A program made the position numbers and the translations under genes. The notes beneath the pieces were generated by a model that did no database searches, was not told where the DNA came from, and worked only from the letters and a program-made list of their open reading frames with translations. A stretch of DNA of 64,000 nt. Origin: Cellvibrionales bacterium (GTDB lineage: Bacteria; Pseudomonadota; Gammaproteobacteria; Pseudomonadales; JAHEIH01). Positions within the stretch are counted from its first letter, which is position 1. Each line of letters starts with the position of its first letter. Positions 1-64,000 of this stretch are shown here, piece by piece. The DNA lies in NCBI GenBank assembly GCA_024639455.1, contig JAHEIH010000005.1:186001-250000 (forward strand), in the 5' to 3' direction.

Positions 1-1994
1 GCATGGCTACTGGAGGTCTTGGATCCGTGATGCGGCACTAAAAGCACATCCACCGACGGCAAACCTTGGGCCACTAAGCGACCCTCTACACCAGATTCAA
101 TGTCGCCAGGTAACAACAGGCGCCGGCCCGCAACCTCGAGCAGCAGCGTACAAGACTGGTTATTAGGTTCGCGACGACGGTCGCCAGACGGTGGCCACAG
201 CGCCGTGATAGCGATATCACCCAAGCGCCAGAACTGGCCTTGCTCGCATCGTTGAGCGTGCGGAAGTGCCGCCTTAAACACCGGCAACGCGTTACGTAAT
301 GCATGCCAACCGCCGCTGTGATCACTATCGCTGTGCGACACCCATACCTGATCGAGCTTTTCGATACCTAGACGGCGCAACGCCGGCAGCAGCTGGGACT
401 GCATCGCCGTGTAGTCACCATATCTTGGACCAGTATCGTAGAGCCCAACCTGCGCACCGCTTTGCAACAGCACAGCACTGCCCTGACCCACATCAAAAAC
501 ATCCAGCCTGAGCATCGCATCATTGCGCGGTTTTGGCGCACATAAGGCGATCAGTATGACCGGCCATGCCAAGGATCGCCACGGCAACGCAGGTGGTAAC
601 AACACGATAGCCCCGCCAACAAATAAGAGCGCTATCGAAAATGCCATTAATAATGGATAAGAGTTAAAGGCCCAACCCACATCGGCCGCGCTATGCATAA
701 CCCAGTGCAGGGCTTCAAGGCACTGCTGTAGTGGCCACCAAAACCACGGCGACAGCACTGTACCTAAACTGAACAGTAAAAGCGCGGGTAGCAACAAGGA
801 CATCGCCGGCACCAATAGCAGGTTAACCAGTGGTGCTATTGTACTTATGGTACCCGTTTGCCACCACAAAAGCGGCGTCGAAAACCCTAGACAACGCCCC
901 TGCGCGAGGAGCAGTTGCCGCCACCAAGTCACACCACCATGGGTATTGCCGCTACCCGCTATTAACGCCGCAACAAGGCCGAAGCTGAGCCAAAACCCCA
1001 AACTCAAACCCGCCATGGGCTGCGCCAGAAGCACCGCCATACACGCTACCCCCCAACCCTGCCAGGGAGACAACGAACGCCGCCGCAGGCAATACCACAC
1101 CGCCACAGTCAACATAATAACCGCACGCTGAGCCGGCAAGCCCCAGCCGCTCAACAAGGCAAAGGCGACGCCGCCAAGCCACCCCCCCAACCAAGCCTGA
1201 CGCCGGCGCGATAGCCAGCCAAAGCTACTTGGCCAGCACCAGGCGAGAGCAAAAAATAGAACGTAGGCGCTCAATGCCGCCATACCAACATGCAATCCCG
1301 ATACAACCAACAGATGCACCGTGCCACTGCGGACACTATCCTGCCATAGCGCCCTGTCAAGCAAACTTTTATCGCCCAATATCAGGGCCGCCAGTAAGCC
1401 CCTCTGGGTATCAGATAGCGGCGCGTCAAGGATCCATCGTTGTAGCGAAGATCGTTGTCGTAGCAAGGCATCGTGCCAACGGCTATCGAGCTCACCGTGC
1501 CACTGCCGGATGTAACCCTGTGCAACAATACCTTGCGCCACCGACTGCGCCGATCGATCTGGCAGCGTGAAGTTGTGCAACGAATGAGGCCGCTTAAGCT
1601 TCACCTCCAGGGAATAGCAATGCCCTGCGTGCAACGGCCAACCCGCATAATCCCCCAAGTGCACGCGACCACGCCAGCGATGGCCCTTAGTGCTGACCAC
1701 ATCCATCGTTACCCGCCGATAACGGCCATCAAAGGGTGAAAACAGCTTGGCCACACAGGCCTCCACTTGAAGGGGTTGCCCCTCCAACTCGAATGGAAGT
1801 CTCGAAGTCAAATAGTGCTGGCCCTGCAAGGTGACCCACGCCATGGCCAACAGAGCGGCCATCATCGGCTTAGATACCCGCCAAAAAACAATAGCTAGCG
1901 AAACCATCAACCAGGCCGTAGTCACATTAGGTAGGCTAGGTACATGGGGAAAAATCGCCGCCACACTGCAGAAAACAAGCATCCATAACGGCAT
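1..1994 (-). CDS. comEC: ComEC/Rec2 family DNA-uptake channel (3' end cut by window edge)
   Basis: Inner-membrane channel that moves single-stranded DNA into the cytoplasm during natural transformation. The minus-strand frame is open from an ATG at 1994 to the left edge, about 664 codons. It shows a hydrophobic N-terminus, a middle competence domain with the typical VSGLHVGM stretch and many membrane segments, and a C-terminal metallo-beta-lactamase-like domain with HSDSDHSGG. The frame is still open at base 1, just after VPHHGSK, so only the last part is missing. An AAGGA ribosome site lies at 2003-2007, eight bases before the ATG; a second in-frame ATG lies four codons in. The gene is divergent from the DUF2062 gene. 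Family assignment is firm. Whether the organism is competent cannot be judged from this gene alone. Confidence 0.93.
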   Translation of the reverse strand, partial: MPLWMLVFCSVAAIFPHVPSLPNVTTAWLMVSLAIVFWRVSKPMMAALLAMAWVTLQGQHYLTSRLPFELEGQPLQVEACVAKLFSPFDGRYRRVTMDVVSTKGHRWRGRVHLGDYAGWPLHAGHCYSLEVKLKRPHSLHNFTLPDRSAQSVAQGIVAQGYIRQWHGELDSRWHDALLRQRSSLQRWILDAPLSDTQRGLLAALILGDKSLLDRALWQDSVRSGTVHLLVVSGLHVGMAALSAYVLFFALAWCWPSSFGWLSRRRQAWLGGWLGGVAFALLSGWGLPAQRAVIMLTVAVWYCLRRRSLSPWQGWGVACMAVLLAQPMAGLSLGFWLSFGLVAALIAGSGNTHGGVTWWRQLLLAQGRCLGFSTPLLWWQTGTISTIAPLVNLLLVPAMSLLLPALLLFSLGTVLSPWFWWPLQQCLEALHWVMHSAADVGWAFNSYPLLMAFSIALLFVGGAIVLLPPALPWRSLAWPVILIALCAPKPRNDAMLRLDVFDVGQGSAVLLQSGAQVGLYDTGPRYGDYTAMQSQLLPALRRLGIEKLDQVWVSHSDSDHSGGWHALRNALPVFKAALPHAQRCEQGQFWRLGDIAITALWPPSGDRRREPNNQSCTLLLEVAGRRLLLPGDIESGVEGRLVAQGLPSVDVLLVPHHGSKTSSSH

Positions 1995-2021
1995 TAGCGT
2001 TATCCTTATAGTAAATTTTCA

Positions 2022-2050
2022 CTGTTTGTTTGCAAGCTATAAGGTATAGT
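2022..2050 (+). promoter_or_regulatory. Putative sigma-70 promoter for the DUF2062 gene
   Basis: CTGTTT (2022-2027) and TATAGT (2045-2050) are separated by 17 bases in the comEC/DUF2062 divergent gap, about 40 bases before the ATG at 2091. Assignment is by consensus only. Confidence 0.4.
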
Positions 2051-2090
2051 TGCGCGAATTGAATTCGTTAACAGGACAGAAGGACAGCCG

Positions 2091-2612
2091 ATGCCCAGAA
2101 AGCTTATACAACGCTTTCTGCCAACGCCTGAGAAAATCAAAAATCAAAAGGGTTTACACCTTTTAGGCGATTGGTTACACGACCCGAATCTTTGGCACAT
2201 AAATCGTGTCTCGGTGTCTCGTGCATTTGCGGTGGGATTGTTTATGGCCTTTGTGCCGCTACCTAGCCAAATGGTGATGGCGGCGGCTCTGGCGATTTGG
2301 TTTCGCTGTAACTTAGCGCTATCGGTGGCACTGGTCTGGATCACCAACCCCGTTACCATGCCAGTGATCTTTTATGCCGCCTATAAATTTGGCACTTTAC
2401 TGCTCAACACCCCGCCCACCGACTTCGCATTTGAACTAACATGGGAGTGGTTGGGATCTGAGTTAGCGACTATCTGGCAACCCTTCCTGTTGGGTTGTTT
2501 TGTGTCCGGATTAATTGCCGCACTACTCGGCATGTACGGCTCGTCGTTGCTGTGGCGCTGGCACGTGGTCCACCGCTGGCAAAAACGAAAAGCTAAGCAC
2601 AAGCATTCTTAG
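2091..2612 (+). CDS. DUF2062 domain-containing inner-membrane protein
   Basis: A 173-residue membrane protein of unknown function. The DUF2062 hallmark is visible: a first membrane helix at about 45-70 with a PLPSQ turn, a second at about 75-101 with the conserved ITNPVT segment, and a third at about 131-155, followed by a basic cytoplasmic tail rich in Lys, Arg and His. An AAGGA ribosome site (2080-2084) precedes the ATG. The gene stands between comEC and lolCDE, as I recall in Pseudomonas, but faces lolE tail to tail with a gap of one base. The family has no established biochemical role; membrane location is the only safe statement. Confidence 0.85.
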   Translation: MPRKLIQRFLPTPEKIKNQKGLHLLGDWLHDPNLWHINRVSVSRAFAVGLFMAFVPLPSQMVMAAALAIWFRCNLALSVALVWITNPVTMPVIFYAAYKFGTLLLNTPPTDFAFELTWEWLGSELATIWQPFLLGCFVSGLIAALLGMYGSSLLWRWHVVHRWQKRKAKHKHS

Positions 2613-2613
2613 A

Positions 2614-3837
2614 TTATTCCCCCCGAAGTACCGCTGCCGGTTGCAAGCGCGCCGCACGCCAAGCAGGGATAATGGTCGCCAATAGGCAGATAACCATCGA
2701 CATCCCAGCCACAGCCATTACGTTTGACAATCTAATATCTGATGGCAGGTAGGCAATTGGATAAATAGTGGGATCGAGAAATTGTGTTCCCAGCAACGTC
2801 TCTAAGCCCCCCACGGCATAGGGCGCCAGTGCGCTCAAAGCCACCCCCGCCAGAACACCCATCAATACACCCACAGCGCCGATCACCGCACCCTGTACAA
2901 TAAAGGTTCGCATAATAGCGCCACGCGACACCCCCATGGTACGCAAGATAGCGATTTCACCCTCTTTATCGCGCACGCCCATCACTAGCGCACTGACAAC
3001 GTTGAAAACCGCCACGAGCACGATAACAAACAACAGTAGGGTGACAATATTGCGCGACATGTGCACCGCGCGATAAAGATTACCGTGACTGTTAGACCAG
3101 TCGGTAGCGTAGTCAAAGGATGGATTGGTCTGCTGTATCTCCCAAGCAATACGGCGCGCGTCGAATAGATCTGTCAAACGCAGGCGAAGTCCTTCTGGGC
3201 CGGCCAAACCACGTAGATCATTGGCCGTCGCCAGGGGCAACAATACCAAATTATTGTCGACCTCAGTCGAGGTGCTGAACACGTCAACCACCTGTAACTT
3301 TCGCAATATCGGCAAGCGACGCTTGTCGCGACTGGGCACGATCATCATCACGCTATCCCCCGCTTGCAAGCCTAAGTCTGCGGCAACACCAGCCCCCACC
3401 AACAGCGCATCTGGACTGGCCAACTGCTCTGCAAATTGTGGTGCAAAACGGCCTATATCAGACACGTCCGGTTCGTATTGCGGCTCAATGCCAAAACCCA
3501 GCACTGGCACCACTACGTTGCGGGCACTAAGCATAGCCTGCACTTTAGTGAAGGGGGCTACCGCTTCGACCCCAGGCTGCAACGCGACTTGCACGGCATC
3601 ACCCTGCCAGTCACTCAAGCCAAAATAACTTCCCACCACCGCCTGCGGCACCAAATGTAAAATGCGCTCTTCCAGTTCGCGTTGAAATCCATTCATCACC
3701 GATAGTACTAGAATGAGTAGCGCCACTCCTAGTGCCAAACCGGCGGAAGATACACGCGCTAGAAAAGACAACAACCGCTCACGCGCAACACCAAAACTGT
3801 AGCGCCAACCGAGTTGCAGAGAAATACCATTAGCCAT
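2614..3837 (-). CDS. lolE: Lipoprotein-releasing ABC transporter permease LolE
   Basis: Permease subunit of the LolCDE machine, which extracts mature lipoproteins from the inner membrane and hands them to LolA. About 407 residues: a first membrane helix at about 24-46 followed by the typical LSVMNGFQ segment, a large periplasmic domain, and three C-terminal helices with the FtsX-like EGEIAILRTMG motif between them. I place the start at the ATG at 3837, which overlaps the end of lolD by 8 bases; an in-frame upstream ATG at 3900 would add 21 residues unlike the family and lie deep in lolD. It is the third gene of lolC-lolD-lolE. LolC versus LolE is assigned from gene order, since the two are paralogous. 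Confidence 0.9.
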   Translation of the reverse strand: MANGISLQLGWRYSFGVARERLLSFLARVSSAGLALGVALLILVLSVMNGFQRELEERILHLVPQAVVGSYFGLSDWQGDAVQVALQPGVEAVAPFTKVQAMLSARNVVVPVLGFGIEPQYEPDVSDIGRFAPQFAEQLASPDALLVGAGVAADLGLQAGDSVMMIVPSRDKRRLPILRKLQVVDVFSTSTEVDNNLVLLPLATANDLRGLAGPEGLRLRLTDLFDARRIAWEIQQTNPSFDYATDWSNSHGNLYRAVHMSRNIVTLLLFVIVLVAVFNVVSALVMGVRDKEGEIAILRTMGVSRGAIMRTFIVQGAVIGAVGVLMGVLAGVALSALAPYAVGGLETLLGTQFLDPTIYPIAYLPSDIRLSNVMAVAGMSMVICLLATIIPAWRAARLQPAAVLRGE

Positions 3838-4513
3838 CAGCGCGCAATACTCCGTCCTGCAGACGCAATTGGCGATCCATCCGTGCGGCGAGGCTCTCAT
3901 CGTGAGTCACCACAACAAAAGCGGTTTGCATCGACTGCATTAAGTCATTCATCAGCTGCCAAACCGAAGCGGCGTTATGCGGATCGAGATTGCCGGTCGG
4001 CTCATCCATCAACACACAGGCCGGTTCCCCAACGAGAGCACGGGCAATGGCCACTCGCTGTCGTTCACCGCCCGACAGCTGGGCAGGTTTATGCATTTCA
4101 CGATGGGAGAGATTGACCTTAGCCAGCATCGCGCTGGCGCGCTGCATCGCCTGCCCTCTCGACACACCGCGAATCAACAAAGGCATGGCTACGTTTTCCA
4201 GGGCACTAAATTCGGCCAACAAGTGGTGCAACTGGTAAACAAAACCTAAATGGCGGTTACGCAGCGCATCGCGTTGCTTTTCACTGACATCCGCCAACAC
4301 ATGCCCCTTTAATGCCACGCTGCCATGGCTTGGCGAATCAAGGCCTCCCAACAGGTTTAGCAAGGTAGTTTTACCAGCACCCGAGGCACCGATAATGGCA
4401 ACACTTTCACCCGCCTGGACGTCGAGCTCAACGCCCTGCAGGATGTCGATGACCACCCCACCCTCGCTAAAGTGTTTACAAAGTTCACTGGCTGACAACA
4501 CCGCACTAGACAT
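3830..4513 (-). CDS. lolD: Lipoprotein-releasing ABC transporter ATPase LolD
   Basis: ATPase that drives lipoprotein release from the inner membrane by LolC/LolE. The 227 residues contain Walker A GASGAGKT at 42-49, a Q-loop near 94, the ABC signature LSGGE at 146-150, Walker B CVLMDE at 166-171, and the switch His in VVTHD near the C-terminus. Length and motifs match the LolD/MacB-like family. It starts 8 bases after lolC stops, and its final codons overlap the lolE start, so the three genes are one translationally coupled operon. Confidence 0.95.
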
Positions 4514-4521
4514 AGTGTTCC

Positions 4522-5751
4522 TTATTCATATTGCAGCGCGCGCGAGGGCTCAATGGCCGCCGCTCGCTGCGCTGGGTAATAACTGCTTAACATACTTAGA
4601 ACGAGGCTAACCAATAGCACTAAACCCACGTCTGACCACTCGAGATGACTGGGTAGTTGGCTGATATAGTAAACAGAGGGGTCAAACATGGCCGCTCCAA
4701 CGGCGCGTTCGACGGTGGCCACAAGCCCACCTATGTTGATCGCCAATAGCACACCCAGCAGGCAACCAAGGGTGCTGCCAAGCATGCCGATCAATAAACC
4801 TGTGGTCATAAAAATGCGATGAATCCCCTTGCTGGAAGCCCCCATGACACGCAACACAGCAATATCGGCGCGCTTGTCGTTGACCAACATACTCATAATT
4901 GACACCACGTTGAAAGTCGCTACCGCCACGACAATCAACAGCAGGAAGGTCATCATCATCTTTTCCATGGCGATGGCGCCAAATAAGGTGGCGTTAGCCT
5001 GGGTCCATGTGGTCATGCGCCAACCCGATATGGGGGTCGCGCTATCGGCCGCGTACATGTCATTGTAGGCTAAGCGCAGCCCAGCCACAGCATCGCCCGC
5101 ATAGCGAAATAAGCGTCGCCCATCGCCAAGGGCGATAAAGGCCTCGCTGCCGTCCACCTGGGCACCAGCATCAAAAACGCCCGCCACCACGAAGCGCTTA
5201 GTACGTGGAAAAACACCCAATGCCGTGGTATTGAGTTGCGGCAAAATCACATCGATACGCTGACCTGGGTAGACCCCGAGCTGTTGCGCCGTCACGGTGC
5301 CGATCACAATGCCATATTGACCGTCCTGTAAATCGCTAAAACTACCTTCAGCCATCACCGAAGGCAACGACGATACTTGCTGCTCAAGTACTGGGTCAAC
5401 CGCGTGTAGGTTAATTGCCCGCGTCAACGCGCCACTGACCAACATTACCTTGCGACTTATTACTGGCGCCGCTGCGACAACACTAGGCTGGGATAGCCAC
5501 TGCTGTTGGGCGGCCGACCAATCTTGCAGAAAACCGTTAACAGGTTCAACATAGGCGTGTGGCAAAGTAGATAGCAATCGTTGCTTAAGCTCTAAACCAA
5601 AGCCGTTCATCACCGATAACACAGTGATTAAGGCTGCGACCCCTAGCACTAACCCAAGGGTAGAGACCAGCGAGATGAACGACACCCACTGACTGCGCTT
5701 GCGCGCGGTCAGGTAGCGAAGCGCTACAAGGGAGGTAAATTGGTTTGACAT
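4522..5751 (-). CDS. lolC: Lipoprotein-releasing ABC transporter permease LolC
   Basis: First gene of lolCDE. LolC is the partner permease of LolE and, in the known system, the docking site for the periplasmic carrier LolA. The 409 residues show a first membrane helix at about 28-50 ending in LSVMNGFG, a periplasmic domain to about residue 260, and three further helices; the DIAVLRVMGAS segment matches the FtsX-like core. The N-terminal YLTARKRSQWVSFISL stretch is typical of LolC. No strong ribosome site is seen before the ATG at 5751. It is divergent from the PilZ gene, with under 80 bases for both promoters. Confidence 0.92.
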   Translation of the reverse strand: MSNQFTSLVALRYLTARKRSQWVSFISLVSTLGLVLGVAALITVLSVMNGFGLELKQRLLSTLPHAYVEPVNGFLQDWSAAQQQWLSQPSVVAAAPVISRKVMLVSGALTRAINLHAVDPVLEQQVSSLPSVMAEGSFSDLQDGQYGIVIGTVTAQQLGVYPGQRIDVILPQLNTTALGVFPRTKRFVVAGVFDAGAQVDGSEAFIALGDGRRLFRYAGDAVAGLRLAYNDMYAADSATPISGWRMTTWTQANATLFGAIAMEKMMMTFLLLIVVAVATFNVVSIMSMLVNDKRADIAVLRVMGASSKGIHRIFMTTGLLIGMLGSTLGCLLGVLLAINIGGLVATVERAVGAAMFDPSVYYISQLPSHLEWSDVGLVLLVSLVLSMLSSYYPAQRAAAIEPSRALQYE

Positions 5752-5796
5752 GCTGTTTGGCTATCCCTATGGCACGCAAGCTGTGCATACGCAGTC

Positions 5797-5802
5797 TATA
5801 AT
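5797..5802 (+). promoter_or_regulatory. Consensus -10 box (TATAAT) of the PilZ gene
   Basis: A perfect TATAAT lies 26 bases before the GTG at 5828. No good -35 box stands 17 bases upstream; a TTGACA at 5745-5750 is too far away and would pair with a poor TATGGC instead. The position argues that translation does not begin at the upstream ATGs at 5750 or 5801. Confidence 0.45.
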
Positions 5803-5827
5803 GAGTAAAAGATTAGAAGAGAACACC

Positions 5828-6376
5828 GTGGATAATAAACGCAATTTCTACAGAGTCCAAATTACGATTGGCATGCGTGTCATTGTTATGGGGCGTGATA
5901 TCCCCCCCGTGGAGGCATGTAGCCATTTCGAAGACACCGAGGCGCTCATTCTAAAGCGCAAGATGCAGGCGCTGCGCCAAACTTGTAATGAGCATTTGCG
6001 CGACATTCCGGCCGAATTCGATGCCATTAGCCTCGCTTTACATGGTTTGCAACAGCAGTTCGATACGCTGGCCGCCGCCTATCTAAAAGATACTGATACC
6101 TACCACACAGTTAAGGTTTCGCTCAGTGAGGGTGGCGTCGGCTGGCGCCAGCGAGAACCCCTGCCGCTGGGTGAATATGTCGCCTTGAAACTCGATCTGG
6201 ATGAATTTAAAAACCACTGCATGTACGGCAAAATTCAGAACTGCCAACGCGAAAACGACGACTATTATATCGGTGTGGCGTTTAAGGACCTCGAGGAACA
6301 TGAGCTCCAAAGTATCGCTAGATTCGTATTACAAGCCGATGCAGAACAACGACGCTTAAGGAGAACAACGTTATGA
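5828..6376 (+). CDS. PilZ domain protein (putative c-di-GMP receptor)
   Basis: About 182 residues. PilZ domains bind cyclic di-GMP through an RxxxR motif and a (D/N)xSxxG motif. Here RNFYR is at residues 5-9, and SLSEGG stands at the second site, so the first residue is Ser rather than Asp/Asn; binding is likely but unproven. A helical segment sits between the two motifs. I start at GTG 5828 because an AGAAGAG ribosome site lies just upstream and a TATAAT overlaps the alternative ATG at 5801; the longest frame would begin at 5750. The stop overlaps the next gene's ATG (ATGA). A PilZ gene next to lolCDE is also what I recall in Pseudomonas. Target process unknown. Confidence 0.8.
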   Translation: MDNKRNFYRVQITIGMRVIVMGRDIPPVEACSHFEDTEALILKRKMQALRQTCNEHLRDIPAEFDAISLALHGLQQQFDTLAAAYLKDTDTYHTVKVSLSEGGVGWRQREPLPLGEYVALKLDLDEFKNHCMYGKIQNCQRENDDYYIGVAFKDLEEHELQSIARFVLQADAEQRRLRRTTL

Positions 6377-6666
6377 TCAAAATGCTCGCCTTTTTAGGTG
6401 CCCTTATATGCGGCATATCATTAGCCTACGCCGATGTCGTCACCATTCCCGTTTCGCAACAAGGAGACGATCAGCGACGCAGTGAACTACCTAAGCGCGG
6501 AACCCATCGCGACACCCTGATTGATCGCTGGGGAGACCCCGAAAGCAGCAGCGGCCCCGTCGGTACACCGCCCATTTATCGCATGGATTACGCCGATTTT
6601 TTTGTAGTCTTGGAGGGCAACTGGGTCATCCGCAGCGTGTTAAAAGCGCCGTCCCAAGATAAATAG
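6373..6666 (+). CDS. Small periplasmic protein coupled to the PilZ gene
   Basis: 97 residues with a clear signal peptide (about 1-20, ending in LAYA before Asp21) and a mature part of about 77 residues. A DRWGDPES segment followed by a hydrophobic YADFFVVLEGNWVI segment resembles the fold pattern of small SmpA/OmlA-like periplasmic proteins, but I cannot assign a family. The ATG overlaps the PilZ stop by four bases, so it is translationally coupled and probably works in the same context. It ends 46 bases before the convergent nqrM stop, with a hairpin between them. Confidence 0.7.
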   Translation: MIKMLAFLGALICGISLAYADVVTIPVSQQGDDQRRSELPKRGTHRDTLIDRWGDPESSSGPVGTPPIYRMDYADFFVVLEGNWVIRSVLKAPSQDK

Positions 6667-6685
6667 AGAATTTAGAAAGCGAATA

Positions 6686-6705
6686 GTGGCGGTATAAACC
6701 GCCAC
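6686..6705. terminator. Hairpin between convergent genes
   Basis: Perfect 8-bp arms GTGGCGGT/ACCGCCAC with an ATAA loop lie between the end of the 97-residue protein and the end of nqrM. No T-run follows on either strand, so an intrinsic terminator is doubtful; it may protect 3' ends instead. Confidence 0.45.
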
Positions 6706-6712
6706 ACATCGA

Positions 6713-6952
6713 CTAGCGCTTGGTCGCGTCGTAAGAAAGATCATCAGCCGTCGTTTGCTCATTGGCGGCTTTCTTCTGCTCAGTCTCACACAGGTTTGGA
6801 TTCCCACCACAGATGTCGCACTCGGTATCGATACCCAGCGCCGCCATACCGCCACACGATCCCTTGATCGGTTCTCGCCCCATGATAACGCCGATGGCCA
6901 TACCACCCACCAGCAATAACACCACGATCAAAGCTACAATAAACGTTGTCAC
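6713..6952 (-). CDS. nqrM: Na+-NQR maturation factor NqrM
   Basis: 79-residue protein needed for assembly of functional Na+-NQR, proposed in the literature to help deliver iron to the complex. It has one N-terminal membrane helix (about 4-24) and the conserved Cys-rich segment: a Cys before GGMAALG, then CDICGG and a further Cys near NPNLC. It is the last gene of the nqr cluster, 10 bases after apbE. Family (formerly DUF539) and context agree. Confidence 0.9.
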   Translation of the reverse strand: MTTFIVALIVVLLLVGGMAIGVIMGREPIKGSCGGMAALGIDTECDICGGNPNLCETEQKKAANEQTTADDLSYDATKR

Positions 6953-6962
6953 TATTACTCTC

Positions 6963-8018
6963 CTAGCGAACCACGTCCGCTATATATCGTTCAAAGGCAG
7001 GCGAATAGCTGGCTACAAAACCATCATCCGCTCGCGCCAATATGTATATCGCTAAGCCCTCGCGCTTGGCCATCGCCATGCCGCGCTCCGGCCCCATGAC
7101 ATCTATCGCCGTAGCAAAAGCATCGGCTTCGGCACAAGTATCTGCCACCACCGTTACAGAGGCCAAACCATGGGTCACTGGACGTCCGGTACTGGGATCG
7201 ATGGTGTGCGAATAGCGCACACCTTCCACGGTAAAGAAATTGTAGTAGTCACCCGAGGTCGCTACCGCCTTGCCCTCGATAACCAAGCGTTTATGAATGC
7301 GGGGTTGCACACCACTGTCGGGCTCACTGATGGCGGTGACCCAGTGATCGCCGCGTGGACTGTAACCATGCACCCGCAACTCACCGCCCACTTCTACTAA
7401 AAAGTTATCTACACCATTCGCCAACAACCACTCGGCAGCACGATCTACAGCATAACCCTTGGCCACCGCCGACAAATCGACAAAAATATCGCTAAGGCGT
7501 GTCGCTTTATTTTGCTCAGGGGATAACGATAACTTATCGAAGCCAATAGCAGACTGTAAACGAACAATGTCCTCATCACTCGGCAGCTCATCGGCGCCAA
7601 CGTCGCGCGGGCCAAAGCCCCAGGCGTTCACCAAGGCGCCTACAGTCGGGTCAAACGCCCCTTCACTGGCCTTGTATACCCGCATAGACAACAACAACAC
7701 CTGCAAAAGTTCAGCAGAAATATCACGCGCTTCGTTTACAAGGTGAGTATTAAGCTGCATAAGTCCCGAGGCTGGCTTATAGGTAGACATCTCGGTATCG
7801 ACCGCCACCAGGGCCGCGTGCACACCCTTTTGTAGCGCCGCCTGACTAAGGCCACTAGGTAAATCCACCAAAGTCACGTTGTAGCTAGTACCCATAATCA
7901 AACCGTTGAAGCGGTAGACCTCCGGCGCCGGCTGGCAAGCGCTTAAAAGAAAGCTACAAAAAGCAAAAAGCGGGATTAAAAATCCCGCTCTAAGCCATCC
8001 TTGTAGGGGATGCATCAT
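6963..8018 (-). CDS. apbE: FAD:protein FMN transferase ApbE
   Basis: Periplasm-facing lipoprotein that attaches FMN through a phosphoester bond to threonines of NqrB and NqrC. The 351 residues begin with a lipoprotein signal whose lipobox ends at Cys28 (LLSAC). Family motifs include DLSAVAKGYAVD in the middle, HTIDPSTGRPV, and the Mg-binding region around DAFATAIDVMG near the C-terminus. It follows nqrF by 3 bases and precedes nqrM, so both maturation factors are made with their target complex. Confidence 0.95.
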   Translation of the reverse strand: MMHPLQGWLRAGFLIPLFAFCSFLLSACQPAPEVYRFNGLIMGTSYNVTLVDLPSGLSQAALQKGVHAALVAVDTEMSTYKPASGLMQLNTHLVNEARDISAELLQVLLLSMRVYKASEGAFDPTVGALVNAWGFGPRDVGADELPSDEDIVRLQSAIGFDKLSLSPEQNKATRLSDIFVDLSAVAKGYAVDRAAEWLLANGVDNFLVEVGGELRVHGYSPRGDHWVTAISEPDSGVQPRIHKRLVIEGKAVATSGDYYNFFTVEGVRYSHTIDPSTGRPVTHGLASVTVVADTCAEADAFATAIDVMGPERGMAMAKREGLAIYILARADDGFVASYSPAFERYIADVVR

Positions 8019-8021
8019 GCC

Positions 8022-9242
8022 TTAACCACCAAAGTCGTCGAGGAAAATGTTTTCGCGTTCGACGCCCATGTTTTCCAACATGTTGATCACAGCCGCGTTC
8101 ATCATCGGCGGTCCACACATGTAGTACTCACAATCTTCGGGTGCAGGGTGATCCTTCAGGTATTGCTCCAACAACACGTTGTGGATGAAGCCAGTCAAAC
8201 CGTCCCAGTTGTCCTCGGGCTGAGGATCGCTCAGCGCCAAGTGCCAATCGAAGTTTTCGTTTTCGGCCGCCAATTGATCGTACTCTTCGGCGTAGAACAC
8301 TTCGCGTAGCGAGCGTGCACCGTACCAGAATGAGATCTTGCGCTTTGACTTCAAACGACGCAATTGGTCAAAGATGTGCGAGCGCATAGGCGCCATACCA
8401 GCACCACCACCGATGAAGACCATCTCGTTGTCGGTATCTTTGGCGAAGAACTCACCGAAGGGGCCGTACACGGTCACTTTGTCACCGGGCTTCAGGTTAA
8501 ACACCCAAGACGACATGATGCCGGGGGGAATGTCCAACTTGCCTGGAGGAGGTGTCGCGCAGCGAATATTGAATTTCACCACGCCCTTCTCTTCGGGGTA
8601 GTTAGCCATCGAATAGGCACGGATAGTGGTTTCGTCGCAAGACGACTTACACCCCAAGAAACCAAAGCGCTCCCAGTCACCCTTGTACTCGTCACCGATA
8701 TCGAAATCGGCGTAGTTCACTGAGTGAGGAGGACATTCCAACTGCACATAACCACCCGCGCGGAAGTCGACGTTTTCACCCTCAGGCAAACGCAGGGTCA
8801 GCTCTTTAATGAAAGTAGCCACGTTGGGGTTAGACTCAACGGTGCACTCCCACTGCTTAACACCGAAAACCTCTTCAGGAACTTCGATTTTCATGTCCTG
8901 TTTCACAGGTGTCTGGCAAGACAAGCGCCAGCCTTCTTTGGCTTCACGCGGGGTAAAGTGGGCCGACTCGGTGGGTAACATCTCCCCACCACCATCGTTT
9001 ACCACACACTTACACTGCGCACAGCTACCGCCACCACCACACGCCGACGGCAGGAACAAGCCACCTTCAGACAGGGTCTGCAAAAGTTTTCCACCGGCAG
9101 GAACCGTGATTGTTTTTTCACCGTTGACCTCAATAGTGACGTCACCGGTGCTTACCATTTTTGAACGGGCGAACAAGATGACGGCTACCAGGCCGAGAAC
9201 GACCACGGTAAACATCACGACGCCAAGAATAATTGTATTCAT
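8022..9242 (-). CDS. nqrF: Na+-NQR subunit F (NADH dehydrogenase, FAD and 2Fe-2S)
   Basis: Entry point for electrons: oxidises NADH through FAD and passes electrons to a [2Fe-2S] centre. The 406 residues show one N-terminal membrane helix (about 5-25), a plant-type ferredoxin domain with Cys at 68, 74, 77 and 109, and a ferredoxin-reductase domain with the FAD motif RAYSMANYP near 210 and the GGGAGMAPM nucleotide-binding turn. The C-terminal DDFGG is typical of NqrF. Sixth gene of the operon. Confidence 0.97.
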
Positions 9243-9259
9243 TCGTCTTTACCCTTTTC

Positions 9260-9877
9260 TTACAGATCGATACCACCGAAAGACATGAAGCCAAGTGCCA
9301 TCAAGCCTACGGTGATAAAGGTGATACCCAAGCCTTGTAGGCCTGCAGGAATATCGCTGTATTTCAGTTTCTCGCGAATACCGGCCAGTGCAACAATCGC
9401 CAATGCCCAGCCCACGCCAGAACCTGCGCCATAAACAATCGATTCTGGCAGGTTGTAATCGCGCTCAACCATGAACAATGAGGCACCCATAATGGCGCAG
9501 TTCACAGTAATCAACGGCAAAAATACACCGAGTGCGTTGTACAGCGAGGGTACATATTTATCAAGAAACATCTCCATAATTTGTACGATCGCGGCGATAA
9601 CACCGATGTAGCTCAACAGACCCAAGAAGCTCAGATCGAGCGCCGCCAAGGTGGGGTTACCGGTCCAAGCAAGCGCACCCTCAGCCAACAGGCCGTGGTA
9701 GATCAGGTTGTTGATGGGTACAGTAATGGTTAACACAACCACCACCGCAATACCCAAACCAATCGCTGCCTCAACTTTCTTAGAAATCGCGATGAAAGTA
9801 CACATGCCGAGGAAGAAACCCAGCGCCATGTTCTCGATAAAAATCGAGCGGATAAATAAACTCAAATAGTGTTCCAC
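9260..9877 (-). CDS. nqrE: Na+-NQR subunit E
   Basis: 205-residue integral membrane subunit with six predicted helices, homologous to NqrD and RnfA. NqrD and NqrE form an inverted pair that holds a metal centre in known structures; the family Cys positions fall in FFLGMCTF (about residue 26) and VNCAIMG. The [12 protein letters not shown] start is standard for the family. It follows nqrD by 3 bases. NqrE rather than RnfA is supported by the complete nqr order. Confidence 0.96.
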
Positions 9878-9880
9878 GGC

Positions 9881-10543
9881 TTAGACCTCCTTCGCTGCAC
9901 GGGTATTCGGCGCAATCTTGAAGTCAGGCGCTTCAACTTGGTTGCTGCGGAACGAACGCAACGCCCAGATGAAGAAACCGATTAAGAAGAATGCACTGGG
10001 GGGCAACAACAACATACCGTTGGGCACATACCAACCGCCGTTGTTAACCACCGGCAGGATTTCAACGCCGAACAAGGTGCCGGAACCGAATAATTCACGG
10101 AAGAAACCGACGGTCATCAACACAAAGCTATAGCCTAAACCGTTACCCACACCGTCAAAAAAGCTGGGGATGGGTGGGTTTTTCATCGCGAACGCTTCCG
10201 CACGGCCCATAACGATACAGTTGGTAATAATCAAACCAACGAATACCGACAGCTGCTTAGAAATATCGTAGGCCACAGCCTTCAACACTTGGTCAACCAC
10301 AATGACCAGCGAGGCAATGATCACCATCTGCACGATGATACGAATGCTGCTGGGAATATAGTGGCGGATCAATGAGATTGAGAAGTTAGAACAGGCGGTT
10401 ACCGCTGTCACAGACAACGACATAACCAATGCCACTTTCAGGCTCGAGGTTACCGCCAGCGCCGAACAAATACCCAAAATTTGCAGAGCAATCGGGTTGT
10501 TGTTGACGATGGGGCTTAACAGAGAATCTTTAATCTGAGACAT
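9881..10543 (-). CDS. nqrD: Na+-NQR subunit D
   Basis: 220-residue membrane subunit with six helices, paralogue of NqrE. Conserved features include [16 protein letters not shown] near the N-terminus and [15 protein letters not shown] in the middle; the Cys in GICSALAV and TNCIVMG correspond to the metal-binding pair of the family. Two bases separate it from nqrC. Confidence 0.96.
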
Positions 10544-10545
10544 GA

Positions 10546-11316
10546 TTACACCTCGCCGTTACGCAGTTTGTCGAGGAAGGGTTTGTAACCCAAATCACTC
10601 ATCCAGAACTGCAGCAAATTGGTGACACCACGGCTTGTCAGGGTAGCACCCGACAGACCGTCAACCGAGTTAGACGCCATTGAAGAAGCGGGATCAACAG
10701 AGCCTTTGACCAATTGGATAGCCGTTTTGCCATTGGCATACACTTCTTTACCTGGCCACTGGGCTTTCCAATTCGGATTGTCAACTTCGCCACCCAGTCC
10801 GGGCGTTTCTTTGTGGTCATAAAAACCTAGACCAGCCACAGTGTTGGCGTCGTTTTCCAGCGCCAAGAAACCGTACAAGGTGCCCCATAGGCCGTAGCCA
10901 CGTACAGGCAAAATCAATTTATCTAACGCATCACCCTTTTTCACCAAATAAACGGTGGCAAAGTGCTCACGACGGAAAATCTTAGCGGTGTCTTCTTCTG
11001 CACTCAACTTGGTTGATTGAGAAGGATCCTTCGCCGCCTTGATTTGATCGTAGCCGGCGGCGTCTACCTCATCGGTAAACTCGCCGGTGCGCAGATCAAT
11101 CACGCGTACTTCAACAGACTCGAACTGCTCGTCGATCGACAAACCCTGCTGGAACAGACCCGCTGCGGCCAAAATATTGGTCTTGCGGTCGGTGACCTGG
11201 TTGGCCTCTTGTCGAGACTTCAAGCTAACCGCTGCAGAAGACACCACCAGTGCGCAAACAACACACAGTGCACCTGCAACGATCAAGGTTTGTTTTATAG
11301 AATCGTTACTAGCCAC
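10546..11316 (-). CDS. nqrC: Na+-NQR subunit C (covalent FMN carrier)
   Basis: 256-residue subunit with one N-terminal membrane helix (about 9-31) and a periplasmic domain carrying covalently bound FMN. The ApbE target motif SGATLT lies at 222-227, so the flavinylated residue is expected to be Thr225. The [12 protein letters not shown] segment is standard for NqrC. The start overlaps the end of nqrB by 8 bases. Confidence 0.97.
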
Positions 11317-12508
11317 GTGCCAACCTCCGCTTCACATTAGACTGCACCACGAAATGATCGATCAGCGGTGCGAACAAGTTAGAGAACAGAATCGCCAACA
11401 TCATACCTTCTGGGAACGCGGGGTTAACCACACGAATCAGCACTACCATAAGGCCAATCAAAATACCGTAGAACCATTTGCCTTTATTGGTCATAGAGGC
11501 AGACACGGGATCTGTGGCCATAAAGATCATACCAAAAGCAAAACCGCCAACCACTAAGTGCCAGTACCAAGGCATGGCGAACATGGGGTTGGTATCTGAA
11601 CCGACGAAGTTAAACAGGGTAGCCAACGAGATCATACCTAAGAACACACCACCGACGATGCGCCATGAGGCGATACCCGTACCAAGCAAGATCGCACCGC
11701 CCATCAAAATGGCAAGGGTCGATGTTTCGCCGTTCGAGCCAGGAATAAAACCAAAGAAGGAGTTAGCCCAACCGAACTGTGCTGCCATCGCGTCAACGCC
11801 CTGGCTAGCCGCTACCGACAAAGGTGTCGCCATGGTATAGCCGTCTACCGCTACCCAAACAGCGTCACCACTCATGGTGCTTGGGTAGGCGAAGAACAGG
11901 AAGGCGCGACCAGTCAGCGCAGGGTTAAGGAAGTTTTTGCCGGTACCACCGAACACTTCTTTACCCACTACGATGCCGAATGAAATACCCAGCGCAACGA
12001 TCCACAATGGCAGCGTTGGAGGGCAAGACAAGGCAAACAGGATAGAGGTGACGAAGAAACCTTCGTTAACTTCGTGACCGCGTTTCATGGCGAACAACAC
12101 TTCCCAGAAACCACCAACGATGAAGGTCACCGCGTAAATGGGCAGGAAGTACCACAGGCCGTGCCAGAAATTATCCCACACACTGGCGGGATTCAGGCCA
12201 GACGCCATGGTGATAAAGCCAGCGCGCCAGCCCTCAATATTGGTCGTGCCAAGCTCCGCCAATACGGTATTGGCTTGCAAACCCACGTTGTACATACCGA
12301 AGAACATGGCAGGAAATGCCGCGAACCATACGGTAATCATGATGCGTTTGAGGTCGACACCATCGCGCACATGAGCGGTGGCTTTAGTCGTCGTTGAAGG
12401 CGAGTAGAAAATAGTGTCTACCGCTTCGTACAACGCATACCAGTTCTCGTAGCGACCACCCTTATGGAAGTGGGGCTCGATTGAATCAAAAAATTTTCTC
12501 AATGCCAT
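11309..12508 (-). CDS. nqrB: Na+-NQR subunit B (covalent FMN, riboflavin, Na+ path)
   Basis: 399-residue polytopic subunit holding covalent FMN and, in known enzymes, riboflavin and the quinone and sodium path. The likely ApbE attachment residue is Thr228 in TMATPL. The conserved [20 protein letters not shown] segment lies at about 190-209, and about ten hydrophobic helices are seen. It starts 4 bases after nqrA stops. Confidence 0.97.
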
Positions 12509-12512
12509 GATG

Positions 12513-13850
12513 TTAACCCTCTTTCTCGATACGGGTTAAGTTTTCGCGCAGAATGGGACCGTATTCGTACTTGCTCTGACACACGTAGGTGCACAGCGCC
12601 AAGTCTTCTTCGTCCAACTCCAAGCAACCTAACAATTGGGCTTGTTGAGTATCACCAACGATCAGCGAACGCAGCAATTGGGTAGGAAGTATGTCGAGCG
12701 GCATGACTTTTTCATAGCTACCCACAGGTACCATGGCACGCTCTGAACCATTGGTATTGGCGCTATAGTCAAAACGCTTGGACTTCATAAATTGCGACAG
12801 GTAAATGCGCAGCATTGAGTGCTTGTTAGCACCGGGTGTCAACCAACCCATAAACTCACGCTCAGCGCCTTCTTTTAATACGCTAACCTGCAAATGGTAG
12901 CGACCCAGGTAGGCAACGGCGCCACGCGCTTTACGACCGCCCAACACTGAACCAGACACTACGCGGTTATCTCCAGCCTTCATTTGACCAGCCACCAATT
13001 CGTCCAAGCTAGCACCAATACGAGTGCGCACCAGACGAGGCTGTTCAATTTGAGGACCAGCGAGAGATATAACGCGATCGGTGAACAACTTGCCTTCAAG
13101 GAACAATTTACCTACCGCGATAGCGTCTTGGTAGTTAATGCTCCAGGCGTGCTTTTCCGCCGACACCGGGGCCAAATAGTGAATATGGGTACCCGCAAGA
13201 CCCGCAGGGTGTGGCCCGGCAAACTCTACAGTGCTGGCTTGTGCAGGAGCATTAATCTGGCTACCCGGCGCGCTGCAGACGAAGGTCTTACCTTCTGTCA
13301 AACGGCTCAACACGGTAACACCTGCGCTAAATGCAGCCGCTTGCTCGGCGATCACAACAGCGGGATCAGCAGCCAGCGGATTGGTATCCATGACATTAAC
13401 AAATACAGCCGTGGGTTGAGCATCGATCGCGGGAACTTTACTGAAGGGGCGAGTGCGCAACGCGGTCCAAAGGCCAGACTTCACCAAGTTATCGACGACT
13501 TTATCGCGCGCTAAATCGGTAAGTGCCGCCGCGTCGTAGCTATCGAACTGGACGTATTCGTCGTCTTCCACGTCGATAACAACCGACTGCAGAACGCGTT
13601 TTTCGCCACGATTAATCACTGAAATCACACCGGTAGCTGGCGCAGTGTATACGACGCCATCGGTTTTCTTATCAGAAAAAATCGCTTGACCTGTGGTTAC
13701 CCGATCACCCTCTTTCACCAGCATAGTGGGTTTCATCCCCACGTAGTCAAAGCCAATTACTGCAACACTGCGAGTATTAGGCCCTTCGCTGATGACTTGA
13801 TCAGGGGCACCGGAGATGGGTAAATCCAAACCCCGCTTGATCTTGATCAT
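12513..13850 (-). CDS. nqrA: Na+-NQR subunit A
   Basis: Cytoplasmic subunit of the sodium-pumping NADH:quinone oxidoreductase; linked to quinone binding in earlier work. 445 residues, beginning [14 protein letters not shown], as is usual. Soluble, with no membrane segments; late motifs include the EFMGWLTPG and [20 protein letters not shown] regions. First gene of nqrABCDEF-apbE-nqrM, about 135 bases downstream of the predicted transcription start. Confidence 0.97.
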
Positions 13851-13923
13851 GTTGTCTATTCACCTTCTTAAGGTTGATGTTTCGAAAGCAAGTATCGCTG
13901 GTTGCCGCGAACTCGCTGAAATA

Positions 13924-13939
13924 CGTAACAATGGTTACG
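13924..13939. promoter_or_regulatory. Palindrome in the nqr leader
   Basis: CGTAAC-AATG-GTTACG, 6-bp perfect arms, lies inside the predicted 5' leader of nqrA. It could be an operator for a dimeric regulator or a small RNA hairpin. No regulator is recognised. Confidence 0.4.
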
Positions 13940-13943
13940 CACT

Positions 13944-13991
13944 GGGGTGCAAAATGGAGGCAATACTTACCCAATTCACACGGGGTGCAAA
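13944..13991. repeat. Direct repeat of GGGGTGCAAA flanking the nqr transcription start region
   Basis: GGGGTGCAAA occurs at 13944-13953 and again at 13982-13991, 38 bases apart, just downstream of the predicted -10 box of the minus-strand nqr promoter. Possible paired binding sites; function unknown. Confidence 0.4.
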
Positions 13992-14019
13992 TTATAGAGA
14001 AATACGCGCGCGATGACTA
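13991..14019 (-). promoter_or_regulatory. Putative sigma-70 promoter of the nqr operon
   Basis: On the minus strand, TAGTCA (14014-14019) and a perfect TATAAT (13991-13996) are 17 bases apart. This predicts a leader of roughly 135 bases before the nqrA ATG at 13850. Confidence 0.6.
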
Positions 14020-14094
14020 CCGCCTAATGGGATTTAAGACGTGATTATGACTGCATTTTTTCGATAGAAAATATTAGAAAATGGTAATGTAAAC

Positions 14095-14121
14095 GCAACC
14101 TCCCAATTCCTGAGAGGTTGC
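14095..14121 (-). terminator. Putative terminator of gap
   Basis: Perfect 8-bp arms GCAACCTC/GAGGTTGC with an 11-base loop, placed just after the gap stop and followed on the minus strand by GTTTACATT. The T-run is weak, so termination efficiency is uncertain. Confidence 0.5.
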
Positions 14122-14129
14122 ACAGGGCG

Positions 14130-15599
14130 TCAGTCGCGAGGGAAAACCGCGTAGTTAACGCCCGCCATCTGCTCGACGATGCGATGTACCTGACAACTGT
14201 AACCAAACTCGTTGTCATACCAGCAATAAAGCACCGCCGTTTTACCATTGACAATAGTAGCGCCAGCATCAAACACACAGGCACTGCGCGAACCGACAAA
14301 ATCGCTCGATACCACTTCGGGTGAATTGGTGAAGTCAATTTGCTTACGCAGTGGTGAATACACCGCCGCCCAGCGCATAAACTCGTTCATTTCATCGACC
14401 GTGGTGTCGGTCTTCAGGTTCAACTTCAATATTGCCATCGACACATTGGGCGTCGGCACGCGGATAGCATTACCCGTGAGCTTGCCATCGAATTGGGGCA
14501 ACACTTTCGCCACCGCTTTAGCGGCACCGGTTTCGGTCAACACCATATTCAAGGGCGCACTGCGACCGCGGCGATCACCCTTGTGATAGTTGTCGATCAA
14601 GTTTTGGTCGTTGGTGTAAGAGTGCACGGTCTCTACGTGACCATTGTTGATACCAAACTTTTCCTCAAGCATCTTCAACGGCGGCACAATGGCATTGGTA
14701 GTACACGAAGCCGCAGAAAGAATGGTATCGCACTCGTCAATATCACCGTTGTTGACGCCGTAAACAATATTTTTGATTTCGCCTTTACCCGGCGCCGTCA
14801 AAAGCACCTTGGCCGCCCCTTTGGCCTTGAGGTGGCGACCCAGGCCCGCTTCATCGCGCCACACACCCGTATTATCAACGATCAAAGCATCTTCGATGCC
14901 ATAGGCAGTGTAATCAATATCCTCAGGAGCATTGGAATAGATGACTTTGATCTCGTTACCATTGGCAACAATGCTACTGTTTTCTTCATCAACGCGGATA
15001 GTGCCTTTAAAAGATCCGTGCACCGAGTCGCGACGCAGTAAACTCGCGCGCTTGACCAGATCGTTTTTGGCTCCCCCTTGGCGAACCACAATAGCGCGCA
15101 AACGCAATGTTTCACCGCCACCGGTTTTTTCAATCAGCAAGCGCGCCAACAAACGTCCGATACGACCAAAGCCATACAAAACAACGTCTCGCGGGCGCTC
15201 AACCGCCTTGACCTGGTGATCAATAATGTCCGCCAACTCACGGCGCAGGAAGGCTTCTAAATCGATAGCTTGATCCTGTCGAGCTAATTCATAAATCGTA
15301 GCGAGCCGCCCCACATCGATGTGAGACATACCAAGGTTAAGTCGCGCAATAACTTCTAAAATGGGATAGGTTTCAAATTCTGACAGCTCAGTGCCGGCAA
15401 TCTGGCGCGCCGCTCGGTGCATTTTCATGATATCGAGCACTGACTTGCCGACCATGTCGCGGCCGTAAACATAGACTTTAGCGCTGTTGTTGCGGTAGAG
15501 CTGACCCACGATAGGGATCATCTTCTCCGCTAACTCCTCGCGCGACTTCCAATCAGTAAAGTAATTGTCAGGACGTTCTCGTGAATCTGTGGTCGCCAT
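14130..15599 (-). CDS. gap: Glyceraldehyde-3-phosphate dehydrogenase, long form
   Basis: Phosphorylating NAD(P)-dependent dehydrogenase of central carbon metabolism. At 489 residues it is about 150 longer than the classic enzyme; the extension is N-terminal and helical, as in the long Gap homologue that I recall beside nqr/mfd in Pseudomonas. The Rossmann start VLYGFGRIGRLLARLL lies near residue 140; the catalytic Cys is in SCTTN near residue 297, and HSYTNDQN follows. The long form is often assigned to gluconeogenesis, but that cannot be read from the sequence. It lies divergent from mfd and ends with a hairpin. Confidence 0.93.
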   Translation of the reverse strand: MATTDSRERPDNYFTDWKSREELAEKMIPIVGQLYRNNSAKVYVYGRDMVGKSVLDIMKMHRAARQIAGTELSEFETYPILEVIARLNLGMSHIDVGRLATIYELARQDQAIDLEAFLRRELADIIDHQVKAVERPRDVVLYGFGRIGRLLARLLIEKTGGGETLRLRAIVVRQGGAKNDLVKRASLLRRDSVHGSFKGTIRVDEENSSIVANGNEIKVIYSNAPEDIDYTAYGIEDALIVDNTGVWRDEAGLGRHLKAKGAAKVLLTAPGKGEIKNIVYGVNNGDIDECDTILSAASCTTNAIVPPLKMLEEKFGINNGHVETVHSYTNDQNLIDNYHKGDRRGRSAPLNMVLTETGAAKAVAKVLPQFDGKLTGNAIRVPTPNVSMAILKLNLKTDTTVDEMNEFMRWAAVYSPLRKQIDFTNSPEVVSSDFVGSRSACVFDAGATIVNGKTAVLYCWYDNEFGYSCQVHRIVEQMAGVNYAVFPRD

Positions 15600-15661
15600 G
15601 TATTCTCCGTAAAAAGGTGTTGAATTGAGGTTATGTGCAGGTTTATGTTTTTTGTAAGGGC

Positions 15662-15690
15662 ATTATGGTAGAGCCTGCATTGTTAGACAA
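15662..15690 (-). promoter_or_regulatory. Putative promoter of gap
   Basis: Minus strand: TTGTCT (15685-15690), 17-base spacer, CATAAT (15662-15667), about 60 bases before the gap ATG. Confidence 0.45.
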
Positions 15691-15862
15691 TACAAGTACT
15701 TAAACCTGTAGTTTTGTTACCCTATTGGGCAATGAAAGCCTTTACCAATGTAAAAATACTACACTGGCATAAGCCACACACGGTCACTTGATTGACAGTG
15801 GTAGTCCCCTGCCCGGTACAGTAAAATGCCTCCTTTTTGATTAACGGAACCTCCTTAACGCC

Positions 15863-18800
15863 ATGCAACTCAAGCAACTGCTGCCCGTGCTACCGACCAA
15901 TAGTCAACGCCAACGCTGGACCGAGCTACGCGGTAGCGGCTTGGGACTCTCTGTGGCCTTGGCGATGGCCGAGACACAAGCGCCCATGTTAGTCGTCTGT
16001 CGAGATGGTAACAGCGCGCAACAGCTGGAGCACGACATCCGTTTTTACAGCGGCGACCCCGAATCGGTCGTGCACTTCCCGGATTGGGAAACCCTGCCCT
16101 ACGACAGCTTTTCACCCCACCAGGACATCATTTCCGAACGCTTAAGGATCCTCCATCGCCTCACCCGCCAGGAACGCCTGGTGCTGGTGACCACGGTTAC
16201 CAGCCTGTTGCAACGCATCGCTCCCAGTAGCTATTTAGCGGCGCACAGCACGCTGCTCGAAAGCGGCCAGCGGTTCGCCATTGAAAACGAGCGCATCCAG
16301 TGGGAAGCGGCCGGCTATCGCTGCGTTGACACCGTTTACGAACACGGGGAATTTGCCGTGCGAGGCTCGGTGGTCGATTTGTTCCCCATGGGTAGCTCGG
16401 TACCCTTCCGCCTGGAACTTTTCGACGACGAATTAGAGAGCTTGCGCAGCTTCGACCCCGAAACCCAGCGCACCTTAGAAAAAGTCGATCGGATTGAAAT
16501 TCTACCGGCCCGTGAGTTCCCCCTCGATGCCGAGGGCATCAAACGCTTTCGCAACCAATGGCACGAATTGTTCGATGTGGACCACCGCAAGTGCCCGACT
16601 TATCGCGACGTCAGCGACGGCATGGCGCCTGCGGGGATTGAATACTACCTGCCGCTATTTTTTGAACACACCGACAGCCTACTGGACTATCTGCCAGAAG
16701 ACAGCCTACTGTTCGCCGATGCTGCACTCGAGCCCACCGTGCAGCAGTACTGGCAAGACATCGCCAACCGCTTCGACGAACTCGGCATTGACCCCACACG
16801 ACCACTACTGCCGCCGAAGCACCTATTCATGGCCAACGAAGAACTGTTTGGTCGCTTCAAGAGCCTGTCGCGTGTGGTCTACAGCGGGAACGCAGCCGAC
16901 AAAAGTCAGTTTGTTTTCCCCGCCAGCCCAATGGCTGACCTAAGCATCGATGCGCGCGCGGAAGACCCACTGGCCGAGCTAAAGCGCCACCTGCAAAACA
17001 GCAAATTGCGCATTCTTATTTGTGCCGAGACTACCGGTCGCAGAGAATCACTTCTGGAGCTCTTTGGCAAAGGCGATATTCGCCCGAAACAGGTCGCCGA
17101 CTGGGCGGAGTTTACCGCTAGCGATGCAGCAATAGCCATCACAGTCGCCCCCCTTGCTGAGGGCTTGTGCCTGCCCACACAGGGCATTGAAGTCATCGCC
17201 GAGCCACAACTCTTTGGCCAACGTGTCATGCAGCGGCGACGCCGCAAACGCAGTAGCGACAACACCGAATTGGCGGTCAAAAGCTTAGCCGAACTCGCGC
17301 CGGGTAAGGCTGTGGTCCACGCTGATCACGGCATTGGTCGTTACTTGGGACTGGAAAGCATCCCGATCGACGGCCAAGCCAGCGAATTCCTTGCCCTGCA
17401 GTACGCCAACGGCGCCAAACTGTATGTTCCGGTCACCTCACTCGATCTTATCAGCCTTTACTCCGGGGGAGACGATGCCGCCGCACCACTGCACAAACTG
17501 GGCACCGAACAGTGGAGCAAGGCGCGCCGCAAGGCCGCGGAGAAAGCCCGTGATGCCGCCGCCGAACTGCTCGACATATACTCGCGCCGCGCTGCACGCG
17601 AAGGTGTATCGTGCGCTTTCAGCGACTTAAACTACCAACAGTTTGCCGCTGGGTTCCCGTTTGAGGAAACGCCTGACCAAACCGAAGCTATCGAAAACGT
17701 TATCCGCGATATGCGTGCCGCGACGCCAATGGATCGGCTAGTGTGTGGCGATGTCGGCTTTGGCAAAACCGAAGTGGCGATGCGCGCCGCCTTTATCGCC
17801 GTAGACGCCGGCCGCCAGGTGGCCTTGCTAGTGCCCACCACCCTGCTCGCCCAGCAACATTACGAGACCTTCCGGGACCGATTTTCTGAGTGGCCGGTAA
17901 CGGTAGAAGTGGTCTCACGCTTTAAGAGCGACAAAGACATAGCAGATATCATTGACCGCTTGGAACAAGGCAAGGTCGACATTTTGGTCGGCACCCATAA
18001 ATTGCTGCAGTCGAGCATCAAATTCAAAGATCTCGGTCTGTTGGTCATCGACGAGGAACATCGCTTTGGTGTGCGTCAAAAGGAGGCCATCAAAGCCCTG
18101 CGCGCCGAGGTGGACATCCTCACCCTGACGGCCACCCCGATTCCACGCACCCTGAACATGGCCATGTCGGGCATGCGAGACTTATCGATCATCGCCACCC
18201 CACCGGCGAGACGCCTGTCGGTGAAGACCTTCGTCAGCGAGAAGAAAAAGCCACTTATCAAAGAGGCCATTTGGCGCGAACTCCTGCGTGGTGGGCAGGT
18301 CTACTACCTGCATAACGAGGTAAAGACCATCCAAAATGCCGCACGCGATCTACAAGAATTGTTGCCAGAGGCCCACATCGGCATCGGGCACGGCCAAATG
18401 CGCGAACGCGACCTAGAACAGGTGATGAGCGATTTTTATCATAAGAAATACAATATTCTGCTGTGCACCACGATTATTGAGACCGGCATTGATGTCCCCA
18501 ACGCCAACACCATCATCATTGAGCGGGCCGACAAGTTTGGCCTAGCACAATTGCACCAGCTGCGCGGCCGCGTAGGACGCTCTCACCACCAAGCCTATGC
18601 CTATCTGCTGACGCCTGAAACCAAGGCCATGACTGACGAAGCCCACAAGCGCCTTGAAGCTATTGCCGCCGCCGACACATTGGGCGCGGGCTTCACCCTG
18701 GCAAGCCACGACCTTGAGATTCGCGGCGCCGGCGAACTGCTCGGCGATGAACAGTCTGGTCAAATACAAACCGTCGGTCTCAGTATGTACATGGACATGC

Positions 18801-19300
18801 TAGATCGCGCCGTGAAAGCCCTCAAGAAAGGCAAGAAAGTCGACCTTGAAACCACCTTGCAAAATGGCCCTGAAATCAACCTGCGCACCCCTGCCTTGAT
18901 ACCGGACGACTACCTACCCGATGTCAACGCGCGCCTTGGTCTGTACAAGCGCATTTCAGCCGCCAAGGACAGCGAACAATTGCGCGAATTGCAGGTAGAA
19001 ATGATCGATCGCTTTGGTTTACTGCCCCCGCCTACCAAAGCGCTGTTCTCGATGAGCGAAGTGAAACTGCTGGCTGAACATATCGGTGTGATGAAGCTCG
19101 ATGTCGGTGCTGGCGGTGGCGGCCTAGAGTTCGCTCCTGACACGTCGATAGAACCCATGACCATTGTAAAATTGCTGCAATCGAAGGCTGGGGCCTTCCG
19201 CATGAATGGCGCCAGTGGACTTAAATTCCAGTTGCCATTGCCTGAGGCTCAAGATCGGCTAGAATTCGCCATGGGTTTACTAAAAGAACTGGGCGCCTAG
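15863..19300 (+). CDS. mfd: Transcription-repair coupling factor Mfd
   Basis: ATP-driven DNA translocase that removes RNA polymerase stalled at lesions and recruits UvrA. The 1145 residues show the UvrB-like N-terminal region (HFPDWETLPYD near 72-82), the polymerase-interacting domain (LAPGKAVVHADHGIGRYLGL near 475-495), and the SF2 translocase domain with Walker A GDVGFGKTEV near 628, DEEH and TATPIPRTL, then the RGRVGRS motif VI and a C-terminal regulatory domain. Length matches the family. csiV follows after 3 bases. A weak promoter with TTGACA (15792-15797) and TACAGT (15817-15822) has a 19-base spacer. Confidence 0.97.
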   Translation: MQLKQLLPVLPTNSQRQRWTELRGSGLGLSVALAMAETQAPMLVVCRDGNSAQQLEHDIRFYSGDPESVVHFPDWETLPYDSFSPHQDIISERLRILHRLTRQERLVLVTTVTSLLQRIAPSSYLAAHSTLLESGQRFAIENERIQWEAAGYRCVDTVYEHGEFAVRGSVVDLFPMGSSVPFRLELFDDELESLRSFDPETQRTLEKVDRIEILPAREFPLDAEGIKRFRNQWHELFDVDHRKCPTYRDVSDGMAPAGIEYYLPLFFEHTDSLLDYLPEDSLLFADAALEPTVQQYWQDIANRFDELGIDPTRPLLPPKHLFMANEELFGRFKSLSRVVYSGNAADKSQFVFPASPMADLSIDARAEDPLAELKRHLQNSKLRILICAETTGRRESLLELFGKGDIRPKQVADWAEFTASDAAIAITVAPLAEGLCLPTQGIEVIAEPQLFGQRVMQRRRRKRSSDNTELAVKSLAELAPGKAVVHADHGIGRYLGLESIPIDGQASEFLALQYANGAKLYVPVTSLDLISLYSGGDDAAAPLHKLGTEQWSKARRKAAEKARDAAAELLDIYSRRAAREGVSCAFSDLNYQQFAAGFPFEETPDQTEAIENVIRDMRAATPMDRLVCGDVGFGKTEVAMRAAFIAVDAGRQVALLVPTTLLAQQHYETFRDRFSEWPVTVEVVSRFKSDKDIADIIDRLEQGKVDILVGTHKLLQSSIKFKDLGLLVIDEEHRFGVRQKEAIKALRAEVDILTLTATPIPRTLNMAMSGMRDLSIIATPPARRLSVKTFVSEKKKPLIKEAIWRELLRGGQVYYLHNEVKTIQNAARDLQELLPEAHIGIGHGQMRERDLEQVMSDFYHKKYNILLCTTIIETGIDVPNANTIIIERADKFGLAQLHQLRGRVGRSHHQAYAYLLTPETKAMTDEAHKRLEAIAAADTLGAGFTLASHDLEIRGAGELLGDEQSGQIQTVGLSMYMDMLDRAVKALKKGKKVDLETTLQNGPEINLRTPALIPDDYLPDVNARLGLYKRISAAKDSEQLRELQVEMIDRFGLLPPPTKALFSMSEVKLLAEHIGVMKLDVGAGGGGLEFAPDTSIEPMTIVKLLQSKAGAFRMNGASGLKFQLPLPEAQDRLEFAMGLLKELGA

Positions 19301-19303
19301 CCC

Positions 19304-20185
19304 ATGGGAATGATGATGCACCACTTGAAAAAAACACTGATCGCCAGCTTATTCGCCGCCTGCAGCGCTAGCGCCGACAGCAACTGGTACCAAGTGGAGA
19401 TGATCGTCTTCGCCCATCATGATGAAGCGGCTGAGGCCGAGGAAAACTGGCCCGACGACGTCGTACTCAACTACCCTGCTAGGGTCAAAATGCTGTTCGA
19501 TGCCATCGCCCTTCCCAATGCTGTCGACAGCGAATTTAATACCACACTAGACGTTGAAGTCCCCAACTTACTAGAACTACCACCTAGCGAAGAAAATAGT
19601 ACGTCGTTACTTAGCCCTAGCAGCGAAGTGATCGCCGCCGCCCCCATGGCATTGCTCGACCAACCACTAGAAGAGACACCCGCACCGCTACCACTGCCCT
19701 TTCAACGGCTAGAAGATAGCGCCAAACAACTGCGTCCAGCCTTGCAGCACCTGCGCCGTATCGACCGCTATAAGCCACTATTTCACGAGGCATGGCAACA
19801 ACCGCTGGAAAGTCGCCGCCGCTCTCCCGACATTCTTATTACCGGTGGAGAGGAATACGGCTCGCACTTTGAATTAGAGGGCACAGTCAAGATTAGTGTG
19901 GAACGCTACCTGCACATTGATACCGACCTTTGGCTACACCGCTTTCTACCCAACTTTGGCCAACAATCGACCTTCCAAGTACCCGAGCTTCCGAGCCGCG
20001 CTGGGAGCGACTTGACGTCAGCTGACAGCTATAGTCCTTTTAGCTTTATCGTCAACGAACCCTACAGTGTGTCTCGTACAGTGACACTTCGCCAGAGCCG
20101 CCGCATGCGCAGCGGCGAAATCCATTATCTCGACCATCCTTTATTTGGTGTGATTGTACTGGTCACGCCTCTGGAGCGGGATTAA
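19304..20185 (+). CDS. CsiV family periplasmic protein
   Basis: 293 residues with a signal peptide (about 1-24, ending near SASA) and then NWYQVEMIVFAH, the hallmark start of the CsiV family. CsiV of Vibrio cholerae is an envelope protein that acts with LpoA and the peptidoglycan synthase PBP1A; that role is known for the Vibrio protein and inferred here. The C-terminal SRRMRSGEIHYLDHPLFGVIV segment is also family-typical. The gene is 3 bases after mfd; several in-frame ATGs (19304 to 19316) make the exact start uncertain. Its last 23 bases overlap the convergent mscS-type gene. Confidence 0.82.
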   Translation: MGMMMHHLKKTLIASLFAACSASADSNWYQVEMIVFAHHDEAAEAEENWPDDVVLNYPARVKMLFDAIALPNAVDSEFNTTLDVEVPNLLELPPSEENSTSLLSPSSEVIAAAPMALLDQPLEETPAPLPLPFQRLEDSAKQLRPALQHLRRIDRYKPLFHEAWQQPLESRRRSPDILITGGEEYGSHFELEGTVKISVERYLHIDTDLWLHRFLPNFGQQSTFQVPELPSRAGSDLTSADSYSPFSFIVNEPYSVSRTVTLRQSRRMRSGEIHYLDHPLFGVIVLVTPLERD

Positions 20186-21254
20186 TATTTTCCAGCTGCA
20201 CACGTGTGGTGGGGTAGGCAATATCCCCACCGTGCTGTTCGACAATCCGATAGATTTTAAACAACACATCCTGCTTGATCTGGTGGTACTCGGTCCATAC
20301 CTTAGTGTGGGTAAAGCAGTACACGAAAAAATCCAATGACGATGCGCCGAAAGCGTTGAAATTGACCATCAAGGTACGCCCCTTATCGATGGCCTCGTGG
20401 TCGCGCAGCATGGCTTCAACATCAGCAACAATCTTTTCTAACACCGACGCATCGTCGTAGCGAACACCGACCGTTTCGTAGATGCGACGATTGAGCATAC
20501 GGGAGGGATTTTCCACCGCGATTTTTGTAAAAGTAGCATTGGGTACATACAGCGGGCGCATATCGAAAGTGCGAATGCGTGTCACTCGCCAACCAATGTG
20601 CTCGACCGTGCCTTCAATTTCTTTGTCGGGAGAGCGGATCCAGTCCCCGACTTTAAACGGTCGATCGAGATGAATAGTAAGCGCACCGAAGAAGTTAGAC
20701 AGCAGGTCCTGCGCGGCAAAGCCCACTGCAATACCACCGACCCCACCAAAAGCCAACACCCCAGAAATACTGTATCCCAGAGCCTGCATGATGATCAGGC
20801 CAGCGGTAATTAACACCGCCATGCGCAGCAATTTAGCAATGGCCGTCGCCGTCGACTCATCGACACGACTCTCTTCACCCGCGGTATGAGTGCGCTCGAT
20901 ATAGACCGCTTCTACACCGCGAATAATGCGTACCAAGGCCCATGCAAGAAGCACGATGACACCGACGCGGGTAACGTCATCGGCAAAGGAGAAAATGGGT
21001 AGCTCATTGCTAGCATCAATAATATCGACCGCCCAACTCAGACCCAACAACCAAACAAAATACAGCAAAGGGGTTTGCACCGCCTCAACCAAATTATCGT
21101 CCAGCGCGGTGCGTGATAGTCGAGTACTTCGCAGCAAACCCGCTAACAAAATTTTTGCAATTAAGTGGGCCACAGCGGTAATGGCAATAACGACAAATAC
21201 CGCACCGCTGGTACTGGACATAATCTGTTGAAATTGCGAGACAATTTCTTGCAT
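20163..21254 (-). CDS. MscS family mechanosensitive channel
   Basis: 363-residue small-conductance mechanosensitive channel. Several N-terminal membrane helices are followed by the pore helix and beta domain with the glycine-rich GVLAFGGVGGIAVGFAAQDLLSNFFGA-type segment (about 165-195) and the RPFKVGDWI motif near 200, both standard for MscS. A soluble C-terminal domain follows. Expected to open on membrane tension and protect against hypo-osmotic shock. It overlaps csiV tail to tail by 23 bases. In the Pseudomonas order that I recall, nagZ and psrA sit hereabouts; neither is present. Confidence 0.9.
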   Translation of the reverse strand: MQEIVSQFQQIMSSTSGAVFVVIAITAVAHLIAKILLAGLLRSTRLSRTALDDNLVEAVQTPLLYFVWLLGLSWAVDIIDASNELPIFSFADDVTRVGVIVLLAWALVRIIRGVEAVYIERTHTAGEESRVDESTATAIAKLLRMAVLITAGLIIMQALGYSISGVLAFGGVGGIAVGFAAQDLLSNFFGALTIHLDRPFKVGDWIRSPDKEIEGTVEHIGWRVTRIRTFDMRPLYVPNATFTKIAVENPSRMLNRRIYETVGVRYDDASVLEKIVADVEAMLRDHEAIDKGRTLMVNFNAFGASSLDFFVYCFTHTKVWTEYHQIKQDVLFKIYRIVEQHGGDIAYPTTRVQLENINPAPEA

Positions 21255-21396
21255 GGTCTTTTCGCTTCCTGCGTAGAGGTTTAATGGCTAATAAGAATGC
21301 CTCCTTTGAAAACAGATCACAAGTGCGAATATTGCTCGACTATAGCGACAGCTGCACTATAAATAAAAGATGCATATCCAGTTGAAGAGGTGGCTT

Positions 21397-21708
21397 ATGA
21401 GCAGGCTAAAACCCGTCGTAGGGCAGTGGTACCGAGGTGCTGAACAGGGCGTGGTATTTGAAATTGTAGCCATAGATAGCGGCTACATTGAAGTTCAACA
21501 CGAGGATGGTGATATCGAAGAATACGACCTCGACGCTTGGCGAGAACTTGTCTTGCAGCAAGTGGATGCACCCGAGGACTGGCGTAATAGCCTCGGCTTA
21601 TCCGAAGAAGATCGCATAATGGATGACGATGTGGTGCGACCAGACAACTGGTCGGGGTCCCTCGAGGGCATTGAACCAGATGTTGAAATCGACCTGGACG
21701 ACGACTAG
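21397..21708 (+). CDS. DUF6763-like small acidic protein
   Basis: About 103 residues. The first half (KPVVGQWYRGAEQGVVFEIV then DGDIEEYDLDAWREL) looks like a small beta-barrel fold; the second half is strongly acidic and ends in a run of Asp. It resembles small gammaproteobacterial proteins filed as DUF6763, for which no function is known to me. I start at the ATG at 21397, preceded by GAAGAGG; an in-frame ATG at 21370 lacks such a site. It stands alone just upstream of lexA on the same strand, but lexA has its own promoter. Confidence 0.65.
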   Translation: MSRLKPVVGQWYRGAEQGVVFEIVAIDSGYIEVQHEDGDIEEYDLDAWRELVLQQVDAPEDWRNSLGLSEEDRIMDDDVVRPDNWSGSLEGIEPDVEIDLDDD

Positions 21709-21745
21709 GCAGAGGCTAAGTCTCTGCTTAACCTCAAATTAATCC

Positions 21746-21773
21746 TTGCCAGCGGCAAATACCTGTATATAAT
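21746..21773 (+). promoter_or_regulatory. lexA promoter
   Basis: TTGCCA (21746-21751) and TATAAT (21768-21773) with a 16-base spacer. The -10 box lies inside the first SOS box, which fits LexA autorepression. Confidence 0.7.
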
Positions 21774-21778
21774 ACCAC
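21763..21778 (+). promoter_or_regulatory. LexA operator 1 (SOS box, imperfect)
   Basis: CTGTATATAATACCAC follows the CTG-N10-CAG pattern with one mismatch in the last triplet (CAC). It overlaps the lexA -10 box and lies 2 bases before the second box. Confidence 0.75.
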
Positions 21779-21780
21779 TA

Positions 21781-21796
21781 CTGTATATAAACACAG
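21781..21796 (+). promoter_or_regulatory. LexA operator 2 (SOS box, perfect)
   Basis: CTGTATATAAACACAG is a perfect CTG-N10-CAG SOS box with the AT-rich centre typical of gammaproteobacteria, 13 bases before the lexA ATG. Confidence 0.85.
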
Positions 21797-21809
21797 ATAG
21801 AGATTCGCT

Positions 21810-22415
21810 ATGCAAAAACTCACTGCGCGCCAACAGGAAATCCTCGATCTGATCCGTCGCTACATCGACGAGACCGGTTACCCCCCCACCCGCGCTGACA
21901 TCGCCAACGAGCTCGGTTTTAAGTCAGCCAACGCCGCCGAAGAGCATTTGAAAGCACTGGCGCGCAAAGGGGCCATTGAAATGATTGCCGGTGCGTCGCG
22001 CGGCATCCGCATCCCCGGTATGCAGGAAGGCCTGCCCATTGTCGGTCGCGTCGCGGCAGGCAGCCCCATACTGGCCGAGCAACACATCGAAGACCGCGCC
22101 AGTATTCCCCCTAATTTCTTTAGCCCCACCGCGGATTACTTGCTGAGAGTTCACGGCGACTCCATGATCGATGTCGGCATATTTGATGGCGACCTGCTGG
22201 CTGTTCACCGCACCCCCACCGCCAACAATGGTGAAATTGTGGTGGCGCGGATCGATAACGAGGTCACCGTTAAGCGCTTAAAGCGCGGTAGCGACCCAAG
22301 CCGCTTGACGCTACTGGCAGAAAACCAAGAATTCGCCCCCATTGAGGTGGATTTACGCGAACAAGATTTTGCCATTGAGGGGTTGAGCGTGGGTGTGATT
22401 AGGCAGTCGGTCTAG
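21810..22415 (+). CDS. lexA: SOS response repressor LexA
   Basis: Represses DNA-damage genes and undergoes RecA-stimulated self-cleavage. 201 residues: winged helix-turn-helix at 1-65 ([21 protein letters not shown]), cleavage site Ala83-Gly84 in GRVAAGSP, catalytic Ser118 in GDSM and Lys155 in VTVKRL. All key residues are present. Two tandem SOS boxes precede it, so it is autoregulated. Its stop is one base from the stop of the convergent HD-domain gene. No sulA follows, unlike the Pseudomonas arrangement that I recall. Confidence 0.97.
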
Positions 22416-22416
22416 C

Positions 22417-23034
22417 TCAATCACTACCCTTGTTACGGTTGTCCACACCATCCTCATTAGCCGCTTCCTCGCCCATATGGGCGGGGTCAAACGGCGTACG
22501 CGAAAAAATGCTTCTCACCATTGGCTCGAAAAACGCTAATGGCTTTGACTCGTAGTCCGGATCAAAAGAGGCTTGGTCGTACTTTTCGCAAAAATCCGCA
22601 CAGGATTGAAACCAGGGATGGTCACGGTACTGATCACGCTGGTTTTTATCTCCCCCTAATTTGTCCAGATAATAGTAATACTGAAACACACCGTGCATAT
22701 TAATGACCCAAGTGACCTCGGGGCGCACGTAGGGGCGAATGACCGCCGCGGCGTATTGTGAGTGGTTATAGGGGGCTAATTCATCGCCGATATCATGGAT
22801 CAATGTTGCTACGATCATCTCCTCATCGGCGCCATCCTCATAAGCACGGCTAGCGGCCTGTAGCGAGTGTTCTAACCGACTAACCTTATACCCTGACAGC
22901 GTGTACTCAAGACCGCGCAACGTTGCCATAATCCGGTCGGGAAGCTCGCGAGCATAGTTATTTTCAAGGTTGTCGAGAAATTCGTACTCCTCGCGCGTAC
23001 CGTCTTTCATCTGGGTAAAGTTGACCGTTTTCAT
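22417..23034 (-). CDS. HD-domain protein, PhnZ/TmpB-like diiron oxygenase candidate
   Basis: 205 residues, COG4341-type HD protein often labelled a phosphohydrolase. It carries His56, His80-Asp81, His91, His114 and probably Asp153, the 4-His/2-Asp set used by mixed-valent diiron oxygenases such as MIOX, PhnZ and TmpB. It follows a GBBH-like hydroxylase after 10 bases, the same pairing as PhnY/PhnZ and TmpA/TmpB, where the hydroxylase product is cleaved by the HD enzyme. However, the Tyr24-x-x-Glu27 pair of PhnZ falls on Leu46/Tyr49 here, and the Lys that I recall after the fourth His (HVxxK) is Gln118. So the substrate may not be a known phosphonate. A hydrolase role is not excluded. The last 30 residues are acidic and low in complexity. 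Confidence 0.7.
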   Translation of the reverse strand: MKTVNFTQMKDGTREEYEFLDNLENNYARELPDRIMATLRGLEYTLSGYKVSRLEHSLQAASRAYEDGADEEMIVATLIHDIGDELAPYNHSQYAAAVIRPYVRPEVTWVINMHGVFQYYYYLDKLGGDKNQRDQYRDHPWFQSCADFCEKYDQASFDPDYESKPLAFFEPMVRSIFSRTPFDPAHMGEEAANEDGVDNRNKGSD

Positions 23035-23044
23035 AGACTCTAAT

Positions 23045-24160
23045 TCACTTTGTATTTCGTTTGTTTTTTAAGCTTCGGTAAAGGCCTTTGGGACCATCGA
23101 TATCAATATAACAGCCCTGCAACTGCCTGAAACCCTCGCTGGCATCAAACGACGTACGTCCGTGCAGAACGCGGCTGTTATGAAACATCTGTACTTGGCC
23201 GGGTTGGAGACTGAACTCCCACTGATAGATAGGGTCCGCAAACAGCTCACCAAGACGCTGACGAGCGCGATGGAAGCGCTGTGTATCAGCTACCGACAAC
23301 AAGGGAAGATAATCCAATCTCGGGCTGTATGTCACCCCCACTAACTGCCCCATAGTATCGGTTTGAATGACCGTTTGCCGGGCAACCAACTCGATATCTT
23401 TATCGACATAGCGGTAGCGAATGGGCACCCGCGTTAACAACTCATAGCCCTCGGGCTGCTCGCGCTTTAGCTGTTCAAGGACCGCCAAACTGTCAACCAA
23501 TGTAGACAAGCCACCGCTAGTGTCATTGACGAGGCAATGCAGCAACTGAATACCTGGCGTTGGATCGCGATAAGGGTTATCCGTGTGAGCCGCCAAGGCT
23601 ACTGATCGATAGGCGAGATCCGTTGAATTAGGCTGCGAGAACACCTCGAAATAGCTGCCGAAATTGGTGGTGCGCACATGACCGAAGATGTCCCCAACAC
23701 GGGTCACCATCTCCTTATCGTTGGGCACACCGCTGATAATGATAACGCCATACTTCAGAAAACGCTCAACCGCATCAAGCAAGCACGGCTGGCTATCCAG
23801 ATCGGCTAAATTCACTTGGAATACTGATTTATCGATATCGCTCTTCCATGCCACCTGGGCGGGAACGCCGTCGTGGATATCGAAATCAGGCAGAAACTGC
23901 GTGGTGTCATACACCCCTCTATAACCATCACTGAAGGTTAAAGCGATATCTCCGTTGCTAAGGAGGGTCGCCTCAACTAGCGTTAGATCTGCCGGCAAAT
24001 TGTGCGGATTGAACAAGCGCTGTTGGGTGATCACATCCAACACATCTTCTTCCTGACAGCGCTCACGAAGCCACAGCGGCGATAATTCATAACTCGCATG
24101 TTCTGCTTTAGCGGTTACGGTTTTTTGGGTTGAGTCAACAAAGAACTGAACGGCATCCAT
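23045..24160 (-). CDS. Gamma-butyrobetaine hydroxylase-like Fe(II)/2-oxoglutarate dioxygenase (TmpA-like)
   Basis: 371 residues: an N-terminal DUF971-like domain (about 5-95, PLWLRERCQ) and a TauD-type double-stranded beta-helix domain. Metal ligands are His192 and Asp194 in AAHTDNPY and His333 in VLHGRTSF; Arg345 in GFRQLQG should bind 2-oxoglutarate. The zinc-binding Cys cluster of classic GBBH is reduced to Cys35. Aromatic residues at 170, 171 and 184 (LAYRS) could form the cage that holds a quaternary amine in GBBH and TmpA, an inference from local similarity. With the downstream HD enzyme it forms a two-gene oxidative unit, possibly acting on a trimethylamino compound. A TATAAT lies 70 bases upstream. 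Confidence 0.78.
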   Translation of the reverse strand: MDAVQFFVDSTQKTVTAKAEHASYELSPLWLRERCQEEDVLDVITQQRLFNPHNLPADLTLVEATLLSNGDIALTFSDGYRGVYDTTQFLPDFDIHDGVPAQVAWKSDIDKSVFQVNLADLDSQPCLLDAVERFLKYGVIIISGVPNDKEMVTRVGDIFGHVRTTNFGSYFEVFSQPNSTDLAYRSVALAAHTDNPYRDPTPGIQLLHCLVNDTSGGLSTLVDSLAVLEQLKREQPEGYELLTRVPIRYRYVDKDIELVARQTVIQTDTMGQLVGVTYSPRLDYLPLLSVADTQRFHRARQRLGELFADPIYQWEFSLQPGQVQMFHNSRVLHGRTSFDASEGFRQLQGCYIDIDGPKGLYRSLKNKRNTK

Positions 24161-24229
24161 ATACAGAGCTCCAAGGGAAGACTATTTCCAGTATCCAACA
24201 AGATTTGCTACTTTGAAAGCCACAAAACC

Positions 24230-24235
24230 ATTATA
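24230..24235 (-). promoter_or_regulatory. Putative -10 box for the oxygenase pair
   Basis: A perfect TATAAT on the minus strand, about 70 bases before the dioxygenase ATG, in the 150-base gap to the next gene. No convincing -35 box is seen, which may mean activator dependence. Confidence 0.4.
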
Positions 24236-24310
24236 GATAACTTGCAATATTACTGAGCATAAGCCAACCAGTATGGTCGAAAGGTTTGGAGCGCAGGTGG
24301 GAAGTAATAC

Positions 24311-24604
24311 CTAGTGGAGGGTGCGCTCTGAGAAGCCTTGCGGGCTAGCATCGTCGTCGCCATTGTCGACGGTATCTTCCATGTCGTTGATCTCATCCAT
24401 GATTTCTGACACAGTATCTAAACCGGCCTGAATCATGGCACGCGCCACTTCCATGGTGGCATCACCCATAAACTCACGCGCATCGTCAGAGAAGTTAATC
24501 TTGGCAAGGGGCTCGGCGTCAGTTCGCTCGCCTTCGGTATCAACACGACGAACGACGATCTCACCGGAGGGAAGTTGGACAATTTCTATTAGAGATGCAG
24601 GCAC
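24311..24604 (-). CDS. Conserved small acidic protein of the topA neighbourhood
   Basis: 97 residues, soluble and acidic. An N-terminal beta-like part (IEIVQLPSGEIVVRRVD) is followed by a helical part (ARAMIQAGLDTVSEIMDEI) and a disordered Asp-rich tail. It stands upstream of the oxygenase pair and downstream of the DUF6586 gene, the place held by a conserved hypothetical gene between sulA and topA in Pseudomonas as I recall. The composition looks like a real protein. Function unknown. Confidence 0.65.
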   Translation of the reverse strand: MPASLIEIVQLPSGEIVVRRVDTEGERTDAEPLAKINFSDDAREFMGDATMEVARAMIQAGLDTVSEIMDEINDMEDTVDNGDDDASPQGFSERTLH

Positions 24605-24651
24605 AATCGATCACACGTTTAAACAAATAGCCATTGTATCACAGCCATCGA

Positions 24652-25131
24652 TCAATATTCGATAGTGGTCTCGCGAAAGCGATCGATCAAGGCATCAAAA
24701 GCCACAAACCACGCGCTTAATTCTTCGCTGCCGTAATGCTGCTGAGACACCTCGCGCAGCGCCAGTGGATCGATGTTCTGCACTGCGCCCTGTACTTGTT
24801 CACGAGAGGCACCCAGTAGATCTCTCAACCAACCACGGCGACAGAGGTCCTGCAGCTCGCGCAGTTCGGCTGGAAGCTGGTCGATTGCGTCCACATCATC
24901 GCTTTCAAGCACCTGCACAACCGTATCAAGATCGCGTTTAGCTTTTTCAGCCAGCTCCGCAATGAGGGCCTGGAAGGTATCCTGCAGATGCCAAACCACC
25001 GCTTGACCCCAGGCATCAAGCAATAGCGTTTCTGCCATCTCGCCGGCCTGCAACTTACGCTGCAGGTCCTGCAACAGCAGTTTGGCTAGATACAGATGGT
25101 GATTGGTTTGAGCACCGAGTCGCGTTGCCAC
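24652..25131 (-). CDS. DUF6586 family protein
   Basis: 159 residues, almost entirely helical, no membrane segment or signal peptide. It follows topA after 2 bases on the same strand and so is probably co-transcribed with it. Position and general look match the DUF6586 gene beside topA in pseudomonads. No catalytic motif is seen; function unknown. Confidence 0.7.
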   Translation of the reverse strand: MATRLGAQTNHHLYLAKLLLQDLQRKLQAGEMAETLLLDAWGQAVVWHLQDTFQALIAELAEKAKRDLDTVVQVLESDDVDAIDQLPAELRELQDLCRRGWLRDLLGASREQVQGAVQNIDPLALREVSQQHYGSEELSAWFVAFDALIDRFRETTIEY

Positions 25132-25133
25132 AC

Positions 25134-27836
25134 CTAAGTCTTCTTGGCTGGTTTTTTCTTGGCCGCTGGTTTTTTTGCCGCCCTTTTAGCGGGGGCTTTT
25201 TTAGTCGCCGCCTTACCTTCTACAATTGACCATCGTCCGTCGTTACAGAACGCCTGCCAACCGGTGGCTTTACCATCGACTTCAGTCATCAGGTACTGCT
25301 CCTTGGTCTTGCGGCTGTAGCGCAAAATCGTTGGGTTACCTTGGCTATCCTCTACCGGGCCGGTCATGATGAAGTCGTACTTGCTGTCGATCTCGGCTGC
25401 ATGGGGTAGCAACTCGCGCAACATGGGAGCACGGGTTTCACGGTTGCGCGGGAATTTGCTGGCGGCCAGGAACAAACCTGCGGCACCATCACGCAAAATA
25501 TAGTGATCATCGACCTTCTCGCACTGCAATTCGGGCATCGGCACGGGCTCCATCTTCGGGGGTGCCACCTCGCCGTTGCGCAACAGTTTACGGGTGTTAC
25601 TACAGGCGGTACAACCAAAGTACTTGCCAAACCGTCCCGTTTTCAGCTGCATTTCTGCGCTACATTTATCGCATTCGATGACAGGGCCATCGTAGCCCTT
25701 GATCTTGTATTTGCCCCGCTCGACTTCAAATCCACTGCAATCGGGATTGTTACCGCATACGTGCAATTTTCGTTCACTATCGATCAGGTAGTTTTCCATC
25801 GCGGTGCCGCACAAGCCACAGCGGTGCTTACCAATCAATGCACGCGCTTCTGCCTCGTCGTCTTCATCGTCGCTAACAGCCACGACTTCGTCGCCAGAAA
25901 TAAGGTTAATGGTCGACTTACAGCGCTCTTTGGGTGGCAGCGCATAGCCACTACATCCGAGGAAAACGCCAGTACTCGCAGTGCGTATCATCATTGGTCG
26001 ACCACAGTCGGGACAAGGAATATCGGTCTCGGTGGGGTCGTTAGCGCGCATACCGGTCTCAGTTTTCTCAGCCGCTGAAAGTTGCTGCGAAAAGTCAGCG
26101 TAAAACTGATCCAACAAAGCAAGCCACTGCACATCGCCCTCAGCCACTTTGTCGAGGGATTCTTCCATGCGCGCAGTGAAACTAAAATCGAGCAGGTCGT
26201 TGAAATTCTCTACCAAACGCGCGGTGACAATGTCGCCCATTTTCTCGGCGAAGAAACGGCGGTTTTCAACCCGCACATAGCCACGGTCTTGAATGGTAGA
26301 AATAATCGCTGCGTAGGTAGAGGGACGACCGATGCCGCGCTTCTCCAGCTCTTTAACCAGGCTCGCTTCGGTGTAACGTGGCGCGGGCTTGGTAAAGTGT
26401 TGGCTTGGATCCAGCTTCAGCAACTGTAAGGTATCGCCAACCGCCAGGTCGGGCAGAATAGCGTCTTCGTCTTTTTTAGCGGCGGGAGGCATCACCTTGG
26501 TATAACCATCGAACACCATGATTCGACCGCGTGTGCGCAATTCGAATTCACCAGCCGCCACGCCAACACTGGTCGAGGTGTAGCGCGCGGGTGTCATTTG
26601 GCAAGCGACAAACTGGCGCCAGATCAAGGTATACAAACGCTCAGCATCGCGCTCCATGCCCGCCAGATTTTGTGGCAAGACATTAACGTCAGAGGGGCGG
26701 ATTGCCTCGTGCGCTTCTTGAGCGCCCTCTTTCGAGCTGTAGCGCAGTGGATTAGCGGGCAGATAATCGGCACCGAAATGGCCTTGAATATAGTCGCGAC
26801 AGGCCGCTACGGCGTCGTTCGACAGGTTGGTCGAGTCGGTACGCATATAGGTGATATAGCCAGCCTCGTAGAGACGCTGCGCCAACATCATGGTTTTCTT
26901 CACTCCAAAGCCTAACCTGGTGCTCGCGGCCTGCTGTAAAGTCGAGGTAATGAAAGGCGCACTGGGACGAGAACTGGTCGGCTTATCTTCGCGCTCGGTG
27001 ACTTTCAGGGTGGCGCTTTGCAAGGCCTGCATGGCGGCCTCAGTCTGCGCCTGGTTAGTGGGGCGGAAATTTTGTCCCGCCTGCTTTTTAACCTCTAACC
27101 GCAGGGCGTCATTGGCGGCGGTTTGCGTATCAGCGTGCAACTCCCAGTACTCTTCGGGAACAAAGGCGCGAATTTCGTGCTCGCGCTCAACCACTAAACG
27201 CACCGCCACGGACTGCACTCGGCCAGCCGATAAACCGCGTGCCACTTTTTGCCACAGCAGTGGCGACACCATGTAGCCCACGACACGATCTAGAAAGCGG
27301 CGCGCCTGTTGGGCATTGACGCGATTGATATCCAGCTCAGAGGGTTTTTCAAAAGCCTCAGTAATGGCCTTTTTGGTAATCTCGTTGAACACCACGCGCT
27401 TGTATTCGGACACGTCTTCACCGATCGCCTCGCGCAAATGCCAGGCGATGGCCTCCCCCTCTCTATCCAAATCCGTTGCCAGATAGACGCGGTCGGCGGT
27501 TTTGGCGAGGCGTTTTAGCTCAGCCACCACCTTTTCTTTACCAGGGAGAATTTCGTAGTGCGCCTGCCAACCGTTTTCAGGATCGATACCCATGCGGTTA
27601 ACCAACTGGTCGCGCGCTTTCTTGCGTTGGTACTTTTCTTTTTCTGCCGGACTCATTTTGCGGGTTAACGCCGCTTGCTTAGCACGGGCCTTCGGATCGA
27701 CAGGCGTGCTTGAGCCGCTGGTCGGCAAATCGCGAATGTGACCAATGCTCGACTTAACGACGTAGTCGTTGCCAAGGTATTTATTTATGGTTTTCGCCTT
27801 TGCTGGCGACTCCACAATAACGAGTGATTTAGCCAT
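25134..27836 (-). CDS. topA: DNA topoisomerase I
   Basis: Relaxes negative supercoils by transient single-strand cleavage. About 900 residues: N-terminal Toprim domain ([13 protein letters not shown], then [16 protein letters not shown]), active-site Tyr in YITYMRTDS near residue 315, then C-terminal C4 zinc fingers ([24 protein letters not shown]) and a Lys/Ala-rich tail of about 25 residues. I start at the ATG at 27836 ([10 protein letters not shown]), preceded by GGAGAGA; an in-frame start at 27857 would add seven atypical residues. DUF6586 follows. Confidence 0.96.
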
Positions 27837-27915
27837 TCTCTCCAATGCTCGCTGCACGCCCCCAGAAATATTGGGGCCAAAGGGGCGCTATAATTAAGAC
27901 CTGTAGCAATGCTTG

Positions 27916-28404
27916 TCAAGCTTTCAAAGCATATTTGTTACCAACATGACGCAACAGCGTCTGACACATTTGCTCCATTGAGGCTGCCAACGCCTGAACT
28001 CTAGCCTCGTCGCCACGCTCACGCCAATACACGATGAGCCCCTCCGTATTCACCTCTAACAGACGGCAGCTGTCGGGCAAATTGGCCACGTGTTGCGGCT
28101 GCAAAATATTGCGACTACGGTATAGCTGCCACTCACCCTCAAAGCACGGGCAAGTGAATTTTTCTGGCAGCGTCGACTTGCGTTCAAGCTCTGTCCAGGG
28201 CCGAATATAGGCCATAATGGCCGGCTCAACGACGCGATCACCGTCGCCATGATTCGGGGGTACCGCGCGCAGGTGCACATGCAAACCCGCCTTGCGTGCC
28301 TCCTCGCGAAGTCGCAGCAGTTGCTTTTCGCGTGGATTGGGCCGCAGCCACATCACCGGACCAATCACCGCCGCCACCACAAGGGCAATGATCAAATAGC
28401 TCAT
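27916..28404 (-). CDS. Membrane-anchored protein of unknown function
   Basis: 162 residues with one N-terminal membrane helix (about 3-20) and a soluble, presumably cytoplasmic domain beginning with basic RPNPREKQLLRLREEARKAG. The soluble part has a CPCFEG motif and a C-terminal helix with MCQ. It lies upstream of topA on the same strand, with 79 bases between it and the topA start. A protein of similar size stands next to topA in pseudomonads as I recall, but I cannot name a family. Confidence 0.65.
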   Translation of the reverse strand: MSYLIIALVVAAVIGPVMWLRPNPREKQLLRLREEARKAGLHVHLRAVPPNHGDGDRVVEPAIMAYIRPWTELERKSTLPEKFTCPCFEGEWQLYRSRNILQPQHVANLPDSCRLLEVNTEGLIVYWRERGDEARVQALAASMEQMCQTLLRHVGNKYALKA

Positions 28405-28504
28405 GATCTACCTCAAACAATCTTATTAATACGCTGCCAACATCTAACAGGTATGTACTATAGTTAGTAACAACAACATATGAAATGTCGACGGAGAGAC
28501 GAGC

Positions 28505-28933
28505 ATGGGTATGTATTCACACGTTTTATTGGGCCTAGACTTAAGTGAAGACTCGGACAAGGTCGCCGCCAAAGGCGCTAACGTGGCCAGGATCAACGAT
28601 GCCATGGTTAGCATTGTACACGTAATAGAACCACTAAGTTTTGCCTATGGGGGTGACATTCCCATGGATTTTTCAAGCGTGCAAGAAGAAATTTATAAGC
28701 AGGCTGAAAATCAAATACGCAAACTCGGCAGCAAATGGGACATCCCCGAGGAGCGCCAACATATTGCGATTGGTCGCCCCGAATCGGAAATCCATACCCT
28801 CGCGGAAGAGCTGGGCGCAGACCTCGTCATGGTAGGCAGTCACGGCCGCCACGGCTTGGCACTGGTCTTTGGCTCAACCGCCAACGGCGTTTTGCACGGC
28901 GCCACATGCGACGTGCTAGCCGTGCGCGTCTAA
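28505..28933 (+). CDS. Universal stress protein (UspA family)
   Basis: 142 residues of the Usp fold. The nucleotide-binding pattern GSHGRHGLALVFGSTA near the C-terminus is close to the GxxGx(9)G(S/T) motif of ATP-binding members. The N-terminus HVLLGLDLSEDS is the usual first strand with its Asp. Preceded by GGAGAG. Probably a cytoplasmic dimer induced by stress; the trigger is not evident. Its stop overlaps the convergent uup stop by 4 bases. Confidence 0.9.
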   Translation: MGMYSHVLLGLDLSEDSDKVAAKGANVARINDAMVSIVHVIEPLSFAYGGDIPMDFSSVQEEIYKQAENQIRKLGSKWDIPEERQHIAIGRPESEIHTLAEELGADLVMVGSHGRHGLALVFGSTANGVLHGATCDVLAVRV

Positions 28934-30819
28934 GCGCCGTCCTCGGCCATGGCTTCAAGTTCCACCCAACGTTCCATGGCCGTTTCCAAGGTTTCCTGCA
29001 GCGCATTCAAAGCGTCCAGCTTGGCGGTCATTTCGGTGTGCTCGAGCGCGGCAAAGACCACCGATCCAATCTCTTCCTCTAAGGCAGCCACCTCATTTTC
29101 CATTTGCTCGATTCTGGCCGGCAACTGATCCAACTCTAATTGTAATTTGTAACTCAACTTGCGCGACTTCGCCGCCGGCTTAGTGACGGGCTTAGACTCT
29201 GCTGCAGGCTTTCTAGCGACCTTTTCTTCCTCGACGACAGGTCCACGCTGACGCAGCCAGTCTTGGTATCCTCCGATATATTCGCGTACCCTACCCTGGC
29301 CCTCAAAAGCCAGTGTTTGCGTGACGACGTTATCCATAAATTCACGATCGTGGGTCACCAGCAACAGCGTGCCATCGAAATTGCCAAGAATCTCCTCCAA
29401 TAACTCTAGGGTTTCCACATCCAAGTCGTTGGTCGGTTCGTCCATCACCAACAAATTGGCTTGTTTAGAGAACATTTTGGCGAGTAAGAGACGATTTTTT
29501 TCACCCCCTGAAAGCGCTTTAACCGGGGCGCGCACACGCGCCGGCGGGAACAAGAAGTCACCTAAGTAGGACATCACATGGCGATCTTTACCGCCAATAT
29601 CAATAAAATCTCGGCCGTCGGAAATATTATCGAAAACACTACTTTCGGGATCGAGTTGATCACGCAGCTGATCAAAATAGGCCACCTCTAACTTGGTACC
29701 CATCTGCAGTGTCCCGCTATCGGGCTGAAGTTGGCCAAGAATCATTTTGATCAGCGTGCTCTTACCGACACCATTAGGACCAATCAAGCCCACTTTATCG
29801 CCGCGCAGAATCGTTGTAGTCAGATCGCAAATGACCACTTTATCGGCAAAAGCCTTACTCACTCCCTGCAGCTCCGCGACAATTTTGCCAGAGCTATCAG
29901 CGCTGTCGATGCTCATCGACACATTGCCCTTGCGCTCAATACGCTGCTTGCGATCATCGCGCATCGCCTTCAACGCGCGCACGCGGCCTTCATTGCGGGT
30001 GCGTCGCGCCTTGATACCCTGGCGAATCCACTTTTCTTCTTCTGCCAGCTTTATGTCGAACAGTTTGTTGTGGCGATCTTCGGTTTCTTGAACACGCTCG
30101 CGGTATTCAAGAAAATCTTCATAGCTACCCTGCCAAGACAGCATATTACCCCGATCTAACTCAACGATGCGATTAGCCAATTTCTTCAAGAAGCGACGAT
30201 CGTGGGTAACGAACATAATCGCCCCTTGGTATTCCAATAGGTGTTCTTCCATCCACTCGATAGTGGCGACATCGAGGTGGTTGGTAGGCTCGTCAAGTAG
30301 CAGAATGTCTGGGTTGTGGCTCAATGCGCGCGCCAGCGATACACGCCGACGCCAACCACCTGATAGCGAGCGCATGCTAGCGTCGCGTGGAATTTGTAAG
30401 CGTCGCAGCAACAAGTCGATACGTTGCTGCAAACTCCAGCCATCATTATCCTCAATAACTTTCTGGTGTTTTTCCAGTGCCGCCATATCGATATTGGCCG
30501 CGTGGGATAATATGTCAAACTGGGCCAGGCTGTGACCCACTACGCTGTGGTCCTCGACGATGTAGTCGAAAACAGAGACATCTGCAGCTGGCGGCAGGTC
30601 CTGTTCCAAGCGGGCAATAACCGCGCCAGGCTGCAACCAGATCTCGCCATCGTCGGCTTTTTGTTCGCCTACCAGCACTCGCATGAGGCTCGACTTACCG
30701 CTGCCGTTGCGACCGAGCAGACAGAGCCTGTCGCCCTTGTCCAATTGCAGGTCAATACCATTCAGTAGTGGGTTGTCGCCATAGGCGAGGTGGACGTTTT
30801 GTAAACGCAGTAGCGGCAT
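28930..30819 (-). CDS. uup: ABC-F ATPase Uup
   Basis: About 629 residues with two ABC ATPase domains and no membrane segments. First domain: LLGRNGSGKSSL, LSGGWRRRVSLARAL and LLLDEPTNHLD. Second: GPNGVGKSTL, LSGGEKNRLLLAKM and VMDEPTNDLD. A C-terminal coiled coil (about 540-625) is typical of Uup, which is linked to ribosome function and branched DNA intermediates. I start at the ATG at 30819, preceded by GAGGGA; the upstream in-frame start at 30843 lacks a site. It is divergent from the CheZ-like gene. Confidence 0.93.
   Translation of the reverse strand: MPLLRLQNVHLAYGDNPLLNGIDLQLDKGDRLCLLGRNGSGKSSLMRVLVGEQKADDGEIWLQPGAVIARLEQDLPPAADVSVFDYIVEDHSVVGHSLAQFDILSHAANIDMAALEKHQKVIEDNDGWSLQQRIDLLLRRLQIPRDASMRSLSGGWRRRVSLARALSHNPDILLLDEPTNHLDVATIEWMEEHLLEYQGAIMFVTHDRRFLKKLANRIVELDRGNMLSWQGSYEDFLEYRERVQETEDRHNKLFDIKLAEEEKWIRQGIKARRTRNEGRVRALKAMRDDRKQRIERKGNVSMSIDSADSSGKIVAELQGVSKAFADKVVICDLTTTILRGDKVGLIGPNGVGKSTLIKMILGQLQPDSGTLQMGTKLEVAYFDQLRDQLDPESSVFDNISDGRDFIDIGGKDRHVMSYLGDFLFPPARVRAPVKALSGGEKNRLLLAKMFSKQANLLVMDEPTNDLDVETLELLEEILGNFDGTLLLVTHDREFMDNVVTQTLAFEGQGRVREYIGGYQDWLRQRGPVVEEEKVARKPAAESKPVTKPAAKSRKLSYKLQLELDQLPARIEQMENEVAALEEEIGSVVFAALEHTEMTAKLDALNALQETLETAMERWVELEAMAEDGA
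28944..28982 (+). terminator. Inverted repeat after usp, inside the 3' end of uup
   Basis: CGGCCATGG (28944-28952) and CCATGGCCG (28974-28982) are perfect 9-bp arms with a 21-base loop, followed by TTTCC. It could end the usp transcript although it is part of the uup coding sequence on the other strand. The long loop and short T-run make this tentative. Confidence 0.3.
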
Positions 30820-30927
30820 AATTATTCCCTCAGAGGCGCGCATATTACCTGAGGCGGTGGATAGACTTCAAACCAAACTAGCGTCTAGCCTAGCCTTTGC
30901 TATGCTTAGCAGACATACGGAGGATAG

Positions 30928-31464
30928 GTGAACGCAATGCAATCAGCCCCACACCTTAATAGCGACGATTGGCAACACCTCGAGCAAACAGTCAAAATGC
31001 TTTATTTAGCCATCGCGCAAATCGAAACAGCTTTAGGCGAAGGTAACCAAGAAGCGGGAATTATTGGCGAGGCGTTTAGCCAAATCAGCCAACACGCCAA
31101 AAGCTTGCGCGCCAACGGTGGCGATCCCGACACATGTCACGCTATCGACCAACAGGTGCTGCAGGCGGTCACCGCTTTCCAATTTTACGACCGCGTGTCG
31201 CAGCGGGTTGATCACGTGCAAGTTGGCCTGCGGCGCTTGATTGAAGTGATGGAAAACGAAGGCGACCTACACAACCCGGCGGTGTGGCAAAAAATTCAAG
31301 AAGAAATCAAATCTAGCTATACCATGGAAGCCGAGCGCATGATGTTCGACAAAATTATGCAAGGTGTGTCACTCGAAGAAGCGCTGGAAATTTTCCGCCA
31401 CAACTTCCGCGGCCAAGATGCGACCGCAGAAGATGAAGATGGCGACGAGGTCGAATTCTTTTAA
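30928..31464 (+). CDS. Helical CheZ-like protein with acidic C-terminal tail
   Basis: About 178 residues, nearly all helical, no signal peptide. A long amphipathic region ends in AFQFYDRVSQRVDHVQ (about 90-105), which resembles the four-helix-bundle core of CheZ-type proteins in layout; the tail is very acidic and ends in EVEFF. CheZ uses a C-terminal peptide to hold CheY, so a partner-binding tail is conceivable, but this is inference and no chemotaxis genes are nearby. The start may be GTG 30928 (GGAGG four bases before) or ATG 30937. It meets bcp tail to tail with a 4-base overlap. Confidence 0.6.
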   Translation: MNAMQSAPHLNSDDWQHLEQTVKMLYLAIAQIETALGEGNQEAGIIGEAFSQISQHAKSLRANGGDPDTCHAIDQQVLQAVTAFQFYDRVSQRVDHVQVGLRRLIEVMENEGDLHNPAVWQKIQEEIKSSYTMEAERMMFDKIMQGVSLEEALEIFRHNFRGQDATAEDEDGDEVEFF

Positions 31465-31922
31465 GCGTCGAGCGCCGACAACAAGGTCTCGTGGTGGGTT
31501 TTAGTCTTGAACTTGTCGAGGATTTGCGCCAAGTTTCCGTCGCCATCGATGATAAACGTCGTGCGCACGACTCCCATGTACTCCTTACCCATAAACTTCT
31601 TCAACTGCCACACACCAAAGGCCTCCGCCACGGCGTGATCCACATCCGATAACAAATCAAAGTTCAGACCGTGTTTATCGCGGAACTTCGTCAGTTTAGA
31701 CACTGGATCCGGGCTCAAACCCAACACCACCGTATTGCGAGAAGCCAGATCGCTGTGGCTGTCACGCAAACCGCATGCCTGATCGGTACAACCAGGGGTC
31801 AACGCTTTAGGGTAAAAATACACCACCACGGTTTGGCCTTTGAAATCGCTCAATTTAACGGTTTCGCCGTCTTGGTTTTGCAGGCTGAATTGGGGCGCGG
31901 GGGCGCCAATGGTAAGACTCAT
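31461..31922 (-). CDS. bcp: Thioredoxin-dependent thiol peroxidase Bcp
   Basis: 153-residue peroxiredoxin of the Bcp/PrxQ class, reducing hydrogen and organic peroxides in the cytoplasm. Peroxidatic Cys45 and resolving Cys50 lie in TPGCTDQAC, the spacing of atypical 2-Cys Bcp. Thr and Pro of the PxxxT/SxxC active site are present. It is the last gene after flavin reductase, NUDIX and rmuC on the same strand, 9 bases after rmuC. Confidence 0.95.
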   Translation of the reverse strand: MSLTIGAPAPQFSLQNQDGETVKLSDFKGQTVVVYFYPKALTPGCTDQACGLRDSHSDLASRNTVVLGLSPDPVSKLTKFRDKHGLNFDLLSDVDHAVAEAFGVWQLKKFMGKEYMGVVRTTFIIDGDGNLAQILDKFKTKTHHETLLSALDA

Positions 31923-31931
31923 ATTTGCTCC

Positions 31932-33227
31932 TTAATCACTGAGATCGCCGTCGTCATCTTGATCTTCACTTTGGCCGGGCAAGCTAGGCATTTTGCGCTT
32001 GGCCTTAGCACCAAGGCGCTGCAGCTTTTCAACCCGCCCGAGGGCATTGCCGCGCCCTTCAGACAAGCGGTTCAAGGTGAGTTGGTATGAATCATGTGTA
32101 CGCTGCACTTGCTTGCCTAGTTCCAGCAAGCTTTCCAACACCAGGCTCAACTGGTCGTAGAGACCACCCGCCTCGCTGGCAATTTTCTCGGCATTGCGGT
32201 TTTGCTTGTCACGTCGCCACAAAAACTGCACGGTGCGCAATGTGGCGAGCAATGTGGCAGGGCTCACCACCACCACATTCTTTTCATAGGCCTGAGTAAA
32301 CACGCTTGGATCGGCGTCGACCACAGCGTGGTAAGCCGCTTCAATTGGCACGAAAACGAACACAAATTCAGGGGCGCTGACACCCTCTAAAAACGCGTAG
32401 TCTTTTTGGCTCAATCCAGCGATATGCTGCTTCATAGAGGCAACATGCTGTTTTAACGCTCGCTCGCGGTTGTCGTCACTATCGGCATTGATGAAGCGTT
32501 CGTAGTCGGTTAGCGAGACTTTAGCGTCTACGATCAGGCAACGCTGCTCGGGGAGTCTGATGAGCACGTCTGGCCGCAGCGTCTTTCCCTCGCTATTGTG
32601 TAGTGTCACCTGGGTATCGAATTCGCGCCCGGCGCTCAGGCCAGACTGCTCCAACACGCGTTCTAGGATAATCTCACCCCAGTTACCCTGCGCCTTGTTA
32701 TCGCCCTTCAGCGCCTGCGTTAAGCGGCGAGATTCTTCGTTCATCGACTGATTGAGTTGCTGCAGTAGCTTCACTTCAGCGAGGATGGCCTGGCGGCCCT
32801 GGCTATCTTTCTCGTAGACGCTTTCGACGCGCTGTTTAAAGTCACCCAATTGCTGGCGCAACGGGGACAAACTCGCTTCCAACATGGCTTTACTGTCATC
32901 GCGGAAACGCTGCTGCTTGTCGTCAAAGATGCGATTGGCTAAGTTTTCAAATTGTTGGCGCAACTGCTGTTGAGCATCCTGCAGCACGGCTAACTTTTGT
33001 TCAGCCGACGCTTGCTCGCTCTCAAAGCGCGCCTGCAGCGCCGCCGCCGCTTCTCGAGTGCTTGACAGGCGCTCACGTAGATCATTCATCTCAGCGTCTT
33101 TTAGAAGCACCTGTCGGGCATTATCATCGCGCTGCTGGGTTACTAGATTTAATCGCGAACGCATCCACAAGATGGAGAGTGAGGCGCCGACACCCACACC
33201 TATCGCCGCATACCCCCACTCGATCAC
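31932..33227 (-). CDS. rmuC: DNA recombination protein RmuC
   Basis: 431 residues: an N-terminal membrane helix (about 5-20), a long coiled coil (about 25-170), and the RmuC nuclease-like domain with GNWGEIILERVLEQSGL, then RPDVLIRLPEQRCLIVDAKVSL, where Asp and the DAK motif resemble a PD-(D/E)XK core. RmuC limits DNA inversions at short repeats in E. coli and is linked to phage defence in some reports. The start overlaps the NUDIX stop (ATGA). Confidence 0.93.
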   Translation of the reverse strand: MIEWGYAAIGVGVGASLSILWMRSRLNLVTQQRDDNARQVLLKDAEMNDLRERLSSTREAAAALQARFESEQASAEQKLAVLQDAQQQLRQQFENLANRIFDDKQQRFRDDSKAMLEASLSPLRQQLGDFKQRVESVYEKDSQGRQAILAEVKLLQQLNQSMNEESRRLTQALKGDNKAQGNWGEIILERVLEQSGLSAGREFDTQVTLHNSEGKTLRPDVLIRLPEQRCLIVDAKVSLTDYERFINADSDDNRERALKQHVASMKQHIAGLSQKDYAFLEGVSAPEFVFVFVPIEAAYHAVVDADPSVFTQAYEKNVVVVSPATLLATLRTVQFLWRRDKQNRNAEKIASEAGGLYDQLSLVLESLLELGKQVQRTHDSYQLTLNRLSEGRGNALGRVEKLQRLGAKAKRKMPSLPGQSEDQDDDGDLSD

Positions 33228-33781
33228 GACTTACCTCGCCACGATTCTTGCCTTGGCTGCATGACTTTATGATGGGTGGGAAATACGCCCGCGCGGCGGT
33301 CTGCAAAATAGCGTTTTAGCATGGCACCAACGACGGTAAAAGCGAGGTCGTCCCAGGGAATATCCTGCTCCTCAAACCACGCCACCTCGAGGCTTTCGGT
33401 ACCGGCTCGGTAACTACCATCCACAACTTCGGCAAGATAGAACATGTAAATTTGCGATATGTAAGGCAGATCAAACACACCGTACAACTGGCCTTGTTCG
33501 ACGCTCGCGCCAGCCTCTTCACGCGTTTCACGCTGCGCACCCTGCCAAGTACTTTCACCTAGCTCAAGGAAGCCGGCGGGCAGGGTCCAATAGCCATAGC
33601 GAGGCTCAATCGCTCGCTTACAAAGCAATACCTTACCCTGATAGAAGGGCAAAGTACCTACAATCACTTTAGGATTTTGATAATGGATAACGCCACAGGC
33701 CTCACAAACATCGCGTTCGTGATCATCTCCAGCGGGAATTTTTCGCACGGTCTGTGCGCCACAGGCGCTACAATAGGTCAT
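33224..33781 (-). CDS. NUDIX hydrolase with N-terminal zinc ribbon
   Basis: 185 residues. A zinc ribbon with two Cys pairs (YCSACG near 3-8 and CEACG near 31-35) precedes a NUDIX domain whose box GFLELGESTWQGAQRETREEAG contains the G, E and REEXEE-like residues for metal binding. Such proteins cleave nucleoside diphosphates linked to another group, often FAD, ADP-ribose or NAD-like compounds; the substrate here is unknown. It overlaps rmuC by 4 bases and flavin reductase by one. Confidence 0.88.
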   Translation of the reverse strand: MTYCSACGAQTVRKIPAGDDHERDVCEACGVIHYQNPKVIVGTLPFYQGKVLLCKRAIEPRYGYWTLPAGFLELGESTWQGAQRETREEAGASVEQGQLYGVFDLPYISQIYMFYLAEVVDGSYRAGTESLEVAWFEEQDIPWDDLAFTVVGAMLKRYFADRRAGVFPTHHKVMQPRQESWRGKS

Positions 33782-34269
33782 CAGCTCTGGGCGGAAATGT
33801 CGCGGTATTGGCCAGCGAAAAACAATAGCGGCGCTGCGTCAGGACGCGGTGCCGCCATGGCACTGACTTCTCCAATTAAAATTGTATGATCACCGGCAGG
33901 AATACGATCCAGGACTCGGCACTCAAACTGTGCCTTGGCCTCGGCAATCAACGGCACGCCATCACTACCGGTGTGTAAATGCTCGGCGGGGATATGGCGA
34001 TCACCTGGGGTGGCAAAAAAATTGGAAATCCCCTGTTGGTCATCTGTCAGTACACTAATGCCATAGTGGCTAGCGGCTAACCACTCGCCCGTTTGGGTGC
34101 TGTCATTTTGTACGCTCCACAACACCAGCGCAGGCGACAGCGACACTGAAGAGAATGAGTTAATAGTCATACCAAAGGGCTGGCCATCGGCGCCCATGGC
34201 GGTGGCCACACAAACACCTGTGGCAAATTGCCCAAAGGCATTACGCAATTGTCTGGTATCAAACGACAT
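33781..34269 (-). CDS. Flavin reductase family protein
   Basis: 162 residues with the FMN-binding split-barrel fold: RNAFGQFATGVCVATA near the N-terminus, then TINSFSSVSLSPALVLWSV, and GDHTILIGEVSAM. These proteins reduce FMN or FAD with NAD(P)H for partner monooxygenases, or serve as standalone reductases. No monooxygenase partner is next to it; the head-to-tail NUDIX-RmuC-Bcp genes are instead linked to nucleotide, DNA and peroxide metabolism. Confidence 0.88.
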   Translation of the reverse strand: MSFDTRQLRNAFGQFATGVCVATAMGADGQPFGMTINSFSSVSLSPALVLWSVQNDSTQTGEWLAASHYGISVLTDDQQGISNFFATPGDRHIPAEHLHTGSDGVPLIAEAKAQFECRVLDRIPAGDHTILIGEVSAMAAPRPDAAPLLFFAGQYRDISAQS

Positions 34270-34313
34270 ATAATTTCCTAATTAATCAGTGCATCCATTG
34301 TAAGCTAGCCACG

Positions 34314-34769
34314 TTAAGGCTGCCAATCACTGGCTTTATCGAGGTCACTCTGACATTGTTCTACCCAGCGTTCACTCTCCTGAAAACACTCTTTCTTCCA
34401 GAACGTGGCGCGGGTTTTTAAATAGTCCATGATGAATTCACAGGCGGCAAAACTATCGCCACGATGCGGCGCACTAACAGCCACCCATACAATACGCTCA
34501 CCGAGCGCCAAACGACCCACACGGTGATAAACCTGTACCGTTTCGATGTCCCAACGCTGAGTGGCTTGGTCGACAATACGTGAAATCTCCGCTTCGGTCA
34601 TGCCGGGGTAGTGCTCAATGTACAAGGCCTCGATAGAATGATCAGCGACCCCGCGTACGACACCCACAAAACTTGCCACCGCGCCTACACTAGGTGACGC
34701 CACATGAAGTTGCTCAAGCAGATCGGCAGGATTGAAATCTGCCTCGGCGACTATGATGAGATGGGGCAT
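34314..34769 (-). CDS. moaE: Molybdopterin synthase catalytic subunit MoaE
   Basis: 151 residues. Converts cyclic pyranopterin monophosphate to molybdopterin with sulfur from the MoaD C-terminus. Conserved features: VGAVASFVGVVR, HRVGRLALGERIVWVAVSAPHR, and the Lys residues in YLKTRATFWKKE that act in catalysis. Follows moaD by 2 bases. Confidence 0.95.
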   Translation of the reverse strand: MPHLIIVAEADFNPADLLEQLHVASPSVGAVASFVGVVRGVADHSIEALYIEHYPGMTEAEISRIVDQATQRWDIETVQVYHRVGRLALGERIVWVAVSAPHRGDSFAACEFIMDYLKTRATFWKKECFQESERWVEQCQSDLDKASDWQP

Positions 34770-34771
34770 TT

Positions 34772-35020
34772 TCAGCCACCTGTTACTGGCGGAAATATAG
34801 CGACTTCGTCGCCATCCTGCACCGGGCTATCGGCATGTGCGTGAGCATGGTTAATCGCCACCAACAAATTAGCGGCTGATAGAGCGTCACGCCATTCATC
34901 ACCGCGCGCAGATAAACTCGATAATACATCGTCAACACAGCTTATACCGTCTGCATCGAGCGACACCGTATCGACCCCTAAGACCTCTCGCAGGGCGGCA
35001 AAAAATCGCACAACAATCAT
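34772..35020 (-). CDS. moaD: Molybdopterin synthase sulfur carrier MoaD
   Basis: About 82 residues with a ubiquitin-like fold ending in VTGG, the diglycine that is thiocarboxylated and donates sulfur to MoaE. I start at the ATG at 35020 (MIVVRFFAALREVLG), one base after the moaC stop; a longer in-frame start at 35059 would extend into moaC and add 13 atypical residues. Confidence 0.94.
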   Translation of the reverse strand: MIVVRFFAALREVLGVDTVSLDADGISCVDDVLSSLSARGDEWRDALSAANLLVAINHAHAHADSPVQDGDEVAIFPPVTGG

Positions 35021-35021
35021 C

Positions 35022-35504
35022 TTAGCAGCCCTCTGCGCGCCAGTCACCGGATCGCCCACCGGACTTCTCTAGCAGGGCGATATCACTAAGACGCATACCT
35101 TTATCAACGGCCTTACACATATCATAAATAGTTAACGCCGCCACGCTTACCGCGGTGAGCGCTTCCATTTCGACCCCGGTCTGACCTGTTAGCTTGCACT
35201 GAGCACGGATGTGCACACGCGATAACTCTGGCTGACAGGTCAATTCGACCTTCACTGATGACAACATCAGAGGGTGGCACAATGGAATCAAATCAGGGGT
35301 TTTCTTGGCGGCCTGAATACCCGCAATGCGTGCAACCGCAAGCACATCGCCTTTCGCGTGGCGACCCTCAGCAATCATAGCGAGGGTTTCGGGTAGCATA
35401 TGCACCACCCCTTCAGCCACGGCCACACGCACAGTGGCATCCTTGTCGGATACATCCACCATGTGGGCACGGCCTTGGTCGTCAAGATGGGTTAAACGAC
35501 TCAT
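35022..35504 (-). CDS. moaC: Cyclic pyranopterin monophosphate synthase MoaC
   Basis: 160 residues. Works after MoaA to make cyclic pyranopterin monophosphate. Family motifs: [30 protein letters not shown], and [28 protein letters not shown], covering the known catalytic Lys, His and Asp sites. The start overlaps the serA stop by four bases. moaA is not in this window. Confidence 0.96.
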
Positions 35505-36673
35505 CGAATCACGCGAACACTAATGATGCCGTCGATGGCTTCCAGATGATCCATAATCGCTTGGTCGACATCGCCTTCGATATCGATAAGGTTGTAAGCC
35601 AAATCGCCGCGACTCTTGTTGATCATGTCCACCACGTTGATGTCATGATCGGCTAGCTCCGATAAAATACCACCCAGCATTTTGGGTATGTTTTTGTTGG
35701 CGATGGCTAAGCGGGTGTCGCCACTGCGCTCCAAAACGGTTATCGGGAAATTGACCGAGTTAATGATGTTGCCGTGTTCGAGGAAGTTTTTCAGCTGTTC
35801 AACCGCCATCACCGCGCAGTTATCCTCGGCCTCGTCAGTCGAGGCGCCGATATGCGGCATTAACATCACACCGTCCACACCAATAAGATCAGGGTGCGGG
35901 AAATCGGCGATGTAATTGGCGATAATACCCTGCTCCAACGCCCAAACGACTGCGTCAGTATCAACGATCTCTTCACGGGCGAAATTGAGCAATTTACCTC
36001 CGCGTTTAAAGCTAGCGATAGAATCTTTGTTGATTAAATGACGCGTGGCATCCAACACGGGCAAGTGCAGCGTGACGAAATCTGACTTGGCCAACAGCGA
36101 CGGCAAGTTGTCGATTTTCACCACCTCTGAAGGCAAACGCCATGCGGCCTCTACCGACAGTGCGGGATCGTAACCGATCACTTTCATACCTAGATTGAGA
36201 GCCGTTTTAGCCACCATGGAGCCAATCGCCCCCAAACCAACAACACCGAGTGTCTTACCCTTGATTTCGTTGCCCTTAAAGTTTTTCTTCTCGGCTTCCA
36301 TCAGCTGACTCATCGCCTCAGGGTCTTTCAGCTCGGTTTGGCCATTAACGTAATTCATTCCTTGCACAATGCCGCGTGAACCCAGCAGCATCGCCGCCAA
36401 TACCAATTCTTTTACCGCGTTAGCGTTGGCACCTGGGGTATTAAACACAACGATACCACGCTCGCTACACGCACTTATTGGAATGTTATTGGTGCCGGCA
36501 CCTGCGCGAGCAATGGCTCTTACGCTGCTGCCAATTTCATCCGCTTGCAACTTATGGCTGCGTAACAACATACCGTCAGGTGTTGAGCTGTCGCTCGACA
36601 CCTCGTATTTATCACGACCAAATTCGTTCAAACCCAGGACTGAAATACTATTAAAAGTCTTAATTTTGTACAC
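35501..36673 (-). CDS. serA: D-3-phosphoglycerate dehydrogenase SerA-like
   Basis: 390 residues. First step of phosphorylated serine synthesis. NAD-binding GLGAIGSM near 150-157; the catalytic set is Arg in NFAREEIVD, Glu in ASTDEAEDN and His in PHIGAS. A C-terminal ACT domain (about 318-390) suggests allosteric control by an amino acid. It follows ppiD by about 10 bases and overlaps moaC at its end, so molybdenum cofactor genes are read behind a serine gene. Other 2-hydroxyacid dehydrogenases are possible but less likely. Confidence 0.88.
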
Positions 36674-36682
36674 GTTTATTCC

Positions 36683-38548
36683 TTATTGGATCACAACGTC
36701 AGCGTTGGCTCGCAAACTGGCCTGGAATGCATTCATTTCTGCACCTGCAGCCGCTTGTTGCAACATGCCGCGAAGGCCTTGACGCTCAGCATCACTCAAC
36801 GCGTCAATACTACCTGGAACGACATTGCTAACAGCGATTACAGCCAGACCTTGGTACCCCATAGACACACTGTCGTAGGCTTCGCCATCCACGCTAAGGC
36901 CAAAAGCGGCAGGAACAATACGTGGGGCTCGATTATCGCGGCGGTTAATATTCTCCAACGCAGTCACTTCAAGGCCTACCGCAGTTGCGAGTGCCGTCAT
37001 GTCGCCACCGGCACGCAACGCGTCTACCATATCGTTGGCCGACGCCTGCAGAGCATCACGGGCAGATTGGTTGCGCAACTGCTGGCTAATTTCTTGCGCC
37101 ACCTGCTCCAAGGGGCGCTGCTCGGGTGGCAGGTGTTGTGCCACACGAAGAACGACCGACTGATCAGCACTCAATTCGATCACTTCACTATTGAGTCCTT
37201 GTTCGATAAGTTCAGCTGAGAATGCTGCTTTTAAGACTTTAGCATCTGCAAAAATACCACTACCGCCACTGCGAGGAACCACGCTGCTCATTTGTAGAGG
37301 CAAAGATAATTCCTCGGCGGTATCCTGGAGACCCACAGAGTTGAAACTCATATCGGCTAACTGCTCAAGAGCAGCAATATAAAGAGGCTCCGCCTTGACC
37401 GCTGTCAACTGAGTCACGATGTCGTCACGACGCTCAGCGAGGCTTGGCTTTTCCTGCTCTTCAAGGCGAATCAGCTTGATCAAGTGCACAGCACCTTCAG
37501 TGACCACGGGCGCAGAAACTTGATCCAATTGCAGCGCTGCCAAGGCGTCTTCGAATGCTTCAGGGAACACGTCACCAGTGGTATCACCGATATCGCCGCC
37601 CTGCTCAGCTGAAAAACTATCCTCTGAATATTGCGCGGCCAATGTAGCAAAATCGCCACCAGCATCTAACTCAGATTTAATACCGTTGAGGATTTCAATC
37701 GCCTCAGATTCGCTGCGATCGCCTAATTCCAACATAATATGCGCAGCACCACGGCTAACAGAGGCTTGCATGTTGTCTATTTCACGCTGGTATTCTGCGG
37801 CAATGTCTTCTTCCGAGATATCGACATTGAAATCGGCACGATTAAGTAAAACATATTCCAGCTCAACGCTTTCCTCAGTCATAAAGCGTGCCGCATTGTC
37901 GGCGTAGTAGCTTTGAATTTGCTCTTCGCTCACTACGGTATTTTCCAACACAGGCGCCAAGGGCAAGGTCACGTAATGTACGGTGCGAGTCTCACCGACA
38001 AAACGCGCAGCCAGCGCAAGCTCTTCTGGGCTTATAAAACTTGAATTAGTAATACCATCGACCAATTGACGTAGTTCAAGATCGCCGCGCAACAATTGCT
38101 TGTAACCCAGAGGAGTCAAACCATTTGACGTTAATACACTGCGGTACATATCGGGCGAGAATACACCGTCAATTTGGAAGGTTTCAGTATTAACAATATC
38201 TCGGTCGAGAATATCATCACCAACAGCCAGACCGAAATCGGCGGCTGTTTGGCGCAGAATTTCTTGTTGTACCAATTGCTCCAGCACCGGACCACGGATC
38301 ATGTCATCATTTATGGTGGTTGGGTCGGCATTTTCACCCATTTGGCTCAACATACGGCTGCGTTGCGCCGACATGGCTCGCGCCAACTCTTGCACAGCGA
38401 TACCTTCGCCGTTGACCTTGGCAGCATTGTCCGCACCAGAGGAGAAAACTAAAGATTCGATACCAAACAAAGCAAAGGGTATAACGATAATACCGACAAT
38501 AACTTTGGCAGCGGTGCCTTGCATGCTGTCTCTAAAAAACTGTAGCAC
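36683..38548 (-). CDS. ppiD: Periplasmic folding chaperone PpiD (SurA-N and parvulin-like domains)
   Basis: 621 residues anchored by one N-terminal helix (about 12-34) with a large periplasmic part: SurA-type N-terminal helices, one parvulin-like domain (about 265-355, with AHIMLELGDRSESEAIEIL at its start), and a C-terminal region. PpiD sits at the Sec translocon and helps newly exported proteins. The gene order hupB-ppiD matches E. coli and Pseudomonas. hupB upstream has its own terminator, so a separate promoter is expected in the 106-base gap. Confidence 0.93.
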   Translation of the reverse strand: MLQFFRDSMQGTAAKVIVGIIVIPFALFGIESLVFSSGADNAAKVNGEGIAVQELARAMSAQRSRMLSQMGENADPTTINDDMIRGPVLEQLVQQEILRQTAADFGLAVGDDILDRDIVNTETFQIDGVFSPDMYRSVLTSNGLTPLGYKQLLRGDLELRQLVDGITNSSFISPEELALAARFVGETRTVHYVTLPLAPVLENTVVSEEQIQSYYADNAARFMTEESVELEYVLLNRADFNVDISEEDIAAEYQREIDNMQASVSRGAAHIMLELGDRSESEAIEILNGIKSELDAGGDFATLAAQYSEDSFSAEQGGDIGDTTGDVFPEAFEDALAALQLDQVSAPVVTEGAVHLIKLIRLEEQEKPSLAERRDDIVTQLTAVKAEPLYIAALEQLADMSFNSVGLQDTAEELSLPLQMSSVVPRSGGSGIFADAKVLKAAFSAELIEQGLNSEVIELSADQSVVLRVAQHLPPEQRPLEQVAQEISQQLRNQSARDALQASANDMVDALRAGGDMTALATAVGLEVTALENINRRDNRAPRIVPAAFGLSVDGEAYDSVSMGYQGLAVIAVSNVVPGSIDALSDAERQGLRGMLQQAAAGAEMNAFQASLRANADVVIQ

Positions 38549-38581
38549 AGGGGTACTCCACAGAAATCACACTAAAAAATC

Positions 38582-38608
38582 AAAAAAAAAGCGCATCGAA
38601 TGATGCGC
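38582..38608 (-). terminator. Rho-independent terminator of hupB
   Basis: On the minus strand GCGCATC-ATTC-GATGCGC is followed directly by nine T. Perfect 7-bp stem, 47 bases after the hupB stop. Confidence 0.9.
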
Positions 38609-38654
38609 TTCATGCCAACCCCATCAGGCTGGGGTCGGCGCACTGACGCAGAAC

Positions 38655-38927
38655 TTAGTTAACCGCGTCTTTCAGTGCTTTACCAGCTTTAAAACTAGGT
38701 ACTTTTGCCGCAGCAATCTGGATTTCAGCACCAGTTTGTGGGTTGCGGCCAGTACGTGCAGCGCGCTCTTTAACACTAAAAGTACCAAAACCTACCAAAG
38801 ATACAGAATCGCCATTTTTCAATGCGCCAGTCACTGCGTCAACAACGGCATCCAGTGCACGGCCAGCAGATGCTTTAGACAGGTCAGCAGAAGCGGCGAT
38901 CGCATCGATCAGTTCAGATTTATTCAC
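38655..38927 (-). CDS. hupB: DNA-binding protein HU-beta
   Basis: 90-residue nucleoid protein that bends DNA. Starts [19 protein letters not shown] and contains [21 protein letters not shown], the standard DNA-gripping arm region. Placed between lon and ppiD as in related bacteria, with its own strong promoter and terminator. Confidence 0.97.
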
Positions 38928-39005
38928 ATTAAGTCCCTCATGTTTTTGTTAGTTTGTTATAAGTAACAATGTCCTCAAAGCCCCGAGAACACTGAACTAT
39001 AGGCA

Positions 39006-39034
39006 TTTATACCAACTGCCACTAGGCCGGTCAA
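39006..39034 (-). promoter_or_regulatory. hupB promoter
   Basis: Minus strand: TTGACC (39029-39034), 17-base spacer, TATAAA (39006-39011). Near consensus, about 80 bases before the hupB ATG. Confidence 0.75.
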
Positions 39035-39045
39035 GCAGCCTAGTG
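39020..39045. promoter_or_regulatory. Inverted repeat over the hupB -35 box and the lon stop
   Basis: CACTAGGC (39020-39027) and GCCTAGTG (39038-39045) are perfect 8-bp arms around a 10-base centre that holds the hupB -35 box. One arm includes the lon stop codon. It could be an operator, or a hairpin at the lon mRNA end; no T-run follows. Confidence 0.45.
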
Positions 39046-41436
39046 CGTATTAATGCGGTTTTCGTCAGTTTTATTGGTATTTTGCTCAGAATAACCCGCC
39101 ATGTACTCCTCTTCACTAAGGGATTGGGGTTGAGACTCGAGCGCAATGGATAAAACTTCATCAATCCACTTCACCGGCACAATCTCCAGATCAGCTTTGA
39201 TGTTCTCAGGAATTTCCTTCAGATCACGAACATTTTCATCGGGAATAATAACGGTTTTGATTCCCCCGCGGTGAGCCGCGAGCAATTTCTCTTTCAAACC
39301 ACCAATCGCCAATACTTGACCGCGCAAAGTAATTTCGCCGGTCATGGCGACATCGGAGCGTACCGGAATACCCGTAATGACAGATACCAGCGCGGTGCAC
39401 ATTCCAATACCGGCACTGGGGCCATCCTTGGGTGTCGCACCTTCAGGAATGTGGATATGGATATCGTTCTTGTCGTGGTAACAGGCGGTAATACCTAGCA
39501 TACGCGAGCGACTGCGCACGACGGTGGTCGCTGCGCGGATAGATTCCTGCATGACATCCCCCAGCGAACCGGTATGCATGTGTCTACCTTTACCAACCAC
39601 AGCCGCCGCCTCAATAGTCAGTAGCTCACCGCCTACCTGCGTCCACGCTAGCCCAGTCACTTGACCTATCTGGTTTTTCTCTTCAGCAACGTTGTGGCTA
39701 AACTTGCGAACACCGCAGTAGTCTTCCAGCATTGACGCATCAACTGAATCGACGGGAGGCTTACCTAGCGCGGTGTTCTTGACGGTTTTGCGGCAAATCT
39801 TGGCAATTTCACGCTCCAGGTTACGTACCCCCGCCTCACGGGTATAGTAACGCACCAAATCGCGAATAGCCGACTCATCGATGCACAACTCACCCTTCTT
39901 CAATCCGGCATTTTTTTGCTGCTTGGGCTCGAGATAGCGCTGTGCAATACTGACCTTCTCATCTTCGGTGTAGCCAGGCAGGCGAATGACTTCCATGCGG
40001 TCCAACAAAGGACCTGGAATATTTAACGAGTTAGCCGTACAAATGAACATGACCTCAGATAGGTCGTAGTCTACCTCCAAATAGTGATCGGCAAACGAGT
40101 TGTTTTGCTCTGGGTCGAGTACCTCTAACAGCGCAGACGCAGGATCGCCGCGGTGATCCATACCCATCTTGTCGATTTCGTCCAACAAGAAGAGCGGGTT
40201 TTTAACGCCAACTTTGGACAATTTTTGAACGATTTTGCCAGGCAGCGATCCAATGTAAGTACGGCGGTGGCCGCGGATTTCTGCCTCATCGCGTACCCCG
40301 CCGAGGGCCATACGAATGAATTTGCGATTGGTAGCCTTGGCAATTGATTCACCTAGGGAGGTTTTACCCACCCCTGGTGGGCCAACCAAACAAAGTACTG
40401 GCCCTTTCAACTTACGCACGCGCTGCTGCACGGCGAGATATTCTAAAATGCGCTCTTTAACCTCTTCCAAGCCAAAGTGATCTTCGTTGAGAATTTTTTC
40501 CGCTCGTGGCAGATCATGGCGCACCTTACTGCGTTTTTTCCATGGAATATTGGTCATCCAATCTAGGTAGGAGCGCACCACAGAAGCTTCCGCCGACATT
40601 GGCGACATCATTTTCAACTTGCCTAGCTCGCTATTGGCCTTTTCAGCGGCTTCGCTAGACATGCCTGACTCGTGAATTTTGCGCTTGAATTCTTCCAACT
40701 CATTGGGGGCGTCATCCATTTCACCAAGCTCTTTTTGAATGGCCTTCATCTGCTCATTCAAATAGTACTCGCGCTGGCTTTTTTCCATTTGTTTCTTAAC
40801 TCGGCCACGAATTCGCTTCTCGACTTGCTGCAAGTCAGCTTCGGCCTCCATCTTGGCGCTCAAGAAAGCATAGCGCTCTGGCGTATCGGCCATTTCCAAC
40901 ACGGCCTGCTTGTCAGACAACGGCATCGCCATATGCGCGGCCATGGTATCGACTAGGCGACTTGGCTCATCTAGGCCAACAAGCGATGACATAACCTCAC
41001 TGGGCACCTTCTTTGAGGTATTGACGTAATGCTCGAAGGCCGCCAAGGCATCCTTCACAAAATCTTCGGCACCTTCCTCTTCAATGTTTACGCCCTGCAG
41101 AATGGTGACATCAGCGCGGAAGTAACCGTCTAACTCGGCCATGTTGTCTAGCATAGCGCGCTCTGCGCCCTCAACGAGTACCTTCACTGTGCCGTCAGGT
41201 AATTTGAGTAACTGCAGAATATTCGCCACGGTACCAATATCGTAGACATCGTCCGTACTTGGCTCATCGAGTCCCGCATCACGTTGCGCAACCAACAAGA
41301 CCTGCTTGTCACTTTGCATCGCCTGTTCGAGGGCGACAATGGATTTTTCGCGCCCGACAAACAGGGGCACCACCATATGGGGGTAAACCACCACATCGCG
41401 CAGGGGAAGTACGGGCAAATTGTGAGAAGAAGACAT
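39040..41436 (-). CDS. lon: ATP-dependent protease Lon
   Basis: 798 residues. Degrades misfolded and regulatory proteins in the cytoplasm. N-terminal substrate domain (LPVLPLRDVVVYPHMVVPLF), AAA+ module with Walker A GPPGVGKT near 350-357 and FLLDEIDKMG, and C-terminal Ser-Lys protease domain with the catalytic Ser in KDGPSAG near 677 and Lys in GGLKEKLLAA near 720. Preceded by a sigma-32-like promoter. Downstream lies hupB. Confidence 0.97.
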   Translation of the reverse strand: MSSSHNLPVLPLRDVVVYPHMVVPLFVGREKSIVALEQAMQSDKQVLLVAQRDAGLDEPSTDDVYDIGTVANILQLLKLPDGTVKVLVEGAERAMLDNMAELDGYFRADVTILQGVNIEEEGAEDFVKDALAAFEHYVNTSKKVPSEVMSSLVGLDEPSRLVDTMAAHMAMPLSDKQAVLEMADTPERYAFLSAKMEAEADLQQVEKRIRGRVKKQMEKSQREYYLNEQMKAIQKELGEMDDAPNELEEFKRKIHESGMSSEAAEKANSELGKLKMMSPMSAEASVVRSYLDWMTNIPWKKRSKVRHDLPRAEKILNEDHFGLEEVKERILEYLAVQQRVRKLKGPVLCLVGPPGVGKTSLGESIAKATNRKFIRMALGGVRDEAEIRGHRRTYIGSLPGKIVQKLSKVGVKNPLFLLDEIDKMGMDHRGDPASALLEVLDPEQNNSFADHYLEVDYDLSEVMFICTANSLNIPGPLLDRMEVIRLPGYTEDEKVSIAQRYLEPKQQKNAGLKKGELCIDESAIRDLVRYYTREAGVRNLEREIAKICRKTVKNTALGKPPVDSVDASMLEDYCGVRKFSHNVAEEKNQIGQVTGLAWTQVGGELLTIEAAAVVGKGRHMHTGSLGDVMQESIRAATTVVRSRSRMLGITACYHDKNDIHIHIPEGATPKDGPSAGIGMCTALVSVITGIPVRSDVAMTGEITLRGQVLAIGGLKEKLLAAHRGGIKTVIIPDENVRDLKEIPENIKADLEIVPVKWIDEVLSIALESQPQSLSEEEYMAGYSEQNTNKTDENRINTH

Positions 41437-41490
41437 GTAGGCCTCACTTTGTTACAGGATGGACTGCGATGAAATGCAGCGACACCAATT

Positions 41491-41519
41491 ATATTGGGGA
41501 TAGAGTGGCTTAATTCAAG
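41491..41519 (-). promoter_or_regulatory. Sigma-32-like heat-shock promoter of lon
   Basis: Minus strand: CTTGAAT (41513-41519), 13-base spacer, CCCCAATAT (41491-41499). This closely matches the CTTGAA/CCCCATNT heat-shock pattern. An overlapping TATAAT-like sequence may also allow sigma-70 use. Confidence 0.7.
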
Positions 41520-41539
41520 CCGCGTTATGATTATTACGA

Positions 41540-41572
41540 AAAAAAATAAAAAAGGGTGCATAAGCACCCTTT
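41540..41572 (-). terminator. Rho-independent terminator of clpX
   Basis: Minus strand: AAAGGGTGC, TTAT loop, GCACCC, then six T, A and a further T-run. Ends clpX before the lon promoter. Confidence 0.88.
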
Positions 41573-41600
41573 AACTATAGCCATAGAAGACCAATTACGC

Positions 41601-42884
41601 TCAGTCTTCTGCCGCCACTTTAGGAGAGTCAACATTCTCGTAAACCAACAAGGGCTCAGAATCACCAGTAATGACACTTTCGTCGACAATGACTTTGCTT
41701 ACATTTTCCTCTGAGGGCAATCGATACATGGTATCGAGCAGCACCGACTCTAAGATAGAACGGAGTCCACGTGCCCCCGTCTTGCGCGCCATGGCTTTAT
41801 TGGCCACCGCACGAAGACCATCCTCGCGGAAGTCGATCTCAACCTCATCCATCTCGAACAACTTGGCATACTGCTTAGTTAGCGAGTTTTTGGGTTCGGT
41901 CAAAATACGCACCAATGCGTCTTCGTCCAACTCTTCGAGGGTAGCGATGACAGGCAAACGACCAACAAATTCAGGAATGAGTCCGTAGCGAACAAGATCC
42001 TCTGGCTCGAGATCAAACAGGACCTCACCAAAATTCTTCTTGCTCTCTTTGCTTTTCACTTCGGCACCAAAACCAATACCGCCTTTTTCTGAACGGTCAC
42101 GAATCACACGATCCAAACCGGCGAAAGCACCGCCACAGATGAACAGAATATTTTTGGTATCGACTTGCAAAAATTCTTGCTGAGGATGCTTGCGGCCACC
42201 CTGCGGGGGAACCGAAGCCACCGTACCTTCAATCAGTTTCAACAGCGCTTGCTGCACACCCTCACCCGACACATCGCGAGTAATGGAGGGGTTATCAGAC
42301 TTGCGAGAGATTTTGTCAATCTCATCGATGTAGACAATGCCGCGCTGAGCCTTTTCTACGTCGTAGTCGCACTTCTGCAACAACTTCTGAATAATGTTTT
42401 CTACGTCTTCGCCTACGTAACCCGCCTCGGTCAAGGTGGTGGCATCAGCGATGGTAAATGGCACATCTAGTAAACGCGCCAGCGTTTCCGCCAACAGCGT
42501 TTTACCGCTACCGGTGGGGCCCACTAGCAGAATATTACTTTTGCCGAGCTCTACCGCTGAATCGTCCTTGTGGTTAGCACCCCATGAAAGGCGCTTGTAG
42601 TGGTTGTAAACCGCCACTGAAAGCACGCGCTTGGCACGGGCTTGACCGATGACATACTGATCCAGCGTATCGTTGATCTCGGAAGGTGTGGGGAGTTTTT
42701 CAGCGCCCTCTTCACCTGCGGCTTCACGAACTTCTTCACGAATAATATCGTTACACAGGTCGACACATTCGTCGCAAATAAACACCGAGGGACCGGCGAT
42801 CAATTTGCGAACTTCGTGCTGGCTTTTGCCGCAGAATGAGCAATAGAGCAGCTTTCCGCCGTCTTTGCTGCTATCGTCTGTCAT
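41601..42884 (-). CDS. clpX: ClpX, ATPase subunit of ClpXP
   Basis: 427 residues. Unfolds tagged or regulatory substrates and feeds them to ClpP. N-terminal zinc-binding domain with Cys at 15, 18, 37 and 40; AAA+ module with Walker A GPTGSGKT near 118-125 and the VYIDEIDKI Walker B; the GFG-type ClpP-docking loop is seen as [10 protein letters not shown]. Pore loop GYVGED present. Directly follows clpP. Confidence 0.97.
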
Positions 42885-42950
42885 GCTTCTTACCCTTCTT
42901 TTTTGGTCATGCTAATGGATATTTTAGACCATGTTCAAGCTAAAATGTGC

Positions 42951-43583
42951 TTACTGTTCTGTACCACGATGTGACAACACTTTATCTACCAAGCCATATT
43001 CAGCGGCTTGGGTACCACTCATAAAGTTGTCGCGCTCGGTATCGCGCTCGATGGTTTCCAGCGGCTGCCCCGTGTGCTCCGCCATTAAGCGATTCAACTT
43101 GTCGCGAATAATCAAAATTTCTTTGGCTTGAATATCGATATCGGTTGCTTGGCCGCGAGCACCGCCGCTTGGCTGGTGAATCATCACGCGCGAGTTAGGC
43201 AAAGCAAAGCGCTTACCTGGGGTACCACCACTCAACAAGAAAGCGCCCATCGATGCCGCTTGACCAATCACCATAGTAGTGATGTCGGGCTTGATGAACT
43301 TCATGGTGTCGTAAATCGCTAGACCCGCTGTCACAGAACCGCCGGGGGAGTTGATATACAGGTGAATATCCTTATCGGGATTCTCTGACTCAAGGAACAA
43401 CAATTGCGCCACCACCAGGTTAGCCATATGGTCTTCAACGGGTCCCACGATAAAAATCACACGCTCTTTTAGCAGGCGTGAGTAAATATCAAAAGAACGC
43501 TCGCCTCGAGCAGTTTGCTCGATAACCATGGGCACTAAACCCAAATTGGTGATGGGATCGTTATTGCCGTAATCAAAGGACAT
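42951..43583 (-). CDS. clpP: ClpP protease subunit
   Basis: 210-residue serine peptidase that forms the tetradecameric chamber of ClpXP/ClpAP. Catalytic triad Ser111 (GQAASMGAF), His136 ([10 protein letters not shown]) and Asp185. A short N-terminal propeptide is likely removed, as in E. coli. Preceded by the tig terminator, so it should have its own promoter, although I see no clear one. Confidence 0.97.
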
Positions 43584-43600
43584 AAATTGTTCTCCAAAAC

Positions 43601-43630
43601 AAATAAAAAAGGCGGGGTAAACCCGCCTTC
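43601..43630 (-). terminator. Rho-independent terminator of tig
   Basis: Minus strand: AAGGCGGG, short loop, CCCGCC, then TTTTTTATTT. Lies between tig and clpP. Confidence 0.88.
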
Positions 43631-43685
43631 GTAGTGCTGCCGGCGGCCTCGCTAGGACCCGCTGCTCCGAAAGTTACCCAAATGC

Positions 43686-44996
43686 TTATGCACTAGGATT
43701 CAATACGCCTTCATAAGTGCTAGCGGTTTCAACAACCTTAGCTTTTTCGAGCAAAATTTCAACCACTTGATCTTCTAAAACTGCAGATTCGATTCCTTGC
43801 AGCTGATCTTGGTTGCTGTAATAGTAGTCAATCACTTCCTGTGGGTCTTGGTAGGTCGAAGCAATTTCTTCTACCATAGCACGTACTTTGTTGGCATCGG
43901 CTTTCAGTTCTTTGCTCTTAACTACTTCGCTCAGAATCAAGCCCAGTGCCACACGGCGCTTAGCTTGGTCTTGGAACATTTCGTTGGGCAGCATGTTCAA
44001 GTCTACGTCCTGACCACCCATGCCATACTGCTGCAGCGCTTGGCGCTTCAGGGCAACGATTTCGTTATTGATCAAAGCCGCAGGGATCTGCAGAGAGTCA
44101 TGGGCTTCAACCACTTTGTCTAACACTGAAGATTTGACTTTCGCTTTAATCGCATTTTTCAGTTCACGTTCCATATTAGCTTTGATTTCAGTGCGGAAGA
44201 CATCTTCACCACCTTCTTCAACGCCATACTTAGCGAAAAATTCTTCATCCAGCTTAGGAAGTTGTTGACCTTCAACCTTGTGAAGGGTCACAGCAAACTG
44301 AACCGCAGCACCCTTTAATTCTTCCGCGTGGTAGTCTTCGGGGAAAGTCAGCTCAAGGACTTTTTCTTCACCCTTCTTCATGCCCACGATGCCATCTTCA
44401 AAACCGGGAATCATGTTACCAGAACCCAACACCAACGTCTGACCACTGGCGCTACCACCGGCGAATTCTTCACCGTCTTTAGTGCCAACGAAATCGATGG
44501 TCACCTGGTCGTCCATTTTAGCCGCACGGCGGGGGGCTTCTTTCCAAGTCGCTTGTTGCTTACGGAAGATATCGATCATGTTGTCGACATCTTTGTCGGT
44601 CACTTCAGCAACGGGTTTTTCAAGTTCAACACCATCCAATTCTGCCACAGTAACTTCGGGATAGATTTCAAAAGTCGCTATGTACTCTAAATCTTTACCC
44701 GCTTCGATTTGCTTGGCTTCGATAGCAGGTTGGCCAGCAGGTTGCAGTTTCTCTTGTACGACCGCTTCATAAAACGTTTGGTTAACAACCTCACCGATAA
44801 CTTCCTGACGCACACCGTCACCGAAACGTTGCTTAACAACTTTGAAGGGTACTTTGCCAGGACGGAAACCGTTCAAACGAACAGTTTTAGCGGCTTTCTT
44901 CAGACGTGCGTCTACATCTTGCTCTACGCGCGCAGCGGGCACGCTAACGGTCAAACGACGTTCTAAACCTGAAGTCGTTTCGATTGAAACCTGCAT
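43686..44996 (-). CDS. tig: Trigger factor
   Basis: 436-residue ribosome-bound chaperone with peptidyl-prolyl isomerase activity. N-terminal ribosome-binding domain with the GFRPGKVPFKVVKQRFG signature near 44-60, FKBP-like domain (about 155-245, DQVTIDFVGTKDGEEF), and a helical C-terminal domain. AGAGGAA precedes the ATG. It lies 58 bases after a tRNA-Leu gene on the same strand, so read-through from the tRNA promoter is possible. Confidence 0.96.
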   Translation of the reverse strand: MQVSIETTSGLERRLTVSVPAARVEQDVDARLKKAAKTVRLNGFRPGKVPFKVVKQRFGDGVRQEVIGEVVNQTFYEAVVQEKLQPAGQPAIEAKQIEAGKDLEYIATFEIYPEVTVAELDGVELEKPVAEVTDKDVDNMIDIFRKQQATWKEAPRRAAKMDDQVTIDFVGTKDGEEFAGGSASGQTLVLGSGNMIPGFEDGIVGMKKGEEKVLELTFPEDYHAEELKGAAVQFAVTLHKVEGQQLPKLDEEFFAKYGVEEGGEDVFRTEIKANMERELKNAIKAKVKSSVLDKVVEAHDSLQIPAALINNEIVALKRQALQQYGMGGQDVDLNMLPNEMFQDQAKRRVALGLILSEVVKSKELKADANKVRAMVEEIASTYQDPQEVIDYYYSNQDQLQGIESAVLEDQVVEILLEKAKVVETASTYEGVLNPSA

Positions 44997-45054
44997 GGAA
45001 ATTCCTCTTATATTGCGGATGTCACCGTGCTGTGCTTGTTCACATCGAGGTCGT

Positions 45055-45139
<85 letters not shown>

Positions 45140-45263
45140 GTATACGACCTTGCCAACGGTGCGTTGTTGCTTAAATTCCCGCACAATTTTGCATTGGCGG
45201 TGTTTTAAAGGTGCGCAATTCTGCCATAAGCCGATCACCCTTTCAACACGCTATTTACGATTA

Positions 45264-46307
45264 TTATGAGGTTAGGCATGCCGGGTCGAAGGTATAGCCA
45301 CCCTGCAGCCAATCCAACCACTCTGCAGCCGGCGCATTTTTGAAGGTCTCAAGACCTTGGCGCATGCTATGCAACTGCTGGTCAGACATGCCATCTAGGC
45401 CCAAATTCTGCACAAGATGGGTATTCTCCCACCAAAAATCGGCAAAGGCAGCCCCCCATCGATACTCTGCAAAACGGAAGCTTTCATGTGGCGCCTTGTT
45501 TGAGCCAACTACAGCAAGATAGGCTGAAGCAATGACAGGCAGCGACAACTCGAATTGATTCATAGGATTGATGAAGTAACTTCGATAACTCGTGGCGGTC
45601 AGCTGTCGATCTTGCAGTGGCCGCAGATGCAAATAGCGACTCGTGAGGCGTCCATCGTTGACCGGGTAGTTATCCCAAATGGCTGGTTGACGCTTTAACA
45701 CCCGCATCGCCTCAACCGCATCGCTTAAGTCAAGACGGTGGCTACAAACCTGACTGCCCGTCCAAAAACATTGCACCTCCAAGGGCAAATTAAGCGACAG
45801 TTTCGACCAGTAGTCATCGGGACGCTCGCCAAAAACCTCTTCCAAAATCGGATCTGAACTGTAATACGTAGGGCAAAACAAAATCTTTTCGGCATTACTG
45901 TGCTGACGTATCCAAGCCAGTGCCGTCAACTGTCTATCTGCCAAACCTGGATCATCCCCCCGCATGTCGTCGAAAAACACACCGAGATGCCCCAGTTGTA
46001 ATTGATTGAGCCGTTCTAATTTTTCTGCCAGCAACGTCGCGTCCTTATCGCTGTAGTCGAGCACCGACAATCCAACCCCAAAAGACACATTATTGGCGCG
46101 TGCCGCCTTGGAAAGAGTGCGCAGTTGGTACCAGTCACTATCTGGCCAGTGCTCGCGCCATCGCCGCCGCAAAAAAGCGTCGCCTTTTGGGGCATACAAA
46201 TAGGCATTACATTGAAAGACAGGGAGTAAATCGAGTAATTCGCGGCGCTGCTGCCAACGCCACTGACGGCCGTAAAAACCCTCAATTACGCCAAAAAGCG
46301 GTGACAT
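45264..46307 (-). CDS. GH84 family glycosidase (O-GlcNAcase-like), no signal peptide
   Basis: 347 residues. GH84 enzymes remove beta-linked N-acetylglucosamine by substrate-assisted catalysis. Signature elements in order: GVIEGFYGRQW (6-16), YAPKGD (38-43), the catalytic aspartate pair Asp113-Asp114 in FFDDM, CPTYY, FWTGSQVCS, and WDNYPVND with the substrate-binding Asn. The protein is little more than the catalytic domain and lacks any signal peptide, whereas most bacterial GH84 enzymes known to me are exported, so it should be cytoplasmic. Its ATG overlaps the miaE stop (TAATG), making it the third gene of DUF1289-miaE-GH84. Substrate unknown: recycled muropeptide sugars, or a glycosylated protein or RNA, are possibilities only. 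Confidence 0.82.
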   Translation of the reverse strand: MSPLFGVIEGFYGRQWRWQQRRELLDLLPVFQCNAYLYAPKGDAFLRRRWREHWPDSDWYQLRTLSKAARANNVSFGVGLSVLDYSDKDATLLAEKLERLNQLQLGHLGVFFDDMRGDDPGLADRQLTALAWIRQHSNAEKILFCPTYYSSDPILEEVFGERPDDYWSKLSLNLPLEVQCFWTGSQVCSHRLDLSDAVEAMRVLKRQPAIWDNYPVNDGRLTSRYLHLRPLQDRQLTATSYRSYFINPMNQFELSLPVIASAYLAVVGSNKAPHESFRFAEYRWGAAFADFWWENTHLVQNLGLDGMSDQQLHSMRQGLETFKNAPAAEWLDWLQGGYTFDPACLTS

Positions 46308-46975
46308 TACGCCGCCTCGACAGGGGTGCCACTGTGGAATCGAAACTCAGCGTCCTCGCTGAGCACTAATGACGCCTCAACCTGACGAAAATACTCGACC
46401 CTAGCCTCGATATTGGTTCCTGCAAACGTCTCCGCCAGGGCGAGATAGTCGCTAAAATGGCGTGACTCGGATTTCAGCAGGGAGATATAAAAATCGGCCA
46501 CCAAAGGCGGCAAATGGGGAGCAAGCTTGGCAAAGCGCTCGCAAGAGCGAGCTTCGATGAAGGCACCAATGATGAGCTTGTCGACCAAGGCTTGTGGATC
46601 GTGCTTTTCTGCTGCGGCAATCATGCCTGTGGCGTAGCGAGACGCCGGCACCGCCAGGTATGGCAGGCTCAGTTTCTTCATGATTTTTAGCACTTGTTCG
46701 AAATGGCGCAACTCTTCTCGCGCCAAGCGAGATAACTTGTGCAGCATTGAGGCCTGACTGCCCGAGGTATCTACCGCACTGTGAGTGCGCGGGGTGCCGT
46801 AGCGCCACATGAGCGCCTGCGCCGTTTGCGCGGCCTTCATTTCACAGTTGGCATGATCGGCCAACAACGCGGGCAACTGATCCTCGCGCGCAGCGAAAGC
46901 TATCCAGGCGTCAGGGGTTTCACATGCCAAAAAAGCGTGTACTGGTTGCAGGTATTCGGCAACAGTTTTAGCCAT
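46307..46975 (-). CDS. miaE: tRNA-(ms2io6A)-hydroxylase MiaE
   Basis: About 222 residues. Diiron monooxygenase that hydroxylates the isopentenyl group of ms2i6A at tRNA position 37. Ferritin-like helices carry the metal ligands: Glu in NCEMKAA, ExxH in REELRHFEQ, Glu in EARSCERF, and ExxH in SESRHF. I use the ATG at 46975, which lies within the last codons of the DUF1289 gene (8-base overlap) and has GAAGAG upstream; a TTG two codons earlier is possible. Tightly coupled to both neighbours. Confidence 0.92.
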   Translation of the reverse strand: MAKTVAEYLQPVHAFLACETPDAWIAFAAREDQLPALLADHANCEMKAAQTAQALMWRYGTPRTHSAVDTSGSQASMLHKLSRLAREELRHFEQVLKIMKKLSLPYLAVPASRYATGMIAAAEKHDPQALVDKLIIGAFIEARSCERFAKLAPHLPPLVADFYISLLKSESRHFSDYLALAETFAGTNIEARVEYFRQVEASLVLSEDAEFRFHSGTPVEAA

Positions 46976-47426
46976 TATCAATACTCTTCAAGGGTTCGGC
47001 AACGTAGCGCTGAAAATGGGCATCGGACAAGGTGTAAAAGTCTTGATCGATCTCTTCTACGTGTTTGGTCAGCGGAATACCAACGTAGGCCGAACGCACT
47101 CGAAAACCGTAGTTCTCGGGGATGACTTGGCTAGCGCCAGCACGCAGCAATTCAAAAATCCAGCAGTAGGCATTACGGTATTCATGGAAGCGGATATTCT
47201 GCGCTTTCAATCCGGCCAGCAATAGGGCTTCATCTACAATTTCTAAGCGCGCCTTAACCAATTGAGACAACAAATAGCTCAGGCGCGCATCAATGGCCTG
47301 CTTTTGCTCTTCGCTATAACCCACCCAATCGATAACTTCGTGACTAAAGCGCTTACAGCCACGACATACATCGCCGCCAAACACGGTGGAACAAACGCCA
47401 ATGCAAGGTGTGCGGACTTGGGTCAT
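46968..47426 (-). CDS. DUF1289 domain-containing protein (long form)
   Basis: 152 residues. The N-terminal DUF1289 domain has the Cys pattern PCIGVC then CRGCKR (about residues 8-24), suggesting a zinc or iron-sulfur site, followed by DWVGYSEEQKQAI. The C-terminal 90 residues form an extra domain of unknown role, longer than the usual 60-80-residue family members. It is the first gene of the trio with miaE and a GH84 enzyme. Function unknown. Confidence 0.82.
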   Translation of the reverse strand: MTQVRTPCIGVCSTVFGGDVCRGCKRFSHEVIDWVGYSEEQKQAIDARLSYLLSQLVKARLEIVDEALLLAGLKAQNIRFHEYRNAYCWIFELLRAGASQVIPENYGFRVRSAYVGIPLTKHVEEIDQDFYTLSDAHFQRYVAEPLKSIDNG

Positions 47427-47552
47427 GGATTCTCCTCAATTCAATACATCATGATAATGAGCGACGACGCCCATGACTACCCTAAATTGCAAAAGCACCG
47501 CGTTATCAGGTAGAAAAATGTCCTGTATAGACTCACATTCTGTCGCAATCAC

Positions 47553-47581
47553 TTAACAGATAACCCGCTGAAGGCTATAAT
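47553..47581 (+). promoter_or_regulatory. acnB promoter
   Basis: TTAACA (47553-47558), 17-base spacer, perfect TATAAT (47576-47581), about 75 bases before the GTG start. Confidence 0.75.
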
Positions 47582-47613
47582 CCTGCGCCACTTACCAGTA
47601 TTAAATCGTCGTG

Positions 47614-47623
47614 GTGGTACCAC
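47614..47623 (+). promoter_or_regulatory. 10-bp palindrome in the acnB leader
   Basis: GTGGTACCAC, a perfect palindrome about 35 bases before the acnB start and downstream of the predicted transcription start. Could be an operator or a short hairpin; no regulator recognised. Confidence 0.3.
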
Positions 47624-47656
47624 ACCCGGTTACCATCCAACAACAAGGAGCCAACT

Positions 47657-50272
47657 GTGCTTGAAGCTTACCGCAAACACGTAGAAGAGCGCGCCGCCGA
47701 AGGCGTCGTACCCAAACCCCTCGACGCAGGTCAAACCGCTGAATTAGTTGAACTGTTGAAAAATCCTCCCGCTGGTGAAGAAGCCACGCTGCTGGATTTG
47801 ATCAGCAACCGCGTCCCCCCTGGCGTTGACGAAGCAGCCTACGTAAAAGCAGCATTTCTAGCCGCTGTCGTTAAAGGCGAGGCTTCATCTCCTTTAATTG
47901 ACCGCAAAAAAGCGATTGAGTTACTGGGCATGATGCTCGGCGGGTACAACATCGAAACATTGGTCGATGCCTTGGATGATAGTGAACTGGGCGAATTGGC
48001 CGGCGAGCAGTTAAAGTACACGCTGCTGATGTTCGACGCTTTCCACGATGTCGCCGAGAAAGCAAAAAATGGCAACGCCTTCGCACAAGCCGTCCTGCAA
48101 TCATGGGCCGATGCCGAATGGTTCACCAATCGTCCCGACGTGGCCGAGTCCATTAAGACCACCGTATTTAAAGTTACTGGTGAAACCAACACCGATGACC
48201 TATCACCTGCTCCTGATGCGTGGAGTCGCCCCGACATTCCACTGCACGCGCGCGCCATGTACAAAATGACCCGCGATGGCCTGACCCCAGAAGAACACGG
48301 CGTGACCGGCCCCATGCAACAAATTGAAGAGATCAGTACCAAGGGCTTGCCCGTAGCCTTCGTTGGCGACGTCGTTGGTACCGGCTCATCGCGCAAATCA
48401 GCGACTAACTCCGTGCTGTGGTTCTTCGGTGATGATCTCCCTGGTGTGCCCAACAAACGCGGTGGTGGTATCTGTATCGGTGGTAAAGTGGCGCCCATTT
48501 TCTTCAACACCATGGAAGACGCAGGTGCATTGGTATTTGAGGCCCCTGTTGACGACATCAACATGGGCGACGTGATCGAAATTCGCCCTTACGACGGCAA
48601 GATACTCAACGAAGCCGGTGAAACCATTTCTGAATTCGAACTGAAATCAGACGTTCTGTTGGACGAAGTTCGCGCCGGTGGCCGTATCAATTTGATCATT
48701 GGTCGTGGCTTAACTCAGCGTGCGCGCGAATTCATGGGCTTACCCACTACCGACCTGTTCCGCACGCCTGTGGCACCTGTCGATACCGGCAAGGGCTTCA
48801 CCCTGGCTCAAAAAATGGTGGGCAAGGCCTGTGGCGTCGACGGCATCCGCCCCGGCACCTACTGCGAACCCAAGATGACTACTGTTGGCTCTCAGGACAC
48901 CACTGGCCCGATGACCCGTGACGAACTGAAAGACCTCGCTTGCCTTGGCTTCTCTGCTGACCTTACCATGCAATCATTCTGCCACACGGCGGCTTACCCC
49001 AAACCCGTCGACATCAATACGCAACACACCCTGCCCGACTTCATCATGACCCGCGGTGGTGTTTCTCTGCGTCCCGGTGACGGTATCATTCACAGCTGGT
49101 TGAACCGCATGTTGTTGCCAGATACCGTAGGTACTGGCGGTGACTCACACACCCGCTTCCCCATGGGCATTTCATTCCCTGCGGGTTCTGGTCTGGTAGC
49201 CTTTGCTGCCGCAACGGGCGTTATGCCACTCGACATGCCCGAGTCTGTACTGGTGCGTTTCAAAGGTGACATGAAGCCGGGTATTACGCTGCGCGACTTA
49301 GTACACGCGATTCCCTACTACGCCATCAAGCAAGGTCTACTGACAGTTGAGAAAAAAGGCAAGAAGAACATCTTCTCTGGCCGCGTACTGGAAATTGAAG
49401 GCTTAGATAGTCTGACCGTTGAACAAGCCTTCGAATTGTCCGATGCATCTGCCGAGCGCTCAGCGGCTGGCTGCTCTATCAAACTTAGCGAAGATTCCGT
49501 AGCTGAGTACTTGCGTTCAAACATCGTGCTGCTGCGCTCTATGATTGCCGACGGCTACGGCGACCCACGCACCCTGGAGCGTCGTGCTCGCGCCATGGAA
49601 GAGTGGTTGGCCAACCCAAGCTTGATGCAAGCCGACGCCGATGCCGAATACGCTGCCATTATCGAAATCGATCTGAACGACGTGGTTGAGCCCATTGTTT
49701 GCTGCCCCAACGACCCCGATGATGCCAAACTGCTGTCTGACGTTGCCGGCGACAAAGTCGACGAAGTGTTTATCGGTTCGTGTATGACCAACATCGGTCA
49801 CTTCCGCGCTGCAGGCAAGCTGTTAGACAAAAATAAAGAGGCGATAAAAACGCGCTTCTGGATGTCTCCTCCAACTAAAATGGACGAGCACCAGCTAATG
49901 GAAGAAGGTTACTACAACATCTTCGGTCGCAATGGCGTGCGCACTGAAATGCCCGGCTGCTCACTGTGCATGGGCAACCAAGCCCGGGTAGCCCCTGGTG
50001 TGACCGTACTATCGACATCAACGCGTAACTTCCCCAACCGCTTGGGTGACGGCGCCAATGTCTACCTGACATCTGCTGAACTGGCCGCTGTCGGTGGTAT
50101 CTTGGGTCGCTTGCCTTCAACTGCTGAATACATGGAATACGCCAGTCAAATCGACGCTATGTCGGCTGACATTTACAAGTACATGAACTTTGACCAAGTC
50201 GCGGAATACCGTGCTAACGCCGAAAAAGGTGCACAAATTGCCGCCGTTCAAATCGACGAAGTACGTATGTAA
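47657..50272 (+). CDS. acnB: Bifunctional aconitate hydratase 2 / 2-methylisocitrate dehydratase
   Basis: 871 residues. Interconverts citrate and isocitrate in the TCA cycle through a [4Fe-4S] cluster; AcnB can also act in the methylcitrate cycle. HEAT-like N-terminal domain, swivel domain (about 165-370), then the catalytic domains. Cluster Cys residues lie in [11 protein letters not shown] (near 711) and GCSLCMGN (near 770). The start is GTG at 47657, with AAGGAG seven bases before it. It has its own promoter and terminator. Loss of the cluster can turn AcnB into an RNA binder in E. coli; no evidence here. Confidence 0.97.
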
Positions 50273-50297
50273 TCACTCCTAAGGGTTTAACACGCAA

Positions 50298-50328
50298 GCC
50301 CTCGCTCATTGAGCGGGGGCTTTTTTTT
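50298..50328 (+). terminator. Rho-independent terminator of acnB
   Basis: GCCCTCGCTC, ATT loop, GAGCGGGGGC (one G-T pair), then eight T. The T-run and 3' arm lie within the last codons of the convergent TgpA-like gene. Confidence 0.92.
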
Positions 50329-52258
50329 GCAGCTTGGAAAACCCGAGTAACGTCTTTAAGGCGGCATTAACCTCAGCATCACTTGGTTTGTTGGCGCCGT
50401 ACCAATAGGCCTGCAATGCGCCCACCGCTACATCGATCGCTTCCGCATGCTCAGGATAGCGGGCCACAAGTGCTCGCGCCGATTGCACAGGCGTTGTGTA
50501 CGCAGGTAAACCATGGGTCTGTAGCATCAAGCGGTAACGCCGCGCAGGTTGGCTAGGCTTGGGCCACCACCAGTCGCGGCCGTACCACAGCCAGCTGGGC
50601 ACGACCACAAAGGCCAGCAACAGTAGCATGCGAGGAACATCCACGCCCCCCAACCAACGCTTCAAAAACGCCGCCTGACCGACACCATCAAAATCCGCCA
50701 TAAACTGCATCCATCGCAAGTTGGCCCATTCAGTAGCATGGCGCCAATGCGCTAGCCACTGCTGACCGCGCAGCATCCAGGCCAGTTCCTCAAACATCGG
50801 CAAGTCGGCACCGCGCCACTCTGGGCGAAGCTCTGGCGGCGACGCCACCCGCGCTGGATTAATCCAAGCGGTAGGGTCGAAGCGCACCCAACCACGCTGC
50901 TCAAGCCACACTTCGACCCAAGCGTGGGCATCGTATTGATAAATCATCAAGGTCGAGGGATCCACCTGGCTAGTCTCCCCCCCCAAGTAGCCTGTCGCCA
51001 ATCGAGTCGGATAGCCCAATTCGCGAGCCATGACTGCAAAAGCAACCGCATAGTGTTCGCAAAAACCCTGCTGGGTTTCGAACATAAAACTGTCAACCTT
51101 GTCGCCCAACAAGGGCGCCGGCTGCAGGGTGTAACTGAAGTTACCCTTAGTAAAGCTACGTAAAAGAGCTATAAGCGCCTCGTCCCCCGGGTAACGCTGT
51201 CGCATCTCACGGGCGTAAGCGCGGGTTTCAGGATGCAGATCGGGGGGTAAGGCGGTGAGGCGGTTTCTCCAGGCGCGACCAAACGACTGACTAACAATAT
51301 CGCTGTTACTCTCGAGCGCAAATAATTGCCGCGCGTGAATGGGTCGCCTTGCCCGAAGGGTGCCATCGGCAAGGTATTCCAGTTTATTAGGCCACGCCAC
51401 AGCCGTACCCAGCGAGGGTATCCAACGCTGCGCCGAAGGTGACAGTAACACCTGATAACGCCAATCAGGCTCCGCATCCTTCCCAGGCGAATCTCCACGA
51501 AGATGCTGCACATCCGGTGCTAACCATTGCTCACCATCGTAGTCAACGAGCATCAAACTGCGCCAATAGCGCTCCGCTGGTAGCGGTAAGGCCGCAGCGT
51601 CTGCAAAGCGCGCACTAAAGGCCAATGAGCCATCGCGACTGAGCGAATCCATACTGCCGAGACTTAGGTTGTCCGACAAGCCGGTTTTCGACTGGTGATT
51701 CGCCATCGGCACCGCCCACAGTGGCGGCAAGCGTGGCACGATAAAGAACAGCAGCGCAGCCAGCGGCAGCGCACGCCAAAGAATACCCAGCGCTCCTCGC
51801 AAGGCGGCCTGGCTACTACGCTGACCATGCAATAACGCCAGCAGCGAAACGTGTAACAGGGCGATGGTCAAGATAATCAAAAACCACCACAACTCTGGAT
51901 TGAATAACAGCGGTGTGGCCAATCCAAAGAGGGACAATGCCACCAACAGGTAGACATCGCGCCGCGCACGCACCTCCAGCAACTTGAGTAACAAGCTCCC
52001 AACGAATAACGCCACCATTGGCTCAAGGCCAAAGAAATTGCCAAACTGACTGTAAATCAGCACCGCAAAACCCAGCAGCCCAAGCAATCGCAAGCCTTTT
52101 GGCACTGGCCAAAACCACAGCCAATGCAGCCAAGCGCCGAGCAACAAAAAACCACTCAGTAGCATGAACAGAGGTGGCAAACCCAGCAACTGCACGCTAG
52201 AGCTAATGCTTATCAGGCCTAGCGTTAGACGCGCCTGCTGCGGATCTATCACTCTCAT
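50306..52258 (-). CDS. TgpA-like transglutaminase-domain membrane protein (DUF3488)
   Basis: About 650 residues. N-terminal membrane domain of six or more helices, then a periplasmic transglutaminase-like domain with Cys near 399 (QGFCEHYAV), His near 443 (DAHAWVEVW) and Asp near 461 (RFDPTAW), one more helix, and a cytoplasmic DUF4129-like tail. The Pseudomonas homologue TgpA is an essential inner-membrane protein of unclear substrate. I start at the ATG at 52258, which overlaps the DUF58 stop (ATGA). Third gene of MoxR-DUF58-TgpA. Confidence 0.9.
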   Translation of the reverse strand: MRVIDPQQARLTLGLISISSSVQLLGLPPLFMLLSGFLLLGAWLHWLWFWPVPKGLRLLGLLGFAVLIYSQFGNFFGLEPMVALFVGSLLLKLLEVRARRDVYLLVALSLFGLATPLLFNPELWWFLIILTIALLHVSLLALLHGQRSSQAALRGALGILWRALPLAALLFFIVPRLPPLWAVPMANHQSKTGLSDNLSLGSMDSLSRDGSLAFSARFADAAALPLPAERYWRSLMLVDYDGEQWLAPDVQHLRGDSPGKDAEPDWRYQVLLSPSAQRWIPSLGTAVAWPNKLEYLADGTLRARRPIHARQLFALESNSDIVSQSFGRAWRNRLTALPPDLHPETRAYAREMRQRYPGDEALIALLRSFTKGNFSYTLQPAPLLGDKVDSFMFETQQGFCEHYAVAFAVMARELGYPTRLATGYLGGETSQVDPSTLMIYQYDAHAWVEVWLEQRGWVRFDPTAWINPARVASPPELRPEWRGADLPMFEELAWMLRGQQWLAHWRHATEWANLRWMQFMADFDGVGQAAFLKRWLGGVDVPRMLLLLAFVVVPSWLWYGRDWWWPKPSQPARRYRLMLQTHGLPAYTTPVQSARALVARYPEHAEAIDVAVGALQAYWYGANKPSDAEVNAALKTLLGFSKLQKKAPAQ

Positions 52259-53211
52259 ACCGCCTCCGCCAAGGCTTGCAAGCATCGAGCTTTGTGCTTC
52301 GCACCACTACCGAGGGGAACCTCCCCACTCGGCAAAGACAACCCAAACGGCACACCCAGGGTATCGCAGTGCAAAACCCAATAGCACAGATCGGCTAATT
52401 TGGCGCGATGCAGGTTCGCTTGACTACGATGATAATCGATCAAACCCTGGGGGGATTCGGCGCGAGGTTGTACTCCCCGTGTCTTACTCAAGAGCGGGCC
52501 CTCCCCCGCTGCACGACGCCAAAAAATATCTCTGGCGCTATCGCCTTGGCGGTACTCACGTAATTCACGCTCTTCATTATCCTGATATTGCCAATTCACC
52601 GCTCTACCCTGCGGTTCAATCAATTGCTGTAATTCACTGACACGCCGTGGTCGTGGCGCAACATAAATCGTGTGTGAAAATGATAACCACGTCCAAGCCC
52701 GATACAACCCTAGCGGATAAACACTGTGCAGCTTAATAGCCGACATCGTCTGTACCCCAGGCTGGGCAAACGACATGCTGAGATGCACCTCAGAACGTCG
52801 CTCTGGTGGCATATCGAACACACTAACGGGATTGTGATGCAACAGTAATTGAAAACGTTCACGCGCACCGCCAGTGCAGTAAAGCACCACATCGGCGGCA
52901 CGACCTTGCACGGTCACCGTGGATGCTTTACAACGAATCTTGAGCCCTTGCAGATTGTTAAAGGTAGGCATGATCGCCGCGACAAACACCGCTACCAAGA
53001 AAAAGCAAAAGGCATACACCGAGTTGTTTTGATAATTCAACCCAATAGTAAAAAGTAGGGCTGTGACTAACAGATAAAAAGCCCCAAAACTGGTGGGAAA
53101 TATAAAGATATTACGCTGCGAAAGCACCTGTTCAAGACTGGGCGGAATACGGCGTGCCAACCAACGACGCCACCTCGCCTGCCAGGCTTCTCGCCAAGCA
53201 ACCGGCCACAT
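52255..53211 (-). CDS. DUF58 domain-containing protein
   Basis: About 318 residues. Two N-terminal membrane helices (FGAFYLLVTALLFTIGLNYQNN and the next) and a soluble domain with the DUF58 signature: EFRELREYRQGD-like ELREYRQGDSARDIFWR near 240-257. Such proteins may have a von Willebrand A-like fold and are paired with MoxR ATPases. ATG 53211 is six bases after the moxR stop; GTG 53220, overlapping moxR, is an alternative start. Confidence 0.87.
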   Translation of the reverse strand: MWPVAWREAWQARWRRWLARRIPPSLEQVLSQRNIFIFPTSFGAFYLLVTALLFTIGLNYQNNSVYAFCFFLVAVFVAAIMPTFNNLQGLKIRCKASTVTVQGRAADVVLYCTGGARERFQLLLHHNPVSVFDMPPERRSEVHLSMSFAQPGVQTMSAIKLHSVYPLGLYRAWTWLSFSHTIYVAPRPRRVSELQQLIEPQGRAVNWQYQDNEERELREYRQGDSARDIFWRRAAGEGPLLSKTRGVQPRAESPQGLIDYHRSQANLHRAKLADLCYWVLHCDTLGVPFGLSLPSGEVPLGSGAKHKARCLQALAEAV

Positions 53212-53216
53212 CGCGC

Positions 53217-54122
53217 TTACACCACCGGTGTAGCCGCGACGATCGCCTCCAAGCGCTGCGCGACCCATTGTGGGCTATCACCTTGTAGGCGATGGCTACA
53301 CACCGGAATAAATACCGCCTGGATATCGTCCGGCGCCACATGATCTCGACCATCCAAATAAGCCCACGCCCTCGCGCAGGCCAGCACCGACATGCCGGCG
53401 CGAGGCGATAGACCGTGCTCGAAATATTCACTGTCGCGACTGCCTTGCAACAAGCGCTGCAGGTAATCCACCAAGGCGGGCGAAACATGCAATGCTGCCA
53501 CCTCGGCCTTGATCGCCAGCATCTGTTCACCACTTAGGCGCTGGGGCATAGCCTGTAACGCATCTTCGGCGTTACCCAACAACAGCGCACGCTCGGTTTC
53601 TGGCGACGGATAGCCCAAACTCAAGCACATGGTAAAGCGGTCTAACTGAGACTCGGGCAGTGGGTAAGTACCCGATTGAAACTGGGGGTTTTGGGTGGCG
53701 ATCACAAAGAAGGGCTGTGGCAGCAAATGGCTCTCACCATCCACACTCACCTGCCCTTCCGCCATGGCCTCTAGCAGCGCACTTTGGGTTTTTGGCGGGG
53801 TACGATTGATTTCATCAGCCAGCAAAATGTGGCAAAACACCGGCCCACGCACGAACTGAAAACGATCTTCCTCACGTCGATAGACCGAGACGCCGAGCAG
53901 GTCGGAAGGAAATAGATCGGCGGTGAATTGAACCCGGTTAAAACTGAGATTAAGCGCCTTGGCCAGGGCCTTGGATAGTGTGGTTTTACCCATACCTGGC
54001 AGGTCTTCAAGCAGTAGATGACCGCCAGAGAGTAAACACGCGAGGGAAAGTTTGACCGCGTGCTGCTTGCCCAGCAGCACCGTGTCAATATCTGAGAGGA
54101 CCTTAGCGAGTTTTCCTTGCAA
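53217..54122 (-). CDS. MoxR family AAA+ ATPase
   Basis: 301 residues. Walker A LPGMGKTT at 41-48, Walker B-like ILLADEINRTPPKTQSALLEAM, and sensor region FVIATQNP, all typical of MoxR. MoxR ATPases are thought to act as chaperones that help assemble protein complexes or insert cofactors. The adjacent DUF58 and transglutaminase genes are the standard partners; the client is unknown. It begins 21 bases after purF on the same strand. Confidence 0.93.
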   Translation of the reverse strand: MQGKLAKVLSDIDTVLLGKQHAVKLSLACLLSGGHLLLEDLPGMGKTTLSKALAKALNLSFNRVQFTADLFPSDLLGVSVYRREEDRFQFVRGPVFCHILLADEINRTPPKTQSALLEAMAEGQVSVDGESHLLPQPFFVIATQNPQFQSGTYPLPESQLDRFTMCLSLGYPSPETERALLLGNAEDALQAMPQRLSGEQMLAIKAEVAALHVSPALVDYLQRLLQGSRDSEYFEHGLSPRAGMSVLACARAWAYLDGRDHVAPDDIQAVFIPVCSHRLQGDSPQWVAQRLEAIVAATPVV

Positions 54123-54143
54123 CGTCCCCTCCTTTAGAGAACT

Positions 54144-55670
54144 TTAAGTGCGTTCCTCATTATGTAGACCAATCACCGAACTATCGCCACTAGCAGCGGC
54201 ACGATTTTGCTCCTGCATGGTATCGTTTCGTGCCGCATCGAGGCCATCGAGGTATTCCTGAGTCACATCACCACACACATACACGCCATCAAAAACGGCA
54301 CAGTCGAAGCGTTCGATCTCAGAATTACCCTCGGCCGAGCTCTGTACTAGCGCATCAAGATCTTGATAAACCAGCCAATCAGCACCAATCGATTGCGCGA
54401 TTTCTTCTTCGGTCTTGTCGTGGGCTACGAGCTCTTTCGCAGAAGGCATATCAATACCATATACGTTCGGATGGCGCACAGCGGGTGATGCCGAGGCAAA
54501 ATAAACGTTCTTGGCACCCACTTCACGCACCATATCGATAATTTGCGCACTGGTGGTGCCACGCACAATCGAGTCATCGACCAACATTACATTCTTGCCC
54601 TTAAACTCAAGCTCAATGGCGTTCAACTTTTGGCGCACTGACTTCTTGCGCGTGGCTTGCCCAGGCATGATGAAAGTACGACCAATATAGCGATTTTTTA
54701 CCAAGCCCTCTCGGAATTTGACGCCCAGAGCCTGCGCTAGCGCCATGCCGGCTGTGCGGCTCGAATCAGGAATGGGGATGATCACATCGATATCGTGATC
54801 GGGACGAATGCGCTTAATTTTTTCAGCCAACTGTTCGCCCTGGCGCATACGTGCTTTATGAACGGAAATACCATCCATGATTGAATCGGGTCGAGCGAAA
54901 TAAACGTGTTCAAAAATACAGGGAGACAAGACGGGGTTTTCGGCACATTGACGGGTGTGCAATACACCTTGCGCGTCAATATACACCGCTTCACCTGGCA
55001 TCACGTCGCGGATCAGTTTGAAACCCATCACGTCGAGCGATACGCTCTCTGACGCGATCATGTACTCCATGCCTTCTCTGGTTTCACGAGAACCGAAAAC
55101 GAGTGGACGAATGCCGTGCGGGTCGCGCATGCCTACCACACCGTAATCGGCAATCAGCGCCACAGCTGCGTAACCGCCACGACAGCGACGGTGCACTTCA
55201 GCCACCGCAGAGAAGATATCTTCCGCTCCTGGCTTAAGCTTGCCTAGGTTCTGCAAACTGTGGGCGAAGATGTTAAGCAACACTTCGGAGTCCGAATCGG
55301 TGTTGAGATGACGCAGATCGGTCTCAAACAAATTACGGGTCAACTCAGTGGCGTTGGTCAGGTTACCGTTGTGCGCCAAGCTGATGCCATAGGGCGAGTT
55401 AACATAAAAGGGCTGCGCCATGGCGGGACCCGAACTACCTGCGGTGGGATAGCGTACGTGGCCAATGCCTACATTACCTTGCAAGCGCTGCATGTGGCGC
55501 ATTTGGAAGACGTCGCGCACCAAGCCTTCGGCCTTGCGTTGGTGGAATTTACCACCCTCGTAAGTCACGATACCCGCCGCGTCTTGTCCGCGGTGCTGTA
55601 ACACTGTTAACGCGTTGTAGAGGTCTTGGTTAACGTTGCGCTGTCCAAAAATACCTACGATGCCACACAT
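54144..55670 (-). CDS. purF: Amidophosphoribosyltransferase PurF
   Basis: 508 residues. Commits phosphoribosyl pyrophosphate to purine synthesis. Starts MCGIVGIFG, so Cys2 is the glutaminase nucleophile with almost no propeptide. GHVRYPTAG and NGNLTN belong to the glutaminase site; the phosphoribosyltransferase motif [14 protein letters not shown] lies near 360-372. cvpA precedes it, as in E. coli and Pseudomonas. Confidence 0.97.
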
Positions 55671-55704
55671 AGCCTTTTCCCGTATATGCCCTGCTGAGGG
55701 CGGT

Positions 55705-56193
55705 CTAACCTAAAATTAATTGTTTAATATCGCCAACCAAGGCAATAGCCCAATCCTGCATCATCAAGAAATGCGGAATAAGACTCGATTCCGTCCACCA
55801 TGCGTCCTGATTAATCGGCACAACGGGAGGAACTAAAATAAGTAGCGCCAGCACCAATAGCAGGCCACGCGCTACACCGAAAACCATCCCCAACACGCGA
55901 TCAGTGCCAGTGAGGCCTGTCATTTTAACCAACGCCGCAATAATGTGACTGACAATACCGCCGACAATCAGCGTTGCGAAAAATAGCAAAACAAACGCCA
56001 CCACTTTTCGCAGCGAAGGTGTTTCGATCCATACCGTAAGGTGGGCAGACAACATGTCGCCAAAGAACAAAGCAATGCTGATCGCGGCCATCCAAATCAC
56101 CAACGACAGCGCCTCGCGCACGAAACCGCGCCACAAACTAACAAGCCCGGAAATGGCAACTATCGCAACAATGATCCAATCTGCGTGGTTCAT
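55705..56193 (-). CDS. cvpA: CvpA family membrane protein
   Basis: 162 residues with four hydrophobic segments, starting [32 protein letters not shown], whose [11 protein letters not shown] part is the family hallmark. Required for colicin V production in E. coli, but its native role is unclear, perhaps in envelope homeostasis. Directly upstream of purF (34 bases). Confidence 0.93.
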
Positions 56194-56262
56194 AAATTAC
56201 CTTTGTTTAAAAACGCGCGAATTCTAACAAACCCCCGCGCCATACTCTACGACAAATAGCGC

Positions 56263-56802
56263 TTAAGGCGCGTAACGCACCAACCGACCCCGCAATTCAA
56301 ACGCCAGTTCTATCGCTTGCAAATCAGCCGCGGCACCCATCTTGGTTAATTTAGGCCCCACCAATACACGCGCCAAGCCATCGCTTTCGCGCAAATACGC
56401 CTTAAAACCTGCCGTTTGCAGCTTTTGCATTAAGCCCACCGCATTCGCTTGGCTAGAAAAGGCGCCCACTTGCACTGACCAAGCCTCGGGAAGACCCTGC
56501 GCATCGATCACCGCTGGCGCGACCGCAGGCGACTCCGCCAAGGTCGTCAACATTTCCTGATCCGGTTCTTCCTCCACCGGCAACCCCTCGTCGGTAAGCG
56601 GACCAAAGGTGGCACTATCACTTGAGACAGGATTGATGAGCGGCTCAATCACCACGGGTTCAATGGCTGGCGCCGCGGGAATAACCGAGTCTCTCGAAAT
56701 GGTTCTCGCTGGACCTTCGTCAAATACCACTGGCCACAAAATTGCACCAATGGCGATCAGTACTAAGGCACCGACAAGGCGCTGGCGTAGGGTTTGCTTC
56801 AT
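56263..56802 (-). CDS. SPOR domain protein (DedD-like)
   Basis: 179 residues: one membrane helix (about 10-26), a disordered Pro/Val/Glu-rich linker, and a C-terminal SPOR domain (about 105-178, SVQVGAFSSQANAVGLMQKL then ARVLVGP). SPOR domains bind denuded septal peptidoglycan, so a role at the division site like that of DedD is likely. It starts within the folC stop (ATGA). folC-dedD-cvpA-purF is a classic gene order. Confidence 0.9.
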   Translation of the reverse strand: MKQTLRQRLVGALVLIAIGAILWPVVFDEGPARTISRDSVIPAAPAIEPVVIEPLINPVSSDSATFGPLTDEGLPVEEEPDQEMLTTLAESPAVAPAVIDAQGLPEAWSVQVGAFSSQANAVGLMQKLQTAGFKAYLRESDGLARVLVGPKLTKMGAAADLQAIELAFELRGRLVRYAP

Positions 56803-58013
56803 GAGGCGTCACTCTTGTAGTGCTCTGCCATCACCGCCATCACTTCAGACACAGTGAAAAAAGAGCCCAAGACCAGCAACGGCCGACGAGAAGACGCCAA
56901 CGCCGCCATGGCTTCGGCGGTAGAATCAAAACAGGCGACTTCCTCTCCCTCTAAGGCAGCGGCGAGAACCGCCACGCGCGCTGCGCGGGGAATCACCAAT
57001 TGCGGCAGCCACCATTTGGCAGCAAAGGGCTTCAGCGCCGGCAGCATATCTTGCAGGGCCTTATCCGCCATACAAGCAAATAAAATATCGAACTGTCGCT
57101 CAGCGGCACCGAGACGAGAAACCAACAACGCTACCGAGGCAGGGTTGTGGGCAACATCAAACAGCACCTCGCGCCCCCACCATTGCAATCGCTGCATGCG
57201 ACCAAAAACGGTGGTATGCATAACGGCGCGCGCAGCACGCTCGGTATCCTTAAACACAGGGCACAACGCCACCACTTGCAAAGCAATCGCTACAGAATTT
57301 TGTGGGATCGCTAATTCAGGCAGTGGACGACTCAAGCCTGCACCGAACCATTCGCCGTTTTTGACGCCAAAATCGCGTCCGTAAAAAAGGGTCTCGCCAT
57401 CGCGCTCAGCAAAGCCCGACCAGAATTTTAGGGGAGGCACTTCGCCGATCACCACTGGTCGACCAGGGCGTGACACCCACGCCTTCTCGGCGGCGATGAC
57501 GTCCAAATCGCTGCCCAGCCAGTCCTCGTGATCGAGGGCGATCGAGGTCACAACAGCGAGGTCGGCATCGATGATGTTGACGGCATCGAGTCGCCCGCCT
57601 AGCCCCACTTCTAGCAACAATAACTCGACGCCGGCCTCTACCGCCACCAGCAAGGCTGCCAAAGTGTTGAACTCAAAATAACTGAGCGAGATATCGCCGC
57701 GCGCGGCGTCAATTTTTTCGAAGGCGCGACATATCATGTCATCACTGGCCATTTCGCCATTGACACTAATACGCTCGTTGTAGCGCAGGATATGGGGGGA
57801 GGTAAACGCGCAGACACTCATGCCATCGGCGATGGCAGCAGACTGTAAGGCGGCCACAGTTGAGCCCTTGCCATTGGTGCCGGCCACGGTGATGACGTAG
57901 GCATTTAAGGGGGCGTTCAGCCGCTGCCAAACGCTGGCCACCCGCTCGAGACCTAGATCGATCTCCTGCGGATGGAGCTGTTCAATTTTTGTAAGCCAGG
58001 CGGCCAGATCCAT
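56799..58013 (-). CDS. folC: Bifunctional folylpolyglutamate/dihydrofolate synthase
   Basis: 404 residues. Adds glutamate to dihydropteroate and to folates. ATP-binding GTNGKGST near 45-52, FTSPHILRYNERI near 75-87, and LLLEVGLGGRLDAVN near 128-142 are the Mur-ligase-like motifs of FolC. Follows accD by 5 bases. Confidence 0.95.
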   Translation of the reverse strand: MDLAAWLTKIEQLHPQEIDLGLERVASVWQRLNAPLNAYVITVAGTNGKGSTVAALQSAAIADGMSVCAFTSPHILRYNERISVNGEMASDDMICRAFEKIDAARGDISLSYFEFNTLAALLVAVEAGVELLLLEVGLGGRLDAVNIIDADLAVVTSIALDHEDWLGSDLDVIAAEKAWVSRPGRPVVIGEVPPLKFWSGFAERDGETLFYGRDFGVKNGEWFGAGLSRPLPELAIPQNSVAIALQVVALCPVFKDTERAARAVMHTTVFGRMQRLQWWGREVLFDVAHNPASVALLVSRLGAAERQFDILFACMADKALQDMLPALKPFAAKWWLPQLVIPRAARVAVLAAALEGEEVACFDSTAEAMAALASSRRPLLVLGSFFTVSEVMAVMAEHYKSDAS

Positions 58014-58018
58014 GGGAA

Positions 58019-58888
58019 CTACGCCAACTCCTGGTGGGTCATTTTGGCCAATATACGCGACACGGTGTCACGCATATCTTCGCGGTGCACGATCATGTCG
58101 ATGGCGCCGTGATCCAGCAGGAATTCACTACGTTGGAAGCCTTTTGGCAATTTGACACGAATGGTCTGCTCAATGATGTTGGGGCCTGCAAAGCCCGCGC
58201 GAGCGCCAGGTTCTGCAATATTCAAATCACCCAGTAGCGCGAGTGACGCCGACACACCACCGTAAACGGGATCTGTCATGATTGAAATATAGGGGATACC
58301 CTCGCTCTTCAAACGTTCGATCACCGCCGAGGTTTTGGCCATTTGCATAAGCGAAATTAACGCTTCCTGCATACGCGCCCCACCGGTAGCCGAAAAGCAT
58401 ACTAGGGGAATTCGTTTTTCCAGGGCCACGTTGGCGGCGCGAGTAAAACGCTCACCCACCGCATAACCCATAGAGCCACCGTGGAAGTTAAATTCAAACG
58501 CCGTTGCCACCAAAGCCAAACCTTTCACGGTTCCCTGCATGGCGATCAAGGCATCGGTTTCGCCGGTCGATTTTTGCGCCTGTGCCAAGCGCTCTTTGTA
58601 CTTACGCGTATCTTTGAACTTGAGGCGATCGATGGGCTGCACATCGGTCGCCAATTCGATACGACCCTCTTCATCCAAGAAGGCATTCAAACGGCGGCGA
58701 CCACCCAAACGCATGTGGTGATCACACTTAGGGCAGACATCGAGGTTGCGCTCGAGCTCGGGGCGGTACAATACCGAGTCGCACTTGATACATTTCTTCC
58801 AAAGGCCTTCGGGAACACTGCTGCGCGCACTTTCCTTACTGTCGCTATCGCGCACAATCGAAGGAACAATTTTATCTAGCCAGCTCAT
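58019..58888 (-). CDS. accD: Acetyl-CoA carboxylase carboxyltransferase subunit beta
   Basis: 289 residues. Transfers carboxyl from carboxybiotin to acetyl-CoA with AccA, the first step of fatty acid synthesis. N-terminal zinc ribbon with Cys33, Cys36, Cys52 and Cys55, then the crotonase-like fold with [14 protein letters not shown] and [10 protein letters not shown]. Between trpF and folC, as in Pseudomonas. Confidence 0.97.
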
Positions 58889-58904
58889 GATAATCTCTCT
58901 CTAC

Positions 58905-59531
58905 TTAAGCGGTTTTAGCCGCCACGATAAATTGGGTAACTTTGGCGGCATCTTTGACGCCGTGACTGGCCTCAACGCCACCGCTAACATCTACCGCAAA
59001 GGGGGCCACTTCACGCACCGCTGCAGCGACATTGGTGGGCTCTAGGCCACCCGCTAAAATCACGTTATCGAGGTCACTAGGAACCAATGCCCAGTCAAAA
59101 ACCTCGCCAGTACCGCCAGGCACACCCTGGCGGTAAGTATCCAGTAAAACGCCTCGCGCCGATGCGAACTGTGCCGCCATGGCGGTAACATCGTCGCGGC
59201 TGTGCTGCAGACTATTGACGCGTAACGCTTTGATATATGGCCGTTTAAATTGCTCGCAAAAACCGACTGATTCATCACCGTGAAATTGGATCAAGTCCAA
59301 ACCAGTAGTCTCAACTATTGCCCGCACACTCGCGGCTTCTTCATTGACAAACAAGCCTACGGTCACCACAAATGGCGGCAAACCAGCAATAATCTCGGCA
59401 GCGCGCACCGGTTCAACGTAGCGGGGACTAGGACGGTAAAATACAAATCCTAAGGCATCCGCACCGGCAGCAACCGCTTGGCGCGCATCCTCTAAGTTGG
59501 TAATACCGCAGATTTTAACCCTGCAGACCAC
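58905..59531 (-). CDS. trpF: Phosphoribosylanthranilate isomerase
   Basis: About 208 residues of the TIM-barrel fold; third step of tryptophan synthesis from anthranilate. RVKICGITNLEDA at the N-terminus carries the catalytic Cys, and DVSGGVE near the C-terminus the phosphate site. The family normally begins right at RVKICG, so I favour GTG 59531, with a GGGG stretch upstream; ATG 59570 would add 13 atypical residues. Confidence 0.93.
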   Translation of the reverse strand: MVCRVKICGITNLEDARQAVAAGADALGFVFYRPSPRYVEPVRAAEIIAGLPPFVVTVGLFVNEEAASVRAIVETTGLDLIQFHGDESVGFCEQFKRPYIKALRVNSLQHSRDDVTAMAAQFASARGVLLDTYRQGVPGGTGEVFDWALVPSDLDNVILAGGLEPTNVAAAVREVAPFAVDVSGGVEASHGVKDAAKVTQFIVAAKTA

Positions 59532-59609
59532 ATTGAACCCCACAACAAAAAATTTGCCACATGATAACAAAAGCTAGTGCGGCGTGTCTTGCTAAATGGC
59601 GGCTAAGTT

Positions 59610-60431
59610 TCAGTTTAAAAAGGCGGTAAAAAAAGGCCCCAGAGGCAGCGCTGGTAAGTCGGGGTAATCGGGGTAATCCACCGCAACTAAATACAGCCCA
59701 CTAGGCGCCGCTGTGGCAGCCGCCAAACGACGATCCCTACCTTCAAGTAACGCCGCCATCCACTGCGTTGGGCGACGACCGGCACCCACTTCAATGAGAG
59801 AGCCGACGATGTTGCGCACCATATGCAGTAGAAATGCGTTGGCCTTGATATCGACCACCACCATGTCATCTCGTCGCGCCACGGTGATGTGGTGGACGTT
59901 GCGAAATGGCGTATTGGATTGGCAACCTGCACCTCGAAAGGCACTGAAGTCTTGTTCACCAAGCAGATGCTGGGCGGCTTGGTGCATTTTGTCAGCATCT
60001 AAGGGCAACCGCACATGGGTCAAGCCAGAGGCGAGAATCGCTGGTGCCACGCCACGGTTATCGATCACGTAGCGGTAGCGGCGAGCGGTAGCCGAGAAGC
60101 GGGCGTGAAAGCTGTCATCTACTGGGACGGCCCACAACACACGTATCGAAGCGGGCAATTTTGTATTACTCCCCATCACCCAGGCTTTTTCCGGGCGTTC
60201 AACAGGACTATCAAAATGAATAATTTGCCCGGTACCACTCACACCTGTATCGGTGCGACCTGCACAATAAACATTGATGGGGGCTGCTGCGACAAAACTC
60301 AGCGCCTGTTCAACAGTAGATTGGACAGTGACAACGCCGGGATCACCCTGCCGTTGCCAGCCGTGGTAGGCACTGCCATCGTAAGCGACAGCAGCGGCGT
60401 AGCGATATTGCTTGGTGGGTTGAGCGGTCAG
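59610..60431 (-). CDS. truA: tRNA pseudouridine(38-40) synthase TruA, apparent CTG start
   Basis: Converts uridines 38-40 of tRNA anticodon arms to pseudouridine. Full frame gives about 273 residues, the normal TruA length. The N-terminal [19 protein letters not shown] block and the catalytic Asp in AGRTDTGV lie upstream of the first ATG (60242), so that ATG cannot be the real start. Between an in-frame TGA inside fimV and the conserved block there is no ATG, GTG or TTG; the best candidate is CTG at 60431-60429, in a CTGA overlap with the fimV stop and 8 bases after AAAGGA. An ATC further upstream is less likely. A sequencing error is the alternative. Confidence 0.85.
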
Positions 60432-63055
60432 CTGATGGTTCCTTTCAGTTCGGCGGCTTCGGATTGCTGTTCTGCCGTTCCTCCCTGAATCACCTCATCT
60501 AATACCTCTATGGCATTTTGGTTTTCACCCATTTCGATATAGGCGCGGGCCATATCGAGTTTGGTGGTCATGTCGTCGGTACCGTCCAACAGACTATCGG
60601 TTTCATCCTCGGGGAAGGCGTAAGACATCATATCATCAAGTGAAACGTCATCACCATCATCGAGTGATAGATCACCTAAATCCAACTCGCCATCATCCTC
60701 AGCATCGGACGAAAGATCACCCCCTAAGTCGCCCAGACTATCCAAATCGAAGTCATCCAAATCGGACAAATCTGTTTCATTGACGTCATCCAAGTCTACC
60801 TCTGACAAGGCTTCAAGTTCATTCTCTGCGCCTTCGTCCAGCGCGGCGTCGCGCTCTGCCAACGCTTCAGCATCGAGATCAAAATCTTCGCTATCGCCCA
60901 CCACCTCTAAATCGGGCAATTCTTCGGCGGCCTCAGCTTCAATGGACGCCTCTTCAAAGGCGCTGTCGTCTAATTCAAGGCTATCAAAATCCATCTCAGC
61001 GCCATCGAAGGAAGCACTTTCTTCAAGCTCTTTAAGAGTTTCGTTCGTCGTTTCTTCGCCTGCTAGCGCGTCCTCGTCGAGGGACAGATCATCTTCAGCT
61101 AGCATTGCTTGCTCTTCTGTCGCGGGCGCTTCAGGGATATAAAACGCCTCCTCGGCACTAGCAAAATCAACATTATCCGACGAAGATTCAAGCATCTCAG
61201 TGCCTGTGACAGCGCCGCCCTCTTCCAAGCCGATGTCCCAGTCCAAGCTATCCTCTTGCGCGGTCACATCGGCGTTGCTATCGGCAACATCCTCAATGGC
61301 AGGGGCATCATCAGCGGCGTTACCAGCGCGCAACAAATCGGGGTAATCGTCGGTCAACGTCAACAAGCCCGCTTGGATATCCGTATCAGAGCTGCCCTGC
61401 AGCGATAATAGCACGTCGCTGTACTCACTGGCTGCGCCGGCCGCGGCGGCGACCTCTAACAACTTCAGCTGGACATTTTCATCGTGTGGATGAACGGCGT
61501 AGATGCCTTTTACCAGTTCGAGAGCCTTAGCCGCACGCCCATAAGCAACATAGATATCTACCTCTGTCAGCGCCTCCTCAACCGGACTGCTATCGCTGTC
61601 CAGCGCTTCGACGATCTCATGCTCGGCCGTATCTAGGGCCGCTTCAATGGGGGCCTTGACTGCCGCAGGAATCGCAACGCGTGGCTCTGTGGATGGCTGC
61701 TTGACCACTTCCTGTAGCGGCGCTTCAACCTCTGCTTCAACCTGTGCGTCAACATCGGCTTCAACCACTGCTTGCGGCTCGGTCTCGGGTGTTTTTTCAG
61801 GTATAGCAAATACAGGTGCCGGCATCTCTCCTGGCTCAGTATCTTTTGGCTTACGACGCGACCATACCAACCAACCCAAGGCCGCCAAAAGAACCGCACC
61901 AATCCCGCCTAACACAGTGGGATTTTGCAACATATCCTGCGTACCGGCCGGCGGTGACTGCATCTTCGCTAACTGTTGATCCTTCAACGCCATCAGACGC
62001 TGCATGGTTTGCACCTGCTCTTCTAGTGCCGCTAGGCGCGCGGTTAGCTCCTCATTTTGCCGTTCACTGCGATCCAAATCCTCGAGCGTCGTGGCAAGCT
62101 GTTGATCCGGTAAAGCAAGCGCCTGTTGAACCTCGTCGGCGGTTTCCACCCCTTCGGCTGACGCGCTACTCACACCACTTTCAGCCGCATCCGAAGAAAG
62201 CTCTTCATCACTCCTCGTTAGGCGCAAATAGGCACCTTCGCTTTCAGCTGCAGGAGCCGCGACCACGCGACGATCATCGACGCTATCAACCGGGGCACTA
62301 CTGTTAGAAGACCAACCATTATTTTGATTGCTCACCCAACGGCGCGCTTCATTCCCATCGACACTGGCAATCTGGTTTTCACTGGGAAGATCGAGCACAG
62401 ACCCTGCGCGCAAGCCATTAATATTGCCATTGCTAAATGCGCTCGGGTTGTTATCGACGATGGCCCGCATGGTTTGTTGCGGCGAATACTCTCGACCGGG
62501 ACGAACCTGCAAAGCAATATCCCACAGTGTATCGCCATTGGCGACGCGATATCGACCACCGTCTTCGCCAACGCGTGCGCTGCTTGATGGCGTCGATGCT
62601 TGGGTTGAATTAGATTTCGCTGGCGACGCCGCCGCAGTGACGACAGGCGCAGCTTCTTCTAGCGGCATAAAATCAATCAATGCGGTGTATTCCCGCAGGA
62701 TACGACCGTCGGGCCAACGCAGGTCTAATACGAAATTCAAATAGGGCTCAACGACTGGATTATCGGTGCTAAGGCGAATCACCCCTCCGCCTTGATTGTC
62801 TAAATCAACACTAAAGCGGACATCATCAAGAAAGTACTCACGAATCACCCCTGCCCGCTCGAAATCCTGCATAGACCCCATTCTGGCGATAAGCTGCCCA
62901 GTACCCATACCCTCGGTGCCGTAAAGTTCAATGGTGGCATTAAGGGGTTCGTTCATGGTGGAGTTCATATCAATCGAACCGACACCGAGTGCCAAGGATG
63001 GCGAAGCATAGGTAGCGATAACAATGGCAGATATAGCCTTAAGTTTGGTGAACAT
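60428..63055 (-). CDS. fimV: FimV-like polar peptidoglycan-binding protein
   Basis: About 875 residues. Signal peptide (about 1-22), periplasmic N-terminal domain, LysM-type segment (about 165-220, [16 protein letters not shown]), coiled coil near 320-355, a single membrane helix near 383-402 ([11 protein letters not shown]), a very long acidic low-complexity cytoplasmic region, and the conserved C-terminal FimV/TPR motif ([25 protein letters not shown]). FimV acts as a polar landmark for type IV pili and chemoreceptors in Pseudomonas. I start at the ATG at 63055 (MFTKLKAIS), preceded by AAGGA; ATG 63100 would place 15 residues before the signal peptide. It is read into truA. Confidence 0.92.
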
Positions 63056-63174
63056 GTCGCATTTTCCTTGTGTGGACGCGCTGTTCTGGCGCGCACCCAT
63101 TCCGTTTTATGGCTTTGATTTAGTGTAGTCCGTGCTGCTGTTTATGCAAAAAAGGCGAGAAAACATTCAGATAT

Positions 63175-63199
63175 AAAAAAGGCTGGAATAAATCCAGCC
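63175..63199 (-). terminator. Rho-independent terminator of asd
   Basis: Minus strand: GGCTGGA, TTTAT loop, TCCAGCC, then six T. Perfect 7-bp stem, about 45 bases after the asd stop. Confidence 0.92.
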
Positions 63200-63244
63200 T
63201 TTCAGACGCATACAAAACAGATAAGTACCCGTGAGGCCGCTAAC

Positions 63245-64000
63245 TTATCCCTCAATAAGGATGCGAACCATGCGACGCAAGGGCTCTGCCGCGCCCCACA
63301 ACAACTGGTCGCCAACAGTAAAGGCCGACAAGTACTCACCCCCCATGTTCAGCTTGCGCAGACGACCCACGGGGACGTGCAGCGAACCGGTCACAGCGGT
63401 GGGCGTCAACTCTTGCAGCGTAACGGAGCGATCGTTGGGCACAACTTTGACCCAATCATTTGCACTCGCCAGCATGGCATTGATTTCATCCATCGGCACA
63501 TCGCTCTTCAACTTCACGGTTAACGCCTGGCTGTGGCAACGCATCGCACCGATGCGCACGCATAGGCCATCAACGGGAATCTCGTTGCTTGTTTGCAGAA
63601 TCTTGTTGGTCTCAGCTTGCGCCTTCCACTCTTCGCGGCTCTGACCGTTGTCGAGCTGAGTATCGATCCAAGGCAATAGGCTGCCCGCCAGTGGCGCACC
63701 GAACTTATCGGTGGGGAAATCGCCGCTGCGCATGGTTTCGGCCACTTTGCGATCGATATCCAAAATCGCGCTGGCAGGGTCGGCCAACTCGTTCGATACA
63801 GCGCTATTGATAGCCCCCATTTGGGAGATAAGTTCGCGCATGTTTTGCGCACCCGCGCCCGAGGCCGCCTGGTAGGTCATGGCACTCACCCACTCTACCA
63901 AATTGTTTTGGAACAAACCGCCCATCGCCATCAACATCAAGCTCACGGTGCAGTTGCCGCCAACAAAGTTATTCACGCCATTGGCGATACCGGCATCGAT
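63245..64000 (-). CDS. asd: Aspartate-semialdehyde dehydrogenase (5' part beyond window edge)
   Basis: The last 252 codons of Asd, second enzyme of the aspartate pathway to lysine, methionine, threonine and diaminopimelate. The frame is open at the right edge ([21 protein letters not shown]). The catalytic Cys is in [23 protein letters not shown] carries the substrate-binding Arg and catalytic His. The insertions and C-terminus match the gammaproteobacterial form of about 370 residues. It ends with a strong terminator before fimV. Confidence 0.96.

Follow-up and report, generated by a model that had tools for sequence, protein, structure and literature searches.

What does a GH84 (O-GlcNAcase-family) enzyme with no visible leader do in a gammaproteobacterium, and why does its gene overlap that of a tRNA hydroxylase? 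The question is raised by a locus in the window, by which we mean the whole stretch of 64,000 nucleotides analyzed here, where the genes are arranged as follows:

45264..46307 (-): putative GH84 (O-GlcNAcase-family) beta-N-acetylglucosaminidase, 347 aa, PF07555
46307..46975 (-): miaE, tRNA hydroxylase, 222 aa from the ATG, PF06175 253 bits
46968..47426 (-): DUF1289 protein, 152 aa, PF06945 56 bits, a recurrent miaE neighbor
45055-45139: tRNA-Leu gene, beyond GH84

An earlier note on this DNA described the DUF1289, miaE, and GH84 genes as overlapping, and the sequence bears this out. The GH84 ATG has one base in common with the stop of miaE (TAATG). Between the miaE ATG and the stop of the DUF1289 gene, the overlap is 8 bases (ATGGCTAA), counted from the ATG at 46975, the ORF tool having given an in-frame TTG at 46981 for miaE. 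The MiaE protein scores 279.8 bits against NCBIfam NF047790, below the cut-off of 320. On the other side of GH84, tig lies close by, after the tRNA-Leu gene.

Such an arrangement could mean that the GH84 enzyme works with MiaE and the DUF1289 protein on tRNA or on sugar-modified RNA, a link that the earlier note had put forward and that the overlap of the three genes favors. To place the locus among its relatives, we used a sample of 95 genomes of the order, 31 of them carrying GH84; the surrounding stretches were fetched for 30, and the window was used for its own genome. GH84 adjoins miaE in only 2 of the 31, both from one genus: the window's genome and a second (L050) with the same three-gene order, in which miaE abuts GH84. 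Around the 30 best-scoring miaE matches, GH84 lies within about 1.5 kb in none and DUF1289 within 1.5 kb in 11, so the DUF1289-miaE pair recurs while the adjacency of GH84 is local. Besides, miaE is present in 87 of the 95 genomes, against 31 for GH84. Gene order is thus not conserved beyond close relatives, the very outcome that the earlier note had named as pointing to chance; miaE is probably next to GH84 by chance, a joint role on tRNA is extremely unlikely, and the position behind DUF1289-miaE would be a local arrangement of one genus, allowing co-expression at most. As a side observation, the GH84-bearing genome G086 shows the order DUF1289-miaE-ampG with 3-base gaps (L080; AmpG 473 bits), a recycling gene after miaE in a second genus that is suggestive only, as are the convergent miaE/ampG neighbors seen by coordinates in G012 and G053.

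The protein itself belongs to the family by its profile. PF07555 matches residues 6-261 with 186 bits (E 1.3e-54, Pfam profile search), where the curated cut-off of this NAGidase model is 25 bits. The GH84 model NF041654 gives 105 bits against a cut-off of 1000, and these are the only two matches of the 347-aa protein at E<=0.1, with GH3 and NF003740, the NagZ model, both absent; the protein is possibly a stand-in for NagZ and not a NagZ. In an alignment of the window protein with 48 sequences chosen from 92 GH84 matches, all 49 sequences share G10, K41, D113, D114, Y149, N213, D218, and N247. These GlcNAc-pocket positions were derived via alignments to human OGA, Oceanicola granulosus OgOGA, and Thermobaculum terrenum TtOGA; in the human enzyme they are G67, K98, D174, D175, Y219, N280, D285, and N313, presumably the catalytic Asp pair and the residues of the GlcNAc site. 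The catalytic residues reported earlier as intact, Asp113-Asp114 and the WDNYPVND motif, are indeed present.

The N-terminus leads directly into the first barrel strand (MSPLFGVIEGFYG), and the lack of any leader discernible by eye suggests a cytoplasmic enzyme. Relatives also have a possible start shortly upstream of the barrel; in several of them the frame opens further upstream, so their start codons are uncertain. An AlphaFold2 model has a mean pLDDT of 90.8 and predicts an intact GH84 fold, consisting of a catalytic barrel and a short helical end; it was built from 30 sequences, of which 29 came from named public contigs and one is that of the window. With this model, VIA against human OGA gave Z 34.7 over 322 residues with an rmsd of 2.6, a fold likeness that by itself shows no function, and Foldseek ranked TtOGA first (E 2.1e-23). 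A previous model, built with 49 sequences, agrees with this result (pLDDT 95.8, Z 35.3). The alignment to human OGA covers residues 2-336 of the model, in agreement with the near absence of accessory sequence noticed before.

Peptidoglycan recycling offers a role for such an enzyme. AmpG imports muropeptides, and AnmK is the kinase for anhydro-MurNAc, which is normally released by NagZ, a GH3 enzyme with a covalent mechanism; GH84 enzymes use substrate-assisted catalysis. NagZ takes GlcNAc off anhydro-muropeptides in the cytosol, as stated in PMC3920638, and a Pseudomonas scheme comprising AmpG, NagZ, AmpD, LdcA, and AnmK describes the processing as “conserved within Gram-negative bacteria” (PMC5371407). 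We propose, with a probability of roughly three in four, that the GH84 protein works in the cytoplasm as a muropeptide N-acetylglucosaminidase and has displaced NagZ in this pathway. GlcNAc-(1,6-anhydro)MurNAc(-peptides) imported by AmpG would lose their GlcNAc to GH84, the Asp113/Asp114 pair carrying out the substrate-assisted reaction instead of NagZ's covalent one, and AnmK and the downstream steps would reuse the remainder. The displacement would be non-orthologous, with nagZ gone from its usual lexA-topA neighborhood in the window's lineage and GH84 filling the gap. We infer this substrate, and the order of gain and loss, from what follows. The amino-sugar recycling that the earlier note had mentioned as one option thereby takes a specific form, the NagZ step, supported by the near-exclusion of NagZ, the retention of AmpG and AnmK, and a site that lacks nagZ.

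The near-exclusion was first seen in the 95 genomes, where NagZ was scored with NF003740 at its curated cut-off of 207 bits: 31 carry GH84, 49 carry NagZ over the cut-off, none carries both, and 15 carry neither (hypergeometric p for no overlap, 5e-14). A second sample, which overlaps the first, comprised 292 genomes of the order at least 95% complete. GH84 was found in 73 and NagZ in 171 at E<=1e-30 (160 over the cut-off), with 50 genomes having neither and 2 having both, against 42.75 expected. At the genus level, 29 of 118 genera have GH84 and 73 have NagZ, and 2 are shared where 17.9 would be expected. One of the two double genomes, G422, holds GH84 by dapE and nth (L277) and nagZ at the lexA-topA site (L278); the other, G280, combines NagZ with a 45-bit GH84 fragment. 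In roughly a quarter to a third of the order's sampled genomes, GH84 seems to have taken over the NagZ step.

The flanking steps of the pathway are retained. Among the 31 GH84-bearing genomes, all have an AmpG match (29 over the cut-off) and 30 keep AnmK, G086 being the exception. In the window's own genome, the two recycling genes tested score 400 bits (AmpG) and 433 bits (AnmK), and the best NF003740 match reaches 65 bits in an 804-aa frame. Four genomes without AmpG or AnmK match (G006, G026, G048, and G083) have neither GH84 nor NagZ over the cut-off. Ten of the 95 have AmpG and AnmK matches with neither GH84 nor NagZ by the cut-offs used, including two with a NagZ-like protein of 196-198 bits and one, G058, whose AmpG match is a 46-position fragment; something else can therefore fill the step, or the step can be lacking. 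PMC5371407 records amgK and murU for Cellvibrio japonicus, Aeromonas salmonicida, and Marinobacter aquaeolei, and GH84 is present in members of all three genera.

The phylogenetic reach of the opposition was followed by running NagZ on 40 of 80 named GH84 loci, 23 from gammaproteobacteria (Marinobacter, Cellvibrio, Gilvimarinus, Aeromonas, and others) and 17 from other or unassigned organisms; the named species may partly coincide with genomes of the order samples. NagZ exceeded the cut-off in 0 of the 23 and in 8 of the 17. Among the 23, Aeromonas sobria is borderline, as a 629-aa frame there gives a NagZ-like match of 192 bits, just below 207. The exclusion therefore does not hold beyond Gammaproteobacteria, and the displacement reading is confined to that class. 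A class-wide survey found GH84 in 3 of 140 genomes, the window's own included, too few to test the exclusion.

The window also contains the place where nagZ would be expected, about 24 kb from GH84, with the following features:

15863-19300 (+): mfd, on the other side of the neighborhood, NF007966 1473 bits
19304-20185 (+): csiV, on the other side of the neighborhood, PF10972 187 bits
20163..21254 (-): mscS-like gene flanking the site, PF00924, PF21082, PF21088
21255..21369: 115-base site lacking nagZ, flanked by the mscS-like and DUF6763 genes (synteny, tblastn, sequence)
21370..21708 (+): DUF6763 gene between the site and lexA, PF20549 102 bits
21810..22415 (+): lexA flanking the site, TIGR00498 246 bits
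25134..27857 (-): topA, a further marker of the nagZ neighborhood, TIGR01051 835 bits

The comparison rests on 16 fetched nagZ stretches, from 15 NagZ-bearing genomes and G422. In 10 of the 16, an mscS-like homologue directly adjoins nagZ and lexA is near; in two of the other six (L270 and L275), nagZ was missed by ORF picking. A DUF6763 homologue lies near nagZ in L267 and L272. A tblastn search of the window with three NagZ proteins came up empty (best E 0.17), and the same holds there for an ElsL-like gene and psrA (best E 0.40 and 0.32). In G422, a 160-aa YkuD protein beside nagZ scores 174.6 bits with the ElsL model, below its cut-off of 270; ElsL of Acinetobacter is described as a cytoplasmic recycling carboxypeptidase (PMC9239154).

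Genes of the pathway rarely accompany GH84 itself. No homologue of AmpG, AmpD, LdcA, NagZ, or AnmK was found in the gammaproteobacterial GH84 stretches, which counts against the proposed role, and these five queries together with LptD and LpoB, run against the GH84 stretches and the window, returned a single AmpG-like gene, which counts in its favor. It lies on a Bdellovibrionales contig, where the AmpG-family gene (199 bits, below the cut-off of 350) overlaps GH84 on the same strand, in a genome that also has NagZ over the cut-off. MltG matches 33 GH84 stretches, and a SurA query matches one ORF of the window (36683-38548). At one locus of the order (L051), GH84 is surrounded by a fabF-pabC-mltG-tmk-holB-tatD region, with gcvT, fadB, and fadA also present. 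In Escherichia coli K-12, the fabF-pabC-mltG-tmk-holB-tatD cluster ends about 6.5 kb upstream of nagZ, a parallel that may be coincidence.

Could the exclusion be an accident of lineage, with GH84 having spread in a clade that had lost NagZ and the two functions being unrelated? Most GH84-bearing genomes come from one large clade, which inflates simple p-values and speaks for such an accident. A tree of 87 genomes built from clpP+clpX+lon shows 6 changes for GH84 and 9 for NagZ; independent pairs number 0 in the same direction and about 3.3 in opposite directions, and the sign test (p 0.125-0.5) is not significant, being underpowered with too few independent pairs. Against an accident, a dependent model of gain and loss is preferred over an independent one on the same 87 genomes (LR 18.5, p 0.001; LR 20.3, p 0.0004 with G042 and G078 counted as NagZ-bearing), in a fit that reached a rate bound and gives single clades too much credit. 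The opposition also recurs: families f8, f15, f40, and f44 of the 292-genome sample each include GH84-only and NagZ-only genomes (with weak NagZ matches close to the cut-off in f40, E 1e-59 to 1e-63), f19 and f10 show it on the tree, and so do the Thiotrichales and Aeromonas genomes tested, A. sobria being borderline. With AnmK retained as well, we regard an accident of lineage as very unlikely. In the GH84 tree, the two Marinobacter enzymes cluster with those of Alphaproteobacteria, Elusimicrobia, and Bdellovibrionales (SH-aLRT 97), and those of Cellvibrionaceae lie near Thiotrichaceae with weaker support (84), a grouping consistent with several acquisitions; GH84 would probably have displaced NagZ several times. 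A plasmid origin was considered and rejected: protein matches to GH84 occur in 87 records, including 67 from Enterococcus, and all are below 60% identity. In one Aeromonas caviae record, 4.94 Mb long, the match extends over 99% of the query; this record is not among the best 40 of the 338 records matching E. coli NagZ, which is weak evidence.

Two other activities would fit the enzyme family. General cytoplasmic amino-sugar salvage, in which GlcNAc is removed from imported chito-oligosaccharides or small GlcNAc glycosides with no special cell-wall role, draws on the breadth of GH84 enzymes, which as a family act on many GlcNAc glycosides, and on the lifestyle of some genera that carry the gene, such as the polysaccharide degraders Cellvibrio, Gilvimarinus, and Marinimicrobium. 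We hold it to be unlikely, in that chitin salvage explains neither the absence of NagZ where GH84 is present nor the retention of AmpG and AnmK; the gene's surroundings also argue against it, tig being present in 20 of the 30 stretches fetched from other GH84-bearing genomes of the order and L051 placing GH84 in a housekeeping region. An O-GlcNAcase acting on cytoplasmic O-GlcNAc proteins, in line with the earlier suggestion of sugar removal from a cytoplasmic protein, has the nearest solved structures on its side, which are O-GlcNAcases, as well as an intracellular Thermobaculum terrenum GH84 with O-GlcNAcase activity in an organism that has OGT (PMC4683255). It does not predict the exclusion of NagZ, and the partner is wanting: GT41/OGT (PF13844) has no match in the window's genome, which is 99.5% complete, and matches in 2 of the 31 GH84-bearing and 8 of the 95 genomes. 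An O-GlcNAc system was rejected on the absence of OGT from the window's genome, and protein de-glycosylation is highly improbable here.

If GH84 does replace NagZ, several consequences follow. The NagZ processing termed “conserved” in PMC5371407 stands against 71 of 292 genomes of the order that carry GH84 but lack a NagZ match at E<=1e-30, and our search of the PMC literature, a scope that leaves aside preprints and most subscription papers, did not turn up a claim that GH84 takes the place of NagZ. For Marinobacter, Cellvibrio, Aeromonas, and their relatives, predicted pathways would need correcting; NagZ-selective inhibitors would miss the step in these bacteria, and O-GlcNAcase inhibitors might reach it. 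The large GH84 family, with at least 587 confirmed stretches, would also gain a concrete role. A bolder extension, which we consider unlikely, is that the short leaderless GH84 enzymes form a separate, widespread group of cytoplasmic muropeptide glucosaminidases that displaced NagZ repeatedly, with a conserved stretch at residues 150-166 reading the anhydro-MurNAc side, and that animals derived their protein O-GlcNAcases from an ancestral enzyme of cell-wall salvage.

Among known systems, NagZ resembles the window's enzyme in proposed substrate, compartment, and pathway position, and differs in glycosidase family and, by family knowledge, in mechanism; a sampled genome of the order hardly ever has both. 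Human OGA, OgOGA, and TtOGA have the fold, the active site, and both catalytic Asp residues in common with it, the window's chain being about 100 residues shorter than those of OgOGA and TtOGA. The 150-166 stretch, with L155, G160, P163, and Y166 in 49 of 49 sequences, sets it apart: TtOGA has a 9-residue gap there, and human OGA and OgOGA have a shorter, different sequence. The window's genome also has no OGT match, unlike Thermobaculum terrenum, for which OGT is reported (PMC4683255). The catalytic barrel recurs as well in Clostridium perfringens NagJ and Bacteroides BT_4395, whose chains are longer (590-740 residues) and which we take to be exported, multi-domain GH84 enzymes.

The sampled genomes G009, G011, G027, G039, G055, G058, G071 and G075 match both AmpG and AnmK, with neither GH84 nor a NagZ above the curated profile cut-off; in these, the glucosaminidase step may be filled by another enzyme, or NagZ or GH84 may have been overlooked. 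Genome G422 carries GH84 as well as NagZ (DNA stretches L277 and L278), placed as follows:

GH84 gene of G422, flanked by dapE and nth
NagZ gene of G422, at the lexA-topA site

G422, having both, possibly represents an intermediate state.

A gcvT-like gene lies immediately upstream of GH84 in stretches L051 (6529-8720), L148 and L174, the pair being flanked by tatD and fadBA in L051. On a Bdellovibrionales contig (L120, 4614-7053), GH84 overlaps an AmpG-family transporter gene on the same strand. In G086, a GH84-carrying genome, DUF1289, miaE and ampG stand in tandem, separated by gaps of 3 bases (L080, 202-2619): a second genus with a recycling gene, here ampG, 3' of miaE.
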